A DNA stretch of 64,000 bases, taken from NCBI RefSeq assembly GCF_014199525.1, contig NZ_JACHNU010000011.1:1-64000 (forward strand). The letters are read 5' to 3'. Under the pieces are notes generated by a model. It did not search any database. It was not told where the DNA came from and saw nothing but the letters and a program-made list of their open reading frames with translations. Made by a program: the position numbers and the translations under genes. Origin of the DNA: Conexibacter arvalis. Its GTDB lineage: Bacteria; Actinomycetota; Thermoleophilia; Solirubrobacterales; Solirubrobacteraceae. How positions within the stretch are numbered: the stretch's first letter is position 1; the number at the start of each line of letters is the position of its first letter. Positions 1 to 64,000 of the stretch are shown piece after piece.

Positions 1-98
1 AGAGCCGGCTGGTCGAAGGCCGCGGCACGAGCGGCAAGCGCGTCGATCTTGCACGCGCCATCCAGCAGCGAGTACTCGGAATGGACGTGCAGATGCAC
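1..98 (-). CDS. dnaE: DNA polymerase III alpha subunit, N-terminal fragment
   Basis: This is the first 32 codons of a leftward gene cut by the window edge. The bottom strand reads HLHVHSEYSLLDGACKIDAL directly after a GTG start at 98-96. That matches the PHP-domain opening of replicative DnaE polymerases (family knowledge), whose His residues bind metal. An AGGAG motif lies 5 nt upstream of the GTG, which fixes the start. DnaE is the catalytic subunit of the chromosomal replicase. The wording is closer to DnaE1 (VHLHVHSEYSLLDG) than to the error-prone DnaE2/ImuC type, but only 32 residues are visible, so that distinction is tentative. Confidence 0.85.
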   Translation of the reverse strand, partial: MHLHVHSEYSLLDGACKIDALAARAAAFDQPA

Positions 99-234
99 GC
101 CCGCTCCTGATCTGGGTTGGGTCAACGAATCACCATTGGTTGTTCTGCAGGCATGAAGCCATGCCACCTCATCGGTGGTCAAACAACCGTCGTCACGCCA
201 TGAACAACTGTCAGTTGTGAACTATGATGGGCCA

Positions 235-1188
235 GTGGATCTAGACGCCGTGCGTACTGCGGTCGCCGTAGCCGAGACCGGCCAGTTCCAGAAGGCCGCG
301 CTCAAGCTGTCGATCACGCAGCAAGCCGTTTCGAAGCGGATCGCCTCGCTGGAACGAGATCTCGGCGGCGTCCGCCTCTTCACGCGCACCGCACGGGCGG
401 TGGAGCTCACGATCGATGGGCAGGCTTTCATGCCGCACGCCCGTCATCTGCTGGAGGCCGAAGCGAGAGCGGCCGCTTCGGTTCGACCGAGCAGCCGTGC
501 TCTGCGCATCGACGTGATCAACCCGCGGATTGGGCCCGGGCTCTTGGTTCAGGACTTCCATCGCACCCATCCCGAGATCGACCTCGACATCGTGATGCTC
601 TTCGACGCCGAGACTGCGATCGCGGGCGTGCACTCTGGTGCGATCGACGCGACCTTTCGAGCCGTCTCCATTCCGCTTCCTCACGGGATCGACGCCAGCC
701 GCGTTCTTGATGATCCGCTGCAACTTCTCACCGGTCCCGCCCACGAGTTGGCCGCCGCCGAATCGGTCGCCATGGCCGACCTGGCCGGCCACCGGATCTG
801 GATGCCGGCGATCGTCTCGGGCACCGAATGGGCCGCGTACTACGAAGCGCTCGCGGCGGCGTTCGGGCTCACGATCGATCCGATCGGGCCGAATTTCGGC
901 ACCGACGTCCTCCTCGAGATGATCGCGGACGCACCAGCGCTCGCCACGTTCGTCGGCGAGCAGATGCGGCTCGCCTGGCCGTCTCACTACGACCTGCGCC
1001 GTATTCCGCTGCGCGATCCGACCCCGGTGTACCCGCATTCGCTCATCTGGCGGAGCGACAACAAACATCCAGGGCTCGCCGCCCTCCGGGAGCACGTTTT
1101 CGCCGCACCGAGCCATGACATCGAAGGCGATCTCTGGATGCCGAGCTGGGCCGAAACCGTCAGGACCGGAGCTCGATCAGGGGTGTAA
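235..1188 (+). CDS. LysR-family transcriptional regulator
   Basis: Residues 1-60 (numbered from the GTG at 235) form a LysR winged helix-turn-helix, with AETGQFQKAALKLSITQQAV followed by SKRIASLERDLG. The rest is a LysR substrate-binding domain that would sense a small effector in the cytoplasm. A start at GTG 175 is also open and adds 20 residues (337 aa), but they resemble no family sequence. Starting at 235 gives M-DLDAVRTAVAVAE, the usual beginning of the family, and 317 aa. The nearest gene upstream is divergent dnaE and the gene downstream is convergent, so no target operon is obvious. Its TAA stop sits inside the hairpin at 1180-1229. Confidence 0.88.
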   Translation: MDLDAVRTAVAVAETGQFQKAALKLSITQQAVSKRIASLERDLGGVRLFTRTARAVELTIDGQAFMPHARHLLEAEARAAASVRPSSRALRIDVINPRIGPGLLVQDFHRTHPEIDLDIVMLFDAETAIAGVHSGAIDATFRAVSIPLPHGIDASRVLDDPLQLLTGPAHELAAAESVAMADLAGHRIWMPAIVSGTEWAAYYEALAAAFGLTIDPIGPNFGTDVLLEMIADAPALATFVGEQMRLAWPSHYDLRRIPLRDPTPVYPHSLIWRSDNKHPGLAALREHVFAAPSHDIEGDLWMPSWAETVRTGARSGV

Positions 1189-1229
1189 ATCGGGGGATTG
1201 AGTCCCGTCGTCCCCGCCTTTTACGCCCC
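1180..1229. terminator. Hairpin between convergent genes, copy 1 of a repeat
   Basis: Outer arms GGGGTGTAAA (1180-1189) and TTTTACGCCCC (1219-1229) pair with one G-T wobble-type position. Inner arms around 1191-1197 and 1211-1216 (CGGGGGA/TCCCCG) also pair. Each outer arm carries the TAA stop of one convergent gene (the LysR gene and the small membrane protein). It therefore probably serves as a bidirectional terminator. Bases 1183-1224 align without gaps to 4767-4808 with 30 of 42 identities by hand count, so this is also one copy of a dispersed repeat. Confidence 0.7.
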
Positions 1230-1499
1230 GGTTCTCCGGTCGGTGTTTCGGGGATTTCCTGGGAAGAGTCGTCGCACGATCCACGCGAGCAGCCCGGCGC
1301 CTGCAACGCCGGACGAGACGTTGCCCACCGACGGTTCGCCGATGATGGCGGCGGCAGTGCAGGCCAGCACGATCGCGACGACGACCGCCAGTACAAAAGC
1401 ACGCATTCGCAGCTCCTGCCTCACGCGTGCCAGCTCGAGTTCGGCGAGCCGTTCATCCGCACCGCGAACGGATGGCGATGCGCTACGCGGCCGGGTCAT
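1221..1499 (-). CDS. Small membrane protein of unknown function
   Basis: This 92-aa protein has a charged N-terminus (residues 1-32), likely helical with LAELELARVRQELRM. Two hydrophobic stretches follow: AFVLAVVVAIVLACTAAAIIG (about 34-54) and a weaker one around VAGAGLLAWIV (66-76). The tail is short and basic. Its ATG lies 17 bp inside the 3' end of the 767-aa gene, so the two are almost certainly co-transcribed and translationally coupled. A membrane anchor or partner for the larger soluble protein is a reasonable inference. I recognise no family. The stop codon lies in the hairpin at 1180-1229. Confidence 0.7.
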   Translation of the reverse strand: MTRPRSASPSVRGADERLAELELARVRQELRMRAFVLAVVVAIVLACTAAAIIGEPSVGNVSSGVAGAGLLAWIVRRLFPGNPRNTDRRTGA

Positions 1500-3786
1500 C
1501 GCTGTCCTTCACTAATTGGTGGATCGTGTAGCCGACCTCGTCGTCTTCCTCGCCGCTGTCCAAGTCGATCGGCTCCAGCCGAAGGCGCCAGCGCAGCTGG
1601 GAGATCACCTCATTTGCAACCTCGAACGCCTCTCCTACGGTTTCGGTCGCCACGCCACAGCGAACGTGAACGCTTCTGTCGTCACTGGGGTGCGGCTCCA
1701 GCTCCAAGCTGATCGGCAGTGACGCCAAGGCCTCAACGGCGAAACCGAAGTTCGCGCGAATCCGCTCGAACGGCTGGTCGTCCTCTCGGACGAACCGTAT
1801 GGTCGCCTCGAAGCGCATGCGGTCCTCGCGGCCGAAGGCGGCGTGCCGGAGTCCCTCGGCCGTAAGGCGCCTATCGCGGATAACCCCCATACGCCGGCAA
1901 CGCTCGAGTTGCTCTCGCAGGGCCTCGACCCCATCCAAGAGTCGAACTGAGAATTGCAAGGAGTCCAGGGCCCCGCCCGGGAGCACGCGACGCGCCAGTT
2001 CCAATGCCCACGCCTTGGCGTCCGCGATCTCCGCGAAGACGGCATCGGTCGCCAGGGGATGGAACTTGCTCGGAAGCAGCTCGAACACCTTTTCCCAAGC
2101 GAGCGGATGGGACCACTCGCTCTGCCCATTTCTCGCAGCTTCGTCGTCCCGAAAGCACTCGAGGAACCACGGCATGGAGCGTCGTTCGCGGCGACTGCTT
2201 CGCTCCGGAATACGGAGTACCAGTACCGTTCGACCAGGACCGTTCCCCTGGAGGTGGGCACGCTGGCCGGCTCGCCAGCGTGTCGCTCTGAACAGGTCGG
2301 GGAGATCGGCTTCGCGTCTCGCTGTCTCCTTCCACCGTATCTCGGCGCCGGTCTGAGCGCGCGGCGACTCGCCGGGCTCGTCGGTCAAGGTCCAGCTCGG
2401 CTCCTCATCGCCAGTGGTGCGCGGTGCAGGGTCGCCTGCGTCTGGATGCCACGGTGCCCACAGGGACGCGCGCCGCGGGACCCCGGTCGGCACGAGATGC
2501 TCGAGTGACAGGTGCTCCATCTCGGGCAGGTCCTCGTACGCCCATTCCGGATCGAGGATGACTTCGAAAGCGTCCAGCAGCTCCGTCTCCGCTTCCTTGT
2601 ACGCCGCCTCGTTCAGCGAGTCTCCCCGTATCTCCAGCGCCGTCTGCGCTTCCAGCAAGATGAGATGTGCGGCGATCTGCTCCGCGTAGCTGGAGAGTTC
2701 GTGACGGGTTGGCTGGCCGAGCTTCCATCCGACCAAGAACAGCGTGTCGCTGACGTCGTCGACGAGCCCGTCCTCGATCAGGTCGTGAGCGTCAGGAGGG
2801 AGATATTCCTTGAGTGTCTCTTTGGGTTCGCCATCGTGGAAAAAGTCCACTACAACGATGGCAGCGTGACGCAGCGCCTCCTGCGCCGCTGGATGCTTGA
2901 TCCCGTACGCAGATGCGTATGCAGTGGGGCGGAGCACCGAGCCCGACGAAACGCGCACCCCATCCGGATACTCGCCGGTAATCGGTCCAGTGCGACCGTT
3001 AGTAGGCACAAAGCCGAACAGGGCATGGCGGCCGAGCCAGCCTGTGACACAGACGGCAGAACGACCGTTGGCGTCTTCGTCCTCTCCGTCGTCCGGAACG
3101 AAGACCAGCTCACAGCCGCTGTGCTCGATATCCCATTCCGCGAGATGCGCTTCGACGGCCCCCAAAGCTCTGATCGCCTCGAACGAGGGGTCACGAAGCG
3201 GCTCCGTCCGCCATGACCCGTCGGGATCGATATGGAATCCGGGCAGCTCGCGCTCGCGCCGCTCCGCGCGGTAGATACGTTGCGGTCGCTCTCCCTGTTT
3301 CAAGGCATGGTGAAGCCGGCCGGAGCCATAGACCTTTGCCCATGCCTCCATCTCGGCGCGATAGCGATCGCGTTCGGCCGCAGCTTCGTCCAGCGCCTGA
3401 GCGCGGCGACCGCGTGACGACTCTGCAAGCGATGAAGTGACCTCGCGGTATCTGGCGAGGAAGTCCTCCCAAGCAGCGACCAGCGCAGATGCATTGGGGT
3501 CGGCGCAGACTGCGACTCGGCTTCCGAGACGAGCAGCGAGCTCGGGAACGTGGGCTCGTGACGGTCTCGTCCCGGCGACTGTCAGGCGTCCGTCGGGAAA
3601 CGACTTCCCAGGGGGAGCCGACCAGCCGATCACCTCGGTCAGATCCGCAAGGGCCGATTCGTGCTCTCTCGCCTCGTCGGGGGTGATCACGGCGACCTCC
3701 AGCAAGACATCCCCGCCGCGCTCGCGCTGATAGGGGATCGCGTAACCGCCGACAGGCACTTCCCGCGCAAACGCGTCGGTGCGCAT
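1483..3786 (-). CDS. Large protein of unknown family (767 aa)
   Basis: This is a long open frame with good coding character and a GAGGAA ribosome site 7 nt before the ATG. I do not recognise the family. Residues about 105-170 are rich in Ala, Arg and Glu and look coiled-coil. A very acidic patch (DDGEDEDANG) lies near 235. No signal peptide or membrane segment is visible, so it is probably cytosolic. The C-terminal third ends in a run of aspartates and glutamates. Base composition is clearly less GC-rich than in genes beyond 6 kb. The gene is coupled to the small membrane protein (17-bp overlap) and followed upstream by vapBC, which suggests an acquired island. No catalytic motif could be picked out. 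Confidence 0.8.
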   Translation of the reverse strand: MRTDAFAREVPVGGYAIPYQRERGGDVLLEVAVITPDEAREHESALADLTEVIGWSAPPGKSFPDGRLTVAGTRPSRAHVPELAARLGSRVAVCADPNASALVAAWEDFLARYREVTSSLAESSRGRRAQALDEAAAERDRYRAEMEAWAKVYGSGRLHHALKQGERPQRIYRAERRERELPGFHIDPDGSWRTEPLRDPSFEAIRALGAVEAHLAEWDIEHSGCELVFVPDDGEDEDANGRSAVCVTGWLGRHALFGFVPTNGRTGPITGEYPDGVRVSSGSVLRPTAYASAYGIKHPAAQEALRHAAIVVVDFFHDGEPKETLKEYLPPDAHDLIEDGLVDDVSDTLFLVGWKLGQPTRHELSSYAEQIAAHLILLEAQTALEIRGDSLNEAAYKEAETELLDAFEVILDPEWAYEDLPEMEHLSLEHLVPTGVPRRASLWAPWHPDAGDPAPRTTGDEEPSWTLTDEPGESPRAQTGAEIRWKETARREADLPDLFRATRWRAGQRAHLQGNGPGRTVLVLRIPERSSRRERRSMPWFLECFRDDEAARNGQSEWSHPLAWEKVFELLPSKFHPLATDAVFAEIADAKAWALELARRVLPGGALDSLQFSVRLLDGVEALREQLERCRRMGVIRDRRLTAEGLRHAAFGREDRMRFEATIRFVREDDQPFERIRANFGFAVEALASLPISLELEPHPSDDRSVHVRCGVATETVGEAFEVANEVISQLRWRLRLEPIDLDSGEEDDEVGYTIHQLVKDSDDPAA

Positions 3787-4046
3787 CCAAATTTCCTCGG
3801 ACGCGTCTAGCGTCCGGCCGAAGCTAGCTGTCCATGGCGGCCGCGGACCCCGCGACGACCGAGAACACGATTCTAAACATCGGGTGGACAGATCGCAATC
3901 GCGACACGCGCCGACCGCCCGGCGCTCAGGGCGACGGGTGTCTCAATCGCCAAAATAGAGGTGTCTGGAGGCCTCACGCCGGCGGGAACGACTGCAGGAG
4001 AACTGCGCGATCGGGAGGACAGCACCAGCCGTGCTGCTTCGCGTAC

Positions 4047-4463
4047 TCAGTCGATGAGCCGAACGCGATAACGATCGGCAGCGTTGCGGGCCAATGGTCC
4101 GTCGAGCGTCCACAGGTCCGCCGAGAGCTGGTCGGCGAGCGCCAGGTAGGCGGCGTCGTAGGCAGAATGACGTCGCAGCTCGACCGCCGTGTCGATGATC
4201 TTCGTGCCGGCGGCGGGCGGATGGAACGTCACGCCGAGGTCGGCGACGATCTCGAGTGCTTCGGCCACGTCTTCGGTGGAGAGGAAGTCGCGGACGCGAG
4301 CGCGGGTGAGGGCGCTTGCGATCTCGTACTGGGCAAGGATCGGAGCATGAAGCGCCGAGCCGTCGCGTTCCCATCGTTCGAACAGGTCGCTGACCGTCGC
4401 GGCGTGCGGCTCACGGAGGACCAGCGCGAGCGCCATGCTCGCGTCGATGACGATGTCCGTCAT
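4047..4463 (-). CDS. vapC: PIN-domain ribonuclease toxin VapC
   Basis: This 138-aa protein has the acidic residues of the PIN fold. They are D near the start (IVIDASMAL), E in ILAQYEIASAL, D in SAYDAAYLALAD and D in LWTLDGPLA. In this family they coordinate Mg2+ for RNA cleavage. It lies 3 bp downstream of a small ORF that looks like its antitoxin, the usual antitoxin-toxin order. VapC toxins cleave tRNA or rRNA and arrest translation when the labile antitoxin is lost; the target here is unknown. It sits inside the lower-GC island and may stabilise it. Confidence 0.85.
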   Translation of the reverse strand: MTDIVIDASMALALVLREPHAATVSDLFERWERDGSALHAPILAQYEIASALTRARVRDFLSTEDVAEALEIVADLGVTFHPPAAGTKIIDTAVELRRHSAYDAAYLALADQLSADLWTLDGPLARNAADRYRVRLID

Positions 4464-4466
4464 CTA

Positions 4467-4685
4467 CTAAGCGCGCTGCTCGAGCTCGCCACGTGACTCG
4501 CGAACCAGCGCGGCAGCGTCGACGACCTTGGTTTGGCGGGCGCGGAGGGCCGCGGCGCGCTGCAACAGCGACACCGGCTGCTTCGGTCGGGCGGGCGAGT
4601 CGCCCTCGACCGCAAGCAGAGCGCGCTCTGCTTGCTCCTCGCTCCAATGCGGTGCGCGCTCCAGCAGCTTCTCCTTGGCCGTCAT
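4467..4685 (-). CDS. vapB: Putative VapB-type antitoxin
   Basis: This is a 72-residue charged protein, MTAKEKLLERAPHWSEEQAE onward, placed 3 bp before vapC. Size, position and the highly charged helical character fit an antitoxin. The N-terminal part has WSEEQAERAL, a wording common in short antitoxins paired with PIN toxins. The C-terminal ARQTKVVDAAALVRESRGEL would be the toxin-wrapping segment. The DNA-binding fold (AbrB, RHH or other) is not clear from the sequence, so the VapB label rests mainly on context. Confidence 0.7.
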   Translation of the reverse strand: MTAKEKLLERAPHWSEEQAERALLAVEGDSPARPKQPVSLLQRAAALRARQTKVVDAAALVRESRGELEQRA

Positions 4686-4760
4686 GCAACGGATGCTACC
4701 GCTGCTCCTGCCACCGGCTACGCGGTTCGCGGCGATCCGCCGCGCCTACGGCTGGGTCTC

Positions 4761-4809
4761 AATGCGAGGTGTAATTCGTGGGTTTGCCCCGCGTCGCTCC
4801 CGCCTCTCG
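4761..4809. repeat. Hairpin repeat, copy 2
   Basis: TGCGAG (4761-4766) pairs with CTCGCA (4804-4809), and CGTGGG pairs with CCCGCG inside. Bases 4767-4808 match copy 1 at 1183-1224 in 30 of 42 positions with no gap, including GTGTAA, TCG, GGG, TTG, CGTCG and CCCGCCT blocks. No gene ends here. The rest of 4686-4971, between vapB and mug, shows no convincing gene. Confidence 0.55.
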
Positions 4810-4971
4810 CACTGGATGATCCCATCGGGTGCCGAGAGGCTTGCGGTCTTCGTCCGACCGTACCGCTGGTGCGCCAGCGATCCGCCGCGAGAGAGGTGTG
4901 GTGGTCCTGAGTCTCGGATCGCGCGTGGGTCCCTCGCAGGGACGTCGGCCTCGGCCGGGCCGCGGCTCCGG

Positions 4972-5559
4972 TCACCTTGCGAGCACGCCGGCCTCGATCG
5001 CCGGCGCCGCGTAGGCGGCGGCGAGTGTCGCGACCGTCTCGTGGGCGTTGAGCCCGCTTGGGTTCGGAACGACCCACAGCGCCGCGCCGGACCAGCGGGC
5101 GATGCTGTCGGGCGTCTCCGGCTGCCGGCCGGGCGTGGCGCCGCGCACGCCGAACGCATGGCGATAGGCGGTGATGCCGGCGATCGCGACGACGGCCGGG
5201 CGGTGCTCGGCGACGAACCGCAGCAGCCGTTCGCTGCCCTCGCGCAGCTCCGCCGGCGACAACTCGTCTGCGCGTGCCGTCGCCCGGCGCACGAGGTTCG
5301 TGATCCCGATCCCGCGCGCCACCAGCTGCGTGCGGTCGGCGTCGGTCATTCCCGCTACGCGGTCGATCTCGCCGTCGATGATGCCCGCCGCGGCGAGCGC
5401 GGGGTAGAAGCGGTTGCCGGGATGGGCGAAGTGGGTTCTGACCGCCGCGGTCCACAGTCCGGGATTGATGCCGACGAACAGCAGCCTCAGTCCTGGACCG
5501 ATGAGGTCGTCGACCTCCTGATCTCGGAACGCCTCCAGCTCCATACGAGTGAACCCCAT
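4972..5559 (-). CDS. mug: Mismatch-specific uracil/thymine-DNA glycosylase (Mug family)
   Basis: This 195-aa protein has the Mug/TDG signature. GINPG at residues 30-34 carries the Asn that activates the catalytic water. NPSGLN at about 166-171 is the DNA-intercalating loop. The enzyme removes uracil or thymine from G:U and G:T mismatches, starting base-excision repair of deaminated cytosine or 5-methylcytosine. The length is typical, slightly longer than E. coli Mug. It is transcribed leftward and looks monocistronic. The N-terminal extension MGFTRMELEAF allows Met6 as an alternative start. GC content is already closer to the rest of the window than to the island. Confidence 0.9.
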   Translation of the reverse strand: MGFTRMELEAFRDQEVDDLIGPGLRLLFVGINPGLWTAAVRTHFAHPGNRFYPALAAAGIIDGEIDRVAGMTDADRTQLVARGIGITNLVRRATARADELSPAELREGSERLLRFVAEHRPAVVAIAGITAYRHAFGVRGATPGRQPETPDSIARWSGAALWVVPNPSGLNAHETVATLAAAYAAPAIEAGVLAR

Positions 5560-5632
5560 GCCGCCATCCTGCCCGAGCGGCGCGCCGACCGTCGTCCGCT
5601 CGGTCCGGCGCGGGTGGCCGGTTTCGGTCTGC

Positions 5633-6012
5633 CTAGACGATGCGGTCGTCGCGGTGGCGCTGCAGCCCGTCGGCCAGACGGGCGGTGACGTCCGTCATGT
5701 CCATGTCGACACCGTCGCGCTCGACGCGGCCGACGCCGTCCGCGATGTCGCAGCCGCGCAGCATGGCATTGGGCCCGATCAGGCTGTGGGCGCCGACCGC
5801 CAGCGGATGCGTGCTCGTCGCGCGGATGGTCGCGTCCTCGCGGACGATGACCCGTTCGCCGAGGGTCACCTGCCCGTCCGCGGCGGTCAGGACCGCGCCG
5901 AACGCGATGTCGCAGCCGGGCCGACGACGACGTCGCCGCACAGCACCGCGGTCGGCGCGACACGCGCCGTCGGGTCGACGGAGGGAACCTTGCCCTGATG
6001 CTCGATCAGCAT
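5633..6012 (-). pseudogene. Decayed gamma-carbonic-anhydrase-like (left-handed beta-helix) gene
   Basis: An ATG at 6012 with a good ribosome site (AAGGAG, 7 nt upstream) begins MLIEHQGKVPSVDPTARVAP followed by TAVLCGDVVVGP, a hexapeptide-repeat protein. Near 5920 the frame breaks, where one G appears to be missing from a GGCCCGG run. Homology continues in another frame as CDIAFGAVLTAADGQVTLGE through STHPLAVGAHSLIGPNAMLR to a stop at 5633. After GCDIADG the text jumps to a tail ending RHRDDRIV. The middle of the usual C-terminal half (the VPIGWVAVGDP-like region) is missing. A frameshift plus an internal deletion indicates a pseudogene rather than a sequencing slip alone. Such proteins bind metal between trimer subunits. 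Confidence 0.7.
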
Positions 6013-6115
6013 GGAGACGCTCCTTCTTCCGACTGGAATCGCATGCTGTCCGGACCGGCGATTCGCAAAGCCGCGTCGCAGACCCCCGGGCGGTCCCGCA
6101 GCAGGCGATGTGAAC

Positions 6116-6874
6116 CTACGCCTTCCTCGCCTCGATCAGCACGCGCGAGGAGTGCGCGACGAACGCGCCGTCGGCTTCGATCCGCTCGTGCAGCGCGCGC
6201 AGCCGGTCGCGGTAGCGCTCGACGCTGAAGCCGGGAACCCACCAGACGAGCTTTCGCAGCAGGTAGACGGCCGCGCCGACGTCGAGGATCTCGATCCGCA
6301 ACCGCTCGACGCGCTGGTCGACGACGGTCAGGCCGGCGGCCTCCGCGGCCCTCCGCTCGTCGCGTGGGTCGCGCCTGCGGCGTGCCTCCGGCTGCGGACC
6401 GAGGAAGTGCTCGATCAGCTCGAACCCGCTCGCGGGACCGACGTGCTGGGCGAGGTAGGTGCCGCCCGGCCGCAGCACCCGCGCGATCTCGGCCCACCAG
6501 ATCGTCGCCGGATGGCGGCTGACGACCAGGTCGAAGGCCGCGTCGGCGAACGGCAGCGGCGGCTCGTCCGGGTCAGCGACCACGACGACCCCGCGCGGAT
6601 GCAGCAGCGCGGTCGCCTTCGCGACGTTCGGCGGCCACGACTCGGTCGCCGCCATCGTCGCCGGCAGCCGCTCGACGCCGGCGAGCACTTCGCCGCCGCC
6701 GGTCTGGATGTCGAGCGCCGCGCCGACCGCCGCGAGCCGCTGGGCGATCAGGCGTTGGTAACCCCACGACGGACGCTGCTCGGTTGCGCGCCCGTCGAGC
6801 CAGGCGAAGTCCCACCCCTCGACCGGCGCCGCCTCGCCTTCGGCGATCAGCTGCTCGAACGTTCTCCGTGCCAT
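6116..6874 (-). CDS. SAM-dependent methyltransferase
   Basis: This 252-aa class I methyltransferase has the SAM-binding motif ALDIQTGGGEVLAG at residues 52-65 and an acidic residue after beta-2. Motif II-like DLVVSRHPATIWWAEIARVL is followed by RPGG. It resembles the UbiE/Methyltransf_11 group. The substrate cannot be inferred. The ATG at 6874 was chosen because the longer frame (to 7375) runs antisense through the VOC gene and lacks family sequence. It is divergent from the VOC gene at 6950, with 75 bp between them. Confidence 0.85.
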   Translation of the reverse strand: MARRTFEQLIAEGEAAPVEGWDFAWLDGRATEQRPSWGYQRLIAQRLAAVGAALDIQTGGGEVLAGVERLPATMAATESWPPNVAKATALLHPRGVVVVADPDEPPLPFADAAFDLVVSRHPATIWWAEIARVLRPGGTYLAQHVGPASGFELIEHFLGPQPEARRRRDPRDERRAAEAAGLTVVDQRVERLRIEILDVGAAVYLLRKLVWWVPGFSVERYRDRLRALHERIEADGAFVAHSSRVLIEARKA

Positions 6875-6949
6875 GGCGCGCCGGCAGTCATAGCACGCTC
6901 CTCTGCACCAGAAGCCGGTCGGGCTGTTCCCACGATGTAGGTTGGGCAG

Positions 6950-7402
6950 ATGGCACTCAGGATGGACAACGTCGGCATCGTCGTCGAGGACCTTGGAGCG
7001 GCGATCGAGTTCTTCCGCGAGCTCGGCCTCGAGCTCGAAGGGCGGGCGATGGTGGAAGGGGAGTGGGCGGGGCGCGTCACCGGCCTCGGCGACCAGCGCG
7101 TCGAGATCGCCATGATGCGGACGCCGGACGGTCACGGACGGCTCGAGCTGTCGCGCTTTCTCGCACCGCGTATCGTCGCCGATCACCGTAACGCCCCAGT
7201 GAATTCGCTGGGTTACCTCCGCGTCATGTTCGCGGTGGACGACATCGACGAGACGCTCGCTCGGCTCCGCAGGCACGGCGCGCAGCTCGTCGGCAGCGAC
7301 GTCGTCCAGTACGAGGACATGTATCGGCTCTGCTACGTCCGCGGGCCCGAAGGCCTGCTCATCGGGCTCGCGCAAGAGCTCCGATCAGGCAAGGACCGAT
7401 GA
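6950..7402 (+). CDS. VOC (glyoxalase/bleomycin-resistance) family protein
   Basis: This 150-aa protein has the paired beta-alpha-beta-beta-beta modules of the vicinal oxygen chelate superfamily. MDNVGIVVEDLGAAIEFFRE opens module 1 and GYLRVMFAVDDIDETLARL opens module 2; it ends with GPEGLLIGLAQEL. The family includes glyoxalases, dioxygenases and drug-binding resistance proteins, and the specific role here is not evident. There is no clear Shine-Dalgarno. A TAGGTT hexamer 6 nt before the ATG could be a -10 box of a leaderless transcript. The DHFR-like gene follows 30 bp downstream. Confidence 0.88.
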   Translation: MALRMDNVGIVVEDLGAAIEFFRELGLELEGRAMVEGEWAGRVTGLGDQRVEIAMMRTPDGHGRLELSRFLAPRIVADHRNAPVNSLGYLRVMFAVDDIDETLARLRRHGAQLVGSDVVQYEDMYRLCYVRGPEGLLIGLAQELRSGKDR

Positions 7403-7432
7403 GTTGACGCGCGCCCGGCGGTCTTCTCAGAC

Positions 7433-8005
7433 ATGACGAACGCGACGCTGTTCTACGCCACGCAGGTTTCGCTCGACGGCTACATGGAGGCGCCGGGCCA
7501 TGACATCGGCTGGACCGAGCCCGACGCCGAGCTCCACGCCTACATGAACGAGATGGAGAGATCGGCGCAGCTGAGCCTCTTCGGCCGCAGGCTCTACGAG
7601 CTGATGGAGTCGTTCTGGCCGAGCGCCGACGAGGCCCCCGGCGCCCCCGACGAGGTCGTCGAGTTCGCGCGCATCTGGCGTGAGACGCCGAAGGTCGTCT
7701 TCTCCAGCACGCTGGAGCGCGTCACCGGCAACGCCCGCCTCGTCAGAGGCGATGCGGCCGAGGAGGTCGCCAAGATCAAGCGGGAGACCAAGGGCACGAT
7801 CAACGTGGGCGGCGCGCACCTCGCCGCGTCGCTGCTGCGCGCCGGCCTGCTCGACGAGCTGGAGGCGATCGTCTACCCCGTCGTGCTCGGCGCCGGCACG
7901 CCGCTGCTGCCCGAGCTGACCGACCGGGTCAAGCTGCGGCACGTCGCCACGCGCACGTTCGAGTCGGGCGTCGTCAGCGTGCGCTACCGCGTCGACGGCC
8001 GCTGA
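7433..8005 (+). CDS. RibD C-terminal/dihydrofolate-reductase-like protein
   Basis: This 190-aa protein is of the RibD_C (bacterial bifunctional deaminase-reductase C-terminal) family. It has QVSLDGYMEAPGHDIGWTEP at the N-terminus, LFGRRLYELMESFW in the nucleotide-binding region, GTINVGGAHLAASLL, and YPVVLGAGTPLLPEL near the end. These proteins share the DHFR fold and usually bind NADPH, but stand-alone members have uncertain substrates. It is followed 55 bp later by a paralogue of the same length class, so the pair probably arose by duplication. No strong ribosome site is visible before this ATG. Confidence 0.88.
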   Translation: MTNATLFYATQVSLDGYMEAPGHDIGWTEPDAELHAYMNEMERSAQLSLFGRRLYELMESFWPSADEAPGAPDEVVEFARIWRETPKVVFSSTLERVTGNARLVRGDAAEEVAKIKRETKGTINVGGAHLAASLLRAGLLDELEAIVYPVVLGAGTPLLPELTDRVKLRHVATRTFESGVVSVRYRVDGR

Positions 8006-8060
8006 CGTCGCCGAGCGTGCCGTCCGCCGCAGTGTCGAACCCGCCCAAGGAGGACCTCTG

Positions 8061-8624
8061 ATGCGCAGCGTGATCTACTCGATGAACGTCTCGCTCGACG
8101 GATACATCGTCGGCCCGGACGGCAGCTTCGCCTGGACGACGCCCAAGGAGGAGGTCTTTCGCTTTCACACCGACCAGGTGCGCGGGCTGGCCGCGCACGT
8201 GCTGGGCCGTCGGCTGTACGAGACGATGCTCTATTGGGAGACGACCGACCAGAACCCGTCGCTCGACTTCGACACCGTCGAATGGGCTTCGCTCTGGAAG
8301 TCCCTTCCGAAGGTCGTCTTCTCGAAGACCCTGTCGGAGGTCGAGGGCAATGCCCGGCTCGCCTCCGGCAGCCTCGTCGAGGAGATCGAGCGGTTGCGTG
8401 CCGAGCCGGGAGACGGCGACATCGCGATCGGCGGCGCCACGCTCGCCGGCGAGGCCGCCGAGCTGGGGCTGGTCGACGAGTTCCGCGCCATCGTCCTTCC
8501 CGTGCTGGTCGGCGGCGGCATCCCGTTCCACCCGCAGCGCGAGCGCCGCGTCGATCTCGAGCTGATCGAGTCGCGGACCCTTGGCTCGCAGGCCGTCTAC
8601 GTCCGCTATCGCGTCGCGCGGTAG
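8061..8624 (+). CDS. RibD C-terminal/dihydrofolate-reductase-like protein, second copy
   Basis: This 187-aa paralogue of the preceding gene shows the same landmarks. They are MNVSLDGYIVGPDGSFAWTT, VLGRRLYETMLYWE, GDIAIGGATLAGEAAELGL and LPVLVGGGIPFHPQ. It ends VYVRYRVAR, like VSVRYRVDGR in copy 1. A near-perfect ribosome site, AAGGAGG 7 nt before the ATG, contrasts with the weak site of copy 1, so this is likely the better translated member. It probably acts as an NADPH-dependent reductase in the cytoplasm; the substrate is unknown. Confidence 0.88.
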   Translation: MRSVIYSMNVSLDGYIVGPDGSFAWTTPKEEVFRFHTDQVRGLAAHVLGRRLYETMLYWETTDQNPSLDFDTVEWASLWKSLPKVVFSKTLSEVEGNARLASGSLVEEIERLRAEPGDGDIAIGGATLAGEAAELGLVDEFRAIVLPVLVGGGIPFHPQRERRVDLELIESRTLGSQAVYVRYRVAR

Positions 8625-8715
8625 GGGCACGGGCGACGCCCGCGGCGGCGGCACGAAGCGACAGCGCCCGTGCAGGTGGAGCTCGTCCGTCGCCGCGGCG
8701 GTAGCGTGCTGCCCG

Positions 8716-9897
8716 ATGGGGGAGCGGCAGGCGTACCTCGACAACATCAAGGTGCTGCTCGTCTGCGGCGTGATCGCGCTGCACGCGGCGATCACCTACG
8801 GCTTCCCGGGTGCGTGGTACCTCGAGTCCCACGACGAGCTGCCGGAGGCTGTGGTCGCACCGCTCACGGTCGTGCTGGTGATCGGCTCGCTGTTCGGGCT
8901 CGGGCTCTTCTTCCTGATCGCCGGCAAGCTGACCGGGCCGTCGCTCGACCGCCGCGGACCGGCCGGCTTCGCGCGCGAGCGGCTGCTGCGGCTGGGCCTT
9001 CCGATCGTCGCGTACACGCTCTGCGTCAGCCCGTTCATGGAGTACGTCGACCACCTCGAGAACGAGGGAGGCAGCGGTCCGCTGCTGCCGTTCCTCGGGG
9101 AGCAGGTGTGGAAGCTCGCGCCCGGGCCGACGTGGTTCCTGGAGGCGCTGCTGGCGTTCTCGCTCGCCTACGCGCTGCTGCGGTGGCTGCGGCGCGACCG
9201 CGGCATGCCCGCGCCCGCGCCGGCAACCGCACCCGCGCCGAGCCGGCTGCGCGGCCGGACGGTGATCGCCGTCGTCGTCGCGATCTCGGTCTGCTCGTTC
9301 CTCGTGCGGCTGGCGTTCCCGCTCGGGACGCAGCAGGCGTACGTGCAGCTCGCCGCCTTCCCGCAGTACGTCGCGCTGTTCGCGCTCGGCGTCGCGGCCG
9401 GCCGGCGCGGCTGGTTGGAGACGCTCGCGCCGTCGCTCGTACGGCGCTGCGCCGTCGCCGCGGCGATCGCCGCGCTGGCGGTGCCGCTGGCGCTCGTCGC
9501 CGGCGGGTTCTTCGAGAGCGACGCGGCGGAGGACCGCTTCATGGGCGGCTGGCACTGGCAGGCCGCGGCCGCCGCGCTGAGCGAGGGCGTGCTCTCGACG
9601 TGCGTGTCGCTGTTGGCGGTCGACCAGTTCCGACGACGCTGGAACGCGCTGACGCCGCTGACGCGCCGGATGGCCCCAGCGGCCTACGGCGCGTTCGTCG
9701 TCCACCCGCCGGTGCTCGTGCTGCTCGCGCTGGCGATCGCACCGCTGTCGCCGCCGGTGGTCGTCACGTTCCTCGTCGTGCTCGTCGGCGGCGTCGCGGG
9801 CTCGTTCGGCCTCGCGGCGCTCGCCGCGCGCGCGGCGCCGATCGCGCGGGTGACCGGATCGGGCGGGCGCGGCAGCGTCGCTGCCGCGCCGCGGTGA
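8716..9897 (+). CDS. Acyltransferase-3 family integral membrane protein
   Basis: This 393-aa polytopic protein opens RQAYLDNIKVLLVCGVIALH, the acyltransferase-3 signature helix with its catalytic-type His. About ten hydrophobic segments follow. ARERLLRLGLPI after the second helix is also typical. Members O-acetylate or acylate polysaccharides, lipids or antibiotics at the membrane. The longer frame back to 8581 runs through the end of the previous gene, so the ATG at 8716 is preferred. There is a low-complexity Pro/Ala stretch in the cytoplasmic loop near residues 165-176. No neighbouring polysaccharide genes help define the substrate. Confidence 0.85.
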   Translation: MGERQAYLDNIKVLLVCGVIALHAAITYGFPGAWYLESHDELPEAVVAPLTVVLVIGSLFGLGLFFLIAGKLTGPSLDRRGPAGFARERLLRLGLPIVAYTLCVSPFMEYVDHLENEGGSGPLLPFLGEQVWKLAPGPTWFLEALLAFSLAYALLRWLRRDRGMPAPAPATAPAPSRLRGRTVIAVVVAISVCSFLVRLAFPLGTQQAYVQLAAFPQYVALFALGVAAGRRGWLETLAPSLVRRCAVAAAIAALAVPLALVAGGFFESDAAEDRFMGGWHWQAAAAALSEGVLSTCVSLLAVDQFRRRWNALTPLTRRMAPAAYGAFVVHPPVLVLLALAIAPLSPPVVVTFLVVLVGGVAGSFGLAALAARAAPIARVTGSGGRGSVAAAPR

Positions 9898-9952
9898 CCG
9901 CGCCCTGCCGCGCCGCGCGACGAACGGCTGTGCCGCCGGCGCGTGCGCCTGC

Positions 9953-10360
9953 TCAGGCGGGCTGCTCCGGCATGGCGTCCATGTCGACGTAGACGACCTC
10001 GAAGTGGTGGCCGTCGGGGTCGGCGAAGCCGCGGTTGTAGAGCCAGCCGAAGTCGGTCGGATCCTTCGTCGGCGAGCCGCCGGACCGCAGCGCGGTGTCG
10101 GTGATCCGGTCGACCTCGTCGCGGGACTCGACCCCGAGCGCGCTGATGACGCCGCCGCTGTCGGGCACGTCCTGGTTCGTGAAGGAGCGGAACTTGTCGT
10201 GGGGCGCGAGCTGGAGCGCGATCGTCTCCGAGACCACGACGTATGCCGAGGTCTCGTCCGTGAACTGCGGGTTGAGCGGGAAGCCGAGCGCTTGGTAGAA
10301 CGCCTTGCTCGCCGCGATGTCGGTGACGGGCAGGTTCACGAAGATGTGCGTGACGGACAT
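9953..10360 (-). CDS. VOC-family protein (lactoylglutathione-lyase-like)
   Basis: This 135-aa protein begins MSVTHIFVNLPVTDIAASKA and continues FYQALGFPLNPQFTDE. It ends FADPDGHHFEVVYVDMDAMP, a classic VOC module pair in which His and Glu may bind metal. The ATG at 10360 follows AGGAG with 5-nt spacing. An upstream in-frame extension to 10450 is not needed. It lies 40 bp downstream of the AraC-type regulator on the same strand and is probably co-transcribed with it, so the regulator may respond to the ligand or substrate of this protein. The family function is broad and no substrate is proposed. Confidence 0.88.
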   Translation of the reverse strand: MSVTHIFVNLPVTDIAASKAFYQALGFPLNPQFTDETSAYVVVSETIALQLAPHDKFRSFTNQDVPDSGGVISALGVESRDEVDRITDTALRSGGSPTKDPTDFGWLYNRGFADPDGHHFEVVYVDMDAMPEQPA

Positions 10361-10400
10361 GGGTTCTCCTGGGCGGGTGCCGTTGACCTGACACCCCGAG

Positions 10401-11123
10401 TCAAGAGGAACCCCAGGCAGGAGTCTTGTACAGAAGCGACAGCGGCACATCGGTCGTCTGACGCTGCAGCTGCGTGGCCGTCCGGCCGATGAACCGGGTC
10501 AGGGAGCGGGCCATGTGCGGCTGGTCGTAGTACCCGACCCGGTGCACGACGTCGAGCGCGTCGACCCCGGCCTGGAGCAACGTCGCGGCCTGCCGAGCGC
10601 GTTCGATCTGCCGGATCGCTCCCTGCGTGAGCCCGGTCGCCGCGGCGACGCGGCGCTGCACCGACCGCGCCGTCAGGCCGTGGTCGTCTGCGCCGGCGGC
10701 GACCTCGGACACGATCCGATCGCGGCGCAGGAGCCCCGCCCGCGCGAGCTTGCCGACGAAGTCCTCGGCCGACTCGAACCTCGGCAGCTCCCAGACCTCC
10801 CCGGCCATCGCGACGCGCCGGGCCGAGGCCTCCACCGCCACCGCGGAGTCGACCAGGCGACCGACCGGCAGGTGCGGCATCGCCGTGCCGTGGGCGAACA
10901 CGATGCCGAGCGTCGCCTCCACCTCGGGAAGCTCGACGAGGGTCGTGCGCGTCTCGGGGCCTCGGATGACGACCAGGACCTCCCCGCGGACCCGCGCCAC
11001 GACCAGCTCCCAGTTCGAGTTGGCCACCGAGAGCATCTGCGTCGCGTCGGCTCCTTCGGAGCGCCACACCCGTTCGACGAGGATCGAGTCCGACGACCGG
11101 TCGATCACGTTCAAGCTGGCCAC
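10401..11123 (-). CDS. AraC-family transcriptional regulator
   Basis: This is about 240 aa. The N-terminal effector domain reads VIDRSSDSILVERVWRSEGA and later NWELVVARVRGEVLVVIRGP, a widespread actinobacterial AraC type. The C-terminal helix-turn-helix pair includes LTARSVQRRVAAATGLTQGA, then HRVGYYDQPHMARSLTRF with TQLQRQ. I chose GTG 11123; GTG 11108 is equally open. The frame continues upstream without a stop because of high GC, but that part has no family resemblance. It is divergent from the LuxR gene at 11310, with about 186 bp between. It probably activates or represses itself and the VOC gene. Confidence 0.85.
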   Translation of the reverse strand: MASLNVIDRSSDSILVERVWRSEGADATQMLSVANSNWELVVARVRGEVLVVIRGPETRTTLVELPEVEATLGIVFAHGTAMPHLPVGRLVDSAVAVEASARRVAMAGEVWELPRFESAEDFVGKLARAGLLRRDRIVSEVAAGADDHGLTARSVQRRVAAATGLTQGAIRQIERARQAATLLQAGVDALDVVHRVGYYDQPHMARSLTRFIGRTATQLQRQTTDVPLSLLYKTPAWGSS

Positions 11124-11309
11124 AGTGGAAGTCTCGCTCACCGACGCCGTCGGCGTCGCCTCACCGGCGGACGGGGTGGGGTCTGTCGAGGAGGACGATG
11201 CCGCGAACCATTCGTGGCTGCGCCGACCCAGCAGCAGGGCGCTGGCTGTCGACGCCGCTCGCGGCGCCCGGGCGCGGTGGTCGCGCCGTACACTCGGTCC
11301 GGAATCCAG

Positions 11310-12962
11310 ATGGCCACCGAGCTTGACACGGTCGAGGACCTGGTCACGGCGGGCAACGCGGCGCTTGCGCGGGCCGACTGGGGGAGGGCGCGCCGCTGCT
11401 TCGAGTCGGCGTTGGGCCGCGAGCAGTCCGTCGCGGCATGGGAGGGGCTGAGCTGGGCGACCTCGTGGCTGGGCGACACCGACGCCTCGCTCGACGCGCG
11501 CGAGCGGGCGTTCCGCGCCTATCGCGCCGCTGCCGACGTCGGCGGCGCGGTGCGGATGGCAGGATGGCTGGCCAACGACGCACTGCATTTCCGCGGCGAC
11601 CAGGCAGTCGCCGCCGGCTGGCTGGAGCGATGCCGGTCGCTGCTCGCCGGGCGGCCGCCCTCCGCGGACCACGGCTGGTTCCTCGTCGTCGACGGCTATT
11701 ACGCGCTCGAGGTCGACGCCGATCCCGAGACGGCCGCGTCGCGGGGCGCCGAGGCAGCGGCGCTCGGCGCGCAGCTGCGCGTCCCCGACCTGGAGGCGCT
11801 CGGCATCGCGATCGACGGGGCGGCGCGGGTCGTCCAGGGTCGGGTCGAGACGGGCCTGCGGAGGCTCGACGAGGCCGCCGCCGTCTGCGCCGGCGAGGAG
11901 TTCGAGCTGCCGATCTCCCCGGCATGGACGCTGTGCATCATGATCGCGGTCTGCGAGCGGCTCGGCGACTTCGCGCGCGTCGCCCAGTGGTGCGAGGCGA
12001 TGCGGTCGATCGGCGACCGGCTGAGCGGCCGCCACCTGATCGGCGTCTGCCGCAGCGCCTACGGGCAGGTGCTGGCATGCCGCGGCGAGTGGCCGGCCGC
12101 CGAGGCCGAGCTCGTCGCCGCGCTCGCCGACCTGGAGGCGACGCGCCCCGGGATGGCGCCCGACGGCCTCGCGCGCCTCGGCGAGCTGCGCGCCCGCCAG
12201 GGACGGGTCGAGGAGGCGCGGGCGCTGTTCGAGCGCGCCCTGCCACACCGGCCCGCGCTCATCGGACTCGGCGTGCTCGCGCTCGAGGAGGGCGACGCCG
12301 TCGGCGCCGCCGACATCGCCGAGCGGACGCTGCGGCGCATCGGCGAAGCCGCCCCGATCGACCGCGTTCCCGCGCTCGAGCTGCTCGCGCGCGCCCGCGC
12401 CGCGCTGGGCGACTTCGAGCGGGCCGGCGCGGCCTCCGCCGAGCTGGCGCAGCTGGTCGAGCGGCTCGGCACGCCGTACCTGCGCGGCCGCGCCCGCCTC
12501 GTCGCCGGGGAGGTCGCCGAGCTGCGCGGCGACCACGAGCAGGCGCGGCGCGGCCTGGAGGACGCGCTCGACCTGTTCGGCGAGTCCGCGGCGCCGTACG
12601 AAGCGGCCCTCGCGCGGCTCGCGCTCGCGCGGGCGCTCGTCTCGCTCGGGCGCGCGGACGCGGCCGACGCGGAGGCCCGCGCCGCGCGCGCGGCGTTGGA
12701 GCGGCTCGGGGCGATCCGCGACGCGAGGCGCTCCGGCGCCGGAGCGCACGGCTCCGACGCGCCCGGGCTCGGCGAGCTCACGGTGCGGGAGCGCGAGGTG
12801 CTCGGACTCGTCGCCCAGGGGTTGAACGACGCCGAGATCGCCGAGCGGCTGGTCGTCAGCCCGCACACCGTCCACCGCCACGTGGCGAACGTGCGCACGA
12901 AGCTGCGGCTGCACTCGCGCGCCGCCGCCGTCGCCTACGCCACCCGCGAAGGGCTGCTCTGA
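11310..12962 (+). CDS. LuxR-family regulator with TPR-like N-terminal region
   Basis: This is 550 aa. Residues 1 to about 460 are Ala/Arg/Glu-rich helical repeats resembling tetratricopeptides, for example ADWGRARRCFESALGREQSV and LRARQGRVEEARALFERAL. The last 65 residues are a LuxR/GerE helix-turn-helix: LTVREREVLGLVAQGLNDAE followed by IAERLVVSPHTVHRHVANVR. No Walker motif is present, so it is a LAL-like regulator lacking the ATPase. The ATG at 11310 starts MATELDTVEDLVTAGNAALA. A strong hairpin (12978-13008) follows the stop, and then the FAD oxidase genes begin, which it may control. Confidence 0.88.
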   Translation: MATELDTVEDLVTAGNAALARADWGRARRCFESALGREQSVAAWEGLSWATSWLGDTDASLDARERAFRAYRAAADVGGAVRMAGWLANDALHFRGDQAVAAGWLERCRSLLAGRPPSADHGWFLVVDGYYALEVDADPETAASRGAEAAALGAQLRVPDLEALGIAIDGAARVVQGRVETGLRRLDEAAAVCAGEEFELPISPAWTLCIMIAVCERLGDFARVAQWCEAMRSIGDRLSGRHLIGVCRSAYGQVLACRGEWPAAEAELVAALADLEATRPGMAPDGLARLGELRARQGRVEEARALFERALPHRPALIGLGVLALEEGDAVGAADIAERTLRRIGEAAPIDRVPALELLARARAALGDFERAGAASAELAQLVERLGTPYLRGRARLVAGEVAELRGDHEQARRGLEDALDLFGESAAPYEAALARLALARALVSLGRADAADAEARAARAALERLGAIRDARRSGAGAHGSDAPGLGELTVREREVLGLVAQGLNDAEIAERLVVSPHTVHRHVANVRTKLRLHSRAAAVAYATREGLL

Positions 12963-12977
12963 GCGGCGGCCTTGCCG

Positions 12978-13008
12978 GTTCCGGCCATCCGCTGCGGATG
13001 GCCGGAAC
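12978..13008 (+). terminator. Hairpin terminator after LuxR gene
   Basis: This is a perfect 14-bp stem (12978-12991 with 12995-13008, GTTCCGGCCATCCG and its complement) with a CTG loop. It starts 15 bp after the LuxR stop. There is no U-tract, which is common in high-GC actinobacteria. It separates the LuxR gene from the oxidoreductase operon. Confidence 0.75.
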
Positions 13009-13049
13009 GGCTGAAGCGACGCCGTAGGGCCGGGCGTACCGTCGGCACC

Positions 13050-14486
13050 ATGCTCGAAGAAGACCGAGCGGCGCACCCGACCGCGGCGGCGCTCGACCCC
13101 CTGCCGCAGGCGAGCCTGGACGAGCTGCGCTTCCGGCTCAGCGGCTGCCTCTACGAGCCCGGCGAGCCCGAGCACGCCGACGCGTGCACGCTGTTCAACG
13201 CGATGATCGTCCGGCGACCGCGGCTCGTCGCCCGCTGCGCGGCGCCCGACGACGTGATCGCGTCGCTCGCCTTCGCACGCGAGCACGGGCTGGCGATCGC
13301 CGTGCGCGCCGGCGGCCATTCGGTCAGCGGGCGCTCGCTCTGCGACGACGGCCTCGTGCTCGACCTGCGCGGCATGCGCGACGTCGACGTCGACGTCGTC
13401 CGCCGCGTCGCGCGCGTGGGCGGCGGAGCGACCTGGGCCGACGTCGACCGTGCCGCGCAGGCCCACGGGCTGGCGACCACCGGCGGGCGCGTGTCGACGA
13501 CGGGCGTCGCCGGGCTGACGCTCGGGGGCGGCTCCGGCTGGCTCGAGCGCAGGCACGGCCTCGCCTGCGACAACCTCGTCGCGGCCGAGCTGGTGACCGC
13601 CGCGGGCGAGCTCGTGCGCGCCTCCGAGGACGAGAACCGCGAGCTGCTGTGGGCGCTGCGCGGAGGCGGCGGCAGCTTCGGCGTCGTCACCGCGCTCGAG
13701 CTGCGGCTCCACCCCGTCGGCCCCAAGGTGCTCGCCGGGCTCGTCCTGCACCCGGCCGAGCGCGGGCGCGAGCTGCTGCGCCTCTTCCGCGACGTGATGC
13801 GCGACGCGCCCGAGGAGCTCGGCCTCGCGCTCGCGTACGTCACGGCTCCGCCGGAGCTGGAGGTCCCGCCGGAGCTGCACGGGCGTCCAGCCGTGATGGT
13901 CGCCGGCATGCACGCCGGCGCGCCTGCCGACGGCGAGCGGGCGCTGCGGGAGATCCGCGCCTTCGGGCCGCCGTCGGCCGATCTCTTCGCGCCGGTCGCC
14001 TACGCCGACTTCCAGCGCTCGATCGATGATCCGCCCGGCTACCGCAACTACTGGACGGCCGAGAACGTCGCGGATCTGCCCGACGAGGCGATCGACGCGC
14101 TCGTCGCACGGGCCGCGCAGCTGCCGCCCGGGCCCTCGCAGCTGTTCATCGTGCCGTGGGGCGGCGCGGTCCGCCGCTTCGGCGCCGAGCACTCGCCGCT
14201 CGGCGGGCGCGAGGCGCGCTTCATCGTCCATCCGCTCCTGCTGTGGGAGGAGGCGGAAGAGGACGAGCGCTGTCGCGCGCTCGGCCGCGCGATCCGCGAC
14301 GAGATGCGGCCGTGGTCGGTCGGCGCGACCTACCCGAACTTCCTCGGCGAGGAGAGCGACGCCCGCCTGCGCGCGGCGTTCGGCGCCAGCGCGGACCGCC
14401 TCGCCGCGCTCAAGGTGGAGTGGGATCCGCAGGGCATCTTCCGCACCCAGCAGGCGCTCGCGCCGAGCGCCGGCGACCGACCGTAG
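13050..14486 (+). CDS. FAD-linked oxidase with berberine-bridge domain
   Basis: This 478-aa flavoprotein has a PCMH-type FAD-binding domain at residues about 45-215: RAGGHSVSGRSLCDDGLVLD and GVAGLTLGGGSGWLERRHGL. The C-terminal BBE domain has the YPN motif (GATYPNFLGEE) near 430. His90 in AGGHS is the usual 8-alpha histidyl FAD attachment site. The position that carries a second, cysteinyl FAD link in bicovalent enzymes (VSTTGVAGL) has no Cys. It should therefore be mono-covalent like 6-hydroxynicotine oxidase. Such enzymes oxidise alkaloids, sugars or natural-product intermediates with O2; the substrate is unknown. It is the first gene of a three-gene operon. Confidence 0.88.
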   Translation: MLEEDRAAHPTAAALDPLPQASLDELRFRLSGCLYEPGEPEHADACTLFNAMIVRRPRLVARCAAPDDVIASLAFAREHGLAIAVRAGGHSVSGRSLCDDGLVLDLRGMRDVDVDVVRRVARVGGGATWADVDRAAQAHGLATTGGRVSTTGVAGLTLGGGSGWLERRHGLACDNLVAAELVTAAGELVRASEDENRELLWALRGGGGSFGVVTALELRLHPVGPKVLAGLVLHPAERGRELLRLFRDVMRDAPEELGLALAYVTAPPELEVPPELHGRPAVMVAGMHAGAPADGERALREIRAFGPPSADLFAPVAYADFQRSIDDPPGYRNYWTAENVADLPDEAIDALVARAAQLPPGPSQLFIVPWGGAVRRFGAEHSPLGGREARFIVHPLLLWEEAEEDERCRALGRAIRDEMRPWSVGATYPNFLGEESDARLRAAFGASADRLAALKVEWDPQGIFRTQQALAPSAGDRP

Positions 14487-14501
14487 AAGGAGCGACCGAC
14501 C

Positions 14502-15926
14502 ATGCACGTCCGTTCCAACAGCGCCGTCGAGCACGCGGCTCCGCTCGCCGCCCGCCTGCGCGGCGACCTGATCGCGCCCGACGATCCCGGCTACGACGAG
14601 GCGCGCCGCGTCTGGAACCGCATGATCGACAAGCGGCCCGCCGCGATCGCGCGGTGCGCCGACGCCGAGGACGTCGCGGCCGCGGTCCGCCACGCCGCCG
14701 CACGAGGACTGCCGCTGGCGGTGCGCGGCGGCGGCCACAACGTCGCCGGCACCGCCGTGGTCGACGACGGGCTCGTGGTCGACCTGTCGGCGATGCGGGG
14801 CGTCCACATCGACGCCTCGGGCCGCACGGTGCACGTCGAGGGCGGCGCGACCTGGGCCGACGTCGATCGCGTCACCGCGCCGCTCGGCCGCGCCACGCCG
14901 GGCGGCGTCGTCTCCGAGACCGGCGTCGCGGGCCTGGCGCTGAGCGGCGGCGTCTCCCATCAGCGCCGCCGCGACGGGATGACCGTCGACAACCTCGTCT
15001 CCGCGGACGTGGTCCTCGCCGACGGCCGCCGCGTCCGCGCGAGCGCCGAGGAGCATCCCGACCTCCACTGGGCGCTGCGGGGCGGCGGCGGCAACTTCGG
15101 CGTCGTCACCTCCTTCGAGCTGCGTCTCCATCAGCTCGGCCCGCAGGTGTTCACGTTGAACGTCGCCTATCCGCTCGAAGCGGCGGCGCGCGTGCTGCGC
15201 GACTGGCGCGACGCGGTCGCCGACGCGCCGGACGAGCTGTCGACCGCCGGGCTGATCTGGTCGCTGCCGGTCGTCGAGGAGCTGCCGGCGGGGCTGCGCG
15301 GCCTGCCGTACGTCGGGCTCTCCGGCATGTGGGCCGGCGATCCGGCGGAGGGCGAGCGCGCGACCCGCGGCCTGCGCGAGCTGACCGCCCCGCTGATCGA
15401 CATGAGCGCGACGATCGACTACCTCGATTTCCAGCGCTCGCTCGACCCGTTCTTCGGCGCCGGCCCGCGCCGCTATTGGAAGGCGCTGTACCTCGACGGC
15501 TTTCCCGGCGCCGCGATCGACGCCACCGTCGAGCGCTCCGCGCGCCGCCCGTCGAACGACACGCTCGTGATCGTCCGCCACTGCGGCGGGGCGATCTCGC
15601 GCGTCGGCGCCGCGGAGACCGCGTTCGGCGACCGCTCCTCGGAATGGATGCTGAGCGTCGACTCGACCTGGCACGACCCGATCGACGACGCCGTCAACAT
15701 CGCCTACACGCGGGAGTTCTGGAACGCCGCGCTGCCGTGGTCGGACGGCAAGACCTACTTCAACTTCCCCGGCCTCTTCGAGGAGGGCGACGCCGCCGTG
15801 CGCGACAGCTACGGCGCCAACCACGCGCGGCTGGAGGAGATCAAGGCCGCCTACGACCCCGACAACCGCTTCCGGCTCAACCAGAACATCCGCGCCGTCG
15901 CGGCGCAGCGAGGAGGACGACCATGA
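14502..15926 (+). CDS. FAD-linked oxidase with berberine-bridge domain, second copy
   Basis: This is a 474-aa paralogue of the preceding gene, 15 bp downstream with an AAGGAG ribosome site. The FAD domain has RGGGHNVAGTAVVDDGLVVD with the attachment His at residue 79, then GVAGLALSGGVSHQRRRDGM and LRGGGGNFGVVTSFE. The C-terminal BBE motif is KTYFNFPGLFEEGD. The region equivalent to the bicovalent Cys is VSETGVAGL, so mono-covalent FAD is expected. The glycine-rich GGG-GWL loop of copy 1 is GGVSHQR here, suggesting a different substrate pocket. It probably acts with copy 1 and the hydrolase on one compound class. The stop overlaps the next ATG (ATGA). Confidence 0.88.
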   Translation: MHVRSNSAVEHAAPLAARLRGDLIAPDDPGYDEARRVWNRMIDKRPAAIARCADAEDVAAAVRHAAARGLPLAVRGGGHNVAGTAVVDDGLVVDLSAMRGVHIDASGRTVHVEGGATWADVDRVTAPLGRATPGGVVSETGVAGLALSGGVSHQRRRDGMTVDNLVSADVVLADGRRVRASAEEHPDLHWALRGGGGNFGVVTSFELRLHQLGPQVFTLNVAYPLEAAARVLRDWRDAVADAPDELSTAGLIWSLPVVEELPAGLRGLPYVGLSGMWAGDPAEGERATRGLRELTAPLIDMSATIDYLDFQRSLDPFFGAGPRRYWKALYLDGFPGAAIDATVERSARRPSNDTLVIVRHCGGAISRVGAAETAFGDRSSEWMLSVDSTWHDPIDDAVNIAYTREFWNAALPWSDGKTYFNFPGLFEEGDAAVRDSYGANHARLEEIKAAYDPDNRFRLNQNIRAVAAQRGGRP

Positions 15927-16792
15927 CCAGCGTCACCGACACCCCGCAGCCCCGCGCCACGCGGATGGCGGATGCGCCCGCGTTCCCGCGGATGGTCGCG
16001 GCCAACGGGATCTCGATCCACGTCGACCAGGTCGGGCAGGGCCCCGACGTGCTGCTCATCGGCGGCGCGGGCGACACCGTCGAGTCGTGGCAGCTCCAGC
16101 TCGACGGCCTCGCCGCCCGCTACCGGCTGACCGCGTTCGACAACCGCGGCGCCGGCCGCACGGCGATGCCCGGCGGCGCGGTCACGGTCGAGACGATGGC
16201 CGACGACGCGGCCGGCGTGCTGCGCGCGCTCGGGATCCCCTCCGCGCACGTCGCCGGCTTCTCGGGCGGCAGCATCATCGCCCAGGAGCTGGCGCTGCGC
16301 CATCCCGACATGGTCCGCAGCCTCGTCCTCCAGAGCACCTGGCCGGTGATGGACCCCTACCTCCGCTCGTGGGGGCTGTTCGTTCGCTGGCTGGTCGACG
16401 TCGCTCCGAGCGAGCGGGCGTTCCTGGAGGGGTTCTTCCTCGACATCTACACCGCGCGGGCGCACAACGACGGGACGGTCGACCAGTTCGTCGAGGAGGC
16501 GCTCGCCTTCCCGCACAAGCAGGCGCCCACGGACCTGCAGGCATTTCTCGACGCCTTCCTCGACCACGACACGAGCGAGCGCCTGCCGCGGATCGCCGCG
16601 CCGGCGCTCGTGCTCGCCGGCGGGCGCGACTCCACCAGCCGCCCGGAGCTCTGCCGCGCCGTCGCCGAGCTGATCCCGGATGCCCGCTTCGAGGTGATGG
16701 AGGAGGAGGCCCACCAGCCGTTCCAGGAGGTCCCGCACGAGTGGAACGCCCGCGTCGACGCCTTCTGGCGCGAGGTCGAGGCGCGTGGCTGA
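15923..16792 (+). CDS. Alpha/beta hydrolase
   Basis: This 289-aa alpha/beta-hydrolase fold protein has an oxyanion region IGGAGDTVESWQ, then TAFDNRGAGRT. The nucleophile elbow GFSGGS has Ser114. A later Asp lies in AGGRDSTSRPE and the His in EEEAHQPFQE. The catalytic triad is complete. The nearest functional types are esterases, lactonases and haloperoxidase-like hydrolases. The ATGA overlap with the flavin oxidase gene shows translational coupling, so it probably hydrolyses the product or substrate of the oxidases. The MADAPAFPRM region is an optional later start. No signal peptide. Confidence 0.88.
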   Translation: MTSVTDTPQPRATRMADAPAFPRMVAANGISIHVDQVGQGPDVLLIGGAGDTVESWQLQLDGLAARYRLTAFDNRGAGRTAMPGGAVTVETMADDAAGVLRALGIPSAHVAGFSGGSIIAQELALRHPDMVRSLVLQSTWPVMDPYLRSWGLFVRWLVDVAPSERAFLEGFFLDIYTARAHNDGTVDQFVEEALAFPHKQAPTDLQAFLDAFLDHDTSERLPRIAAPALVLAGGRDSTSRPELCRAVAELIPDARFEVMEEEAHQPFQEVPHEWNARVDAFWREVEARG

Positions 16793-16895
16793 GGTCGGCT
16801 CGTCTGACCTTGACCGCGCGCGGGGAGTGCGCGTCCGCCCAGTTCCCGGTCAGATGGTTTGCCGCGGCTCGCGGGATGGGCAGCTTCAGGTAGCA

Positions 16896-18302
16896 ATGAG
16901 GAGCTGGCTGGACCGGGCAGAGGGTCGGCCGCGACAGACCTCGATCGCGCTGCGCGCGATTCTCATCGGGTTCGCGGCCTTGCTGTTGGCGGCGTTCGGT
17001 GCGTCACCGGCGCTTGCGGGCGAGAAGCCGGGCAAGCACGAGAAGCCGACCGCGCACGTCACCGTCGTCAAGAAGGTCGCGCCGCTCGGCACGACCGGCG
17101 AGGACGTCACCGGGGCCATGCCGGCCGCCGGCTGGACCTTCACGGGCACGAGCGCGACGGCCGGCGTCGGCGGTCTCCCGGCGACGCTGGTGACCGGCGA
17201 CGACGGCGCCGTCACGTTCGACCTGACCTTCCCCGAGGAGGCGCGGCAGATCGATCTCACCGTCGCCGAGACGCAGCAGCCCGGCTTCGAGCTGGTGACG
17301 CAGGGCGGCGCCAACGCGACCTGCTTCAAGGACGGCAAGTACGGCGACGTCGCCGTGCCGGTGGTCAACGACGACTCGGTGCCCGGCAGACCGGCGTTCA
17401 GCCTCCACGTCGACAAGCAGCAGAAGATCAAGTGCGTCGTCTTCAACCGTCCGGTGAAGGCCGAGGTCACCGTCGAGAAGCAGTGGGTGATCAACGGCCA
17501 GACCTTCCCGCACGGCAGCCGGCCGGCGGGATTCGACGCCGTGCTGACGCTGACCGGACCCGGTGACGCCGGGCCGACGCCGCAGCCCGTGGGCGTCGCG
17601 CGCGGCGGCTACCGCGAGGGCGAGTCGGTCACGCTCGCCGAGACGCTCGCGCTCGCCGATCCCGCCTGTGTCGTGGAGTCGCAGCGTGTGACGGCGGTCG
17701 ACGGCACGTCGGTCGACGCCGCGCTGCCCTTCACCGCCAGACTGGCCGGCGGCGCGAACAGCTTCACCGTGACCAACCGGGTCACCTGCCCGACGCCGCC
17801 CCCGCCACCACCGCCGCCTCCGCCACCCCCGACGCCGCCGACTCCGCCGGCGCCGACCCCCAGCCCCACCCCCGGCGGCGGGGTGCTGGGAGTGCAGAGA
17901 CAGGCGAGACCGTGGCTGCGCGTCGAGAAGCGCGCGAGCGCGAGAACGGTCACGGCCGGTGACACCGTCCGCTTCACGATCGTCGTGCGCAACACCGGCA
18001 ACGCCGCCGCGATCCGCTTCCGGATCTGCGACCGGCTGCCGCGCGACGTGACGGTCGTCGACGCCGACGGCGGGCGCATGGTCGCCGGCGGCCGCATCTG
18101 CTGGCGGGTCAGACGGCTGGCGCCCGGGGCGACGACCCGCCGCGTCCTCGTCGTGCGCGTCGACCGCGACGCGCGGCCCGGGACGATCGTCAACCGGGTG
18201 ACGGTCACGGGCGCGGGTCCGAGACGGCACGCGCAGGTCAGAGTCAGAGTGCGGCAGCCCGGGCCGCCGCCGAGCGTGGGCGGCGAGCGCGTGACCGGAT
18301 GA
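16896..18302 (+). CDS. Secreted protein with Pro-rich linker and DUF11-like domain
   Basis: This 468-aa protein has a signal peptide at residues about 16-41 (ALRAILIGFAALLLAAFGAS then PALAG). Next is a region resembling prealbumin/SpaA-like repeats (VTVVKKVAPLG…GWTFTGTSA; VTVEKQWVINGQ). A run of 12 prolines with TPP repeats lies at about 300-328. A C-terminal conserved-repeat/DUF11-like module follows: RASARTVTAGDTVRFTIVVR then NTGNAAAIRFRICDRLP. No LPXTG signal or C-terminal membrane helix is visible, so it is probably released or held by other means. The ATGA overlap with the L,D-transpeptidase gene suggests a cell-wall connection (inference). The ATG at 16896 follows AGGT; longer in-frame starts lack a signal peptide. 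Confidence 0.82.
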   Translation: MRSWLDRAEGRPRQTSIALRAILIGFAALLLAAFGASPALAGEKPGKHEKPTAHVTVVKKVAPLGTTGEDVTGAMPAAGWTFTGTSATAGVGGLPATLVTGDDGAVTFDLTFPEEARQIDLTVAETQQPGFELVTQGGANATCFKDGKYGDVAVPVVNDDSVPGRPAFSLHVDKQQKIKCVVFNRPVKAEVTVEKQWVINGQTFPHGSRPAGFDAVLTLTGPGDAGPTPQPVGVARGGYREGESVTLAETLALADPACVVESQRVTAVDGTSVDAALPFTARLAGGANSFTVTNRVTCPTPPPPPPPPPPPPTPPTPPAPTPSPTPGGGVLGVQRQARPWLRVEKRASARTVTAGDTVRFTIVVRNTGNAAAIRFRICDRLPRDVTVVDADGGRMVAGGRICWRVRRLAPGATTRRVLVVRVDRDARPGTIVNRVTVTGAGPRRHAQVRVRVRQPGPPPSVGGERVTG

Positions 18303-19201
18303 GCGGGCGGCGACGCGCGCGCGGCCTGACGATCGCGGCGCTGTCGCTCCTCGCGCTCGGCGCGACGACGCCGGGGGCCGCGACCGGATCGCCCGCGATC
18401 GAGCCGGCGGCGAGCGCGCTGGGCGGCGCGACCGGGGCGTCGGCCGCGACCGAGCCGGCGGCGAGCGCGTCGGGCGCCCGGCTGGCCCGCGCGCTGCGCG
18501 CCGACGATCCGGCGCGCGCCGTCGCGCGCACCGGGCGGCCCGGCGCGCGGATCAGACTGCGGGCGCCGTCGCGCGCGGATGGCGCCTACGTCGCGAAGGT
18601 GCTGCGCGCGACGGCGATGCGCGAGCGCCCCGGCGCCGGCCGCCGCTTCTGGATCGCCCACACCGCGACGGCGCACTCGCACGGCGCGATGCGCCTGATG
18701 GTGCTGGCTGCCCGCTACGACCGGCGCGGCCGGCCGTGGCTGCTGGTCGACGCGCCCCTGCGGCCTAACACCCGCGCCGGCTGGGTCGCTGCGCGCGACG
18801 TGCGACTGGGCCGCACGCGCTGGTACCTGTCGGTGAGCCTCGCCCGGCGCGAGCTGCGCGTCTACCGCGACGGAGCGCTGCGCCGTCGCGCGCGGCTGGT
18901 CGTCGGCGCCCCGGCCACGCCGACGCCCCGCGGGCTGTTCGCGGTCTACGAGATCACGCGCCAGTCGGACCCGAACGCGTTCGTCGGGCCGTACGCGCTG
19001 CACCTCACGGCCCTCTCCAACGTGCTCGAGGACTTCGGCGGCGGCCCCGGCCGCGTCGCGCTGCACGGCCGCGGTCCGGCGTCGCTGATCGACCCGCTCG
19101 GCTCGGCACGCTCCCACGGCTGCCTGCGCGCCGACAACGCCGTGATCGACTGGCTGCGCTCCCGCGCCCGGCCCGGCACCCCGATCCGCATCGGGCCGTA
19201 G
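18299..19201 (+). CDS. L,D-transpeptidase (YkuD domain)
   Basis: This 300-aa exported protein has a hydrophobic signal segment at residues 9-28, then an Ala-rich low-complexity stretch. An SH3-like middle follows (VLRATAMRERPGAGRRFW), and then a YkuD domain from about 180 to the end. The active-site motif HGRGPASLIDPLGSARSHGC places the catalytic Cys at residue 275, with the His and Arg of SHGCLR present. These enzymes make 3-3 peptidoglycan cross-links or attach proteins to peptidoglycan. It is translationally coupled (ATGA) to the secreted Pro-rich protein. Its stop lies within a hairpin shared with the convergent response-regulator gene. Confidence 0.9.
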   Translation: MSGRRRARGLTIAALSLLALGATTPGAATGSPAIEPAASALGGATGASAATEPAASASGARLARALRADDPARAVARTGRPGARIRLRAPSRADGAYVAKVLRATAMRERPGAGRRFWIAHTATAHSHGAMRLMVLAARYDRRGRPWLLVDAPLRPNTRAGWVAARDVRLGRTRWYLSVSLARRELRVYRDGALRRRARLVVGAPATPTPRGLFAVYEITRQSDPNAFVGPYALHLTALSNVLEDFGGGPGRVALHGRGPASLIDPLGSARSHGCLRADNAVIDWLRSRARPGTPIRIGP

Positions 19202-19224
19202 CCCGCGCGCCTAGCGGCCGATGC
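19188..19224. terminator. Bidirectional hairpin between convergent genes
   Basis: GCATCGG(G)CC at 19188-19197 pairs with GGCCGATGC at 19216-19224, with one bulged G. The loop holds the TAG stops of both the L,D-transpeptidase and the response regulator. Moderate strength. Confidence 0.5.
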
Positions 19225-19861
19225 CCTCGCCCGGCCGCAGCAGCCCGCGCTCGTAGGCGGCCGCGACGGCGGCGGCGCGGTCGTTGACGTCGAGCTTGGC
19301 GTAGACGTGCAGCAGGTGGGTCTTGATCGTCGCCTCGCTGATGAACAGCTGCCTGGCCGCCTCGCGGTTGGAGGCGCCCTGAGCGACCAGCGCGAGCACC
19401 TCGAGCTCGCGCTGGCTGAGCGGCTCGCGCGCGGGCGCGCGGACGCGGTCGAGCAGGCGCGTCGCGACCGACGGCGCCAGCACCGCCTCCCCGCGCGCGG
19501 CGGAGAGCACGGCGCGCAGCAGCTCGTCGCGCGGCGCGTCCTTGAGCAGATAGCCGGTCGCTCCGGCCTCGATCGCCGGCAGCACCTCGGCGTCGGTGTC
19601 GTAGGTCGTCAGCACGAGCACGCGCACCGACGGCGCCGTCTCGGCCAGCCGGCGGATCGCGGTGACGCCGTCGGTGCCGGGCATCCGCAGGTCCATCAGC
19701 ACGACGTCGGGCGCCAGCGTCAAAGCCCGCTCGACCGCCGCGGCGCCGTCGGCCGCCTCGCCGAGCACCTCGAAGCGCTCGTCGCCGCTGAAGATGCCGC
19801 GCAGCCCGTCGCGAACGACCGGATGGTCGTCGACGATCAGCAGCGTCACGCGCTCGCTCAC
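19211..19861 (-). CDS. NarL/LuxR-family response regulator
   Basis: This 216-aa protein has a receiver domain at residues 4-120, with the acidic pair DD11-12, phospho-acceptor Asp57 (VVLMDLRMPG), Thr in LVLTTYD and Lys in YLLKDAP. A C-terminal LuxR helix-turn-helix follows (LSQRELEVLALVAQGASNRE then ATIKTHLLHVYAKL). The GTG start overlaps the kinase stop (GTGA). It is the response regulator for the adjacent kinase and the last gene of the ATPase-permease-kinase-regulator operon. It probably controls that exporter in response to a membrane-active compound, as in related actinobacterial drug-efflux loci. Confidence 0.93.
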   Translation of the reverse strand: MSERVTLLIVDDHPVVRDGLRGIFSGDERFEVLGEAADGAAAVERALTLAPDVVLMDLRMPGTDGVTAIRRLAETAPSVRVLVLTTYDTDAEVLPAIEAGATGYLLKDAPRDELLRAVLSAARGEAVLAPSVATRLLDRVRAPAREPLSQRELEVLALVAQGASNREAARQLFISEATIKTHLLHVYAKLDVNDRAAAVAAAYERGLLRPGEGIGR

Positions 19862-21180
19862 GCCGCCCGCCCGCTCAGATGGGCCGGCTCCCGCGCCGCA
19901 CGGGGCGGCGCGCCGTCGAGCGGTCGGGCCGGCGCGGAGGCCGAGACCGCCGTCCCGCCGCCCGGCTCGGACTCGATCTCCAGCCGCCCGCCGAGGCCCT
20001 CGACGCGCTGGCGCATCGCCACCAGCCCGACGCCGTCGTCGGCCGGACGCGCGCCGAGGTCGAAGCCGACCCCGTCGTCGCGGACGTCGAGCGTGACCTC
20101 GTCGTCCATGTAGGAGAGCGTCACGCCGACGCGCCCGGCGCGCGCATGCTTGGCGACGTTCGCGAGCGCCTCCTGCGCGGTCCGCAGTAGCGTCACCTCG
20201 ACCTCGGGCCGCAGTGGCCGCGCGCGACCGGTCGTCGTCACCTCGACGCCGACGTCGTGGATCGCCGACCAGCGCCGCGCGACGTCGGCCAACGCCTCCG
20301 GCAGGCGGGCGTTCTCGAGCGCCTCCGGGCGCACGGCGCGGACCGAGCGGCGGGCCTCCGCGAGGCTCTCGCGCGCGAGCTGGGCGGCGGTGCGCAGGTG
20401 GCGCCGCCAGCGCTCGGGACGCTCGGCGGCCTGCTCGGCGGCCTGGATCTGGGCGACGATCCCGGTCAGCCCCTGGGCGAGCGTGTCGTGGATCTCGCGC
20501 GCCATCCGCTGGCGCTCCTCGGCGACGCCGGCCTCGCGCGCCTGCTCGAGGAGCTGCGCGTGCAGGGCGGCGTTCTCGGCCAGCGTCGCCTCCAGCCGCC
20601 GGTTGGCCTCGGCCAGCTTGCGGAGTGCGTCGCGCCGCGCGTCGCGGCGCTCGTTGGTGACCCCGGCGAAGAACATGAGCGTCCCGGCGATCAGCAGGTT
20701 CGCCGCCATCAAGCCGATCCATCCGGCGACCGGCACGCCGTCGGCGAGCGGGAAGCCGCCGATCTGGGCGGTGCCCGAGACCGCCGCCGTCGCCGCGACG
20801 CCGAGCGCCTTCGCGCGACCGGGCAGCGCGTCGATGAAGCCGTAGCCGCAGAATGCGAAGAAGCCGAACAGCGGGCTGGTGACGACGAGCGCGGCCATCA
20901 GCGTGACGAGGCCGGCGTAGAGCAGCGCCGGCCCCGGCTGGCGCGCGGCCCACCGCGGTCGCAGCGGGCGCATCAGCAGCGTCCATGCCGCCGCGACCGC
21001 GACGAGCGCCGCGATCGTCGCCGCGCCGGCCCGCGCGGTCTCGGGGAAGGCGAGGGTCAGCGCGGCACCGATCGCCAGTCCGGCGAACGGCAGCACGTCG
21101 AACAGGTGCTCCTCGCGCCGCTCCCACACGTCGAGCGCGGTCTCGGGCGGATCGGGCGCCGGCGCCCGCTCGGGGCTCAC
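19858..21180 (-). CDS. DesK/NarX-like sensor histidine kinase
   Basis: This is 440 aa. Four to six hydrophobic segments fill residues about 28-185 with almost no extracytoplasmic loop, so it should sense within the membrane. A coiled linker (KLAEANRRLEATLAENAALH) leads to a HisKA_3 domain with phospho-accepting His231 in AREIHDTLAQG. The HATPase domain has N-box NVAKHARAG, DDGVGFD and GVGLVAMRQRVEGLGG. The GTG start lies 3 bp after the permease stop. It phosphorylates the adjacent NarL-type regulator. The membrane-embedded sensor and linked exporter suggest detection of lipid stress or of the exporter's substrate. Confidence 0.92.
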   Translation of the reverse strand: MSPERAPAPDPPETALDVWERREEHLFDVLPFAGLAIGAALTLAFPETARAGAATIAALVAVAAAWTLLMRPLRPRWAARQPGPALLYAGLVTLMAALVVTSPLFGFFAFCGYGFIDALPGRAKALGVAATAAVSGTAQIGGFPLADGVPVAGWIGLMAANLLIAGTLMFFAGVTNERRDARRDALRKLAEANRRLEATLAENAALHAQLLEQAREAGVAEERQRMAREIHDTLAQGLTGIVAQIQAAEQAAERPERWRRHLRTAAQLARESLAEARRSVRAVRPEALENARLPEALADVARRWSAIHDVGVEVTTTGRARPLRPEVEVTLLRTAQEALANVAKHARAGRVGVTLSYMDDEVTLDVRDDGVGFDLGARPADDGVGLVAMRQRVEGLGGRLEIESEPGGGTAVSASAPARPLDGAPPRAAREPAHLSGRAA

Positions 21181-21183
21181 CGC

Positions 21184-21930
21184 TCACTCCCAGCGGAAGG
21201 CGCGCGCCGCGACGGCCGCGGCGCCGAGCGCCCAGACGACCATGACGGCCAGGTGGAGCGGGTCGAGCGCGTCGCCGACCCAGGCGTCCTGGAGCGTCTC
21301 GCGGAATGCGCTGAGCGGAGTGAGGTCACCGACGCGGGCGAGGATAGCCGGCATCTGCTCCTTCGGCAGCCACAGCCCGGCGAGGAACAGCGACGGGAAG
21401 AACAGCAGCGGCCCGATCGCCTGGATCCGCCGCGTGCGCGGGACGAGGGCGGCGAGCAGCAGGCCGATCCCGAACAGCGCGGCGGCGCCGAGCGCCAGCG
21501 CCAGCAGCAGCCCCAGCGGGTCTGCCGGCAGCGCCATGTCGAGGGCGAGCGGGCCGATCGCCAGCACCAGCAGCGTCGCGAGGGTCGCGACCGCGAGGTT
21601 CACCGCCAGCTGCGCGGCGAGCAGCAGCACCGGCCGCACGGGCGTCGTCGCGAGGCGGCGCAGGATGCCGCGCTCGCGGTAGGCGGCGAGGTTGTACGGC
21701 AGCGTGAAGAGGGCGAGCATGCCAAACGAGAGCACGAGCGCCATCGACGGCAGCACGGTGTCGATCGGGCGCTCGCCGCCAGGGTCCCTGCTCGCCTCGC
21801 GGCTCTCGGCGGGCAGCCCGAAGATCACGAGCAGCGCCAACGGCAGCGCGAGCGCGAAGCCGACCGAGACCGGGTCGCGCAGCAGCAGGCGCCACTCGGT
21901 CGCGGTGAGGCGGGCCAGCACCGCGGTCAT
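21184..21930 (-). CDS. ABC-2 type exporter permease
   Basis: This 248-aa membrane protein has six predicted helices and the ABC-2 pattern. A short amphipathic N-terminus (MTAVLARLTATEWRLLLRDP) leads into helix 1. AYRERGILRRLATTPVRP forms the coupling helix, and PSLFLAGLWLPKEQMPAILA precedes the last helices. It resembles DrrB/DasB-like drug or lipid exporters. The ATG overlaps the ATPase stop by 4 bp, and the kinase gene follows after 3 bp. Two copies would pair with two ATPase subunits. Confidence 0.92.
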   Translation of the reverse strand: MTAVLARLTATEWRLLLRDPVSVGFALALPLALLVIFGLPAESREASRDPGGERPIDTVLPSMALVLSFGMLALFTLPYNLAAYRERGILRRLATTPVRPVLLLAAQLAVNLAVATLATLLVLAIGPLALDMALPADPLGLLLALALGAAALFGIGLLLAALVPRTRRIQAIGPLLFFPSLFLAGLWLPKEQMPAILARVGDLTPLSAFRETLQDAWVGDALDPLHLAVMVVWALGAAAVAARAFRWE

Positions 21931-22886
21931 GCGACGGCCTCCGCACGGCTCGGCGCCCCGGCTTCGGCGGCCGCCGAAGCCGGCGGCCCGTCGGCGGTCA
22001 GCGCGAGGAAGGCGTCCTCCAGCGACGCCTGCTCGAGCCGCAGCTCCAGCGGCTCGACGCCCATCTCGGCGAGCGTCGTGACGAGTGCGAACAGGAGCCC
22101 GTCGCCGCCGCCGAGGACCAGCTCGCCGCCGCCGAGCGCCTCGACGGAGCTCACCGGCGCCAGCGCGCGCAGCAGCGCGGGGTCGACCGGACGGTCGGGC
22201 CGGAAGCGAATCCGCTGCTCGCGTGCGGCGCGCGCCGTCAGCCCGGCGGGCGTGTCGACTGCGACGACACGTCCGCCGTCGATCAGCGCGACCCGGTCGC
22301 ACAGCCGCTCGGCCTCCTCCATGAAGTGCGTCACGAGCACGATCGTCACCCCGCGCGCGCGGATCTCGCCGATCAGCTCCCAGGTCGCGCGGCGCGCGGC
22401 GGGGTCGAGGCCGGTCGTCAGCTCGTCGAGGATCGCGACCTCCGGTCTGCCGACGAGCGCGAGCGCGATCGAGAGCCGCTGCCGCTGGCCGCCGGAGAGC
22501 GCGTCGAAGGGGCGGTCGCGCACGTCGGCGAGCCCGAGCAGGTCGAGCAGCTCGACGCGGTCGGCCGGCGCGCGGTAGAAGGAGGCGAAGAGGTCGATCG
22601 CCTCGCCGACGCGCAGCTTGTCCGGCAGCGCGCCGCTCTGCAGTTGCACGCCGACGCGCTCGCGCAGCGCCGGATCGCCGTCCTGCGGGTCGCGGCCGAG
22701 CACCGAGATCGCGCCGCCGTCGCGGCGGGCGAGCCCGGCGACGCACTCGACCGTCGTCGTCTTGCCAGCGCCGTTGCGCCCAAGGATCCCGAAGATCTCC
22801 CCGCGCTCGACGGCGAACGACACATCCCGCACCGCCCGCACGTCGCCGTAGGACTTCCGCAGCCGCCGCACGTCGATCACCGTCAT
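21927..22886 (-). CDS. ABC exporter ATP-binding protein (DrrA-like)
   Basis: This 319-aa protein has Walker A GRNGAGKTT (residues about 36-44), Q-loop VQLQSGALP, signature LSGGQRQRLSIAL, Walker B VAILDELTTGLDPAARR (with Leu where Pro is usual) and H-loop LVTHFMEEAERL. The C-terminal 90 residues form the DrrA-type accessory domain. It drives the ABC-2 permease encoded next. It is the first gene of a four-gene leftward operon. A long palindrome at 22963-22988, about 76 bp upstream of the ATG, is a candidate operator. Confidence 0.93.
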   Translation of the reverse strand: MTVIDVRRLRKSYGDVRAVRDVSFAVERGEIFGILGRNGAGKTTTVECVAGLARRDGGAISVLGRDPQDGDPALRERVGVQLQSGALPDKLRVGEAIDLFASFYRAPADRVELLDLLGLADVRDRPFDALSGGQRQRLSIALALVGRPEVAILDELTTGLDPAARRATWELIGEIRARGVTIVLVTHFMEEAERLCDRVALIDGGRVVAVDTPAGLTARAAREQRIRFRPDRPVDPALLRALAPVSSVEALGGGELVLGGGDGLLFALVTTLAEMGVEPLELRLEQASLEDAFLALTADGPPASAAAEAGAPSRAEAVA

Positions 22887-22962
22887 GCCGGGAAGTCAAC
22901 CGACGCGGCGCGCCGCGCACATCGGCCGACCGGCTCCGATCGCGCGCGGCGGCGATGGATCT

Positions 22963-22988
22963 TCCCATCCACCGATCGGTGGATGGGA
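22963..22988. promoter_or_regulatory. Perfect 26-bp palindrome upstream of exporter operon
   Basis: Bases 22963-22988 are a gapless self-complementary sequence centred on CCACCGATCGGTGG. It lies between the end of the FtsX operon (stop at 23026) and the start of the DrrA-like operon (22886), both leftward. Zero spacer and no U-tract favour a protein-binding operator. A terminator role for the FtsX operon is also possible. Confidence 0.6.
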
Positions 22989-23025
22989 GCGGGGTTGTGT
23001 CGGGCGTCTGCCGGACCGGGAAAGC

Positions 23026-25560
23026 TCAATCGTCGAACGCCGCGCTGGCCGGCACGCGCGTCGCCCACCATCCCGGGATCGCGACGACGAGCAGAGCGAC
23101 GGCTGTCACGATGCCCAGACTGGCGAGGGCGCTCGTGACCCCGAGCGTATGGACTACGGGAAATCCGGTCACGCTGTTGAGCGCGCGATCGAGCAGCTGC
23201 TGGCCGTAGAGGCCGAACGCGGCTCCGACTGCCGCGCCGGTGATGACGAGGATCGAGCTCTCCAGCAGCTGCGCCCTCCACAGGCTTCCCGCGCCGATCC
23301 CCACCAGTTTGAGATCGGCAAGCCGGGCACGGCGCGGCCAGACCGTCGCCGCCGTCCCCGCGGCGATCGCGAGCGCCGCGGCGACGACGAGCAGCGCAGC
23401 GACCTGCTGAAGCCGAGAGAGCCCGGCGCGTGTCGTGGCCCGGAACCCCGCCTCCCGCTCGCTCGCCGTCTGCACCGCGTACGGTGAGCCGGGGCCGAGC
23501 GCCCGCTCGACGGCGCGTGCGCCGGCCGCAGGCAGCGTGCCCTCGCTCAGCCTCACCTGGAGCGCGCTCGCGTCGCCGTCGCCCCAAGCGGTGCGGTAGT
23601 CGTCGGCGTTGACCACCAGCACACCCGGTGACCAGCCGAAATTGGTCGTGATCGCCGCGAGCCGCAGGGTCGCCGGTCTGGGCGAGTCGAGCCGAAACCG
23701 CTGACCCACCGTGAGGCCGAGCTGTTGCGCGACCGCCTCCGACGCGACGGCCCATCCGCCCTCTCGCAGCCGCGCCGTCGCGTCAGCCGGATTGCCTTCC
23801 ACGATCTGACTCTGCGGTACGGGCGTCGTCGCATCTCTCGGCGGCGCGATCACCCACGTGCGCCGGTCGCCGATGTCGAGGAAGGCGCCACGGTAGACGC
23901 TGACCGACATGACCGCGGGCGAACGCCGGATCCGCTCCGTCGCCAGGCGGGCGGGGAACGGCGACGTCGCGAGCAGGTTGGCGTCGCCGCGCGGCGAGAC
24001 CCAGACGTCTGTGACCTCGGTCAGCTCGCGCGCGTTGGGATCGAGTCCACGTTGGAGGTCGACTCGAGCGCCCTCGATCGAGGTCGTGCCGAAGACCGCG
24101 ATCGCGGCGATCGCGGAGATCGCCATCGAACGTGTGCTCGCCGCGATCAGCTCCCCGCTTGCGATCGTCGGCACGACGCTGGCGAGCCGTCGCTGAAAAC
24201 GGTGGAGGGCGGTCACGACGAAGCCGAGCAGCGGACCCAGCCAGAGCAGCATGGCGGCGACGAGCGTCGCCATGCCGGCGAGGGCGGCCGCCGGCGTGAA
24301 GGCGAGGATCGCGGTCGTGGCGAGGAGGCAGCCGAGCCCGGTGAGGAGCAGCCGTCGCCGCGGCGCGAGCATGCGCCGACCGGGATCCAGTCCGTCGTCA
24401 TCGATGGCGTCCATCGGTCCGCGTGAGCGGTACGTGGCGGCCAACGGCACCAGCGCGGCGGCGAGGGCGGCGAGCATGCCAGCGCCCAGCGCGAGTGCGA
24501 CGGTCGCGGGCTCGATGACGCGGGCGGTGCCGATCGGAAAGGCGATGGCGAGATAGCCGGGGTCGGGCTCGAAGACGCCCTTCGACAGCAGATTGCCGAT
24601 CGCGATGCCGAGTGCGGATGCTCCGGCGCCGAGCACCAGCGCGTCGAAGAGGATGACCTGGACCACGGCGCTCGCGCGGAAGCCCGACATTCGCATCTCA
24701 GCGATCAGGCCCCGGCGCTCTCGCGCCATCATGAGCATCGCGTTGAACGCGAACAGAAACCCGACGAGCGCGCTGATCCCGGCGAACAGCGAGGTCGAGC
24801 TGTCGCTCGGCATCGACAGCTGCGCGAACACCCTCTCGTCGTGGGCGACCGGGAGCACGTCGAGCCGGCCGCGAGCGAACCGCTCCAAGTGGGATCGTGC
24901 CAGCTCACTCTGTCCTGCCTCGGCGAGCACGTAGAGGCGCGTGACTCGTCCGTTCAAACCGGTCGCCCGCTGCGCGAACCGCAGGGAGGTCATCACGATC
25001 GGGCTGGCGCTCAGCGGGCCGAGGTGGTTCGCGCCGAGGATCGCCGCGACAGGTGCGTCGACCTTTCGCCCCCGCGTTTGGATCGCGACCGTCTCGCCGA
25101 CGGCGGCGGTCAACGTTCTCCCCACGTCGGCGGGGAGGACGACGGCGTCGAGGCGGTCGAGACGCACGGCGGCAGCACCGCGTACGAGCGAGCCTCCGAG
25201 ATGCGCGAGGCGAGCGTCGGCGGCGAGCAGCGTGACCGAGCGCTCACGGCCATCCCGAACGACGTTCGCGTGGGCTTCGAGCACGGGAGCGACGGCGCGG
25301 ATGCCGTCCAGTCGCTCGATCGCTGGAATCATCGACTCGGCGAAGCCGCGCGCATCACGGGCTTTCAGCTGAAGCTGCGCGTCGCCGACGAGCCCGTCTG
25401 TGAGCTTCGCGACCGAGGCGCCGAGGCTCCGATTGGAGACCTGCGCGGCGAACAGGAGCGCCACCCCGACCGCGATCCCGACGAGCGCGAACAGCTCCTC
25501 GTGCTTGGCGCGGTGCGGGAACCGCCGCCACCAGAACCACAGCAGGTTGCGGAGGCTCAC
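23026..25560 (-). CDS. FtsX/MacB-like ABC transporter permease
   Basis: This 844-aa protein has an N-terminal membrane helix (ELFALVGIAVGVALLFAAQV). A large periplasmic-type domain follows, then a first FtsX module (helices at about 260-375), a helical pair near 405-450, a second extracytoplasmic domain, and a final FtsX module from about 730. This double layout is typical of lipoprotein-release or peptide-resistance permeases (MacB/BceB-like). Energy would come from the two ATPases encoded just upstream (25585-27002). The substrate is unknown. The last gene of the PadR-controlled operon. Confidence 0.88.
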   Translation of the reverse strand: MSLRNLLWFWWRRFPHRAKHEELFALVGIAVGVALLFAAQVSNRSLGASVAKLTDGLVGDAQLQLKARDARGFAESMIPAIERLDGIRAVAPVLEAHANVVRDGRERSVTLLAADARLAHLGGSLVRGAAAVRLDRLDAVVLPADVGRTLTAAVGETVAIQTRGRKVDAPVAAILGANHLGPLSASPIVMTSLRFAQRATGLNGRVTRLYVLAEAGQSELARSHLERFARGRLDVLPVAHDERVFAQLSMPSDSSTSLFAGISALVGFLFAFNAMLMMARERRGLIAEMRMSGFRASAVVQVILFDALVLGAGASALGIAIGNLLSKGVFEPDPGYLAIAFPIGTARVIEPATVALALGAGMLAALAAALVPLAATYRSRGPMDAIDDDGLDPGRRMLAPRRRLLLTGLGCLLATTAILAFTPAAALAGMATLVAAMLLWLGPLLGFVVTALHRFQRRLASVVPTIASGELIAASTRSMAISAIAAIAVFGTTSIEGARVDLQRGLDPNARELTEVTDVWVSPRGDANLLATSPFPARLATERIRRSPAVMSVSVYRGAFLDIGDRRTWVIAPPRDATTPVPQSQIVEGNPADATARLREGGWAVASEAVAQQLGLTVGQRFRLDSPRPATLRLAAITTNFGWSPGVLVVNADDYRTAWGDGDASALQVRLSEGTLPAAGARAVERALGPGSPYAVQTASEREAGFRATTRAGLSRLQQVAALLVVAAALAIAAGTAATVWPRRARLADLKLVGIGAGSLWRAQLLESSILVITGAAVGAAFGLYGQQLLDRALNSVTGFPVVHTLGVTSALASLGIVTAVALLVVAIPGWWATRVPASAAFDD

Positions 25561-25584
25561 GGGCGTGCGGTCCGCGAGCCGCCG

Positions 25585-26262
25585 TCAGCCGCCTGCCGTG
25601 TCGAGGCGACCATCTCTGAGCGTGTAGACCGTGTCGGCGAACCGCGCAGCCTGAGGATCGTGCGTCGCGATCACGGTCGCCGTCGCGCGCTCTCGCGTGC
25701 GCTCGCGCAGCAGTCTCAGGACCCGTCGGCCGCGGACCGTGTCGAGGGAGCCGGTCGGCTCGTCGGCGAGGAGCAGCGGAGGGTCGTTGGACAGCGCCTT
25801 GGCGAGTGAGAGACGTTGCAGCTCGCCCATCGAGAGGCTGCTGGCGCGATGGTCGGCCCGCGCGTCGAGGCCGAGGCGCTCGAGCACGGGCATCATCCGC
25901 CGCCGCGCTTCGTCCCGCGCGATGCCCGCGGCGATCAACTTCATCGCGGCGTTCTCGATCGCGCTGAGGCCAGCCATCATGTGGGCGCTCTGCAGGACGA
26001 GCCCGAGCCGGTGCAGGCGATAGCTGGCGGCATCGCGTTCGCTCAAGCCCGTGATCGCCCGACCGTCGAGCAGCACATGTCCGCGATCGGGCGCGATTAC
26101 GGCTGCGACGATCTTCAGCAACGTCGTCTTGCCCGATCCGCTCGGCCCGTACAGCGCGACCAGCTCACCGGGCCTGACTGTCAACGAAACGCCGTCGACG
26201 GCGCGGACGGTCTCGCCGCCGGGGGTGTGGAAACGCTTGACGAGATCGCAGACGTCCAGCAT
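25585..26262 (-). CDS. ABC transporter ATP-binding protein (LolD/MacB type)
   Basis: This 225-aa ATPase has Walker A GPSGSGKTTLL, the family-typical LHRLGLVLQSAHMMAGLSAI, signature LSMGELQRLSLAKAL, Walker B LLLADEPTGSLD and H-loop VIATHDPQAA. It belongs to the LolD/MacB class that works with FtsX permeases. All catalytic residues are present, although the signature is LSMGE rather than LSGGQ. The ATG overlaps the stop of the preceding ATPase by one base (TGATG), and the permease follows 24 bp downstream. It is probably the main energy-providing subunit. Confidence 0.92.
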   Translation of the reverse strand: MLDVCDLVKRFHTPGGETVRAVDGVSLTVRPGELVALYGPSGSGKTTLLKIVAAVIAPDRGHVLLDGRAITGLSERDAASYRLHRLGLVLQSAHMMAGLSAIENAAMKLIAAGIARDEARRRMMPVLERLGLDARADHRASSLSMGELQRLSLAKALSNDPPLLLADEPTGSLDTVRGRRVLRLLRERTRERATATVIATHDPQAARFADTVYTLRDGRLDTAGG

Positions 26263-27002
26263 CAGACCGACTCGCGACGGTCCGCGGCCACGACGAGGTG
26301 ATCGCCCGTGCGCTGCCGCGTCGGCTCCATCAGCTCGCCGCCGCTCAACGACATCACGCGATGCGCGCGCAGGACGTCCGGAAGCGCCGGCACCGTGATC
26401 AAAGCGGACATCTCGTTCTCGTCGGTCGCTTCGCGCAGCAAGCCGAGCACGATCTCCCGCTCGCGCGTGCCGAGACCGGCGGTCGGATCGTCGGCGAGCA
26501 GCAGCGCCGGCCGGCGCACGGTGGCGCGAGCCAGTGCCACGAGCACGCGCTCGGCGTCGGACAGCTCCGGCCACCGGGCATCCACGAGCGCGCCGGCCGT
26601 CGCACGCTCGAGCGCGGCACCGGCGCGCCGGCGCGCCTCGCGGTGGGGCACACGCTCCAGCAAGGGCATCGCGACGAAGTCCAGCATCGGCATCGACCGC
26701 GTCAGCGGACCAGACCGCACGAGCCAGCCGATGCCGTCAGGCAGTCCGTCGAGACGCCGTCGCCGGCCTGTGGCAAGGAGATCCCTTCCGTCGAGCGTCA
26801 CGCGGCCGGCATCGGGGGCGTCGAGACCGGCGGCGATGCGCAGCAAGGTGGTCTTTCCGGCTCCGCGGCGCCCGAATATCGCCGCGAACTCGCCGACGCC
26901 GACGTGGAAGGAGACGCGGTCGAGCACGACGTTCGCATGTCGGCCGCGCCGATGCGTCTTGCAGACGCCGTCCAGTGACAGCAGCGCCGGCATCCGCCTC
27001 AC
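26262..27002 (-). CDS. ABC transporter ATP-binding protein with degenerate motifs
   Basis: This 246-aa ATPase homologue has Walker A GRRGAGKTTLL. The signature region is ELSDAERVLVALARA instead of LSGGQ-like. Walker B reads LLLADDPTAGL, with Asp in place of the catalytic Glu. The H-loop His is not obvious (LITVPALPDVLRAHRV). It can probably bind ATP but hydrolyse poorly. With the canonical ATPase encoded next, it could form an asymmetric heterodimer, as known for other ABC exporters (inference). The gene lies between padR and the second ATPase with minimal spacing. Confidence 0.88.
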   Translation of the reverse strand: MRRMPALLSLDGVCKTHRRGRHANVVLDRVSFHVGVGEFAAIFGRRGAGKTTLLRIAAGLDAPDAGRVTLDGRDLLATGRRRRLDGLPDGIGWLVRSGPLTRSMPMLDFVAMPLLERVPHREARRRAGAALERATAGALVDARWPELSDAERVLVALARATVRRPALLLADDPTAGLGTREREIVLGLLREATDENEMSALITVPALPDVLRAHRVMSLSGGELMEPTRQRTGDHLVVAADRRESV

Positions 27003-27006
27003 CGCC

Positions 27007-27564
27007 TCATCCCGCGGAGCGCTCTCGGCAGATCGCGGCCTTCATCAGGTCGCGCGCGTCCTGCAGCGCTTCGATCGTCGTAGCGAGGTGGGCGACCTCC
27101 GTCCGCAGCAGCCACGCCTGCCCGATCGCGCGCCAGTCGACATCCGGGTTCGCCAACTGGTCGCTTTCGGGCGACGCTCCGCGCAGGCGGTCGATGCGGT
27201 CGAGGCACAGCTGCTCCTGCTGACGCGTCTGCTCGATCAAGAAGGCGAGGTCGTCGACCGTCGCGAACGCGATCTTCACGTACATCTCATCGCGCATCGG
27301 CATCAGCTCCGGAGCGGTGCGCAGCCATGCTCTGAATTCGCTGCGACCCTGATCGGTCGCCTCGTACCACGTCACGTTCCGGTGGGCTGAGGAATCGGCA
27401 CGTCGCTGGACCGCGCCTGAGGCGTGAAGTCTCAGCAGTGCCGGGTAGACCGCCGTCTTCGACGCCCGCCAGCCGCCCAAACGCTCCTCGAAGCGCTGCA
27501 CGAGCTCATAGCCGTAGCCCGGCCGCTCGATCACCAACCCAAGCACCGCCTGCTTGACCGACAT
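27007..27564 (-). CDS. PadR-family transcriptional regulator
   Basis: This 185-aa protein has the PadR winged helix at residues 1-85: MSVKQAVLGLVIERPGYGYE, WRASKTAVYPALLRLHASGA and YEATDQGRSEFRAWL. A C-terminal dimerisation domain (Vir_C type) follows with helices around AFLIEQTRQQEQLCLDRIDR. The ATG at 27564 with AGAGGG upstream is preferred over the start at 27600. It is the first gene of the operon with two ABC ATPases and an FtsX permease. PadR proteins commonly repress exporter operons and release on binding the drug, so self-regulation of this efflux operon is likely. Confidence 0.92.
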   Translation of the reverse strand: MSVKQAVLGLVIERPGYGYELVQRFEERLGGWRASKTAVYPALLRLHASGAVQRRADSSAHRNVTWYEATDQGRSEFRAWLRTAPELMPMRDEMYVKIAFATVDDLAFLIEQTRQQEQLCLDRIDRLRGASPESDQLANPDVDWRAIGQAWLLRTEVAHLATTIEALQDARDLMKAAICRERSAG

Positions 27565-27909
27565 CCCTCTGAGAGCCCCCCGGGTCGCTGAGAGCCGCAA
27601 ACGTACACGACCGGTCGCCCCGATCGATACGGTCCGGCGATGGCGATGGCTGCCGCGGCCCCGGCGGTCACCCTGAAGGGGAGTCGGGTTGCGCCGGAGC
27701 CGCGGCGGCCCCAGCCGTTCGGCGGAGTCGTGAGCTGGGGTGAGCTCGACGAGCGCGCTGCAGCGCAGCGCCGAACGACGTGCTGGCTGGTCGTTTGAGC
27801 CACGACCCGCCTCACACTACGGGCGAGGCGGGGGCATCGACCATCCCTAACGTTCAGTGCTGAATCTTTCAATTCACGCCGAGCGCGTCCTTGCGCCCCG
27901 CCACGCGCG
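27565..27909. other. Intergenic region with padR promoter side and a terminator
   Basis: These 345 bp between padR and the thioesterase gene contain no supported gene. The hairpin at 27806-27832 lies in it. An AT-richer patch at about 27845-27885 includes TTCAG-TG-CTGAA, a short inverted repeat of unknown use. The padR operon promoter must lie in the left half. Confidence 0.6.
27806..27832 (-). terminator. Hairpin downstream of thioesterase gene
   Basis: CCCGCCTC (27806-27813) pairs perfectly with GAGGCGGG (27825-27832) around an 11-nt loop. It lies about 78 bp beyond the stop of the leftward thioesterase gene, which it probably terminates. Confidence 0.5.
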
Positions 27910-28395
27910 CTACCGCCGCGGTCGCTCGGTGACCCAGATGCGGATCGTGCCGGTGAGCACCTCGACGCCCTGGCGGTCGGTGACGGTGATCGCGACGGCG
28001 ACCTGCTGGCGCTCGCCGAGCGGCTGCGGCAGGTCGAGCCGGGCGGTGCAGCGCATGCGGCCCTGCGCACGCGCGCGGTACTCGACCTCCATCGCCTGCG
28101 GGATCCAGCGGTGCGTGCGGGGCACGGTCGCCTCGGCGGCGGCGCCCATCGTCAGCTCGGCGAGGTTGCAGAGCGCGATCGCGTGGACGCCGCCGAGGTG
28201 GTTGCGGACCCATGGCGCGTGGCGCATCTCGGCGACCGCGACGCCCGGCTCGACCGACTCGACGCGCGCCGGGATCGTGCGGAAGTACGGCGCCGCGAAG
28301 CGGTAGCCCTGCGAGAAGAGCGTGCGGCCGAGCGGCACGCGCTCGAGCAGGCGGTAGGCGGACAGCAGGCGGGAGACCGGAAGCGGATCGGGCAT
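27910..28395 (-). CDS. DUF4442/PaaI-like hotdog thioesterase
   Basis: This 161-aa protein has the hotdog-fold pattern of DUF4442/PaaI thioesterases. NHLGGVHAIALCNLAELTMG carries the active-site region, and the strands VEYRARAQGRMRCTARL and VAVAITVTDRQGVEVLTGTI lead to the C-terminus. Such enzymes hydrolyse acyl-CoA thioesters in the cytoplasm; the acyl substrate is not predictable. The ATG at 28395 begins MPDPLPVSRLLSAYRLLERV. It is divergent from the membrane protein at 28494 and stands alone on its strand. Confidence 0.85.
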   Translation of the reverse strand: MPDPLPVSRLLSAYRLLERVPLGRTLFSQGYRFAAPYFRTIPARVESVEPGVAVAEMRHAPWVRNHLGGVHAIALCNLAELTMGAAAEATVPRTHRWIPQAMEVEYRARAQGRMRCTARLDLPQPLGERQQVAVAITVTDRQGVEVLTGTIRIWVTERPRR

Positions 28396-28493
28396 CGGCC
28401 GATCTTCGCCCGTCCGGCGCCTCGCCGCGCCGGTGACGCGCCGCGTCGGTTGCGCCGTGGCGGGATGGTGCGCACAATTGCCGGAGAAAGGGT

Positions 28494-29264
28494 GTGATGC
28501 CGATGCCGTTCGCGGACATCGTCGTGGAGATCGGCGGCGAGCAGACGCTCGACACCAGCGCCAACCGCGCGGGCGTGATCCTGTTCGCCGCCTTCCTGCT
28601 GTCGTTCGGCTTCATCCGCATGAGCACGCGGCTGATGCGCAGCCCGAACGTCCCGTGGTGGCCGGGCAGCGTCAAGACCGGCGGCGTCCACGTCCACCAC
28701 CTCGTCTTCGGGATCGTGCTGCTGCTCCTCGCCGGCTTCGCGACGATCGCATTCCAGCCCGACAGCCCGTGGCTGGAGATCGCCGCCGCGCTGTTCGGCG
28801 TCGGCGCCGGCCTGACGCTCGACGAGTTCGCGCTGTGGCTCCATCTCGACGACGTCTACTGGTCGGAGGAGGGGCGGCAGTCGATCGACGCGGTGCTGCT
28901 CGCGACGCTGCTGGGCGGCCTGCTGCTGACCGGCTCGATCCCGCTCGGCGCCGACGACGGCGGCGGCGTCGTCGGCATCGTCGTCAGCGGGCTGCTGGTG
29001 ATCGCGATCTCGGCGATCGCGCTGCTGAAGGGCAAGTACGTGCTCGGGATCGCCGGGCTGATCGTCCCGCTGTTCAGCATCGTCGGCGCGATCCGGCTCG
29101 CGAAGCCGCGGACGCCGTGGGCCCGCTGGCGCTACGCCGAGGGCAGCCGCAAGCTCGCGCGAGCGCAGGCGCGCGCCGCGCGCCACGCGGAGCGGCGGGA
29201 GCGCTGGCAGGACCGCATCGGCGGCGCGCCCGACAAGCCCTCGCCGCGCAAGCCGCTCGGGTAG
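28494..29264 (+). CDS. Integral membrane protein of unknown function
   Basis: This protein of about 256 aa has five to six hydrophobic segments (about 26-42, 69-88, 92-112, 134-150, 158-180, 184-199). Between the first two lies a conserved-looking GGVHVHHLVFGI with an H-x-H-H cluster that could bind metal or haem. Acidic LTLDEFALWLHLDDVYW follows helix 3. The C-terminal 60 residues are highly basic and helical (SRKLARAQARAARHAERRER), probably cytoplasmic. Starts are stacked as GTG 28494, ATG 28497 and ATG 28503, with GGAG at 28482. I cannot name a family; no operon partner. Confidence 0.78.
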   Translation: MMPMPFADIVVEIGGEQTLDTSANRAGVILFAAFLLSFGFIRMSTRLMRSPNVPWWPGSVKTGGVHVHHLVFGIVLLLLAGFATIAFQPDSPWLEIAAALFGVGAGLTLDEFALWLHLDDVYWSEEGRQSIDAVLLATLLGGLLLTGSIPLGADDGGGVVGIVVSGLLVIAISAIALLKGKYVLGIAGLIVPLFSIVGAIRLAKPRTPWARWRYAEGSRKLARAQARAARHAERRERWQDRIGGAPDKPSPRKPLG

Positions 29265-29280
29265 ACGGGCGCGCCGCGGA

Positions 29281-30207
29281 CTACCGGTACCCGGTGGCGT
29301 CGGCCGGCTTGCCGGCGTCCTGGACCTCGACGATGTAGCGCCAGGCGTCGGGGCGGGAGCCGTCGAGGTCGTCGAAGCCGTAGACCTGCGCGAGCTGGCC
29401 GCTCGACAGCGACGCCCCGTTCCATCTCGCGCGCTCGGGGTCGGCGGCGAGCGCGGCGACGGCGCGGCCGACGAACGACGGCGTCTCGGAGATGCAGAAA
29501 TGGGGCACGTCCGCGAGCGCGTCGCGCCAGTTCTCCTCGCGCACGCCGTAATGCTCGAGCATCATCTCCGAGCGCATCCAACCCGGCGTCAGCGCGACGG
29601 CGGTCGCGCCGCGCGGACCCAGCTCTCTCGACAGCCCGAACGCCATCCGCAGCACGGCGCTCTTGGCGAGGTCGTAGAAGAACGAGACGCGGTAGTTGTC
29701 GGCGTTGTACGCGGCGGTGCCGTCGGTCATCTCGACGACCAGGCCGCCCGGCTCGCGCAGCAGCAGCGGCAGCGCGTGGTGGCTCGTGATCGCGTGGGTG
29801 TCGATCGCCAGCCGAAGGATCCGCAGCCCGTCGTCGAGCGGGTGCTCCCACAGCGGCGAATCCCATCTGAACAGCTGCTCGCCGCCCCAGATGTCGTTGA
29901 CGAGCAGGTCGAGCCGGCCGTGGTCGCGGTCGATCCGCGCGACCAGCTCGCGCACCTGCTCGGGGTCGAGGTGGTCGACGCCGAGGCCGATCCCGACGCC
30001 GCCCGCCGCGCTCACCAGCTCGGCCGTCTCCTCGATCGTCTCGGGCCGGTCGAGCTCGCTTCGTCTGGCCCGCGTCGAGCGGCCGGTCGCGTAGACGGTC
30101 GCGCCGGCCGCGCCGAGCTGGACCGCGATCCCGCGGCCGGCGCCGCGGGTCGCGCCCGCGACGAGCGCGACGCGCCCGGCCAATGGTCTGTCTCTCGTCG
30201 TCGTCAT
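29281..30207 (-). CDS. Short-chain dehydrogenase/reductase
   Basis: This 308-aa SDR has an NAD(P)-binding GATRGAGRGIAVQLGAAGA near residues 19-37 and YATGRSTRARR for cofactor choice; the basic residues suggest NADP. VNDIWGG replaces the usual NNAG. The catalytic Tyr-Lys pair is in SFFYDLAKSA (Y-x-x-x-K). The protein is longer than a classical SDR, with an extra 40-residue C-terminal extension. It is divergent from the WYL regulator at 30269 over 61 bp, the usual arrangement of a regulator and its target. The ATG at 30207 follows the 13-residue upstream extension that I discarded. Confidence 0.9.
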   Translation of the reverse strand: MTTTRDRPLAGRVALVAGATRGAGRGIAVQLGAAGATVYATGRSTRARRSELDRPETIEETAELVSAAGGVGIGLGVDHLDPEQVRELVARIDRDHGRLDLLVNDIWGGEQLFRWDSPLWEHPLDDGLRILRLAIDTHAITSHHALPLLLREPGGLVVEMTDGTAAYNADNYRVSFFYDLAKSAVLRMAFGLSRELGPRGATAVALTPGWMRSEMMLEHYGVREENWRDALADVPHFCISETPSFVGRAVAALAADPERARWNGASLSSGQLAQVYGFDDLDGSRPDAWRYIVEVQDAGKPADATGYR

Positions 30208-30230
30208 GCGACCACCGTACGGGCCATTCC

Positions 30231-30248
30231 CGACACCTTCTGTCACCT
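30231..30248. promoter_or_regulatory. Candidate operator in SDR/WYL divergent region
   Basis: GACA-CCTTC-TGTC (30232-30244) within CGACACCTTCTGTCACCT is an inverted repeat centred between the two divergent starts. It is the only clear dyad in the 61-bp region, so it is a reasonable binding site for the adjacent WYL regulator. Confidence 0.4.
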
Positions 30249-30268
30249 ATTCCGCCTACCATCGCCCG

Positions 30269-31213
30269 ATGCGCGCGAGCCGTCTCGTCACCCTCGCCCT
30301 GCTGCTGCAGGCGCGCGGCCCCTGGACGGCGGAGGAGCTGGCCGAGCGGCTCGGCGTCTCCGCCCGCACGATCCACCGCGACGTCGATGCGCTGCGCCGC
30401 AGCGGCGTCCCGGTCCAGGGCGAGCGCGGGCCGGCCGGCGGCTACCGGCTGCCCGGCGGCCACCGCACGCGCCTCACCGGACTCACGCCCGACGAGGCCG
30501 AGGCGCTGTTCGTCGCGCCGCCGGCCGACGCGCTCGGCCTCGGCGGCTTCCTCGCCGACGCCCAGCTGAAGCTGCTCGCCGCGCTGCCGCCGCAGCTGCG
30601 CGAGCGGGCCGACCATGCCGCCCACCGCTTCCACGTCGACCACGGCAGCTGGTTCCGGCCGAGCGAGCCGCCGCCGTGGCTCGCGGCGATCGCGGGCGCG
30701 CTGTGGCGCGACCGCCGGCTGCGGATCGCCCACCGCGGACGCGAGCTCGACGTCGACCCGCTCGGGCTCGTGCTCAAGGGGCCGACCTGGTACCTGATCG
30801 CGGCAACCGCGCGCGGCGAGCGGACCTTCCGCGTCGACCGGATCGAGGGCGCCGCCGAGCTCGACGCGCCGGCGGCGCGGCCGCCCGCCTTCGACCTCGC
30901 CGCGCACTGGGCGACGTGGTCGCGCGCCTTCGAGGAGCAGCTGCCGTTCGTGGCGGTCCGCGTCCGCGTCGACGCCGACGCGCTCGGGCTGCTGCGCGCC
31001 GCCGCCGACAGCCGCCGCCGACACGAGCTGCCGGAGCGCGCGCCGGACGGTGCGGCGTCGCTCGAGCTCGACGTCTGGTTCGAGCGGCTCGACTACGCCG
31101 AGTCGGAGCTGCTGCGGCTCGGCGGCGCCGTCGAGGTGCTGTCGCCGCCGTCGCTGCGGGCGCGGATGGCCACGCACGCGCGGGCGATGGCGGCGCGCTA
31201 CGACGGCGGTTGA
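30269..31213 (+). CDS. YafY-type HTH/WYL-domain transcriptional regulator
   Basis: This 314-aa protein has a DeoR-like helix-turn-helix at residues 15-50 (WTAEELAERLGVSARTIHRD) with the wing RGPAGGYRLPGG. A WYL domain follows from about 140 (RRLRIAHRGRELDVDPLGLV then KGPTWYLIA) and then a WCX C-terminal domain. Members sense ligands or nucleic acids through the WYL fold and often control a divergent enzyme gene, here the SDR. The ATG at 30269 starts MRASRLVTLALLLQARGPWT, the normal family beginning. Confidence 0.92.
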   Translation: MRASRLVTLALLLQARGPWTAEELAERLGVSARTIHRDVDALRRSGVPVQGERGPAGGYRLPGGHRTRLTGLTPDEAEALFVAPPADALGLGGFLADAQLKLLAALPPQLRERADHAAHRFHVDHGSWFRPSEPPPWLAAIAGALWRDRRLRIAHRGRELDVDPLGLVLKGPTWYLIAATARGERTFRVDRIEGAAELDAPAARPPAFDLAAHWATWSRAFEEQLPFVAVRVRVDADALGLLRAAADSRRRHELPERAPDGAASLELDVWFERLDYAESELLRLGGAVEVLSPPSLRARMATHARAMAARYDGG

Positions 31214-31279
31214 GGCGGCCGCGCCGGCCGGACCTTCAGCGCCCCACAAGTCGGCGCGTAACTGTCTGGCCACCCCAGG

Positions 31280-31307
31280 TTGCCGATCGAGCCAAGATTG
31301 GTATAGA
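31280..31307 (+). promoter_or_regulatory. Promoter giving a leaderless transcript
   Basis: TTGCCG (31280-31285) and TATAGA (31302-31307) are 16 bp apart. The next gene's ATG begins only 8 nt after the -10 box, and no ribosome site precedes it (AATTAACC). Transcription would start at or just before the ATG. Confidence 0.6.
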
Positions 31308-31315
31308 AATTAACC

Positions 31316-34300
31316 ATGGGAGGTCAAACACTGCTCAGGCGGTCGCCCGCCGCCGCGCACGCCTCGCGGCCCGTCAGACTCGACGACCGCTATCTGCTGC
31401 CGGAGGGCCGCGTCTTCATCTCCGGCGTGCAGGCGCTCGTGCGCCTGCTGCTCGACCAGCACCGCGCCGACAGCCGCGCCGGCCTGCGCACCGCCTCGAT
31501 GGTCTCCGGCTACCAGGGCTCGCCGCTGGGCGGCTTCGACAAGGAGGTCGCGCGCCTCGGCGCGCTCGCCGACGAGCACGACCTCGTGCTGCGTCCGGCC
31601 GTCAACGAGGAGCTGGGCGCGACCGCCGTCTGGGGCTCCCAGCTCGCCGCGACGCTGCCGCGGCCGCGCTACGACGGCGTGCTCGGCGTCTGGTACGGCA
31701 AGGCGCCGGGCGTCGACCGCTCGGCCGACGCGATCCGCCACGGCAACTTTGTCGGCGCCGCCCCGCGCGGCGGCGTGCTCGCCCTCGTCGGCGACGACCC
31801 GGCCTGCAAGTCCTCGACGATCCCCGGCGCCTCCGAAGGGCTGCTCGCCGCGCTGCAGGTGCCGGTGCTCGTCCCCGGCAGCGTCCAGGAGGCGCTCGAC
31901 CTCGGCCGCCACGCGATCGCCTGCTCGCGCGCCTCCGGCCTGTGGGCGGCGCTGAAGGTCGTCACCAACGTCGCCGACGCGACCGCGACCGTCGACGTCG
32001 GCCTCGACCGCGTCGAGCCGGTGATGCCGCAGCTGGCGTGGGAGGGCGCGCCGTACGTCCACCGCCCGTCGGCCCACCTGCTGGCGCCGCAGTCGCTGGA
32101 GATGGAGCGGACGCTGGTCGAGGTGCGGCTGCCGCTGGCCAAGCGCTACGCGCAGCTCAACGGCCTCAACCCGCTCGTCCGCGACGACCGCGACGCGCGG
32201 CTCGGGATCGTCGCCGCCGGCGCGACCTGCCACGACCTCCTGCGGGCGCTCGACGACCTCGGCGCCGACCCCGGCTCGCTGCCGCTGCGGATCCTCAAGC
32301 TGGGGATGGTCTTCCCGCTCGACGAGCAGGCGGTGCGGTCGTTCGCCGACGGCCTCGACGAGGTGCTGGTCGTCGAGGAGAAGGGGCCGTTCCTCGAGCG
32401 GCTCGTCAAGGAGGCGCTCTACGGCGCGCCGGCGGCGCCGCGGGTGCTCGGCCAGCGCGACGAGCGCGGCGCCGCGCTCGTGCCGGCCGCCGGCGTGCTC
32501 GACGCCGACGCGATCGCCCGCGCGATCGGCCCCGCGCTGCTGAGACGGGCCGAGCTGCCGGCCGCGCGGGCGCGGCTGGAGGAGCTGGAGGCGATCGCCG
32601 GCCGCGCCGAGGCCAGCCTCGGCGCCCGGCGCACGCCCTTCTACTGCTCCGGCTGCCCGCACAACGCGAGCACCGTCGCCGACGACGACGCGCTCGTCGG
32701 GGCCGGCATCGGCTGCCACACGATGGTGCTGCTCAACCCGGCAAAGCACGGCAACGTCTCGGGCATCACGCAGATGGGCGGCGAGGGCGCGCAGTGGATC
32801 GGCGCGGCGCCCTTCCTCGAGCGCCGCCACTTCGTCCAGAACCTCGGCGACGGCACCTTCCACCACTCCGGCTCGCTGGCCGTCCGCGCAGCCGTGGCTG
32901 CCAAGCTCGACGTGACCTTCAAGCTGCTCTACAACGGCACCGTCGCGATGACCGGCGGCCAGGACGTCGAGGGGCAGCTGTCGGTCGAGCGGCTGGTGCG
33001 CTCCCTGACGGCCGAGGGGGTCGCGCGGATCGTCGTCACGACCGAAGAGACCGGCCGCTACCGCGACGTCGCGCTGCCCGAAGGGGTCGAGGTGCGCGAC
33101 CGCTCGCGGCTGCTGGAGACCCAGCGCGAGCTGGCCGCCGTCCCCGGCGTGACGGTGCTGATCCACGACCAGGCCTGCGCGGCCGAGCTGCGCCGCGCGC
33201 GCAAGCGCGGCAAGGCGCCCGAGCCGCCGCAGCAGGTGCAGATCAACGAGCGCGTCTGCGAGGGCTGCGGCGACTGCGGCGAGAAGTCCGGCTGCCTGTC
33301 GGTCGAGCCGGTCGAGACCGAGCTCGGCCGCAAGACCCGCATCCACCAGGCCTCTTGCAACAAGGATCTCTCCTGCCTCGAGGGCGACTGCCCCTCCTTC
33401 CTGACGATCATCCCGCCGAGAGCGGCCGCGCCGCCGCCGGCGCCGCCCGCCCCGCCGGAGGGGATGCCCGAGCCGGAGCTGCGCCCCGCGGACGAGGCGG
33501 CGCGCGTGCGGCTGGTCGGGATCGGCGGCACCGGCGTCGTGACCGTCAGCCAGGTGCTCGGGATGGCGGCGCTGCTCGACGGCCGCGAGGCCGGCGGCCT
33601 CGACCAGACCGGCCTCAGCCAGAAGGCGGGGCCGGTCGTCTCCGACGTCCGCATCGGCGGCGCCGACGGCGGCGCGACGGCCTCGGCCGGCCGCGCCGAC
33701 CTGCTGCTCGCGCTCGACCTGCTCGGCGCCGGCGCCGCGCGCAACCTGCGCGTCGCCGACCCCGAGCGGACGGTCGCGGTCGTCTCGACCAGCGTCGTGC
33801 CGACCGGCGAGATGGTGACCGACCCGCGCGCGGCGGCGCCCGACGTCGGCGCCGCGCGCGCCGCGATCGACGCCGTCACGCGCGCCGAGGAGAACGTCTA
33901 CCTCGACGCCCAGGCGCTCTCCCAGCGGCTGTTCGGCGATCACCTGCCGGCGAACATGCTCGTGCTCGGCGCGGCGTGGCAGCGCGGGGCGCTGCCGCTC
34001 TCGCGCGAGGCACTGCACGACGCGCTGCGGCTCAACGGCGCCGGCGCCGACGCCAACCGCGCCGCCTTCGAGTGGGGCCGCGCCTGCGTCGCGGCGCCGG
34101 AGGCGGTCGAGCGGATCGTGCGCGGCGAGGCGGCCGGCGACGGCGCGGCGACGGCGGGCGGCGGCACCGACGCGGCCGCGCTCGCGGCGCTGCCGAGCGC
34201 CCCCGGCGCGACCGCGCCGCCGTCGCAGCCGTCGCGGCGGGCGCGTGAGCTGGCCGCGCGTGCCGCCGGCGGCGACGAGGAGCTGGAGCGCCTCGTCGCG

Positions 34301-34906
34301 CTGCGCGCCGACGACCTCGAGCGCTGGGGCGGCCGGCAGGCGGCGATCCGCTACACGGAGGCGGTCGCGCGGGTCCGCGCCGCCGAGCAGGAGCGGCTGC
34401 CCGACGGCGGCGAGCTGACCGCCGAGGTCGCGCGCGGGCTGCACAAGCTGATCGCGTACAAGGACGAGTACGAGGTCGCGCGGCTGCACGTCGAGGGCGT
34501 GCGCGAGCTGCCGCGCGGGACGCGGGTCGCCTTCCACCTGCACCCGCCGCTGCTGCGGGCGCTCGGGATGCGGCGCAAGCTGCGGCTCGGCGGCTGGTTC
34601 CTGCCGGCGCTGCGGCTGCTGCGCCACGGCCGGCGCCTGCGCGGGACCCCGCTGGACCCGTTCGGCTACGCGCACGTCCGCCGCGTCGAGCGGCAGCTCC
34701 CGGAGGAGTACCTCGGCCACGTCGACGCCGCGCTGGCGCGCCTGACGCCGGCGACCCGCGCGACGGCCGTCGAGATCGCGCGCCTGCCCGAGCTGGTGCG
34801 CGGCTACGAGGAGATCAAGCTGGCCGGCGTCGAGCGCTTCCGCGCGCGCGCCAGAGAGCTGGCGGAGAGCATCGAGCAGACGACCGCGGAGGAGGCGGCA
34901 GCATGA
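31316..34906 (+). CDS. Indolepyruvate-type 2-oxoacid:ferredoxin oxidoreductase (fused subunits)
   Basis: This is a 1196-aa single-chain enzyme. The N-terminal half has the pyrimidine-binding and domain II regions (SGYQGSPLGGFDKEVA, GDDPACKSSTIPGASEG). A TPP-binding region with GIGCHTMVLLNPAKHGNVSG lies near 463. Fe-S ligands are CEGCGDCGEKSGC (about 648) followed by CNKDLSCLEGDCPSF. A gamma-type catalytic domain (GIGGTGVVTVSQVLGMAALL at about 734) and a C-terminal extension follow. It decarboxylates aryl- or branched-chain 2-oxoacids to acyl-CoA, reducing ferredoxin. The ATGA overlap with the amino-acid dehydrogenase gene suggests the two enzymes act in sequence: amino acid, 2-oxoacid, acyl-CoA. 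Confidence 0.92.
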   Translation: MGGQTLLRRSPAAAHASRPVRLDDRYLLPEGRVFISGVQALVRLLLDQHRADSRAGLRTASMVSGYQGSPLGGFDKEVARLGALADEHDLVLRPAVNEELGATAVWGSQLAATLPRPRYDGVLGVWYGKAPGVDRSADAIRHGNFVGAAPRGGVLALVGDDPACKSSTIPGASEGLLAALQVPVLVPGSVQEALDLGRHAIACSRASGLWAALKVVTNVADATATVDVGLDRVEPVMPQLAWEGAPYVHRPSAHLLAPQSLEMERTLVEVRLPLAKRYAQLNGLNPLVRDDRDARLGIVAAGATCHDLLRALDDLGADPGSLPLRILKLGMVFPLDEQAVRSFADGLDEVLVVEEKGPFLERLVKEALYGAPAAPRVLGQRDERGAALVPAAGVLDADAIARAIGPALLRRAELPAARARLEELEAIAGRAEASLGARRTPFYCSGCPHNASTVADDDALVGAGIGCHTMVLLNPAKHGNVSGITQMGGEGAQWIGAAPFLERRHFVQNLGDGTFHHSGSLAVRAAVAAKLDVTFKLLYNGTVAMTGGQDVEGQLSVERLVRSLTAEGVARIVVTTEETGRYRDVALPEGVEVRDRSRLLETQRELAAVPGVTVLIHDQACAAELRRARKRGKAPEPPQQVQINERVCEGCGDCGEKSGCLSVEPVETELGRKTRIHQASCNKDLSCLEGDCPSFLTIIPPRAAAPPPAPPAPPEGMPEPELRPADEAARVRLVGIGGTGVVTVSQVLGMAALLDGREAGGLDQTGLSQKAGPVVSDVRIGGADGGATASAGRADLLLALDLLGAGAARNLRVADPERTVAVVSTSVVPTGEMVTDPRAAAPDVGAARAAIDAVTRAEENVYLDAQALSQRLFGDHLPANMLVLGAAWQRGALPLSREALHDALRLNGAGADANRAAFEWGRACVAAPEAVERIVRGEAAGDGAATAGGGTDAAALAALPSAPGATAPPSQPSRRARELAARAAGGDEELERLVALRADDLERWGGRQAAIRYTEAVARVRAAEQERLPDGGELTAEVARGLHKLIAYKDEYEVARLHVEGVRELPRGTRVAFHLHPPLLRALGMRRKLRLGGWFLPALRLLRHGRRLRGTPLDPFGYAHVRRVERQLPEEYLGHVDAALARLTPATRATAVEIARLPELVRGYEEIKLAGVERFRARARELAESIEQTTAEEAAA

Positions 34907-35976
34907 GTGCAGAGCAGAGCGAGCGCCCGCTGGACTGGGGCCACGAGCGGATCCACGTCGTCCACGACCACGACAGCGGGCTGCGGGCGGTGATCGCGAT
35001 CCACTCGACCGTGCTCGGCCCCGCGCTCGGCGGCCTGCGCATCTGCCGCTACCCGGGCGGCCTCGCCGAGGGGCTCGACGACGCGCTGCGGCTGTCGCGC
35101 GCGATGACGCTGAAGGCGGCGGCCGCCGGCCTCGACCTCGGCGGAGGCAAGGCGGTGATCGTCGACGACGGCGACTGCGACGGGGCCGTCCGGACCGCGC
35201 GCCTGACCGCGTTCGCCCGCGAGGTCGAGCGGCTCGGCGGCGCCTACATCACCGCCGAGGACGTCGGCACGACGACCGACGACATGGACCTGATCGGCGA
35301 GCACACGACCCACGTCGTCGGCCGCACGGCCCACGACGGCACCGGCGGCGACCCGTCGCCCGCGACGGCGCAGACCGTCTTCGAAGGGATCCGCTCGGCG
35401 CTGTGGGCGCTCGACGGCGACGACGCCCTCGCCGGCCGCCGCGTCGGCGTGCTCGGCCTCGGCAAGGTCGGTGGCGTGCTCGCCCGCACGCTGGCGCAGG
35501 AGGGGGCCGAGGTCGTCGGCTTCGACCCCGTGCGCCCGGCGCCCGAGGGCGTCGAGCGAGCCGCCTCCGAGCAGGAGCTGCTGGCGCGGGAGTTCGACGT
35601 GCTGGCGCCGTGCGCGCTCGGCGGCCTCGTCGACGAGCGGCTGGCGGAGGCGCTGCGGGTCCGCGCCGTCTGCGGCGCCGCCAACAATCCGCTGACCGGG
35701 CCGGCCGCGGCGCGGACGCTCGCCGCGCGCGAGATCCTCTACGTGCCTGACTTCCTCGCCAACTGCGGCGGCCTCATCCACGTCGACGCCGAGCGGCGCG
35801 CCACCGGCGCCGACGATCTCGAACGCGGCATCGCGCAGGCCGGCGAGCGGATGCGGGCGGTGCTGGTCGAGGCGCGCGAGCAGGGTCGCCTGCCGTTCGA
35901 GGTCGCCGAGGCGCACGCCTGGGAGCGGGTCGAGCGGGCGCGCGCCGGCGCGGCCGCCCCGGCGGCTGCTGCGTAG
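34903..35976 (+). CDS. Leu/Val/Phe-type amino acid dehydrogenase
   Basis: This 357-aa member of the Glu/Leu/Phe/Val dehydrogenase family has a substrate domain with GPALGGLRICRYPGGLAEGL and the catalytic Lys83 in LGGGKAVI. The NAD-binding domain has GLGKVGGVLARTLAQEGAEV, and CGAANNPLTG, PDFLANCGGLI complete the signature. It oxidatively deaminates branched-chain or aromatic amino acids to 2-oxoacids, giving NH4+ and NADH. It is coupled by a 4-bp overlap to the indolepyruvate-type ferredoxin oxidoreductase, which would consume the 2-oxoacid. The Ala-rich C-terminal tail is of no known use. Leucine or valine is the likeliest substrate by family resemblance. Confidence 0.92.
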   Translation: MSAEQSERPLDWGHERIHVVHDHDSGLRAVIAIHSTVLGPALGGLRICRYPGGLAEGLDDALRLSRAMTLKAAAAGLDLGGGKAVIVDDGDCDGAVRTARLTAFAREVERLGGAYITAEDVGTTTDDMDLIGEHTTHVVGRTAHDGTGGDPSPATAQTVFEGIRSALWALDGDDALAGRRVGVLGLGKVGGVLARTLAQEGAEVVGFDPVRPAPEGVERAASEQELLAREFDVLAPCALGGLVDERLAEALRVRAVCGAANNPLTGPAAARTLAAREILYVPDFLANCGGLIHVDAERRATGADDLERGIAQAGERMRAVLVEAREQGRLPFEVAEAHAWERVERARAGAAAPAAAA

Positions 35977-36014
35977 GGGTTCGCCGGATCCGCCTCGGGC
36001 GCCGCGCGTCCGGG

Positions 36015-36077
36015 GCGTCCGCTCCGAGGGCCCGTCCGCCGGCGAGCGGGCGGCGGACGAGTCCTCGAAGCGGACGC
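36015..36077. terminator. Strong bidirectional terminator
   Basis: GCGTCCGCT-C-CGAGG (36015-36029) pairs with CCTCG-A-AGCGGACGC (36063-36077): 9 bp, one mismatch, 5 bp. The loop folds again with GTCCGCC against GGCGGAC. It separates the convergent dehydrogenase operon and peptidase operon. Confidence 0.75.
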
Positions 36078-36082
36078 TCCGC

Positions 36083-37405
36083 TCAGGCGGCCGCCGCGCC
36101 GGCCGCGCCGGCTGCCTGCAGCTCGCCGAGGCGCGGGTGGGGGAGGACCGGCACGCCGTCGCGGAAGACGCCGGTCACCGTCCCCGGGCGCGCGAACGGC
36201 GAGAGGTCGCCTGGGTCGCCGTCGAGCACGATCGCGTCGAACGCCTTGCCCGGCTCCAGCGAGCCGCGCTCGGCGGCGACGCCGCACAGCTCGGCGCCGC
36301 GGATCGTCGCCGTCAGCAGCGCCTCCTCGGGGCTCATCCCGGCGGCGCGCAGGTGGACGATCTCCTCCAGGTTGCGGCCGTGCTGCTCGCGCAGCAGCAG
36401 GTCGCTGCCGAGCGCGATCGGCACGCCGGCGGCGCGCGCGATCGCGACCGCCTCGCCGACGATCGCCCGCAGCTCGCCGGCCTTCTCGGCCGCGTGCGGC
36501 GGCAGCTCGCCGGCGTCGGCGAGCCGCAGCACGTCGTGGACGACCGTCAGCGTCGGCACCAGCCAGCAGCCGGCGGCGGCCATCGCGTGCGCCTGCTCCT
36601 CGGTCAGGAAGAGGCCGTGCTCGATCGAGCGCACGCCGTTGCGGACCGCGAGGTCGAGCCCCTCGCCGCCGTTGGCGTGCGCCATCACGCCGCGCCCTCT
36701 GCGGGCCGCCTCGAAGACCGCCACGGCGACCTCCTCGTCGGTCAGCTCGGCGGCGCGCGGGTCGTCGTGGGCCGACAGCACGCCGCCGGTCGTGCAGAGC
36801 TTGATCCAGTCCGAGCCGCCGCGCAGCAGCTGGCGCACGACCAGCCGCATCTGCTCCGGGCCGTCGACCACGGCCGGCGGGCGGGCCGGATCGGGCGGCA
36901 GCGCGTCGGCGCCGACGACGCCGGAGGCGGCGAGGCCGGGCAGGAAGCCGTCGGCATGGCCGCCGGTCTGCGACAGCATCACGGTCGAGACCTGCAGCCG
37001 CGGACCGGTCGCGAAGCCGAGCTCGATCGCCTCGCGGATGCCGGCGTCGGCGCCGCCGGCGTCGCGCAGCGTCGTGACGCCGGCCAGCAGCGTGCGGCGG
37101 GCGTTGTCGGCCGTCTCCAGCGCCCAGCGCGACGCCGGGGTCGCCAGCCCCTCCAGCCGGTCGAGCGTCGAGAGGCCGAGGTGGGCGTGGCAGTCGACGA
37201 CGCCCGGCAGCAGCCACAGGCCGGCGCCGTCGACCGACGGCAGCCCCGGCGCGCGGAGGTCCCGCCCGACCGCCGCGATCCGCCCGTCGACGACGGCGAC
37301 GTCGGCGCGGGCGAAGCCGCCGCCGAGGTCGAGCGCCTCGACCTCGCGCAGCACCAGTGAGAGCGGCGCCCCAGCGCCGCCGGTCGGCACGGCCGCGGCG
37401 CTCAT
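36083..37405 (-). CDS. M38-like amidohydrolase (Xaa-Pro dipeptidase/imidazolonepropionase type)
   Basis: This 440-aa TIM-barrel amidohydrolase has metal site H-x-H in VVDCHAHLGL, the Lys of DWIKLCTTGG (possible carboxylated or active-site Lys), His in VMAHANGGEGLD, His in RSIEHGLFL and the catalytic Asp in ALGSDLLL. It matches the group annotated as Zn-dependent dipeptidases or aryl-dialkylphosphatase-related amidohydrolases. Together with the coupled S9 peptidase (4-bp overlap) it probably completes intracellular breakdown of peptides, perhaps Pro-containing dipeptides. The exact substrate is not defined. The Ala/Gly-rich C-terminal tail is low complexity. Confidence 0.88.
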   Translation of the reverse strand: MSAAAVPTGGAGAPLSLVLREVEALDLGGGFARADVAVVDGRIAAVGRDLRAPGLPSVDGAGLWLLPGVVDCHAHLGLSTLDRLEGLATPASRWALETADNARRTLLAGVTTLRDAGGADAGIREAIELGFATGPRLQVSTVMLSQTGGHADGFLPGLAASGVVGADALPPDPARPPAVVDGPEQMRLVVRQLLRGGSDWIKLCTTGGVLSAHDDPRAAELTDEEVAVAVFEAARRGRGVMAHANGGEGLDLAVRNGVRSIEHGLFLTEEQAHAMAAAGCWLVPTLTVVHDVLRLADAGELPPHAAEKAGELRAIVGEAVAIARAAGVPIALGSDLLLREQHGRNLEEIVHLRAAGMSPEEALLTATIRGAELCGVAAERGSLEPGKAFDAIVLDGDPGDLSPFARPGTVTGVFRDGVPVLPHPRLGELQAAGAAGAAAA

Positions 37406-39633
37406 GCCGCGCCCTCCGCGCGCTCGCCGCGCGCCGTGGGGTCGCCGCCCTCCGCGCGCTCCCCGCCCCCAGCGCGCCCGCCGCCCTCCGCGCCGTGGCC
37501 GACGTGGGCGCGCAGCCAGGCGAGCGTCCGGCGGCAGTAGTCGACGCGATGGGAGGGCCGGCCGGCGATGACGAAGACGTGGTCGGAGTCGGGGTAGCGC
37601 ACCAGCTCGCTCTCGACCCCCTGCGCCCGCAGCGTCGTGAACCACTGCTCGGCCTGCCCGATCGGGCAGCGGTCGTCGCCCTCGCCGTGGAGCACGAGCG
37701 TCGGCGTCGCGACCGCGCCGACGTGCGCGATCGGCGAGATCTCCTCCAGCGGCGCCAGCGGGCCGTCCGGGGCCAGGCCGTGGACCATCCGCCCCCACGA
37801 GGGGCCGATGTCGGCGGTGCCGAGGTGGGAGCGCAGGTCGGCGACGCAGCCGCCCGCGACCGCCGCGCGGAAGCGCCGCGAGCGGGCCGTCAGCCAGCAG
37901 GTCATGTAGCCGCCGTAGCTGTAGCCGGTGACGGCCAGCCGCCGCGGGTCGGCGATCCCCTCGGCGACGAGCGCGTCGATCGCGGCGTGGAAGTCGCCCT
38001 CGTCGGCCAGCCCCCACCGGCCGACGGTCGAGGTCATCCACGCCTCGCCGTAGCCGTCGCTGGCGCGCTGGTTGAGCAGCAGCACCGCCCAGCCGTCGGC
38101 GACCAGCTCGTGCCAGTAGGAGCGAGCCGGCTCGAGCGCCGGCGACCACTGGCTGTGCGGGCCGCCGTGGACGTCGACCAGCAGCGGCCGCGGACCGTCG
38201 CCGGCGGCCTCGTCGAGCAGCAGCCAGCCGTGCACCTCCGCGCCGTCGGGCGCGGTGAAGGTCCGCTCGCGCAGCGGCGCGACCGCGACCTCCGGCAGCG
38301 CGTCGGCGAACAGCGAGGTCAGCCGGCGGCCGGCGTCGGCGGCCGGCGCGCCGGCGGCCGGCAGCGGGAGCGCGTGCAGCTCGCCGGGCGAGCCGGCGTC
38401 GGCGATCACGACCGCCACGGTCGGGCCGCCGGCGGCCGCGCGGAAGGCGACGCGCAGCGGGTCGGCGAGCAGCGGCTCCGAGCCGCCGCCGTCGAGCGGC
38501 GCGGCGCGCAGGTGGGTCGAGCCGCGGTCGGCGACGGCGAACAGCACCCGTCCGTCGGCGAGCGCCTGCGGCCGGCAGCCGCCCTCGACGACGTTGCCGA
38601 CGTTGAGCGAGCGGTCGAGGCTGGGATCGAGGTCGCGAGGCGGCGCGCCGTCGCGGTCGACCGCGAGCAGCCGCAGCGTGCCGAGGCCGGCCGGCACGCG
38701 GCCGACGTACGCGATCGTCCCGCCGTCGGGCAGCGGGCAGGGGGCGGCCGCGAGGCCGTCGGCCGGCGTCAGTCGGCGGGGCGCGCCGCCGTCGTCGGGG
38801 ACCTCGAACAGCGCGCTGCGCTCGTGCGCGCCGCCGTCGCCGTCGAGCGCGCGGGCGTAGACGAGCCGGCGCCCGTCCGCGCTCCACGCCGGCTCGCGCG
38901 CGTCGTGCTCGTCGTGGGTCAGCTGCCGCACCGCGCCGGAGGGGAGGTCGACGACGTGCAGCTGGCGGCGGACGGTCCCGCGCAGGCCGAGCCCGTCGGC
39001 CTTCTCGTCGAGCCGCCGCACGACGACCGGCGCGACCTGCCGCCGCGCGGCCGCGCGCTCGTCCGGGGCCGCGCCGGCGCGGTCGACCGGGGCGGTGAAG
39101 GCGATCCGCGTCCCGTCGGGTGAGAAGGCCGGCTCGCCGGCGCCGGCCGGCAGCAGCCCGACGCGGCGCGCGCCGGCCGGCGGTTCGTCGGCGAGGGCCG
39201 CACCCGGCCCGGCGGTGAGCGCGGCGCGATCGGCCGAGCCCGCACCGGGCGCCTCGGCGGCCGGCGCCTCCCGACCGTCCCGCTCGCCCCCCGCCGCGAG
39301 CGCGTCGGCGACCGCGTCGGTCGCGACCGCCCACAGCTCCACCCCGGCGCCGGCGCCCTCGTCCTCCAGCGTCGGCGAGGCCAGCCAGGCGAGCAGGGCG
39401 CCGTCGGGCGAGAAGCGCGGGGCGCCGTCGTGCGGGCCGGCGGTCAGCGGGCGCGCCGGCGTCGCGCCGTCGGCCGGCGCCGCCCATACGCGCGCGCGGA
39501 CCGTGTCGGCCTCGGCGTCGGGCAGCTGGACGGTGAAGGCGATGAGCCGGCCGTCCGGCGAGCAGGCCGGCTCCTTGGGCCGCGGGATCCGCAGCGCGTC
39601 GGCCGGCGCGAGCGGGCGAGCAGGTATCGACAT
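37402..39633 (-). CDS. S9-family prolyl-oligopeptidase-like peptidase
   Basis: This protein is about 743 aa. The N-terminal beta-propeller (TolB/DPP-type repeats such as PRFSPDGALLAWLASP and EPAWSADGRRLVYARAL) is followed by a catalytic alpha/beta domain from about 480. GYSYGGYM carries the nucleophile Ser, GEGDDRCP the Asp and YPDSDHVF the His. It has no signal peptide, so it is cytosolic. It cleaves short peptides, often after proline or as an acylaminoacyl-peptidase. The ATG at 39633 has no strong ribosome site; the in-frame extension to 39906 is antisense to dadA and unlike the family. A charged low-complexity tail (AEGGDPTARGERAEG) ends the protein. Confidence 0.9.
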   Translation of the reverse strand: MSIPARPLAPADALRIPRPKEPACSPDGRLIAFTVQLPDAEADTVRARVWAAPADGATPARPLTAGPHDGAPRFSPDGALLAWLASPTLEDEGAGAGVELWAVATDAVADALAAGGERDGREAPAAEAPGAGSADRAALTAGPGAALADEPPAGARRVGLLPAGAGEPAFSPDGTRIAFTAPVDRAGAAPDERAAARRQVAPVVVRRLDEKADGLGLRGTVRRQLHVVDLPSGAVRQLTHDEHDAREPAWSADGRRLVYARALDGDGGAHERSALFEVPDDGGAPRRLTPADGLAAAPCPLPDGGTIAYVGRVPAGLGTLRLLAVDRDGAPPRDLDPSLDRSLNVGNVVEGGCRPQALADGRVLFAVADRGSTHLRAAPLDGGGSEPLLADPLRVAFRAAAGGPTVAVVIADAGSPGELHALPLPAAGAPAADAGRRLTSLFADALPEVAVAPLRERTFTAPDGAEVHGWLLLDEAAGDGPRPLLVDVHGGPHSQWSPALEPARSYWHELVADGWAVLLLNQRASDGYGEAWMTSTVGRWGLADEGDFHAAIDALVAEGIADPRRLAVTGYSYGGYMTCWLTARSRRFRAAVAGGCVADLRSHLGTADIGPSWGRMVHGLAPDGPLAPLEEISPIAHVGAVATPTLVLHGEGDDRCPIGQAEQWFTTLRAQGVESELVRYPDSDHVFVIAGRPSHRVDYCRRTLAWLRAHVGHGAEGGGRAGGGERAEGGDPTARGERAEGAA

Positions 39634-39667
39634 GGCGCGATTCTCGGCCGTCGGTCGCCGCCGCCGC

Positions 39668-39719
39668 ACTGTCGCGCTCCACAAGGCGGCCGCCTGCCGG
39701 CTGTGAGCGGCGCACCACG
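39668..39719. promoter_or_regulatory. Candidate operator motifs between S9 peptidase and dadA
   Basis: CTGTC-N6-CACAA (about 39669-39684) and CTGTG-N7-CACCA (39701-39717) resemble half-sites of the TTGTG-N7-CACAA dyad at 42724-42746 upstream of dppB and pucR. They lie in the 118-bp divergent promoter region and may be PucR sites. Confidence 0.35.
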
Positions 39720-39751
39720 TGGACCCGCCGAGCGGGCCATATCTTCGCCAC

Positions 39752-41011
39752 ATGGACGCAGTGGTGATCGGCGGCGGCGTCGTCGGACTGTGCGCGGCGG
39801 AAGCGCTCGCGCGGCGGGGCGCCGAGGTGACGGTGGTGGAGCAGGGGGGATGGGGCGAGGGCGCCTCGGCCGGGAACGCCGGCTGGGTGTCGCCGGGCAT
39901 CCCCAACCCGCTGCCGGCGCCGGGGACGATGCTGCAGGCGCTGCGCTGGATGCCCGACCCGTCGAGCCCGCTGCTCGTGCGGCCGGTCCCGCGGTTCAGC
40001 TTCCTGCGCTGGTCCTACGACTTCTGGCGCGCGACGCGGCCGCGCCGCTACAGCGCCGGGATGGCCGCGCTGGTCGCGCTCTGCGACCGCGCCGTCCCCG
40101 ACTACGAGGCGCTCGCCGAGCGCGGCGTCGCCTTCGAGTGGCACGACCGCGGGCTGCTGTTCGTCGCGCGCGACCAGCGCGTGCTCGACCACGAGCTGCA
40201 CGTGCTGCGCGACGCGCAGGCGCTCGGCTACGACGGCGAGCTGCGGATGCTCGACGCCGCCGCGCTGCGGGCGCTCGAGCCGGCGCTCTCCGACGCGCTC
40301 GTCGGCGCGATCCACTCGCTCGGGGAGCGCCACGTGCGGCCCGAGACCGTCACCGCCGGCGTCGTCGCGTGGCTGCGCGAGGCCGGCGCCGACCTGCGCG
40401 AGCGCACCGCCGTGGCGCGGATCGCGCGCGAGGGCGACCGCTGGACGGTCGTCTGCGCCGACGGCGCCGCGGTGCGCGCCGACCGGGTCGTCGTCGCCGC
40501 CGGAGCGGCCAGCGGCCGGCTGCTGGCGCCGCTCGGCGTGCGGCTGCCGATGGAGGGCGCGAAGGGCTACAGCGTCACGTACGAGGAGGCCGACCCGCCG
40601 CTCGGCGGCCCGATCTACCTGCTCGAGGACAAGCTCGCGCTGACGCCGTTCGACGGCGCGCTGCGGGCCGCCGGGACGCTCGAGCTGGGCGCCCGCGACC
40701 TGCGGCTCGACCGCCGCCGGATCGAGGCCGTCGACCGCGCGGCGCGGCGGGCGCTCGCCGATTGGGGGGCGCGCGGCACGCGGCGGGAGTGGGCCGGCTT
40801 CCGGCCGCTGACGCCCGACGGCGTGCCGGTGATCGGGCCGGTCCCGGGGCTGCCGGGGCTGCATGTCGCCACCGGCCACTCGATGCTCGGCGTCACGCTG
40901 GCGGCGACGACCGGCGCGCTGCTGGCGCCGGCGATCCTCGACGGCCGCCCGCCGCTCGAGCTGGCGCCCTTCTCGATCGCCCGCTACGACAACCGCGCGC
41001 TGGCGGCGTGA
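39752..41011 (+). CDS. dadA: FAD-dependent D-amino-acid dehydrogenase (DadA-like)
   Basis: This 419-aa DAO-family flavoprotein has the dinucleotide fold AVVIGGGVVGLCAAEALARR at the very N-terminus, GWGEGASAGNAGWVSPGI (DadA-type loop), a second GG-type region VVVAAGAASGRLLAPLG, and WAGFRPLTPDGVPVIGPVPG near the end. It oxidises D-amino acids, or glycine/proline-like amines, to imino acids and passes electrons to the membrane. The ATG at 39752 places the Rossmann motif at residue 5. Neighbouring peptidases and the peptide transporter suggest it handles D-residues from cell-wall or modified peptides. The last 28 bp overlap the 3' end of the convergent pucR-type gene. Confidence 0.87.
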   Translation: MDAVVIGGGVVGLCAAEALARRGAEVTVVEQGGWGEGASAGNAGWVSPGIPNPLPAPGTMLQALRWMPDPSSPLLVRPVPRFSFLRWSYDFWRATRPRRYSAGMAALVALCDRAVPDYEALAERGVAFEWHDRGLLFVARDQRVLDHELHVLRDAQALGYDGELRMLDAAALRALEPALSDALVGAIHSLGERHVRPETVTAGVVAWLREAGADLRERTAVARIAREGDRWTVVCADGAAVRADRVVVAAGAASGRLLAPLGVRLPMEGAKGYSVTYEEADPPLGGPIYLLEDKLALTPFDGALRAAGTLELGARDLRLDRRRIEAVDRAARRALADWGARGTRREWAGFRPLTPDGVPVIGPVPGLPGLHVATGHSMLGVTLAATTGALLAPAILDGRPPLELAPFSIARYDNRALAA

Positions 41012-42660
41012 TCCGAGCCGTCGTCGCCGCCTGACCCGCGACCGCCGGCGGCCGGCGCCTCACGCGCGCCGTCGCCGTCGCCGGCTCCGAGCGGCAGCAG
41101 CCGCAGCTGCAGCTCGATCGCGAAGCGGACGTCGCCGTCGTCGAGCCGCAGGCGCGTCAGCTCGGCGATCCGACGCAGGCGGTAGCGGACGGTGTTGATG
41201 TGGACGCCGAGCCGCCGCGCCGTCTCGCGGTTGTCGCTGCGCGCCTCCAGCGAGACGCGCAGCGTCGCGACGAAGTCGGTGCCGTGCTCGCGGTCGTGGG
41301 CGACCAGCGCCTCCAGCTCGGGGGAGGGGACGGTCCCGCGGTCGGCGAGGAAGGCGCGCACGTCGGCGACGATCGCCTGCGCGTGGACCTCCTCGAAGCC
41401 GACGACGCCGCCGTCGCGCGGGCCGAGCTCGAGCGCCTGGTCGGCGGCCCGCCGCGCCGCGACGACCGCCTCGGCGCCGGCCGCCGAGCGGCTGAGGCCG
41501 GCGTCGACGCGGGCGCGCAGCGCCTGCGCGGCGCGCGAGAGGCCGTCGCCGAGGCAGCGCCGGAGCGCGTCGCGGTCGCTGCCCTCGCGGCAGCCGGCGA
41601 GCACGTAGAGCCGCTCGTCGAGGACCGTCGCCTCGGCTTGGCGCCGATAGGCGCGCAGGTGCATGACGAGCAGGTCTCCGAGCCGCTCGAGCGCGGCCGC
41701 GTCGCCGCCGGAACCGTCGATCGCGACCGCGGCGACGGCGATCCCGTCGCCGGCCAGCTCGAGCTGCTCGAGCGCGCGCGTGCCGCCCTCGCCGGTCAGC
41801 AGCGCGCGCAGCCGCGTCGCGCGCAGCCGCCGCTCGAGGTCCTTCGTGACGCGCCGCCGCAGCAGGTGCAGCGCCGCGATCTGCGCGGCCGAGCGCAGCA
41901 CCTCGTCGGCGGTCGGCGAGGGGCCGTCGGGGCCGACGGCCAGCCAGATCGAGCCGAGCGTCGTGCTGCCGGCGCGGATCGCGATCGCGCGGCGCGGCTG
42001 CAGCCCGTCGAAGGCGATCGTGACCGGCTCGCCGGCATGCTCGAGCTGCTCCAGCACCGCCTCGCGCCGCAGCTTCGCGGCCCACTGGTCGGGGACCCGC
42101 CGGCCGAGGATCGTCGCCGCGCGCGCCGGGTCGATGTCCTGGCCGCCGTGGGAGAAGGCGAGCACCCGCGAGCGCGCGTCCTCGATCGAGATCGGGCCGC
42201 CGGCGAGCGCGGCGGTCGCGTCGGCGAGCGCGAACAGGTCGCTGCGGCCGGCGCCGTCGAGCTGCGGCTCGATCGCGCCGTCGGCGGCGAGCGCGGTGCG
42301 CACCAGCTCGTACAGCTGGCCCCAGGCGAGGTCGGGATCGGCGGTCAGCAGCGCGACGCCCGCCGCGCGCGCGGCGTCGCGCAGCGCCGGCGGCGCGGTG
42401 CCGCGGCGCTTGCAGACGACGCCGGCGGCACCGGCGGCGCCGGCGTCGCGCAGCAGCGCGGCGGTCGTCTCGGCGGCGATCCCGGCCCCGACGGCGAGCA
42501 CGAGGTCGCCGTCGGCGACGGCGCCGGCGAGCGGCTCGGCGGGGTCGTGGACGCTCGCGTCGAGCACCGCGACGTCGAGCCCGCGCGGGGCCTCGACGAC
42601 CTCGATCAGGTCGGCGCCGAGATCGGCGCAGAGACGCTCAAGCGTCGCCATCGGCGGCAT
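40984..42660 (-). CDS. PucR/CdaR-family transcriptional regulator
   Basis: This 558-aa protein has an N-terminal PucR domain (about 1-135: ADLIEVVEAPRGLDVAVLDA, LAVGAGIAAETTAALLRDAG), a GAF-like middle, a GGDEF-like domain of the CdaR type, and a C-terminal HTH_30 helix-turn-helix (NRETARRLGVHINTVRYRLR near 505). PucR-type proteins activate catabolic genes in response to their substrate; purine and amino-acid degradation are known cases. It lies centrally between divergent peptidase, dadA and dpp genes and is their probable regulator. The ATG at 42660 gives MPPMATL; Met4 is an alternative. The 3' end overlaps dadA antisense by 28 bp. Confidence 0.88.
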   Translation of the reverse strand: MPPMATLERLCADLGADLIEVVEAPRGLDVAVLDASVHDPAEPLAGAVADGDLVLAVGAGIAAETTAALLRDAGAAGAAGVVCKRRGTAPPALRDAARAAGVALLTADPDLAWGQLYELVRTALAADGAIEPQLDGAGRSDLFALADATAALAGGPISIEDARSRVLAFSHGGQDIDPARAATILGRRVPDQWAAKLRREAVLEQLEHAGEPVTIAFDGLQPRRAIAIRAGSTTLGSIWLAVGPDGPSPTADEVLRSAAQIAALHLLRRRVTKDLERRLRATRLRALLTGEGGTRALEQLELAGDGIAVAAVAIDGSGGDAAALERLGDLLVMHLRAYRRQAEATVLDERLYVLAGCREGSDRDALRRCLGDGLSRAAQALRARVDAGLSRSAAGAEAVVAARRAADQALELGPRDGGVVGFEEVHAQAIVADVRAFLADRGTVPSPELEALVAHDREHGTDFVATLRVSLEARSDNRETARRLGVHINTVRYRLRRIAELTRLRLDDGDVRFAIELQLRLLPLGAGDGDGAREAPAAGGRGSGGDDGSDHAASARLS

Positions 42661-42976
42661 GTCGCAACGGTAACGCGGCGCCGACCGCCTCCCGTTGCCC
42701 TGTCGCGACCAATCGACGTGCCCTCGTTGTGGCCGGAGCACAACGACGGCCGACCGCGGTTGTTCGCGGAGAAGACCACCCCCGCATGGGGATGCGCCAC
42801 GATGGCGCCATGAAGGGATGTGTCGGCGCAGTCGCGTCCGCGGCGGCGATGGGATCGATCGGCCGCTCCACGTCGGTCATCGCCGGGATGATGACGGCTT
42901 GCGCGAGCGCGCGCCTGCGCGCCGGCCGATCGGCCGCGGCGCCGGCCTCCGCGCTTCCCCTCGAAAGGGGACCGCG
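42661..42976. other. Divergent promoter region of pucR-type gene and dpp operon
   Basis: These 316 bp have no supported gene. They hold the 8-7-8 inverted repeat at 42724-42746 and a TTGCC-N7-GACCA variant near 42704-42720. The right half (about 42800-42960) is GC-rich with no recognised signal except the AAGGGG ribosome site before dppB. Confidence 0.6.
42724..42746. promoter_or_regulatory. Inverted repeat, likely PucR-type operator
   Basis: TCGTTGTG (42724-42731) and CACAACGA (42739-42746) are perfectly complementary with a 7-nt spacer. The dyad lies 64 bp before the regulator start and 231 bp before dppB, a sensible place for control of both. Confidence 0.6.
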
Positions 42977-43933
42977 GTGAGCGGCGGGCACCCGTGGCTG
43001 CGCTTCGCGGCCCGCCGGCTGCTGCTGCTGGCCGCCTCGCTGGCGCTGCTGATCGTGCTGACCTTCCTCGCGATGCGGCTGGTGCCGGGCGACCCGGTCC
43101 GCGCCGCGCTCGGCCCGTCGGCCTCGGCGGAGGTCGTCGAGGCCCGCCGCGCCGCGCTCGGGCTCGACGACCCGGCGCTGGTGCAGCTGCGCGACTACGC
43201 GGGCCGCGTCGTCCGCGGCGACTTCGGCGAGTCGCTGACGCAGCGCCGCGCGGTCGGCGACATCCTTGGCGAGCGGCTGCCCGCGACGGCGCGCCTCTGC
43301 CTGCTCGCCTTCCTCGTCGTCGCGCTGGTCGCGCTGCCGCTCGGGGTCGCGATCGCGGTCTTCACGCGCGGCGGCACGCGCCCGCCGCTGGCCGGCGCCT
43401 TCACGCTCGGGACCGGCGTCGTGATGTCGATCCCCGAGTATCTCTGCGCCGCCGGCCTCGTCGCGCTGTTCGGCGTGACGCTCGGCTGGCTGCCGATCGC
43501 CGGCGCCGAGCAGGCGTCGTCGTACGTGCTGCCGGTGCTGGCGCTGGCCGCCGTGCCGACGGCGATCCTGGCGCGGCTGACGCGCGTCGAGACGCTGCGC
43601 GTGCTCGACCAGGAGTACATCCGCGTCGCGCGCAGCAAGCGGCTGCCGGCGCGCGCGCTCTACCTGCGCCATCTGCTGCCGAACGCGCTGACCGCCACGC
43701 TGACGGTCGGCGGCCTCCTCTTCGGCGCGATGATCGCCAGCACGGTGATCGTCGAGAACGTCTTCGCCTGGCCGGGGATCGGGACGACGGTCGTCGAGGC
43801 GATCATCGCCAAGGACTATCCGCTCGTGCAGGCGGTCGTGCTGGTGCTCGGCGCGATCGTGCTGGTCGTCAACCTGCTGATCGACGTCGTGCTCGGCCTG
43901 CTCGACCCGCGGTCGCTGATCCGGGAGAGCTGA
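42977..43933 (+). CDS. Dipeptide/oligopeptide ABC transporter permease (DppB-like)
   Basis: This 318-aa protein has six membrane helices. Its N-terminus reads LRFAARRLLLLAASLALLIV then LTFLAMRLVPGDPVRAALGP, the DppB/OppB signature. The EAA-type coupling loop is EYIRVARSKRLPARALYLRH with LLPNAL. The GTG start is set by AAGGGG 5 nt upstream. It is the first gene of an operon encoding permease, fused permease-ATPase, ATPase, lipoprotein and M81 peptidase. Peptides, or related cationic or nickel-chelating molecules, are the expected substrates; the neighbouring peptidases favour peptides. Confidence 0.92.
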   Translation: MSGGHPWLRFAARRLLLLAASLALLIVLTFLAMRLVPGDPVRAALGPSASAEVVEARRAALGLDDPALVQLRDYAGRVVRGDFGESLTQRRAVGDILGERLPATARLCLLAFLVVALVALPLGVAIAVFTRGGTRPPLAGAFTLGTGVVMSIPEYLCAAGLVALFGVTLGWLPIAGAEQASSYVLPVLALAAVPTAILARLTRVETLRVLDQEYIRVARSKRLPARALYLRHLLPNALTATLTVGGLLFGAMIASTVIVENVFAWPGIGTTVVEAIIAKDYPLVQAVVLVLGAIVLVVNLLIDVVLGLLDPRSLIRES

Positions 43934-43935
43934 CG

Positions 43936-46005
43936 ATGCGCGAACGACTCGACCTCACCCCGGGGCGGATCGCCCTGCTCGCCGTGCTGGCGGCGCTGCT
44001 CGCGCTGGTCGTCGCCGGCCCGCCGCTGTGGAGCGGCGCCGCTGACGAGATCGACACCGCGGCGATGCGCGCCGGCGCCTCCGCCGCCCATCCGTTCGGC
44101 ACCGACCAGCTCGGCCGCGACCTGCTGGCGCGCGTGCTGGTCGCGACCCGCCTGTCGCTGCTGCTGGCGCTGGCGACCGCCGCGCTGGGCTTCGCCCTCG
44201 GCGTCGCCGTCGGCCTGCTGCCGGCGCTGCTGGGGCCGCGGCTGCGCAGCGTCGTGGCGACGACGATCAACCTCTTCGTCGCGATCCCCGGGCTGCTGCT
44301 CGCGCTGCTGGTCGCGACGATCGTCGGGATCGGCGCGAAGGGGGCGGTGATCGCGCTCGGCGTCGCGCTCGCGCCGCAGGCGGCGCGGCTGACGCAGACG
44401 CTCGCCGCGTCGGTCGGCGGCGCCGAGTACGTCGCCGCCAGCCGCGTCGTCGGCGTCCGCTGGCCGCGCCTGCTCGGCCGCCACATCCTGCCGAACATCG
44501 CCGCGCCGCTCGTGCTCCAGTTCGCGATGGCGACCAGCCAGGCGCTGCTGGCGCTGTCGGCGCTCAGCTTCCTCGGCCTCGGCGTCCAGTCGCCCGACTA
44601 CGACTGGGGCGCGCTGCTGAGCGTCGGCCTCGACCGCATGTACGTGACGCCGATGGCGGCGCTCGGCCCCGGCCTGGCGATCGTGCTGGCGGGGGTCGCG
44701 ATCAACGCCGGCGGCGACGTGCTGGCCGCGGCGATCGCGACCGACGCGCCGCAGCGCGCCCGCCGTCGCCGCCGCGCCGCCGGCCTCGCCCCGTCCGCGA
44801 CGCTCGCGGCGCCCGTCGCGGAGGCGCTGGCCGACGAGGCGGCGCCCGCCGCCGCCGCGTCCGCCGCCGCCGCGCCTGCCGCCGCCGCGCCCGCCGCCGA
44901 CGCCGCGCCCGGGGATGTCCCGGCGGCGCCCGCCGTCGACCCCGCGCCCGCGCCGCCCGCCCCCGCCGGCCCGCCGGCGGCGCTGCGGGTCGAGCGGCTG
45001 TCGGTCTCGCTGCCGGCCGCCGAGGGGGCGGTCACGCCGGTGCGCGAGGTCTCGCTGACGGTCGGCCACGGCGAGCGGGTCGGGATCGTCGGCGAGTCGG
45101 GCTCCGGCAAGAGCCTCACGGCGCTCGCCGCCGCCGCGCTGCTCGAGCCGCCGTTCGCGGTCGAGACGGCCGCCCACGAGATCGCCGGCGAGCCGCTCTT
45201 CGCCCGCGCCGGCACGGGCCGCCGCCGCCTGCTCGGCCGCTCGCTCGCCGTCGTCTTCCAGGATCCGCTGAGCGCGCTCAACCCGGCGCTGCGGCTGCGC
45301 CGCCAGCTGACCGAGGCGGCGATCGAGCACCGCGACCTCGACGCCGGCGAGGCGACCGAGGCGGCGATCGAGCGGCTGCGCGAGCTGAGATTGACGAGAC
45401 CGGAGCAGCGGCTCGGCCAGCATCCTCACGAGCTCTCCGGCGGGATGCGCCAGCGGGCGGTGATCGCGATGGGGATGACGGTCCGGCCCGGCCTGATCGT
45501 CGCCGACGAGCCGACGACGGCGCTCGACGTCGCGGTCGAGCGCGAGGTGCTCGCCGCGCTGCGCCGCGCCAACGACGAGGACGGCACCGCGATCCTGCTG
45601 ATCTCCCACGACATCGGCGTGATCGCCTCCTTCTGCGAGCGCGTGCTGGTGATGTACGGCGGCCGGATCGTCGAGGAGCTGCCGGCGGCCGACCTGCGCG
45701 AGCGCGCCGTCCACCCGTACACGCGCGCGCTGCTGGCGGCGGTGCCCGACATGGAGACCGATCGCGACCGTCCGCTGCCGACGATCCCCGGCCGCCCGCC
45801 GACCGCCGCCGAGCTGCCGGCCAGCTGCGCCTTCGCGGCGCGTTGCGCCTTCGCGAGCGAGCGCTGCCGCGCGCAGCAGCCGCCGCTGGTCGCGCTCGAC
45901 GGCGCGCCCGGCCGGCGCGTCGCCTGCTGGCACCCTGCGCCCGACGCGGCCGCGCCGGCGCCGGCCGCGGCGGCGGGAGACGAGCGCGAGGAGGAGCGGC
46001 GATGA
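43936..46005 (+). CDS. Fused peptide ABC transporter permease (DppC) and ATPase (DppD)
   Basis: This is a 689-aa fusion. Residues 1 to about 270 form a DppC-like permease (HPFGTDQLGRDLLARVLVAT; coupling loop EYVAASRVVGVRWPRLLGRH). Residues about 271-350 are an Ala/Pro linker. The remainder is a DppD-like ATPase with Walker A GESGSGKSLT, signature LSGGMRQRAVIAM, Walker B LIVADEPTTALD and the oligopeptide C-terminal motif with Cys residues (ASCAFAARCAFASERCRAQQ). Normally these are two proteins; joining them fixes 1:1 stoichiometry. The ATG follows the dppB-like stop by 2 bp, and the next gene overlaps by 4 bp. Confidence 0.92.
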   Translation: MRERLDLTPGRIALLAVLAALLALVVAGPPLWSGAADEIDTAAMRAGASAAHPFGTDQLGRDLLARVLVATRLSLLLALATAALGFALGVAVGLLPALLGPRLRSVVATTINLFVAIPGLLLALLVATIVGIGAKGAVIALGVALAPQAARLTQTLAASVGGAEYVAASRVVGVRWPRLLGRHILPNIAAPLVLQFAMATSQALLALSALSFLGLGVQSPDYDWGALLSVGLDRMYVTPMAALGPGLAIVLAGVAINAGGDVLAAAIATDAPQRARRRRRAAGLAPSATLAAPVAEALADEAAPAAAASAAAAPAAAAPAADAAPGDVPAAPAVDPAPAPPAPAGPPAALRVERLSVSLPAAEGAVTPVREVSLTVGHGERVGIVGESGSGKSLTALAAAALLEPPFAVETAAHEIAGEPLFARAGTGRRRLLGRSLAVVFQDPLSALNPALRLRRQLTEAAIEHRDLDAGEATEAAIERLRELRLTRPEQRLGQHPHELSGGMRQRAVIAMGMTVRPGLIVADEPTTALDVAVEREVLAALRRANDEDGTAILLISHDIGVIASFCERVLVMYGGRIVEELPAADLRERAVHPYTRALLAAVPDMETDRDRPLPTIPGRPPTAAELPASCAFAARCAFASERCRAQQPPLVALDGAPGRRVACWHPAPDAAAPAPAAAAGDEREEERR

Positions 46006-46763
46006 GCGGCTTGGCGGTGCGCGGGCTCCGCGTCCAGGTGGGCAGCGGCCGGAACGCGCACGTCGCGGTCGACGGCGTCGACCTCGACGTGCCGGCCGGC
46101 ACGGTCGTCGGCCTCGTCGGCGAGTCGGGCTCGGGCAAGTCGACGCTCGCGCGCGCGACCGTCGGCCTGGTCGCCCCGGTCGCCGGCCGCATCGAGTACG
46201 ACGGCGAGGACTTCGCCGGGGCCCGCGGGCGCCGGCTGCGCCGCCTGCGCCGTCGCGTCCAGCTCGTCTTCCAGGATCCGCGCGCGTCGCTCGACCCGCG
46301 CATGACCGTCGGAGAGACGCTCGCCGAGGCCGCCACGGCCCACCGCCGGCTCGGCCGCGCCGCCCGCGCCGCGGAGGTGCGGCGGCTGCTCGAGCAGGTC
46401 CAGCTCGACCCGGCGCATGCCGCGTCGCGCCCGGCGAGCCTCTCCGGCGGCCAGCGCCAGCGGGTCTCGCTGGCGCGCGCGCTCGCCGTGCGGCCCGACC
46501 TGATCGTCGCCGACGAGCCGACGGCCGCGCTCGACGTGTCGGTCCAGGGGGCGGTCCTGAACCTGCTGCGCGACCTGCGCGAGCAGAGCGGGCTGTCGCT
46601 GCTCGTGATCTCGCACGACATGGCGATCGTCCGCTATGTCAGCGACCGCGTCGCCGTGATGCGCGGCGGGCGGATCGTGGAGGAGGGAGAGGCGGCTGCG
46701 CTGATGGCGTCGCCGCGCAACGACTACACGCGGCTGCTGCTCGATGCGGCCGCGGGTGGCTGA
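46002..46763 (+). CDS. Oligopeptide ABC transporter ATP-binding protein (DppF-like)
   Basis: This 253-aa protein has Walker A GESGSGKSTLARA, Q-loop QLVFQDPRASLDPRMTV (the DppF-typical wording), signature LSGGQRQRVSLARAL, Walker B LIVADEPTAALD and H-loop LVISHDMAIVRYV. It lacks the C-terminal Cys-rich oligopeptide extension, ending soon after ASPRNDYTRLLLDAA. It is the second ATPase of the importer and pairs with the DppD half of the fusion protein. The ATGA overlap with the fusion gene shows coupling. Confidence 0.93.
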   Translation: MSGLAVRGLRVQVGSGRNAHVAVDGVDLDVPAGTVVGLVGESGSGKSTLARATVGLVAPVAGRIEYDGEDFAGARGRRLRRLRRRVQLVFQDPRASLDPRMTVGETLAEAATAHRRLGRAARAAEVRRLLEQVQLDPAHAASRPASLSGGQRQRVSLARALAVRPDLIVADEPTAALDVSVQGAVLNLLRDLREQSGLSLLVISHDMAIVRYVSDRVAVMRGGRIVEEGEAAALMASPRNDYTRLLLDAAAGG

Positions 46764-46795
46764 TCGCTGTCTGGTCGAGAGGACCGGGAGGACGC

Positions 46796-48451
46796 ATGAT
46801 GAGGAAGAAGCGACTGATGTCCCTGCTCGCGGTCGGGGCGAGCGGCGTCGCGCTGGCCGCCTGCGGCGGCTCGAGCGACGAGGGCGGCTCGACCGGCGCC
46901 ACGACCGGCGGCGACGGCGGCGAGCCGGCCGCCGCGGCGACCGCGATCGCGCTCGAGGGCACGCCGTCGGGCGACGCCGAGCTGACGATCGGGATGATCA
47001 CGAGACCGGACTCGCTCGATCCGCACAAGACGCTGCTCGACGCCTCGCTGGCGGTGCTGAGCTACACCTACGACCACCTGCTCGCGCCCGGCCCCGGCGG
47101 CAGACTGGTCCCGGGCCTCGCCGAGAGCTGGGAGGAGACGCCGCGTCAGGCGACCTTCACGATCCGCGAGGGCGCGACCTGCTCCGACGGCAGCCCGGTG
47201 ACCGCGAGCACCGTCAAGCGCAACCTCGACGACGTCAAGGACCCGAAGGTCGGCTCGGCGCTGCTCGGGCTCGGCGTGCCGACCGCCGACTACGCCGTCA
47301 CCGCCGACGACAGAGCGCGGACGGTGACGATCAGGCTCGACGAGCCCAACGGCACGCTCGTCCCCTCGCTGCAGCTGGTCCCGATCATCTGCGGCAGAGG
47401 CCTGAGAGACCGCGCGATGCTCGAGACGCGCACGAGCGGCTCGGGCCCCTACGAGCTGACCGACACGGTGCCGGGCGAGCGCTACGTGCTGAGACGGCGC
47501 GACGACTACGCCTGGGGTCCGGAGGGCTCGCTGCCGACCGCCGAGCTGCCGAGAACGGTCACGATCAGAGTCGTCACCAACCCGACGACGATGGCCAACC
47601 TGCTGCTCGCCGGCGACCTCGACACGGCCGTCCTCGACGGCGCCGACGCCGAGCGCGTCAGCGACAGAGGCCTGGCGATGGCGGCGCTGCCGACCTCGGT
47701 GATCTTCTCGATCCCCAACCAGTCCTCCGACCGCCCGACCGGCGACCCCGCGGTGCGGCAGGCGCTGGCGCTTGCGCTGCCGCGCGAGCAGCTGGCGGAG
47801 GTCTACCTCGACGGCGTCGGGACGCTCGCCGACGGGATCACCACGCCCGACATCGCCTGCGTCGACGACGGCGTCGCCGCGGCGCTGCCCACGGGCGGCG
47901 CCGAGGAGGCCCAGCGGCTCCTCGACGAGGCCGGCTGGAGAGCGGGCTCCGACGGGATCCGCGTCAAGGACGGCAGACGGCTGTCGCTCAGAGCGCCGCA
48001 GCCGAACGACTTCGCCGGCTTCGACGCCGGCATGGAGCTGATCGTCGCGGCGCTGAAGGAGGTCGGCATCGAGGTCAGACCGCAGCCGATGGACTCCGGC
48101 GCGCTGGTCGCCGCGGCCTTCGGCGGCGACTGGGACCTGCTGCCCGGCTTCCAGATCGGCATGAACCTGCCGAGCCAGCTGGTGCCGTTCTTCAGCGGCC
48201 CCGCGCCCGACAGAGGCCAGAACTTCACCAACGGCGCCAACGCCGCCTTCGAGCAGGCCGCGAGAAGAGCGATAGCGCTGGCCGGCGAGGAGTCCTGCGC
48301 CACGTGGAGAGAGGCCGAGGAGGCGCTGCTGGCCGCGGGCGACATCGTGCCGGTCGTCGAGATGCCGACGCGCTACTTCGCCAACGACGGCGTCGGCTTC
48401 GAGCTGAGCTGGTGGGGCCCGATCCCGACCTCGCTGCAGGCGGCCGGATGA
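46796..48451 (+). CDS. Peptide ABC transporter substrate-binding lipoprotein
   Basis: This 551-aa SBP_bac_5 family protein has a lipoprotein signal peptide with lipobox LAAC (Cys23), followed by a Gly/Ser spacer. The family region starts at ITRPDSLDPHKTLLDASLAV and includes TFTIREGATCSDGSPVTAST and later VRQALALALPREQLAEVYLD. It would capture peptides outside the membrane and deliver them to the Dpp-like channel. GGGAGG precedes the ATG. Codon use is odd: about 17 of 37 arginines are AGA (hand count), whereas neighbours use almost only CGC/CGG. The stop overlaps the M81 gene (ATGA). Confidence 0.92.
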   Translation: MMRKKRLMSLLAVGASGVALAACGGSSDEGGSTGATTGGDGGEPAAAATAIALEGTPSGDAELTIGMITRPDSLDPHKTLLDASLAVLSYTYDHLLAPGPGGRLVPGLAESWEETPRQATFTIREGATCSDGSPVTASTVKRNLDDVKDPKVGSALLGLGVPTADYAVTADDRARTVTIRLDEPNGTLVPSLQLVPIICGRGLRDRAMLETRTSGSGPYELTDTVPGERYVLRRRDDYAWGPEGSLPTAELPRTVTIRVVTNPTTMANLLLAGDLDTAVLDGADAERVSDRGLAMAALPTSVIFSIPNQSSDRPTGDPAVRQALALALPREQLAEVYLDGVGTLADGITTPDIACVDDGVAAALPTGGAEEAQRLLDEAGWRAGSDGIRVKDGRRLSLRAPQPNDFAGFDAGMELIVAALKEVGIEVRPQPMDSGALVAAAFGGDWDLLPGFQIGMNLPSQLVPFFSGPAPDRGQNFTNGANAAFEQAARRAIALAGEESCATWREAEEALLAAGDIVPVVEMPTRYFANDGVGFELSWWGPIPTSLQAAG

Positions 48452-49968
48452 GCGACGGGCCGCGACGGCTGCGGGTGGCGGTCGGGGGGATCGTCCACGA
48501 GACGAACACGTTCATCCCCCGCCCGACGACGCTGGCGACCCTGAGAGCCGCCGACTGGCTCGCCGGCGAGCGGCTGGTCGCGGCCTACCGCGGGACGGGC
48601 ACCGAGCTCGGCGGCATGCTGGCCGCCGCCGAGCGGCTCGGCCTGGAGGCGGTGCCGGCCGTCTACGTCGCGGCCGAGCCCGGCGGGCTCGTGAGCGCCG
48701 AGGCCTACGCCGCCGCGGCGGGCGCGCTGCTCGACGCGCTCGCCGCGGCCGGCCCGCTCGACGCCGTCTGCCTGGCGCTCCACGGCGCCGGGGTCGCCGA
48801 CGGGGTCGACGACCTCGAGGGCGACCTGCTGGCGCGCGTGCGCGAGCAGGTCGGCCCGTCCGTGCCGGTGCTCGCGACGCTCGACCTGCACACCAACCTG
48901 ACCGCCGCGATGGTCGCGCACGCGACCGCGCTCGTGCCCTGCCTCCGGTACCCGCACGTCGACTTCGAGGCATGCGGCGAGCGCGCGGTCGAGCTGGCGG
49001 CCGGCTGCGCGCGCGGCGAGCTGCGGCCGGTGACGGCTGCCCGCTCGGTCCCGCTGCTGACGCCGCCGACGGCGACCGACGGCGGCGTCGGCGCCGAGCT
49101 GCGTGCCGCCGCCGAGGCATGGCGGGAGCGCCCCGGCGTGCTCCACGCCGCCTACCTCCACGGCTTCCCGTTCACCGACGTGCCCGCGGTCGGCGCCGCC
49201 GCGCTGGTCGTCGCCGACGGCGACGCGGCGCTCGCCGAGCAGGGCGCCGACGCGCTCGCCGACGAGCTGTGGCGGCGGCGCGAGCGGCTGCCGGTCGAGC
49301 GGCCCGACGCGGCCGCGGCGGTGGCGGCGGCGCTGAGGGCGGTCGCGACCGGCGAGAACGGCAGACCGGTCGTGCTGGCGGAGGTCTCCGACAACCCCGG
49401 CGGCGGCGCGCCCGGCGACGGCACGCGCCTGCTGCGCGCGATGGTCGCGGCCGAGCTGCCCGACGCCTGCTTCGGCTTCCTCTGCGACGAGGCGGCCGCC
49501 GCCGCGGCCCACGCCGCCGGCGAGGGCGCCCGGATCGCGCTGCGGCTCGGCGGCGCCTCCGGCCCGGCGGCCGGCGAGCCGCTGGCCGTCGAGGCCGAGG
49601 TGGTGCGCCTGACCGACGGCCGCTTCCGTGCGCTGCACCCGATGGAGCGCGGCCGGCAGGTCGACCTCGGGCCGTCGGCGCTGCTGCGCATCGGCACCGT
49701 CGAGGTGATCGTCGCCAGCGGTCGCACCCAGACGCTCGACGAGGCGATCTTCGCGCTCCACGGCGTCGACGTCGCCAGACGGGCGGTGGTCGCGCTGAAG
49801 TCCTCGGCCCACTACCGCGCCTGGTTCGCGCCGCGCGCCAGCGCGGTGATCGAGGCCGACACCGGCGGGGCGACCTCGGCCGCGGTCGAGCGGCTCGGCC
49901 ATCGCCGCCTGCGCCGGCCGGTGTGGCCGCTCGATCCCGACGCGCCGCCGACGCGCCCGCTCGCCTGA
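48448..49968 (+). CDS. M81-family metallopeptidase (MlrC-like)
   Basis: This 506-aa protein begins RVAVGGIVHETNTFIPRPTT, the MlrC/M81 signature with a metal-binding His. LDLHTNLTAAMVAHATALV and CLRYPHVDFEACGERAVE carry further ligands, and EVSDNPGGGAPGDGTRLLRA is the second conserved block. MlrC hydrolyses linearised microcystin peptides, and relatives are commonly encoded with peptide transporters. Here it is translationally coupled to the substrate-binding protein, implying that the imported molecule is its substrate, perhaps an unusual or D-amino-acid-containing peptide (inference). No signal peptide is seen, so it should be cytosolic. Confidence 0.9.
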   Translation: MSDGPRRLRVAVGGIVHETNTFIPRPTTLATLRAADWLAGERLVAAYRGTGTELGGMLAAAERLGLEAVPAVYVAAEPGGLVSAEAYAAAAGALLDALAAAGPLDAVCLALHGAGVADGVDDLEGDLLARVREQVGPSVPVLATLDLHTNLTAAMVAHATALVPCLRYPHVDFEACGERAVELAAGCARGELRPVTAARSVPLLTPPTATDGGVGAELRAAAEAWRERPGVLHAAYLHGFPFTDVPAVGAAALVVADGDAALAEQGADALADELWRRRERLPVERPDAAAAVAAALRAVATGENGRPVVLAEVSDNPGGGAPGDGTRLLRAMVAAELPDACFGFLCDEAAAAAAHAAGEGARIALRLGGASGPAAGEPLAVEAEVVRLTDGRFRALHPMERGRQVDLGPSALLRIGTVEVIVASGRTQTLDEAIFALHGVDVARRAVVALKSSAHYRAWFAPRASAVIEADTGGATSAAVERLGHRRLRRPVWPLDPDAPPTRPLA

Positions 49969-50007
49969 GCGGGCGCGCCCGGCGCGCCGGCGCCCCGGCG
50001 CGCCCGC
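49969..50007. terminator. Bidirectional hairpin terminator
   Basis: GCGGGCGCGCC (49969-49979) pairs perfectly with GGCGCGCCCGC (49997-50007) around a 17-nt GC-rich loop. It lies exactly between the stops of the convergent M81 and serine-hydrolase genes. Confidence 0.7.
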
Positions 50008-51386
50008 TACCCGACGCGGCGCAGCGCGCGGCCGCCGAAGTGGACGTACTGCTCGCCGGCGATCCGCGGGAAGGTGACCGGGACCCAGCTGGTCCCCGCC
50101 TCGAGCACGTGCGGGGCGCGGCCGGCGTAGATCCCCCGCTCGGGCTCGAGCGGTCGCAGCTCGACCGCCGGCGGCAGCTCCTCCCCGAACAGCTCGCCGT
50201 GCTCCTCGGTCGGGACGATCGTCGCGTGCAGCGCGCCGTCGCCGGCGGCGACCTCGACCCGGTTGCCGATCGCCTCGTAGACGCCGGCGAGCGCCGGGTC
50301 GACCTCCCCGCCGGGGAGCGGCTCCGGGTCGGGCGGCAGCGTCAGGCCGCAGGTGCGGCCGAGCAGGTCGCGCGCGAGGTCGCGGAAGCAGTCGGTCGCG
50401 AGGCCGCCGTTGGTCAGCAGCGCGATCGCCGCCCCGCGCGCGGGGATCGCGTGCAGGAAGGCGAACTGGCCGATCGTGCCGCCGTCGTGGCCGAAGACGC
50501 GGCAGCCGTCCCATTCGCGCAGCATCCAGCCGAGGCCCCAGCCGGTCGCGCCGACGCCGGTCAGGCCGTCGAGGCTGGCCCGCTGCTCGCGCATCGCGCG
50601 CGCGCTCTCGGCGCTCAGCAGCTGCTCGCCGGCGGCGCTGCGGCCGTCGTGCAGGTGGAGCCGCCCGTGCTCCAGCAGCTCGGCCGCCGTCGCGCAGATC
50701 AGCCCGGACGGGCCGAGCCCGCGCGGCAGCACCCACGCCGGCGCCGGCTGCGGGTCCTCGCCGATGTGGCCGACGGCGGCGCGGTGGAGCAGCGCCTCCT
50801 CGGGCAGCGTGCAGGCGCGCTCGAGGCCCATCGGGTCGAGCAGCCGCTCGCGCAGCACCGCATCCCAGCTTCTGCCGCAGACCAGCTCGATCACGCGGCC
50901 GAGGATCACGAAGCCGGCGTTGGAGTAGGAGAAGCGCGAGTCGAACGGGACGTCCTGGCCGAGGTAGGCGTATGCCCGCACCGCCTGGGCAACGGCGTCG
51001 TCGCCGCGGCCGGTGTCGATGAAGGCGTCGCCGCCGATCCCGCTGGTGTGGGTCAGCAGGTGGGCGATCGTCGTCTGCGCGGTCGCGCGCGGGTCGCCGA
51101 CGCGGAAGCCGGGGATCACGTCGGCGACGCGCGTGTCGAGGCTCAGCTCGCCGCGGTCGACGAGCTGCATCGCCAGCGTGGCGGTGAAGGTCTTCGAGAT
51201 CGAGCCGATCTGGAAGAGCGAGTCGGGGGTCGCCTCGACGCCGGTGGCGCGGCTGAGCAGGCCCGCGGCGGCGACGTGGACCTCGCCGTCGACGAGCAGC
51301 GCGAGCGACGCGCCCGGCACGTCGTGGCGGTCGATCGCGGCGGCGAGCGTCGCGTCGAGTCCGAGCGACTGGCTGGAAGCGGTCAT
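50007..51386 (-). CDS. Beta-lactamase-family serine hydrolase (D-aminopeptidase/esterase-like)
   Basis: This 459-aa protein has a class C-type fold. S-x-x-K is in QIGSISKTFTATLAM, Y-x-N in FSYSNAGFVILGRV and HDGG in FGHDGGTIGQF. A C-terminal lipocalin-like domain begins near residue 350. The family includes D-aminopeptidases, esterases and DD-peptidase homologues. There is no signal peptide, so it probably acts inside the cell on imported peptides. The ATG overlaps the CocE-like gene stop by 4 bp. Context (DadA, peptide importer) is compatible with D-aminopeptidase activity, but an esterase is equally possible. Confidence 0.88.
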   Translation of the reverse strand: MTASSQSLGLDATLAAAIDRHDVPGASLALLVDGEVHVAAAGLLSRATGVEATPDSLFQIGSISKTFTATLAMQLVDRGELSLDTRVADVIPGFRVGDPRATAQTTIAHLLTHTSGIGGDAFIDTGRGDDAVAQAVRAYAYLGQDVPFDSRFSYSNAGFVILGRVIELVCGRSWDAVLRERLLDPMGLERACTLPEEALLHRAAVGHIGEDPQPAPAWVLPRGLGPSGLICATAAELLEHGRLHLHDGRSAAGEQLLSAESARAMREQRASLDGLTGVGATGWGLGWMLREWDGCRVFGHDGGTIGQFAFLHAIPARGAAIALLTNGGLATDCFRDLARDLLGRTCGLTLPPDPEPLPGGEVDPALAGVYEAIGNRVEVAAGDGALHATIVPTEEHGELFGEELPPAVELRPLEPERGIYAGRAPHVLEAGTSWVPVTFPRIAGEQYVHFGGRALRRVG

Positions 51387-53104
51387 CGTTCGATCCTCTC
51401 GGAGATCGGCAGCGACAGCACCGAGCCGCCGGCGCCGCAGTGGATCGAGTTGCGCGCCGTGCGCGGGTCGTCCTGGTGGGCGATCGGGCCGAAGCGGTTG
51501 AGGTTGCGCGCGAACCAGGGGAAGTCCGACGAGGTGATCGTCAGGCGGATCCGATGGCCGGCCGCGAACGTGTGGTGGATCGGCGTCAGCTCGACGTCGT
51601 AGTCGACCGCCTCGCCGGGCGGGACGGGCTGCGGGCGCTCGAGCGATGCGCCGTGCGACGCCCGCAGGCACCCGCCGGCGACCCGCAGCGACCGTCCGTC
51701 GGGCGGGCAGTCGGTCAGCTTCACGTGCCAGTCGGTGTCGTCGCCGTCGGTCGTCGCGCGCAGCGCCAGCCGCGGCCACCCGTGGACGGTCAGCGGCCGC
51801 TCCAGCGGCGCCGAGGTGAAGCAGAGCACGTCGTCGCGCCCCTCGGTCGGCGCCATGTCGACCGGCGGCTCCCAGACGGCCGCGCCGAGGTCGAACGCGG
51901 TCGTCACCGGGTCGAGCGGGTCGTAGCGGTAGTCGCGCGCGGTCGCGGGGCCGGCGGCCGCGGCGTCGTCGGCGAGGCTCCCGTCGCCGCCGAGGAACAG
52001 CCGCCGCTCGGTCGTGGCGGCGCGCCAGGCGGCCGGGGCGGCCCAGCGATCGGCGCCGGCGTCGAAGAGGCGGACGCGCGGCTCGTCGTCGAGGCCGTTG
52101 CGCTCGCCGCGCAGGAAGCGGTCGAAGAAGCGCAGGTGGACGGCGTGCATGTCGACCGCGGCCTCGGCCGCGTAGCTGACCCCGCCGTACTCGGAGCCGG
52201 GCCAGCGGCACATCACGTGGCTCCAGGGGCCGACGAGCAGCCACTGGCGGTCGGCCGCGGGCGACTGGTCGACCATCTGCTCGTAGTGGTGGAAGGCGCC
52301 GAGCAGGTCCTCGTGGTCGTGCCAGCCGGTGACGTGCAGGACCGGCAGGTCGATCTGGTCGTAGCGCCCGTCCCACCGCAGCGCCTGCCAGTGGTCGTCG
52401 AGCGTGTCGTGCTCCATCAGGTCGTCCCACGTGCGGCCGGTCGGGTCGATCAGCCGCTTGATGTCGTCGACCGGGAGCGTGTTGACGAGCTGGTCGAGGT
52501 CGAGCGCGCCGAGGCCGAGCAGGCGCCGCCGGACGGCCGCGACCCAGTAGGCGAAGTAGAGCTGGAAGCAGCCGTTGGTCGCCGGGATCTCCTGCATCCA
52601 GCGGCCGGCCGGCGAGGTCGAGACGATCGCTCTCAGGTGCGGCGGCCGCTGCGATGCGGTCGCCCAGGTCGCCCAGCCGCCGTAGCTGAGCCCGCTGACG
52701 CCGACCGCGCCATCGCACCACGGCTGGTCGGCGACCCACTCGACGACGTCGTGGCCGTCGTGCGCGTCGTTGACGAAGGCGCGCCACTCGCCCTCCGACT
52801 TGCCGCGGCCGCGCACGTCGTAGACGACGGCGACGTAGCCGTTCTCCTGGTAGAGCTGGGCCTCGAGCGCGTTGAGGATCGGCGTGCTCTTGTCGTAGGG
52901 CGTCGCGAAGACGACGGCCGGCGCCGGCAGCTGGGCGGCGGCGGGCAGGTAGACGTCGGCGGCGAGCTCGACGCCGTCGCGGACCTGGATCCCGACCTCC
53001 AGCTGGATCGGGGCGGCGGGATCGGGCGGGGCGACCTCGGCGTCGAAGCGCGCCCGCAGCTCCTCCGTCGCGACCGGGAGCCCGAGCGGTGTTCTCGTTG
53101 ACAT
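51383..53104 (-). CDS. CocE/NonD-family hydrolase (X-Pro dipeptidyl-peptidase-like)
   Basis: This 573-aa protein has the Peptidase_S15 domain: VQVRDGVELAADVYLPA-type opening, DVRGRGKSEGEW, nucleophile Ser in GVSGLSYGGW, Asp in HVTGWHDHED and His in LVGPWSHVM. The C-terminal jelly-roll domain (PepX_C) starts near 350. Members hydrolyse esters (CocE), beta-lactam side chains or X-Pro dipeptides. It is the first gene of a two-gene leftward operon with the serine hydrolase, and divergent from gnd. It could cleave imported peptides or acylated derivatives. No signal peptide. Confidence 0.9.
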   Translation of the reverse strand: MSTRTPLGLPVATEELRARFDAEVAPPDPAAPIQLEVGIQVRDGVELAADVYLPAAAQLPAPAVVFATPYDKSTPILNALEAQLYQENGYVAVVYDVRGRGKSEGEWRAFVNDAHDGHDVVEWVADQPWCDGAVGVSGLSYGGWATWATASQRPPHLRAIVSTSPAGRWMQEIPATNGCFQLYFAYWVAAVRRRLLGLGALDLDQLVNTLPVDDIKRLIDPTGRTWDDLMEHDTLDDHWQALRWDGRYDQIDLPVLHVTGWHDHEDLLGAFHHYEQMVDQSPAADRQWLLVGPWSHVMCRWPGSEYGGVSYAAEAAVDMHAVHLRFFDRFLRGERNGLDDEPRVRLFDAGADRWAAPAAWRAATTERRLFLGGDGSLADDAAAAGPATARDYRYDPLDPVTTAFDLGAAVWEPPVDMAPTEGRDDVLCFTSAPLERPLTVHGWPRLALRATTDGDDTDWHVKLTDCPPDGRSLRVAGGCLRASHGASLERPQPVPPGEAVDYDVELTPIHHTFAAGHRIRLTITSSDFPWFARNLNRFGPIAHQDDPRTARNSIHCGAGGSVLSLPISERIER

Positions 53105-53252
53105 GGACGCACGCTAGCCGGCGGTCGGCCGGCCGAGGTGGTGTCCGCGGCCAAACGACCGCGCGGCCGTTGTCGCCCCGGGCCAATGGCTCGCCGCGCG
53201 TCGTTCCCGCGATTCGGGCACCATCGGGGAGCACCGCCATGAAAGGGAACCG

Positions 53253-54704
53253 ATGAGCCAGAGCAGTCCGTCCGCCGTCGCCAACATCGGGGTCGTCGGC
53301 CTCGCCGTGATGGGCTCGAACCTCGCCCGCAACCTCGCCAGCCGCGACGGCAACACGGTCGCGGTCTACAACCGCTCGCCGGGGCGGACGCGGGCGCTCG
53401 TCGCCGACCACCCGGAGGCCGGCTTCGTCGCGAGCGAGTCGATCGAGGCGTTCGCCGCGTCGCTGGCGAAGCCGCGGACGGCGATCGTGATGGTCCAGGC
53501 CGGCGCCGGCACCGACGCCGTGATCGCGCAGCTCGCCGACCTGTTCGAGGAGGGCGACATCGTCGTCGACGGCGGCAACGCGAACTTCCACGACACGATC
53601 CGCCGCGAGCGCGAGCTGCGCGAGCGGGGGCTGAACTTCGTCGGCGCCGGCATCTCCGGCGGCGAGGAGGGCGCGCTCAAGGGGCCGTCGATCATGCCCG
53701 GCGGCTCGGCCGAGGCGTACGCGACGCTCGGCCCGATCCTCGCCTCGATCGCGGCGGTCGCCGAGGGCGAGCCGTGCGTCACGCACGTCGGCACCGACGG
53801 CGCCGGCCACTTCGTGAAGATGATCCACAACGGCATCGAGTACGCCGACATGCAGCTGATCGCGGAGTCCTACGACCTGCTGTCGCGCGTCGCCGGCCAC
53901 GACGTCGAGGCGATCGCCGACGTCTTCGCGGCGTGGAACGAGGGCGACCTCGAGTCGTACCTGATCGAGATCACCGCCGAGGTGCTGCGCCAGCGCGACG
54001 CGGCGACCGGCAGGCCGCTCGTCGACGTGATCGTCGACGAGGCCGGCTCGAAGGGGACCGGCGTCTGGACGGTCCAGAACGCGGTCGGCCTCGGCGTGCC
54101 GGTCGGCGGGATCGCCGAGGCGGTCTTCGCCCGCGCCGTCTCCAGCAAGCCCGAGCAGCGCGCCGCGGTGCAGGCGACGATCTCGCAGCGGCCGCAGCCG
54201 GCCGCGCCCGGCGACGGCTTCGAGGACGACGTGCGCGCCGCCCTCTACGCCTCGAAGGTGGTCGCCTACGCGCAGGGCTTCGACGCGATCGTCGCCGGCG
54301 CGCGGGAGTACGGCTGGGAGATCGACCTCGGCGCGATCGCGAAGATCTGGCGGGCCGGCTGCATCATCCGCGCGCGCTTCCTCAACCGCATCGCCGAGGC
54401 GTACGAGCGCAACCCGAGACTGGCGACGCTGCTGGAGGACCCGTACTTCGCCGCCGCCGTGCGCGACGGCGAGGCGGCATGGCGGCGGATCGTCGCGGTC
54501 GCGGCGCAGTCGGGCGTCCCGGCGCCCGGCTTCTCCTCGGCGCTCGCCTACTACGACTCGCTCGCCTCGCCGCGGCTCCCCGCCGCGCTCGTGCAGGCGC
54601 AGCGCGACTTCTTCGGCGCCCACACCTACCGGCGCGTCGACCGAGCCGGCACCTTCCACACGCTCTGGTCGGGCGACCGCTCCGAGGAGCGGGTCGCCGA
54701 CTGA
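53253..54704 (+). CDS. gnd: 6-phosphogluconate dehydrogenase, decarboxylating
   Basis: This 483-aa protein matches the long (homodimeric) Gnd type. The NADP-binding fold is NIGVVGLAVMGSNLARNLAS with NRSPGRT. The catalytic Lys and neighbours are in GHFVKMIHNGIEYADMQLIA. GGEEGALKGPSIMPGG binds substrate, and DEAGSKGTGVW is the PROSITE-type signature. It oxidises 6-phosphogluconate to ribulose-5-phosphate and CO2, making NADPH in the pentose phosphate pathway. AAAGGGA lies upstream of the ATG. No other pentose-phosphate gene is adjacent. It is divergent from the CocE-like operon. Confidence 0.96.
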   Translation: MSQSSPSAVANIGVVGLAVMGSNLARNLASRDGNTVAVYNRSPGRTRALVADHPEAGFVASESIEAFAASLAKPRTAIVMVQAGAGTDAVIAQLADLFEEGDIVVDGGNANFHDTIRRERELRERGLNFVGAGISGGEEGALKGPSIMPGGSAEAYATLGPILASIAAVAEGEPCVTHVGTDGAGHFVKMIHNGIEYADMQLIAESYDLLSRVAGHDVEAIADVFAAWNEGDLESYLIEITAEVLRQRDAATGRPLVDVIVDEAGSKGTGVWTVQNAVGLGVPVGGIAEAVFARAVSSKPEQRAAVQATISQRPQPAAPGDGFEDDVRAALYASKVVAYAQGFDAIVAGAREYGWEIDLGAIAKIWRAGCIIRARFLNRIAEAYERNPRLATLLEDPYFAAAVRDGEAAWRRIVAVAAQSGVPAPGFSSALAYYDSLASPRLPAALVQAQRDFFGAHTYRRVDRAGTFHTLWSGDRSEERVAD

Positions 54705-54746
54705 GCCGGCAGGCGGGGCGGCGCCGGCTGCGGCGCGCCTCGGCGG

Positions 54747-55826
54747 TCAGCCCGGGCAGCGGTCGATCCGCGCGAACGGCGGGTCGGTGTCGCGGGTGGG
54801 TCGGGCGTCGGCGTTCGGCGGGCAGACGAGCGGGCGGGCGCCGCCGGTGCGGCGGTCGTCGGCCCGTTCCGCGCCGCGGTCGGGCGCGCCGCCCGGCCCT
54901 GCGGCCGCGGCCCGCGCGGAGACCGCCGACAGCAGGTACGGGACCGGGTCGATCGGCGTGCCGAAGCGGCGCACCTCGAAGTGCAGGTGGGGGCCGGTCG
55001 AGCGGCCGGTCGAGCCGACCCAGCCGATCACCGTCCCGCCGGCGACCGGCTGACCGACCGAGACGGCGATCCGCGAGAGGTGGGCGTACCAGCTCTCGAA
55101 GCCGAGTCGGTGGCGGATCACGACGAGGTTGCCGTAGCCGCCGCTGTTCCAGCCGGCGTACCCGACCGTCCCGACGCCGCCGGCGCCGATCGGCGTGCCG
55201 AAGCCGACGGGCAGGTCGATCCCGGTGTGGCGCCGTCCGCCGACGAAGCCGAACCCGTCGCCGATCCCGCCCGGCACCGGCCGCAGGAAGCGGACCGGCC
55301 CGCTCGGCGCGCCGCTTGACGGCGTCGAGGCGGCGAGCCTGCGCGTCCGCAGCGCCGCCAGCGTCGCCTGCCCGGCGACGCCGTCGGTCGCGAGGCCCGC
55401 CGCGCGCTGGAAGCGCACGACCGCCGCAGACGTGTTGGGGCCGAAGCCGCCGTCGAAGCCGCCGGGCCCGTAGCCGCGGCTGTGGAGCAGGAACTGCAGC
55501 GCCGCGACGTCCCAGCCGCGGTGGCCGCTGCGCAGCGGGCGGCTCCCGAGCGACGGTCGGCCGCGGCGGCCGAGCGCCCGGCGCGTCCGCGGCCCGGCGA
55601 TGCCGTCGGCGGCGAGGTGGTGGCGGGCCTGGAAGCGGCGCGTCGCGGCCTGCGTGCGCGGCCCGGTGATGCCGTCGACCGGACCGGGCGAGAGCCCGAC
55701 CGCGCGCAGCGCGACCTGCAGCGCCGCGACCTGCGCGCTGGCCGCGCGGGCCGGCTGCGGCGCGGTCGCCGCGGCGGCGAGGATCCCCGTGAGGACCGAC
55801 AGCGTGAGTGCTCGACGCGCACTCAT
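54747..55826 (-). CDS. Secreted M23 peptidase with two peptidoglycan-binding domains
   Basis: This 359-aa exported protein has a signal peptide at residues 1-29 (LTLSVLTGILAAAATAPQPA). Two PG_binding_1 repeats follow (about 33-85, LSPGPVDGITGPRTQAATRR; and 105-155, GPGGFDGGFGPNTSAAVVRF). Then comes an M23 LytM-type domain with zinc ligands in RRHTGIDLPVGFGTP and GPHLHFEVR, plus HRLGFESWYAHLS. It cleaves peptide bridges in peptidoglycan at the cell surface. The C-terminal 55 residues are charged, disordered and end with a Cys pair possibility (VCPPN, DRCPG). The ATG at 55826 is the start that leaves the signal peptide at the N-terminus. Confidence 0.92.
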   Translation of the reverse strand: MSARRALTLSVLTGILAAAATAPQPARAASAQVAALQVALRAVGLSPGPVDGITGPRTQAATRRFQARHHLAADGIAGPRTRRALGRRGRPSLGSRPLRSGHRGWDVAALQFLLHSRGYGPGGFDGGFGPNTSAAVVRFQRAAGLATDGVAGQATLAALRTRRLAASTPSSGAPSGPVRFLRPVPGGIGDGFGFVGGRRHTGIDLPVGFGTPIGAGGVGTVGYAGWNSGGYGNLVVIRHRLGFESWYAHLSRIAVSVGQPVAGGTVIGWVGSTGRSTGPHLHFEVRRFGTPIDPVPYLLSAVSARAAAAGPGGAPDRGAERADDRRTGGARPLVCPPNADARPTRDTDPPFARIDRCPG

Positions 55827-55910
55827 CTGACGAGGATTGACCGCCCGCCCGGTGCCAGTAACGCGTGCACGGCGCCTTGCAGGGCGCGGCGCGCGGTTAG
55901 GCTCCCGGAG

Positions 55911-56273
55911 ATGACCCCAGAGGAGCTGAAGGCGGCCTGCCTCGCGCTGCCCGGGAGCGTCGAGACCTTCCCGTTCGGGGAGGGCATCTCGGTCTTCAAG
56001 GTCGAGGGAAGGGTGTTCGCGCTCAGCAGACTGGGCGGCGAGCCGCTGCAGGTCAGCCTCAGATGCGAGCCCGAGCTGGCGGTGCAGCTGCGCGCCGCGC
56101 ACGCGGCGATCGCCCCCGGCTGGCACCTCAACAAGCGCCACTGGAACACCGTCACGCTCGACGGCTCGCTGCCGGCCGAGATGGTCCGCGAGCTGATCGA
56201 GGACTCCTACGACCTCGTCGTCGAGAGACTGCCGCGAGCGAAGCGGATCGGGTTGAGATGGCGCGGCGGCTGA
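55911..56273 (+). CDS. MmcQ/YjbR-family DNA-binding-like protein
   Basis: This 120-aa protein begins MTPEELKAACLALPGSVETF and includes FPFGEGISVFKVEGRVFALS, the YjbR/CyaY-like fold, then LRCEPELAVQLRAAHAAIAP and HLNKRHWNTVTLDGSLPAEM. It ends SYDLVVERLPRAKR, as usual for the family. YjbR proteins are small and double-wing-like; their function is not established. CCGGAG lies directly before the ATG. All four or five nearby arginine codons at LSRLGG, SLRCE, VERLP and GLRWR are AGA. The gene is convergent with the next. Confidence 0.9.
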   Translation: MTPEELKAACLALPGSVETFPFGEGISVFKVEGRVFALSRLGGEPLQVSLRCEPELAVQLRAAHAAIAPGWHLNKRHWNTVTLDGSLPAEMVRELIEDSYDLVVERLPRAKRIGLRWRGG

Positions 56274-56280
56274 CGCCTGC

Positions 56281-57090
56281 TCAGCTGCGGCGGTACCAGC
56301 GCTCCAGCCGGGCGGAGGTCCAGAACAGCACCGTCATCACCACGACGAAGACGACCAGCATGTTCAGCCACGTGTCGGCGAGCAGCGACGAGGCGAGCGC
56401 GACGAAGCCCGCGAGCGCCAGCTGCGACCCGCGCCGCTCCCACGCGTGGACGATCGCCGCGCGCGCGTCGCGGCTGACGCGGCCGCCGTCGCGTGGCGCA
56501 GGCGGTCCGTTCGCCCGGCGTTCGTCGGCTCGCGCCTGCGCCGCCGGCCACCACGCATCCTCCAGCTCCGCTCGCAACTCGTCGGCTCTCCAGGGGTCGA
56601 GCCAGACGCAGAGGTCGCTGCGGGCCGGACCGTAGCCTTCCTCGATCAGGAACAGACGGTCGTCGCTCACGACGACGAGGTCGCCGGACGGACGTCGCGC
56701 GAGCACCTCGATCACGTCGTCGGTGAGCGGTCCCGTGCAGTCGCCGGTCTCGTCCCAAGACACCTCCGGCAGCGTCCGCAGCGCGGAGCGGGTCGCTCCC
56801 GGCGCCCATCGCTCCGCCAGCTCGAAGCGGGCATCGTCTCCGTGCGCCGCACGTCGCAGCAGCGCGCGCGTCATGTCCTGCTCGCGCAGCCGCTGCTCCG
56901 CATCCGGGAGGCTGAGCCACCGGAGCCCGAAGTCGCGCAGCTCGTCGCCGGCTGGGGGTGACGCGTCCGCGCTCTCGGCGGCGACCAGCCCGATCGCCGG
57001 GTGGGCGCGGTGGAGGCGCCAGCTCGGCTGCTCGGCGGTGTGCGCGGCGAGCAGCTCGAACGGAGCGCGCCGCTCTTCCACCTGCCCCAT
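56281..57090 (-). CDS. Hypothetical protein with two C-terminal membrane helices
   Basis: This 269-aa protein is soluble up to about residue 215: LLAAHTAEQPSWRLHRAHPA, FGLRWLSLPDAEQRLREQDM, VVVSDDRLFLIEEGYGPARS. Two adjacent hydrophobic segments (about 222-236 and 241-260, LNMLVVFVVVMTVLFW) then form a tail anchor. I recognise no family. The ATG at 57090 is preferred to the one at 57225, because the longer frame crosses the operator region of the P450 gene. It is divergent from the P450, so the tandem operator at 57148-57184 could also affect it. Confidence 0.72.
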   Translation of the reverse strand: MGQVEERRAPFELLAAHTAEQPSWRLHRAHPAIGLVAAESADASPPAGDELRDFGLRWLSLPDAEQRLREQDMTRALLRRAAHGDDARFELAERWAPGATRSALRTLPEVSWDETGDCTGPLTDDVIEVLARRPSGDLVVVSDDRLFLIEEGYGPARSDLCVWLDPWRADELRAELEDAWWPAAQARADERRANGPPAPRDGGRVSRDARAAIVHAWERRGSQLALAGFVALASSLLADTWLNMLVVFVVVMTVLFWTSARLERWYRRS

Positions 57091-57147
57091 CCGCGCAGCG
57101 TAACCCGCGCGCGCGGACCGCGGCGCGGTTCGCGCTGGACAGCTTCG

Positions 57148-57184
57148 GGTACGCATGAGTACCGTTGTGGTACGCATGCGTACC
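57148..57184. promoter_or_regulatory. Tandem palindromic operator upstream of P450
   Basis: GGTACGCATGCGTACC at 57169-57184 is a perfect 16-bp palindrome. GGTACGCATGAGTACC at 57148-57163 is the same with one change. They are spaced 21 bp apart, two helical turns, so two dimers could bind on one face. This is typical of TetR-family sites. Confidence 0.75.
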
Positions 57185-57208
57185 GGAGTCGAGCGAAAGG
57201 GTGGGACG

Positions 57209-58588
57209 ATGGCGCGGGCGGTCACCGCGGGCGAGACGAGCCTTCCGCCGGGCCCTCGCCTGCCGAAGGCGGTCCAGGACGCCGCGGCGCTGGCGCGGCT
57301 GCAGCCGTTCCTGCGCCGCTGTCAGCGTCGCTACGGCGACCTCTTCACGCTGCGCCTGCACGGCTTCGGCGACGTCGTCGCCGTCGGCGAGCCGGCGCTC
57401 GTCAAGCGCACGTTCCTCGCCTCGCCGACGACGCTGCACTCGGGCGAGGGCAGCCCGCTCGGCCCGATCCTTGGTGCCAACTCGCTGCTGGTGATCGACC
57501 GCGACGTGCACATGCGCCAGCGCAAGCTGCTGCTGCCGCCGTTCCACGGCGAGCGGATGAGGGCGTACGAGCCGCTGATCGAGCGGATCACGCGCGAGGA
57601 GATCGCCCGCTGGCCGGAGGGCGACGCCTTCCCGGTCGCGCCGACGACGATGCGGATCACGCTGCGGGCGATCCTGCAGGCCGTCTTCGGCGCGCGCGGC
57701 GAAGTGCTGCGCGAGCTCGAGCGGCTGCTGCCGCGGTTCACGACGCTCGGCTCGGCGCTGACGCCGGTGCCGCAGCTTCACCGCGACCTCGGGCGCTGGA
57801 GCCCGTGGGGCCGCTTCAAGCGGATGCGCGCCGAGGTCGACGCGCTCTGCGACCGGCTGATCGACGAAGCGCGCCGCGACCCCGCGCTGGCCGAGCGGCC
57901 CGACGTGCTCGCGCTGCTGGCGCAGGCGACCGACGAGGACGGCGCGCCGATGACCAACGCCGAGATCCGCGACCAGCTGATGACGATGCTCGCCGCCGGC
58001 CACGAGACGACGGCCGCGCAGCTGGCATGGGCGGTCGAGCGGCTGCGACGCCAGCCGGAGGCGCTGACGCGGCTGGTCGCCGAGGTCGACGCGGGCGGCC
58101 GCGCCTGGCGCGACGCGACGATCCGCGAGGTCCAGCGGACGCGGCCCGTGATCATGTTCACGTCGCGGCTCGTCAAGGAGCCGTTCGAGCTCGGCGGGCA
58201 TTTGCTGCCGCAGGGCACGCGGATCGTGCTGCCGGCGGCGCTGACCCACTACGACGCCCGCTTCTTCCCCGAGCCGGCGCGCTTCGACCCGCAGCGCTTC
58301 CTCGACCGCAAGCCCGACACGTACACGTGGATCCCGTTCGGCGGCGGCGTGCGGCGGTGCATCGGCGCGAGCTTCGCGCACATGGAGATGGACGTCGTGC
58401 TGCGGACGATCCTCCAGACGTGGGAGCTGCTGCCGGCGGGGCCGGGCGAGCCGCCCGAGCGGCTGCGCTTCCGCGGCGTCGCCTACGCGCCGTCACGCGG
58501 CGGCGAGGCGCGCGTGCGGCGGCGGCGGCGCGATCGCGCGGCGGACGGCGCGGCGCCGACAAAGCGCGCGGCGGCCGCGGTCGGCTGA
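57209..58588 (+). CDS. Cytochrome P450 (CYP135/138-like)
   Basis: This 459-aa P450 begins LPPGPRLPKAVQDAAALARL, then has I-helix AGHETTAAQLAWA, ExxR motif EVQRTRP and haem-binding FGGGVRRCIGASFA with Cys384. The wording follows mycobacterial CYP135/CYP138 proteins. It is soluble and needs external ferredoxin and reductase; no redox partner is encoded nearby. A lipophilic substrate is likely but unknown. GGGTGGGA before the ATG at 57209 supports that start; the frame beginning at 57155 lies inside the operator. The convergent TetR gene downstream is the likely repressor. A basic low-complexity tail (VRRRRRDRAADGAAPTKRAA) ends the protein. Confidence 0.92.
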   Translation: MARAVTAGETSLPPGPRLPKAVQDAAALARLQPFLRRCQRRYGDLFTLRLHGFGDVVAVGEPALVKRTFLASPTTLHSGEGSPLGPILGANSLLVIDRDVHMRQRKLLLPPFHGERMRAYEPLIERITREEIARWPEGDAFPVAPTTMRITLRAILQAVFGARGEVLRELERLLPRFTTLGSALTPVPQLHRDLGRWSPWGRFKRMRAEVDALCDRLIDEARRDPALAERPDVLALLAQATDEDGAPMTNAEIRDQLMTMLAAGHETTAAQLAWAVERLRRQPEALTRLVAEVDAGGRAWRDATIREVQRTRPVIMFTSRLVKEPFELGGHLLPQGTRIVLPAALTHYDARFFPEPARFDPQRFLDRKPDTYTWIPFGGGVRRCIGASFAHMEMDVVLRTILQTWELLPAGPGEPPERLRFRGVAYAPSRGGEARVRRRRRDRAADGAAPTKRAAAAVG

Positions 58589-58652
58589 GCTGCGCTCCGG
58601 CGGCACGCGCTCGCCGCGGTCGGCTGCGCGCGCGCCGGCCGTGGTCGGCTGA

Positions 58653-58676
58653 CCGGCGGGCTCAGTGGCCCGCCGG
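58653..58676. terminator. Hairpin at 3' end of TetR gene
   Basis: CCGGCGGGC (58653-58661) pairs perfectly with GCCCGCCGG (58668-58676) around TCAGTG, which holds the TetR stop codon. It probably terminates both the P450 and TetR transcripts. Confidence 0.65.
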
Positions 58677-59276
58677 CCGCACGTGCTCGGGCGCGAGCGC
58701 GCCCTTGATCACCTCGGCGGCGGCGACCCGCACCTCGTCGAGGCCCTCGCCCGACTCGACCGTGTGGGCAACCAGCTCGCGCATCCCGCCGACGAGCATC
58801 ACCGCCTTCGCGCGCGAGACCGGCTCGATCCCCTCGCGCTGCATGCTCTCGGTCGCGACCAGCCGCATCAGCAGCTCGGCGAAGCTCTCGATCCCGGCCC
58901 GCTGCCGCGCCGCGCCGCGCTCGCCGAGCGCCGGCATCTCGCGGTGGAAGCTGACGGTCAGCTCCGGCTCGGCGGCGATCGCGTCGAGGTAGGCGCCGAG
59001 CGCCTGGTCGACCTGCGCCTCCCACGGCGCGGCCGGGTCGACCGCCTCCGCGACGGCCGCGGCGAGCACGTCGCCGAGCGTGTCGAACAGCGCGAGGAAG
59101 CAGTCGTCGCGATCCTCGAACTGCTCGTAGAAGGAGCGCCGCGAGGTGCGCGCGTGGGCGACGATGTCGGTGATCTTCGTCGCGCGGTAGCCGCGCTCGC
59201 GGATCGACTGCGCGAGGCCGGCGATCAACCGGTCGCGGTGGCTCGTCCCGAGCGGAAGCTGCGGCGAATCGACCAT
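58662..59276 (-). CDS. TetR-family transcriptional regulator
   Basis: This 204-aa protein has a TetR helix-turn-helix at residues about 14-60 (GLAQSIRERGYRATKITDIV followed by AHARTSRRSFYEQFEDRDDC). A ligand-binding domain with an actinobacterial TetR_C character follows (WEAQVDQALGAYLDAIAAEP). It is convergent with the P450 gene and is the nearest TetR to the tandem palindromes at 57148-57184, so repression of the P450 is the natural hypothesis. A TetR partner for P450 genes is common in actinobacteria. Its own promoter, on the right side, shows no copy of that palindrome. Confidence 0.92.
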   Translation of the reverse strand: MVDSPQLPLGTSHRDRLIAGLAQSIRERGYRATKITDIVAHARTSRRSFYEQFEDRDDCFLALFDTLGDVLAAAVAEAVDPAAPWEAQVDQALGAYLDAIAAEPELTVSFHREMPALGERGAARQRAGIESFAELLMRLVATESMQREGIEPVSRAKAVMLVGGMRELVAHTVESGEGLDEVRVAAAEVIKGALAPEHVRPAGH

Positions 59277-59321
59277 CAGGCCGCACGCTAGCAGCGCCGC
59301 CCGGGACGGGCGTCCGGCCTG

Positions 59322-60536
59322 CTACTTCATCGCCGCCTGGAGGTTCTCGTCGATCGCGGCGAGGAACTCCTGGGTGGTGAGGAACGGCTGGTCGTCGCCG
59401 ACGAGCAGCGCGAGGTCCTTCGTCATCTTGCCGCTCTCGACCGTCTCGACGCAGACGCGCTCGAGCGTCTGGGCGAACTCGGTCACCTCGGGCGTGCCGT
59501 CCATGCGGCCGCGGGCGGCGAGGCCGCGCGTCCACGCGAAGATCGACGCGATCGGGTTGGTCGACGTCGGCTTGCCCTGCTGGTGCTGGCGGTAGTGGCG
59601 GGTGACGGTGCCGTGGGCGGCCTCGGCCTCGACGGTCTTGCCGTCCGGCGTCGTCAGCACGGAGGTCATCAGGCCCAGCGAGCCGAAGCCCTGCGCGACG
59701 GTGTCGGACTGGACGTCGCCGTCGTAGTTCTTGCAGGCCCAGACGTAGCCGCCCTCCCACTTCATCGCGGCGGCGACCATGTCGTCGATCAGGCGATGCT
59801 CGTAGGTGATTCCGGCCTTCTCGAAGTCGGCCTTGAACTCGTTGTCGAAGACCTCCTGGAAGAGGTCCTTGAAGCGCCCGTCGTACTTCTTCATGATCGT
59901 GTTCTTGGTCGACAGGTAGACCGGGAAGCCGCGATCGAGGCCGTAGCGCATCGAGGCGCGCGCGAAGTCGCGGATCGAGTCGTCGACGTTGTACATCGCC
60001 ATCGCGATGCCGCTGCCTCTGAAGTCGTAGACGTTCAGCTCGACCGGGTCGCCGCCGTTCTTGGGCGTGTAGGTGAGGGTCAGCGTGCCCTCGCCCGGGA
60101 TCAGCGTGTCGGTCGCGCGGTACTGGTCGCCGAAGGCGTGGCGGCCGATCACGATCGGCTTCGTCCAGCCGGGCACGAGCCGCGGGATGTTGGAGATGAC
60201 GATCGGCTCGCGGAAGACGACGCCGCCAAGGATGTTGCGGATCGTGCCGTTCGGGGAGCGGTACATCTCCTTGAGGCCGAACTCCTCGACGCGCGCCTCG
60301 TCGGGTGTGATCGTCGCGCACTTGACGCCGACGCCGTACTGCTTGATCGCGTTCGCGGCGTCGACCGTGATCTGGTCGTTGGTCGCGTCGCGGCTCTCGA
60401 TCCCGAGGTCGTAGTACTTCAGGTCGACGTCGAGGTAGGGGAGGATCAGCTGGTCCTTGATGAACTGCCAGATGATCCGGGTCATCTCATCGCCGTCGAG
60501 CTCGACGATGGGGTTCTGCACCTTGATCTTCGCCAT
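59322..60536 (-). CDS. icd: NADP-dependent isocitrate dehydrogenase
   Basis: This 404-aa protein is of the eukaryotic-like dimeric type: [20 protein letters not shown], the substrate loop [34 protein letters not shown] and [20 protein letters not shown]. The metal-binding Asp and NADP region ([20 protein letters not shown]) are intact. It catalyses oxidative decarboxylation of isocitrate to 2-oxoglutarate in the TCA cycle and supplies NADPH. The ATG at 60536 follows AAGGAAT; 30 extra upstream residues in frame are not part of the family. Single gene, with the second VapBC pair immediately upstream. Confidence 0.96.
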
Positions 60537-60622
60537 GGAGATTCCTTGTTCGGGAACGGCGGAGGATATTGCCGTTCCCTCCCGTATGACGCCTCCCGCG
60601 CCGGCGTCCGCCGCCCGACCGC

Positions 60623-61027
60623 TCACGCCGCCGCAGGCAATGCGGCGGTCACGTCGGTGTGGCCGAAATCGTCGCCCTTCCAGAGCAGTGGCTCGCCGCG
60701 CGCCTTCGCGAGCGCGTACGCGAAGCAGTCGCCGAAGTTGAGCCCCGCCGGATGGCCCGAGCCCTTCCCGAAGTCGCGGTAGGCCTCGCGCGCGGTGCGC
60801 CCGTGCTCGGCGGTGACGGGGGCGACCTCGATGCCGGCGACGGCGAGCAGCTCGTCGAGCCGTCGGCTCGCGACCGGGTCGCCGGCGCGGTCGACGACGG
60901 CGCCGGCCTCGACGTAGCTCGCAGCCGAGATCGCTCGCTGCTGCGCCGCCTCGATCGCGTGTGCGTACCGGTCGGCGTCCTCTTCGGCGAACAGGATCGC
61001 GATGAGCGCCGACGTGTCGACGATCAT
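60623..61027 (-). CDS. vapC: PIN-domain ribonuclease toxin VapC, second locus
   Basis: This 134-aa PIN protein has all four acidic landmarks: [20 protein letters not shown], the Glu in [12 protein letters not shown], Asp in [13 protein letters not shown] and [13 protein letters not shown] at the C-terminus. This subgroup is very like mycobacterial VapC. The ATG overlaps the antitoxin stop by 4 bp. It would cleave a specific RNA when freed from antitoxin. It shares little sequence with the VapC at 4047-4463, so the two loci are independent acquisitions. Confidence 0.93.
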
Positions 61028-61281
61028 CGCGGCAGGCCGTCGGCGTCGTAGAGCAGCGCGCCGTGATCGAGCGCGCGCACCTCTGCCGGCACGCGGCTGG
61101 CGACGTCGCGGCCGATCGCGAGCATCCGCTCCGCGGCTCCCTGCCCCGGCTGCGCGGCGAGCAGGCGGTCCCGTCGCTCGCGCAGGGCGGTGGTGACCGC
61201 GGCGGTCATGCTCTCGCCCGTCAGCGACGCGACCTCGCGCGCCAGTCGCTGCGTCTCGTCGTTCTTGATGTTCAACGCCAC
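61024..61281 (-). CDS. vapB: VapB-type antitoxin (Rv0623-like)
   Basis: This 85-residue protein begins [20 protein letters not shown] then [19 protein letters not shown], which is the Rv0623/PSK antitoxin opening. The DNA-binding N-terminus is followed by a toxin-binding tail ([20 protein letters not shown]). I chose GTG 61281 because family members start here; longer frames to 61320 or 61338 add a basic segment. A -10-like TAGAAT lies 8 nt before this GTG, so the transcript may be leaderless. It probably represses its own operon with VapC. Confidence 0.88.
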
Positions 61282-61289
61282 GACGACCA

Positions 61290-61316
61290 ATTCTACCCTC
61301 GCTCTCCTCCTGTCCA
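61290..61316 (-). promoter_or_regulatory. Promoter of vapBC-2 (leaderless type)
   Basis: On the bottom strand TGGACA (61316-61311) and TAGAAT (61295-61290) are separated by 15 bp, and the GTG start of vapB is 8 nt after the -10. No ribosome site is close to that GTG. Confidence 0.45.
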
Positions 61317-61428
61317 CCATCGCCCGGCCGATGGCCACCTAGAGCGTCGTCCGGCGGTGTGCAAGCGGTCCTAGATCCCTGTGGTGACGTGGAATGAACG
61401 TGTTGGATTCTTCGCGGTGGAGTGAGGT

Positions 61429-61477
61429 TTGACATGTTCGGCTATATAGATTAGCCTTTCAGCTATGAGTCTTAGCT
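61429..61477 (+). promoter_or_regulatory. Promoter with two tandem operators over the start codon
   Basis: TTGACA (61429-61434) and a weak TAGCCT (61452-61457) are 17 bp apart, and the ATG follows 7 nt later. Overlaid are two 17-bp dyads 21 bp apart: GGCTATATAGATTAGCC (61440-61456) and AGCTATGAGTCTTAGCT (61461-61477), sharing GCTAT-N5-TTAGC. The second spans the start codon at 61465. The TetR encoded downstream is the likely ligand. Confidence 0.7.
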
Positions 61478-62427
61478 ACGTGAATGTGGACGCCGGTCGG
61501 ATCGCGTACGAGGTGGCCGGCGAGGGGCCGCTGGTCGTCGGCGTGCACGGCATGGGCGACCTGCGCTCCGCATACCGCCACACCGTCCCGGCGCTCGTCG
61601 CCGCCGGCTTCCGCGTCGCGACCTTCGACCTGCGCGGCCACGGCGACAGCGACGCGACCTTCTCCGCCTACGACGACGAGGCCGCCGCCGGCGACCTGCT
61701 GGCGCTGATCGACCTGCTCGGCGGCGGCCCGGCGCTCGTGCTCGGCAACTCGATGGGCGCCGCCGCGGCCGTGATCGCCGCCGCGCGAGCGCCGGAGCGG
61801 ATCTCCGGGCTGGCGCTGCTCGGCCCCTTCGTGCGCGACCCGGAGTCCGGGCGGTTGAAGGAGCTGGCGATGCGGGCGGCGCTGCTCGAGCCGTGGGGCC
61901 CGGCCGCGTGGAAGGCCTACTACGGCTCCTGCTTCCCCGGCCGCAAGCCGGCCGACTTCGACGCCCATTGGGCGGCGGTGCGCGCGAGCCTCTCCCGACC
62001 CGGCCGCTGGAGCGCCTTCCGGCGCACGACGCGCACCAGCCACGCGCCGGCCGAGGCGGCGCTCGGCGAGGTGCGCGCGCCGGCGCTCGTCGTGATGGGG
62101 ACGGCCGACCCCGACTGGCCCGACGCGACCGCCGAGGCCCGCTGGGTCGCCGACGCCCTCTCCGCCGAGCTGCTGCTCGTCGATAGTGCCGGCCACTACC
62201 CGATGGCCGAGGAGCCCGAGCAGGTCAACCCGGCCCTCGTCGCCTTCGCGCGGAAGGCGTTCGCGGGCGCGGCCGGCGAGCACGGCAGCGCGAATGGCCC
62301 GGGCGGCGAGCGTGGCGGCGCGAATGGCGCCGCCGGCGAGCGTCGCGGCGGCGGCGCGGCGGGCGGACCGCGTGGCGCGGCGGGCGGCGGAGCGGCCGGC
62401 GGCGACACCCTCGCGGAGGCCGCCTGA
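61465..62427 (+). CDS. Alpha/beta hydrolase with Gly-rich tail
   Basis: This 320-aa protein has the alpha/beta-hydrolase core at residues 1-265: VVGVHGMGDLRSAYRHTVPA, TFDLRGHGDSD, nucleophile Ser in LGNSMGAAAAV, Asp in GTADPDWPD and His in DSAGHYPMAEEPEQV. The catalytic triad is complete. From about 268 to the end it is a low-complexity tail with roughly ten-residue repeats (GEHGSANGPG, GERGGANGAA, GERRGGG). The ATG lies within a tandem operator and about 7 nt after a -10 box, so translation may start on a leaderless mRNA. The stop overlaps the TetR ATG by one base. It is probably a detoxifying esterase or lactonase controlled by its own repressor. Confidence 0.9.
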   Translation: MSLSYVNVDAGRIAYEVAGEGPLVVGVHGMGDLRSAYRHTVPALVAAGFRVATFDLRGHGDSDATFSAYDDEAAAGDLLALIDLLGGGPALVLGNSMGAAAAVIAAARAPERISGLALLGPFVRDPESGRLKELAMRAALLEPWGPAAWKAYYGSCFPGRKPADFDAHWAAVRASLSRPGRWSAFRRTTRTSHAPAEAALGEVRAPALVVMGTADPDWPDATAEARWVADALSAELLLVDSAGHYPMAEEPEQVNPALVAFARKAFAGAAGEHGSANGPGGERGGANGAAGERRGGGAAGGPRGAAGGGAAGGDTLAEAA

Positions 62428-62999
62428 TGGCGCGGGCAGGGCTGACGCCGGAGCGGGTCGTCGCGCGCGGCGCGGAGCTGGCCGACGAGGTCGGGCTCGA
62501 GCGGCTGACGCTCGCGATGGTCGCGCAGGCGTTCGGCGTCGCGCAGCCAAGCCTCTACAAGCACGTGAGAGGGCTCGACGCGCTGCTGCAACAGATCTCC
62601 GCGCTGGCGACCGCCGAGCTGGCCGATGCGCTCGCCGACGCCGCCGCCGGCCGGGCCCGCGGCGACGCGCTCCGCGCGGCGGCGACCGCGTACCGCGCCT
62701 ACGCGACCGCCCACCCCGGCCGCTACGCCGCGACCCAGCGCGTCCCCGACCCGGCCGACCCCGCGCACGTCGCCGCCGGCGAGCGGGCGGTCGGCGCGAT
62801 CGCCGCCGTCCTGCGCGGCTGGGGCCTCGACGGCGATGACGCGATCGACGCCACCCGCGCCCTGCGCAGCGCCCTCCACGGCTTCGTCACGCTGGAGCGG
62901 GCCGGCGGCTTCGGCATGCCGCAGTCGGTCGACCGCTCCTTCGACCAGCTGGTCGCCGCGCTCGAGGTCGCCCTCGCCGCCTGGCCGGCGCCCGCCTGA
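62427..62999 (+). CDS. TetR-family regulator with WHG domain
   Basis: This 190-aa protein has an N-terminal helix-turn-helix (TPERVVARGAELADEVGLER then LTLAMVAQAFGVAQPSLYKH) and a TetR_C_33/WHG-type C-terminal domain (YRAYATAHPGRYAATQRVPD; LRSALHGFVTLERAGGFGMP). The ATG overlaps the hydrolase stop (TGATG), so both come from one transcript. It is the expected repressor of the dyads at 61440-61477 and hence of its own operon. The inducer is probably a substrate of the hydrolase. Confidence 0.93.
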   Translation: MARAGLTPERVVARGAELADEVGLERLTLAMVAQAFGVAQPSLYKHVRGLDALLQQISALATAELADALADAAAGRARGDALRAAATAYRAYATAHPGRYAATQRVPDPADPAHVAAGERAVGAIAAVLRGWGLDGDDAIDATRALRSALHGFVTLERAGGFGMPQSVDRSFDQLVAALEVALAAWPAPA

Positions 63000-63079
63000 C
63001 GCGTCGTACTCCCGTCCCGGCGCGGCTCCGCGCGGCCAGGCCCGGCGCGGCCAGGCGCGGCTCCGCGCGGCGCCGGCGG

Positions 63080-63886
63080 TCAGACCGCCAGCTCGACCGG
63101 GCTGCCGATCGGCAGCCACTTCACGCGCGGGGCGAGCTGGGGCGCGTGGGCGAAGGCGGCCTCGGCCTCGGCCCGTCCCTCGCGGAAGTGCTTCCAACCC
63201 TCGTAGTGGATCGGGACGATCGTGCGCGGGTCGGCGAGCTGGCACAGCTCGACCGCCTCCTCCGCCGACAGCGTGTAGCGCAGCGGTCCGCTGATCGGGA
63301 AGCGGACGCCGCCGAGGTGGACGAGCGCGGTGCCGACGTCGATCCGTCTCGGCACTTCGAGCACGCCGTCGCAGAGGACGGTGTCGCCGGTGATCCAGAG
63401 CGCGCCGTCGCGCTGGCCGGCCCATCTGAGCGCGAAGCCGACGACGTCCCCGACGATCGGCCGCGACAGCGGCGGACCGTGGCGGCAGGGCGTGGCCGTG
63501 ATCTCGATCGGCAGGCGCCCGTCGCCCTCCAGCCGCGTCGTCGCCCACGGCTCCAGCCCGCGCGTCGCGCCGACCTGCCCGTCGAGCCGCCGCGCCCCCG
63601 CCGCCGTCGTGACCACCGTCCCGGCCGACGGCAGCAGCGCCCGGCCGGCGGCGTCGAGGTTGTCGTCATGGTGGTCGTGGCTGAGCAGCACCGCGTCGAT
63701 CTGCCCGAGCTCGCCGGGCGCGATCGCCGGGCCGGTCAGCTTCCGCGACGACGTGCCCCATCCGAAGAAGTACCGTCTGCCGGCGGGGTCGAACGTCGGA
63801 TCGGTCAGCAGCCGCCATCCGCCGACCTCGATCAGGGCGGTCGGGCCGCCGACGTGCGTGATGCGGACCGTCTCTCCGCTGTCCAT
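63080..63886 (-). CDS. MBL-fold metal-dependent hydrolase
   Basis: This 268-aa protein of the metallo-beta-lactamase superfamily (L-ascorbate-lactonase UlaG-like/Lactamase_B_2 group) has the zinc-binding motif LLSHDHHDDNLD. Further ligands lie in ATPCRHGPPL, WITGDTVLCDG and VPIHYEGWKHFREG. The N-terminus ITHVGGPTALIEVGGWRLLT with TDPTFDP is typical. The ATG at 63886 follows nine residues of upstream frame that I excluded. The substrate is unknown; relatives include phospholipases and lactonases. It is convergent with the TetR gene; between them two copies of a GCGCGG-CTCC-GCGCGGC repeat lie at about 63020 and 63055. Confidence 0.9.
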   Translation of the reverse strand: MDSGETVRITHVGGPTALIEVGGWRLLTDPTFDPAGRRYFFGWGTSSRKLTGPAIAPGELGQIDAVLLSHDHHDDNLDAAGRALLPSAGTVVTTAAGARRLDGQVGATRGLEPWATTRLEGDGRLPIEITATPCRHGPPLSRPIVGDVVGFALRWAGQRDGALWITGDTVLCDGVLEVPRRIDVGTALVHLGGVRFPISGPLRYTLSAEEAVELCQLADPRTIVPIHYEGWKHFREGRAEAEAAFAHAPQLAPRVKWLPIGSPVELAV

Positions 63887-63947
63887 GGCGCGGACGCTAT
63901 GTCGCCGCGGCACGAGCGGTCAACAGGGAACGAACGCGCCAGCTTTC

Positions 63948-64000
63948 TCAGCCGGCCACGGCCGACGGTCCGGCGGCCGGGACGGCCGGCGTCGGCGGCT
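63948..64000 (-). CDS. Possible C-terminal fragment of a leftward gene
   Basis: On the bottom strand an open frame enters from the right edge and ends with a TGA at 63950-63948, reading PPTPAVPAAGPSAVAG. Only 17 codons are visible and they are low complexity, so this could be the Pro/Ala-rich tail of a protein or chance. No function can be given. Confidence 0.25.
   Translation of the reverse strand, partial: PPTPAVPAAGPSAVAG

Follow-up and report, generated by a model that had tools for sequence, protein, structure and literature searches.

A candidate tandem operator over the promoter and start codon of a predicted leaderless hydrolase–tetR operon in Conexibacter arvalis

Introduction

The Tet repressor of Tn10 and Tn1721 uses two operators; it differs from the system described here in its divergent tetA/tetR promoters, its efflux-pump target and the sequence and spacing of its operators. 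Tn10 TetR and the regulator studied here belong to the same family and carry the recognition-helix motifs QPTLYWH and QPSLYKH, respectively. In Rhodobacter sphaeroides, the TetR-family protein AcuR represses its own operon, acuR–acuI–dddL, from which a leaderless mRNA starting at the AUG was mapped by 5'-RACE (PMC3017554). The AcuR operator, an inverted repeat overlapping the promoter, was shown by mutation, and the layout was found in relatives; the same paper also gives tetR of Tn1721 as leaderless (PMC3017554). The nreAXY operon of Mesorhizobium is leaderless and autorepressed as well, with a compact dyad operator in its promoter (PMC12724321). In Mycobacterium tuberculosis, the TetR-like repressor Rv3160c controls its own operon, with palindromes at the -10 region (PMC7810876).

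We analysed 64,000 nucleotides of Conexibacter arvalis (contig NZ_JACHNU010000011.1, positions 1 to 64,000; hereafter the window), near the end of which a hydrolase gene and a tetR gene form an operon. This operon resembles the AcuR system in its TetR-family regulator, its leaderless layout and an operator over the promoter, the last two being predicted here. AcuR, in contrast, has one 8-bp inverted repeat with a 6-bp spacer, another operator sequence, the regulator gene in first position and a known inducer, acrylate (PMC3017554). The operon was not assigned to the AcuR orthologue group: AcuR has the operator TAATAGAC-n6-GTCTATTA and an adjacent acuI, whereas the window has RGCTA-N7-TAGCY and an alpha/beta hydrolase. 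The regulator of nreAXY belongs to the CsoR/RcnR family, its single operator lies between -35 and -10, and its inducer is nickel (PMC12724321). Instead of two tandem 17-bp dyads, Rv3160c has a single stretch in which an outer 12-bp inverted repeat encloses an inner one of 8 bp, and its partner is an oxygenase; no overlap of operator and start codon was seen in the available part of that paper (PMC7810876). The locus is of a kind already known, an AcuR-like TetR operon predicted to be leaderless, and embodies no new regulatory principle.

The literature search covered the open literature. Among the matches listed, no paper described an operator of the hydrolase–tetR type. Nor did those matches from the open literature describe a tandem pair, an operator arm that contains the first base of the start codon in operons for enzymes of two folds, the set of promoter registers or the residue–base association reported below.

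Operon and neighbouring genes

Both genes lie on the + strand, and the ATG of tetR overlaps the stop codon of the hydrolase gene by one base:

61465-62427, + strand: alpha/beta hydrolase, 320 aa, first gene of the operon (PF12697, E 3.1e-24)
62427-62999, + strand: TetR-family regulator with a TetR_C_33 domain, 190 aa, Lys45 after SLY (PF13305, E 1.6e-31; PF00440, 24.8 bits at a cut-off of 24; alignment with Tn10 TetR)

The regulator combines a TetR_N helix-turn-helix (PF00440) with a TetR-type C-terminal domain (PF13305), as expected of the TetR family. Its sole structure match across most of its length was PDB entry 1zk8 (E 1.6e-32, residues 3-176), a TetR-family protein with SLYN at the recognition position. 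No operator or function was found for 1zk8 in the open literature; one structure-classification study names it with TetR.

Gly/Ala/Arg-rich repeats form a C-terminal tail of the hydrolase; in the DNA they correspond to tandem repeats of 30 and 48 bp at 62266-62405 of the window. The Virgisporangium homologue of the hydrolase (locus L040; 268 aa) has no such tail. Just upstream of the operon, on the - strand at 60626-61338, a PSK_trans_fac (Rv0623-like) gene is followed by a PIN-domain gene, a pair that is probably a VapBC toxin–antitoxin system. At 57155-59276, a cytochrome P450 gene (+) is convergent with a second TetR_N gene (-).

Putative operator dyads

Two palindromes lie at the start of the operon and were assigned to no strand:

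61440-61456, no strand: operator dyad 1, GGCTA-N7-TAGCC, GGCTATATAGATTAGCC (sequence and conservation in homologous loci)
61461-61477, no strand: operator dyad 2, AGCTA-N7-TAGCT, AGCTATGAGTCTTAGCT (sequence and conservation)

Each is 17 bp long with perfect 5-bp arms, RGCTA-N7-TAGCY, and dyad 2 follows dyad 1 by 21 bp. The original prediction had named two 17-bp dyads with a 21-bp period, which the sequence confirms. It had spelled the motif GCTAT-N5-TTAGC; the palindromes stand, and this spelling was dropped because the fifth letters of its half-sites are unpaired and break the symmetry.

In the genome of 5,200,601 bases, RGCTA-N7-TAGCY occurs in exactly two places, which are these dyads. The looser GCTA-N7-TAGC occurs in five, two of them the dyads and three lone sites elsewhere. 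A 16-letter double pattern with up to three mismatches gave one perfect place, the dyads, and seven others with three mismatches each. We rejected a second operator pair in this genome, since every other place has at least three mismatches in 16 letters. Reversed patterns run as a control gave 72, 525 and 564 matches, against 2, 8 and 5 for the true patterns. Their word content differs (GAT and ATC in place of TAG and CTA), so they were not taken as a null and shuffles were used instead.

Promoter and start codon

The following signals were assigned around the dyads:

61429-61434, + strand: -35 hexamer TTGACA (sequence; TTGA or TTGC at offset -12 or -11 from dyad 1 in 51 of 55 loci with the window's layout)
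61452-61457, + strand: predicted -10 element TAGCCT, of the form TAnnnT (sequence; same offset in homologous loci)
61465-61467, + strand: ATG start codon and predicted transcription start (spacing from the -10 element, no Shine–Dalgarno motif, comparison, RefSeq homologue)

The hexamer TTGACA starts at offset -11 from dyad 1, at the left edge of the interval first predicted (61429), and is separated from TAGCCT by a 17-bp spacer. TAGCCT consists of the right arm of dyad 1 (TAGCC) and the first linker base, T, so the operator overlaps the predicted -10 element. We take TAGCCT to belong to the actinobacterial TAnnnT type of -10. A stock sigma-70 scan of 61300-61600 reported no promoter; it requires at least four of six matches to TATAAT, and TAGCCT has three, so the TAnnnT reading depends on comparison.

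Seven nucleotides separate TAGCCT from the A of the ATG. The left arm of dyad 2 ends on this A, and no other base of the codon lies within the arm. The ATG at 61465 has no Shine–Dalgarno (SD) motif, and the hydrolase ORF contains no earlier start codon. In homologous loci, TAnnnT stood at the -10 offset in 55 of 59 cases with an ORF-opening ATG at +25, versus 17 of the 52 other loci, and none of the 59 had an SD-like motif upstream of that ATG. The start that RefSeq gives for a homologue on a Rhodococcus plasmid is the equivalent ATG, at +25 of its dyad. The 5' end of the mRNA is therefore predicted at about the A of ATG 61465, which would make the transcript leaderless, as originally proposed; promoter geometry and the absence of SD motifs from all 59 such loci support that proposal. 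Cover of the -10 element and the start codon by the dyads, also part of the prediction, finds support in the same arrangement in 55 of 111 loci.

Conservation of the operator pair

Within the order, homologues of the TetR came from 15 of 61 relatives at E 1e-20, from 50 of 232 genomes at E 1e-30 and from further regions; named genomes contributed 80 loci, retained from 507 candidates. Without duplicates the set comprised 127 loci (79 named, 48 from the order), with Micromonospora over-represented among the named ones. CTA-N7-TAG was present upstream of tetR in 117 of the 127 loci, and any other spacer from 2 to 16 in at most 13. Exact CTA-N7-TAG pairs occurred 72 times at a period of 21 and at most twice at each other period. 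Upstream sequence of 700 bp or more was available for 124 loci. A 21-bp pair with a score of 10 or higher out of 12 was present in 111 of them, compared with one of 620 dinucleotide shuffles; a good 21-bp pair was missing in 13. When the TetRs were collapsed at 70% identity, the pair was kept in 56 of 66 cluster representatives, exactly in 32.

Named carriers include Micromonospora, Motilibacter, Virgisporangium, Catellatospora, Nakamurella, Nocardia and metagenome bins labelled Dormiibacterota. By sequence comparison, the palindromes near the tetR gene of C. arvalis are thus conserved and linked to its TetR subfamily. The prediction that they are paired operators of the downstream TetR (62427-62999) gains support from this linkage and from the tracking of residue and base reported below. 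A scan for CTA-N7-TAG-N8-CTATG matched in 25 of 232 genomes; its control also matched in many, and the scan was given no weight.

Four Nocardia loci (L071, 2944; L083, 2943; L088, 2941; L098, 2944) carry a YCTA-N7-TAGR pair about 50 bp upstream of tetR, and no hydrolase homologue was found in the stretch around the pair. On two Streptomyces plasmids, exact sites lie 20 bp apart, immediately upstream of tetR.

Promoter registers

The 111 loci with the pair were assigned to registers by one fixed rule. Class A, the layout of the window, combines TAnnnT at offsets 12-17 with an ATG at +25 and was found in 55; as noted, 51 of these have the -35 match. On a quick TetR tree, this layout requires at least 11 changes. 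The first protein has the HxHxDH motif of MBL-fold enzymes in 12 of the 55 class A loci, and the three that were checked all match PF00753.

In a second register (14 of 111 loci), TTGA or TTGC lies within dyad 1 and is followed by an SD-less ATG at +40 or +41. TAnnnT stands at offsets 28-33 in nine of these loci, and five have none at the expected -10. Relative to the dyads, promoter and start codon are displaced 15-16 bp downstream in these 14 loci, so that the dyads cover the -35 and -10 region and stop short of the likely start codon. The system can therefore do without cover of the start codon. Loci L070, L074, L075 and L082 were first counted as having the ATG at +25 and later placed in this register, because their dyad 1 contains TTGA and a long ORF opens at a second ATG, at +40.

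Another 40 loci have an SD-preceded start farther downstream, and two fit no register. Taken over the 111 loci, promoter and start codon seem to shift as a block of 15-16 bp relative to a fixed pair. In two of the leadered loci (L008 and L148), an SD-like AGGAG lies within dyad 2, which thus overlaps a translation signal there too.

Candidate recognition residue and half-site base

Position 2 of the half-site varies symmetrically; in dyad 1 it was G/G in 65, C/C in 20 and A/A in 10 of the 111 loci. The base went with the residue after SLY in the TetR: Lys with G in 68 of 68 cases, Asn with A in 11 of 14 and Ala, Val or Ser with C in 20 of 22, while His was found with mixed bases (three C, one A, one G). 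In an alignment with Tn10 TetR, the residue of C. arvalis, Lys45, falls opposite the tryptophan that follows LY, a position which we take to be on the DNA-reading helix.

A held-out set comprised 28 more distant loci, out of 41 places found besides our own genome and one training genome in 296 genomes of the phylum; held-out and training loci had a single 40-mer in common. The rule was scored against the base most frequent among all exact sites of a locus within 1300 bp, a scoring fixed after the held-out sites had been seen, and was right in 19 of the 20 loci with an exact site, the one miss being a tie; the remaining 8 of 28 had no exact site within 1300 bp. Successive sites were spaced by 20 bp (five times), 21 bp (five times) and 22, 32, 35 and 6 bp (once each). 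A 21-bp pair scoring at least 10 was present in 8 of 28 held-out loci and in 0 of 280 shuffles.

Residue and base were clustered on the TetR tree. Each of two tests had two well-supported independent contrasts (three and five over all branches), and the sign tests were not significant. With so few joint changes on the tree, relatedness explains much of the raw association. One residue of the recognition helix, Lys45 in this case, is put forward as a candidate for a simple recognition rule for the half-site base.

Origin of the operon

The TetR of C. arvalis was nearest to those of Motilibacter (L027), Virgisporangium (L040) and Micromonospora, with up to 73% identity, whereas the best identity among the 61 relatives searched was 60%. 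At the inspected loci of those relatives, the first gene mostly encodes an MBL-fold enzyme. Together, these observations suggest that the hydrolase–tetR operon (61465-62999) was acquired horizontally. Tree support around this TetR was weak, and it fell in no well-supported set.

Discussion

The dyads, their period, their linkage to a TetR subfamily, the promoter register and the absence of an SD motif were established by comparison, and from them we infer binding, repression, induction, a ligand and the exact transcription start. The same paired layout in many related bacteria makes an ordinary self-repressing switch of unusually compact design very probable: the dyads would be the autoregulatory operator pair of the hydrolase–tetR operon, on which two TetR dimers would keep RNA polymerase off the promoter. 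Since 21 bp make two helical turns, dimers bound to the two RGCTA-N7-TAGCY dyads would sit on one side of the DNA and span it from within the promoter spacer to beyond the transcription start, thereby excluding RNA polymerase. A small-molecule ligand, perhaps a substrate or product of the hydrolase, might free TetR from the DNA and so induce hydrolase and TetR together. The mRNA would begin at the A of the ATG, which places the start codon in the second operator as well.

It had originally been suggested that repression could block both transcription and translation initiation. The block to RNA polymerase is the most likely mode of action. A repressor on the DNA already prevents mRNA synthesis, which leaves a translation block unsupported as a separate action. 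Dyad 2 is incomplete in an mRNA from 61465, and the AUG of this mRNA is unpaired in the predicted fold; this fold and the second register (14 of 111 loci) led us to reject a direct translation block by the repressor. For a transcript from 61461 or 61440, a 5-bp hairpin of the whole dyad including the AUG is predicted.

If transcribed, both dyads would give 5-bp hairpins, and the AUG would occupy loop and stem of one of them; they could be conceived as RNA elements of a 5' leader, exerting translational control or attenuation, rather than as DNA operators. We consider this very improbable. In 55 of 111 loci, the promoter geometry predicts an mRNA that begins at the AUG, and a 21-bp period with a central N7 suits paired protein sites. 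Compared with shuffles, the fold is weak (z -1.7; 14 of 200 shuffles equal or better), and there was no Rfam match. It is also very improbable that the dyads bind a different regulator, such as the TetR at 58662-59276 or a global factor, with the co-transcribed TetR acting elsewhere. A second TetR_N protein is indeed encoded about 2 kb upstream, but the dyads track the subfamily of the co-transcribed TetR across the order and into other phyla. They also persist where the first gene encodes an unrelated MBL-fold enzyme or where tetR comes first, as in Nocardia, and their variable base follows the residue after SLY of this TetR.

An unlikely alternative, to which we give somewhat more room, retains the operators as proposed and supposes a short leader or another start, with the start codon away from the 5' end. 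The 40 related loci of 111 with an SD-preceded start farther downstream are in its favour. Against it, the ORF of C. arvalis has neither an earlier start codon nor an SD motif, TAnnnT at offsets 12-17 accompanies this ATG position in 55 loci, and RefSeq chose the same ATG in the Rhodococcus plasmid homologue.

For the subfamily as a whole, we give an even chance to a broader picture. A widespread group of TetR proteins may use a near-fixed tandem operator, two CTA-N7-TAG sites usually 21 bp apart, as a scaffold on which the promoter sits in a few registers: over the -10 element and start codon, leaderless; over -35 and -10, apparently leaderless; or with an SD-containing leader. A residue of the Lys45 type would set the half-site base, and one switch would serve two unrelated hydrolase folds. 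If this is true, one and the same A serves the initiation codon and the operator core CTA (CTATG) in the first register, and the other arm lies in codons 3-5; bases needed to start translation would then also be read by the repressor, and the two functions would have to evolve together.

The analysis provides an operator that can be tested, together with a simple candidate rule of recognition, for the TetR_C_33 subfamily, which occurs in Actinomycetota and beyond and for which none of the matches listed from the open literature gave an operator. The hydrolase–tetR switch could serve as a compact sensor, provided that its ligand is known. The homologous loci form a natural series of how operator, promoter and start codon trade places in evolution.
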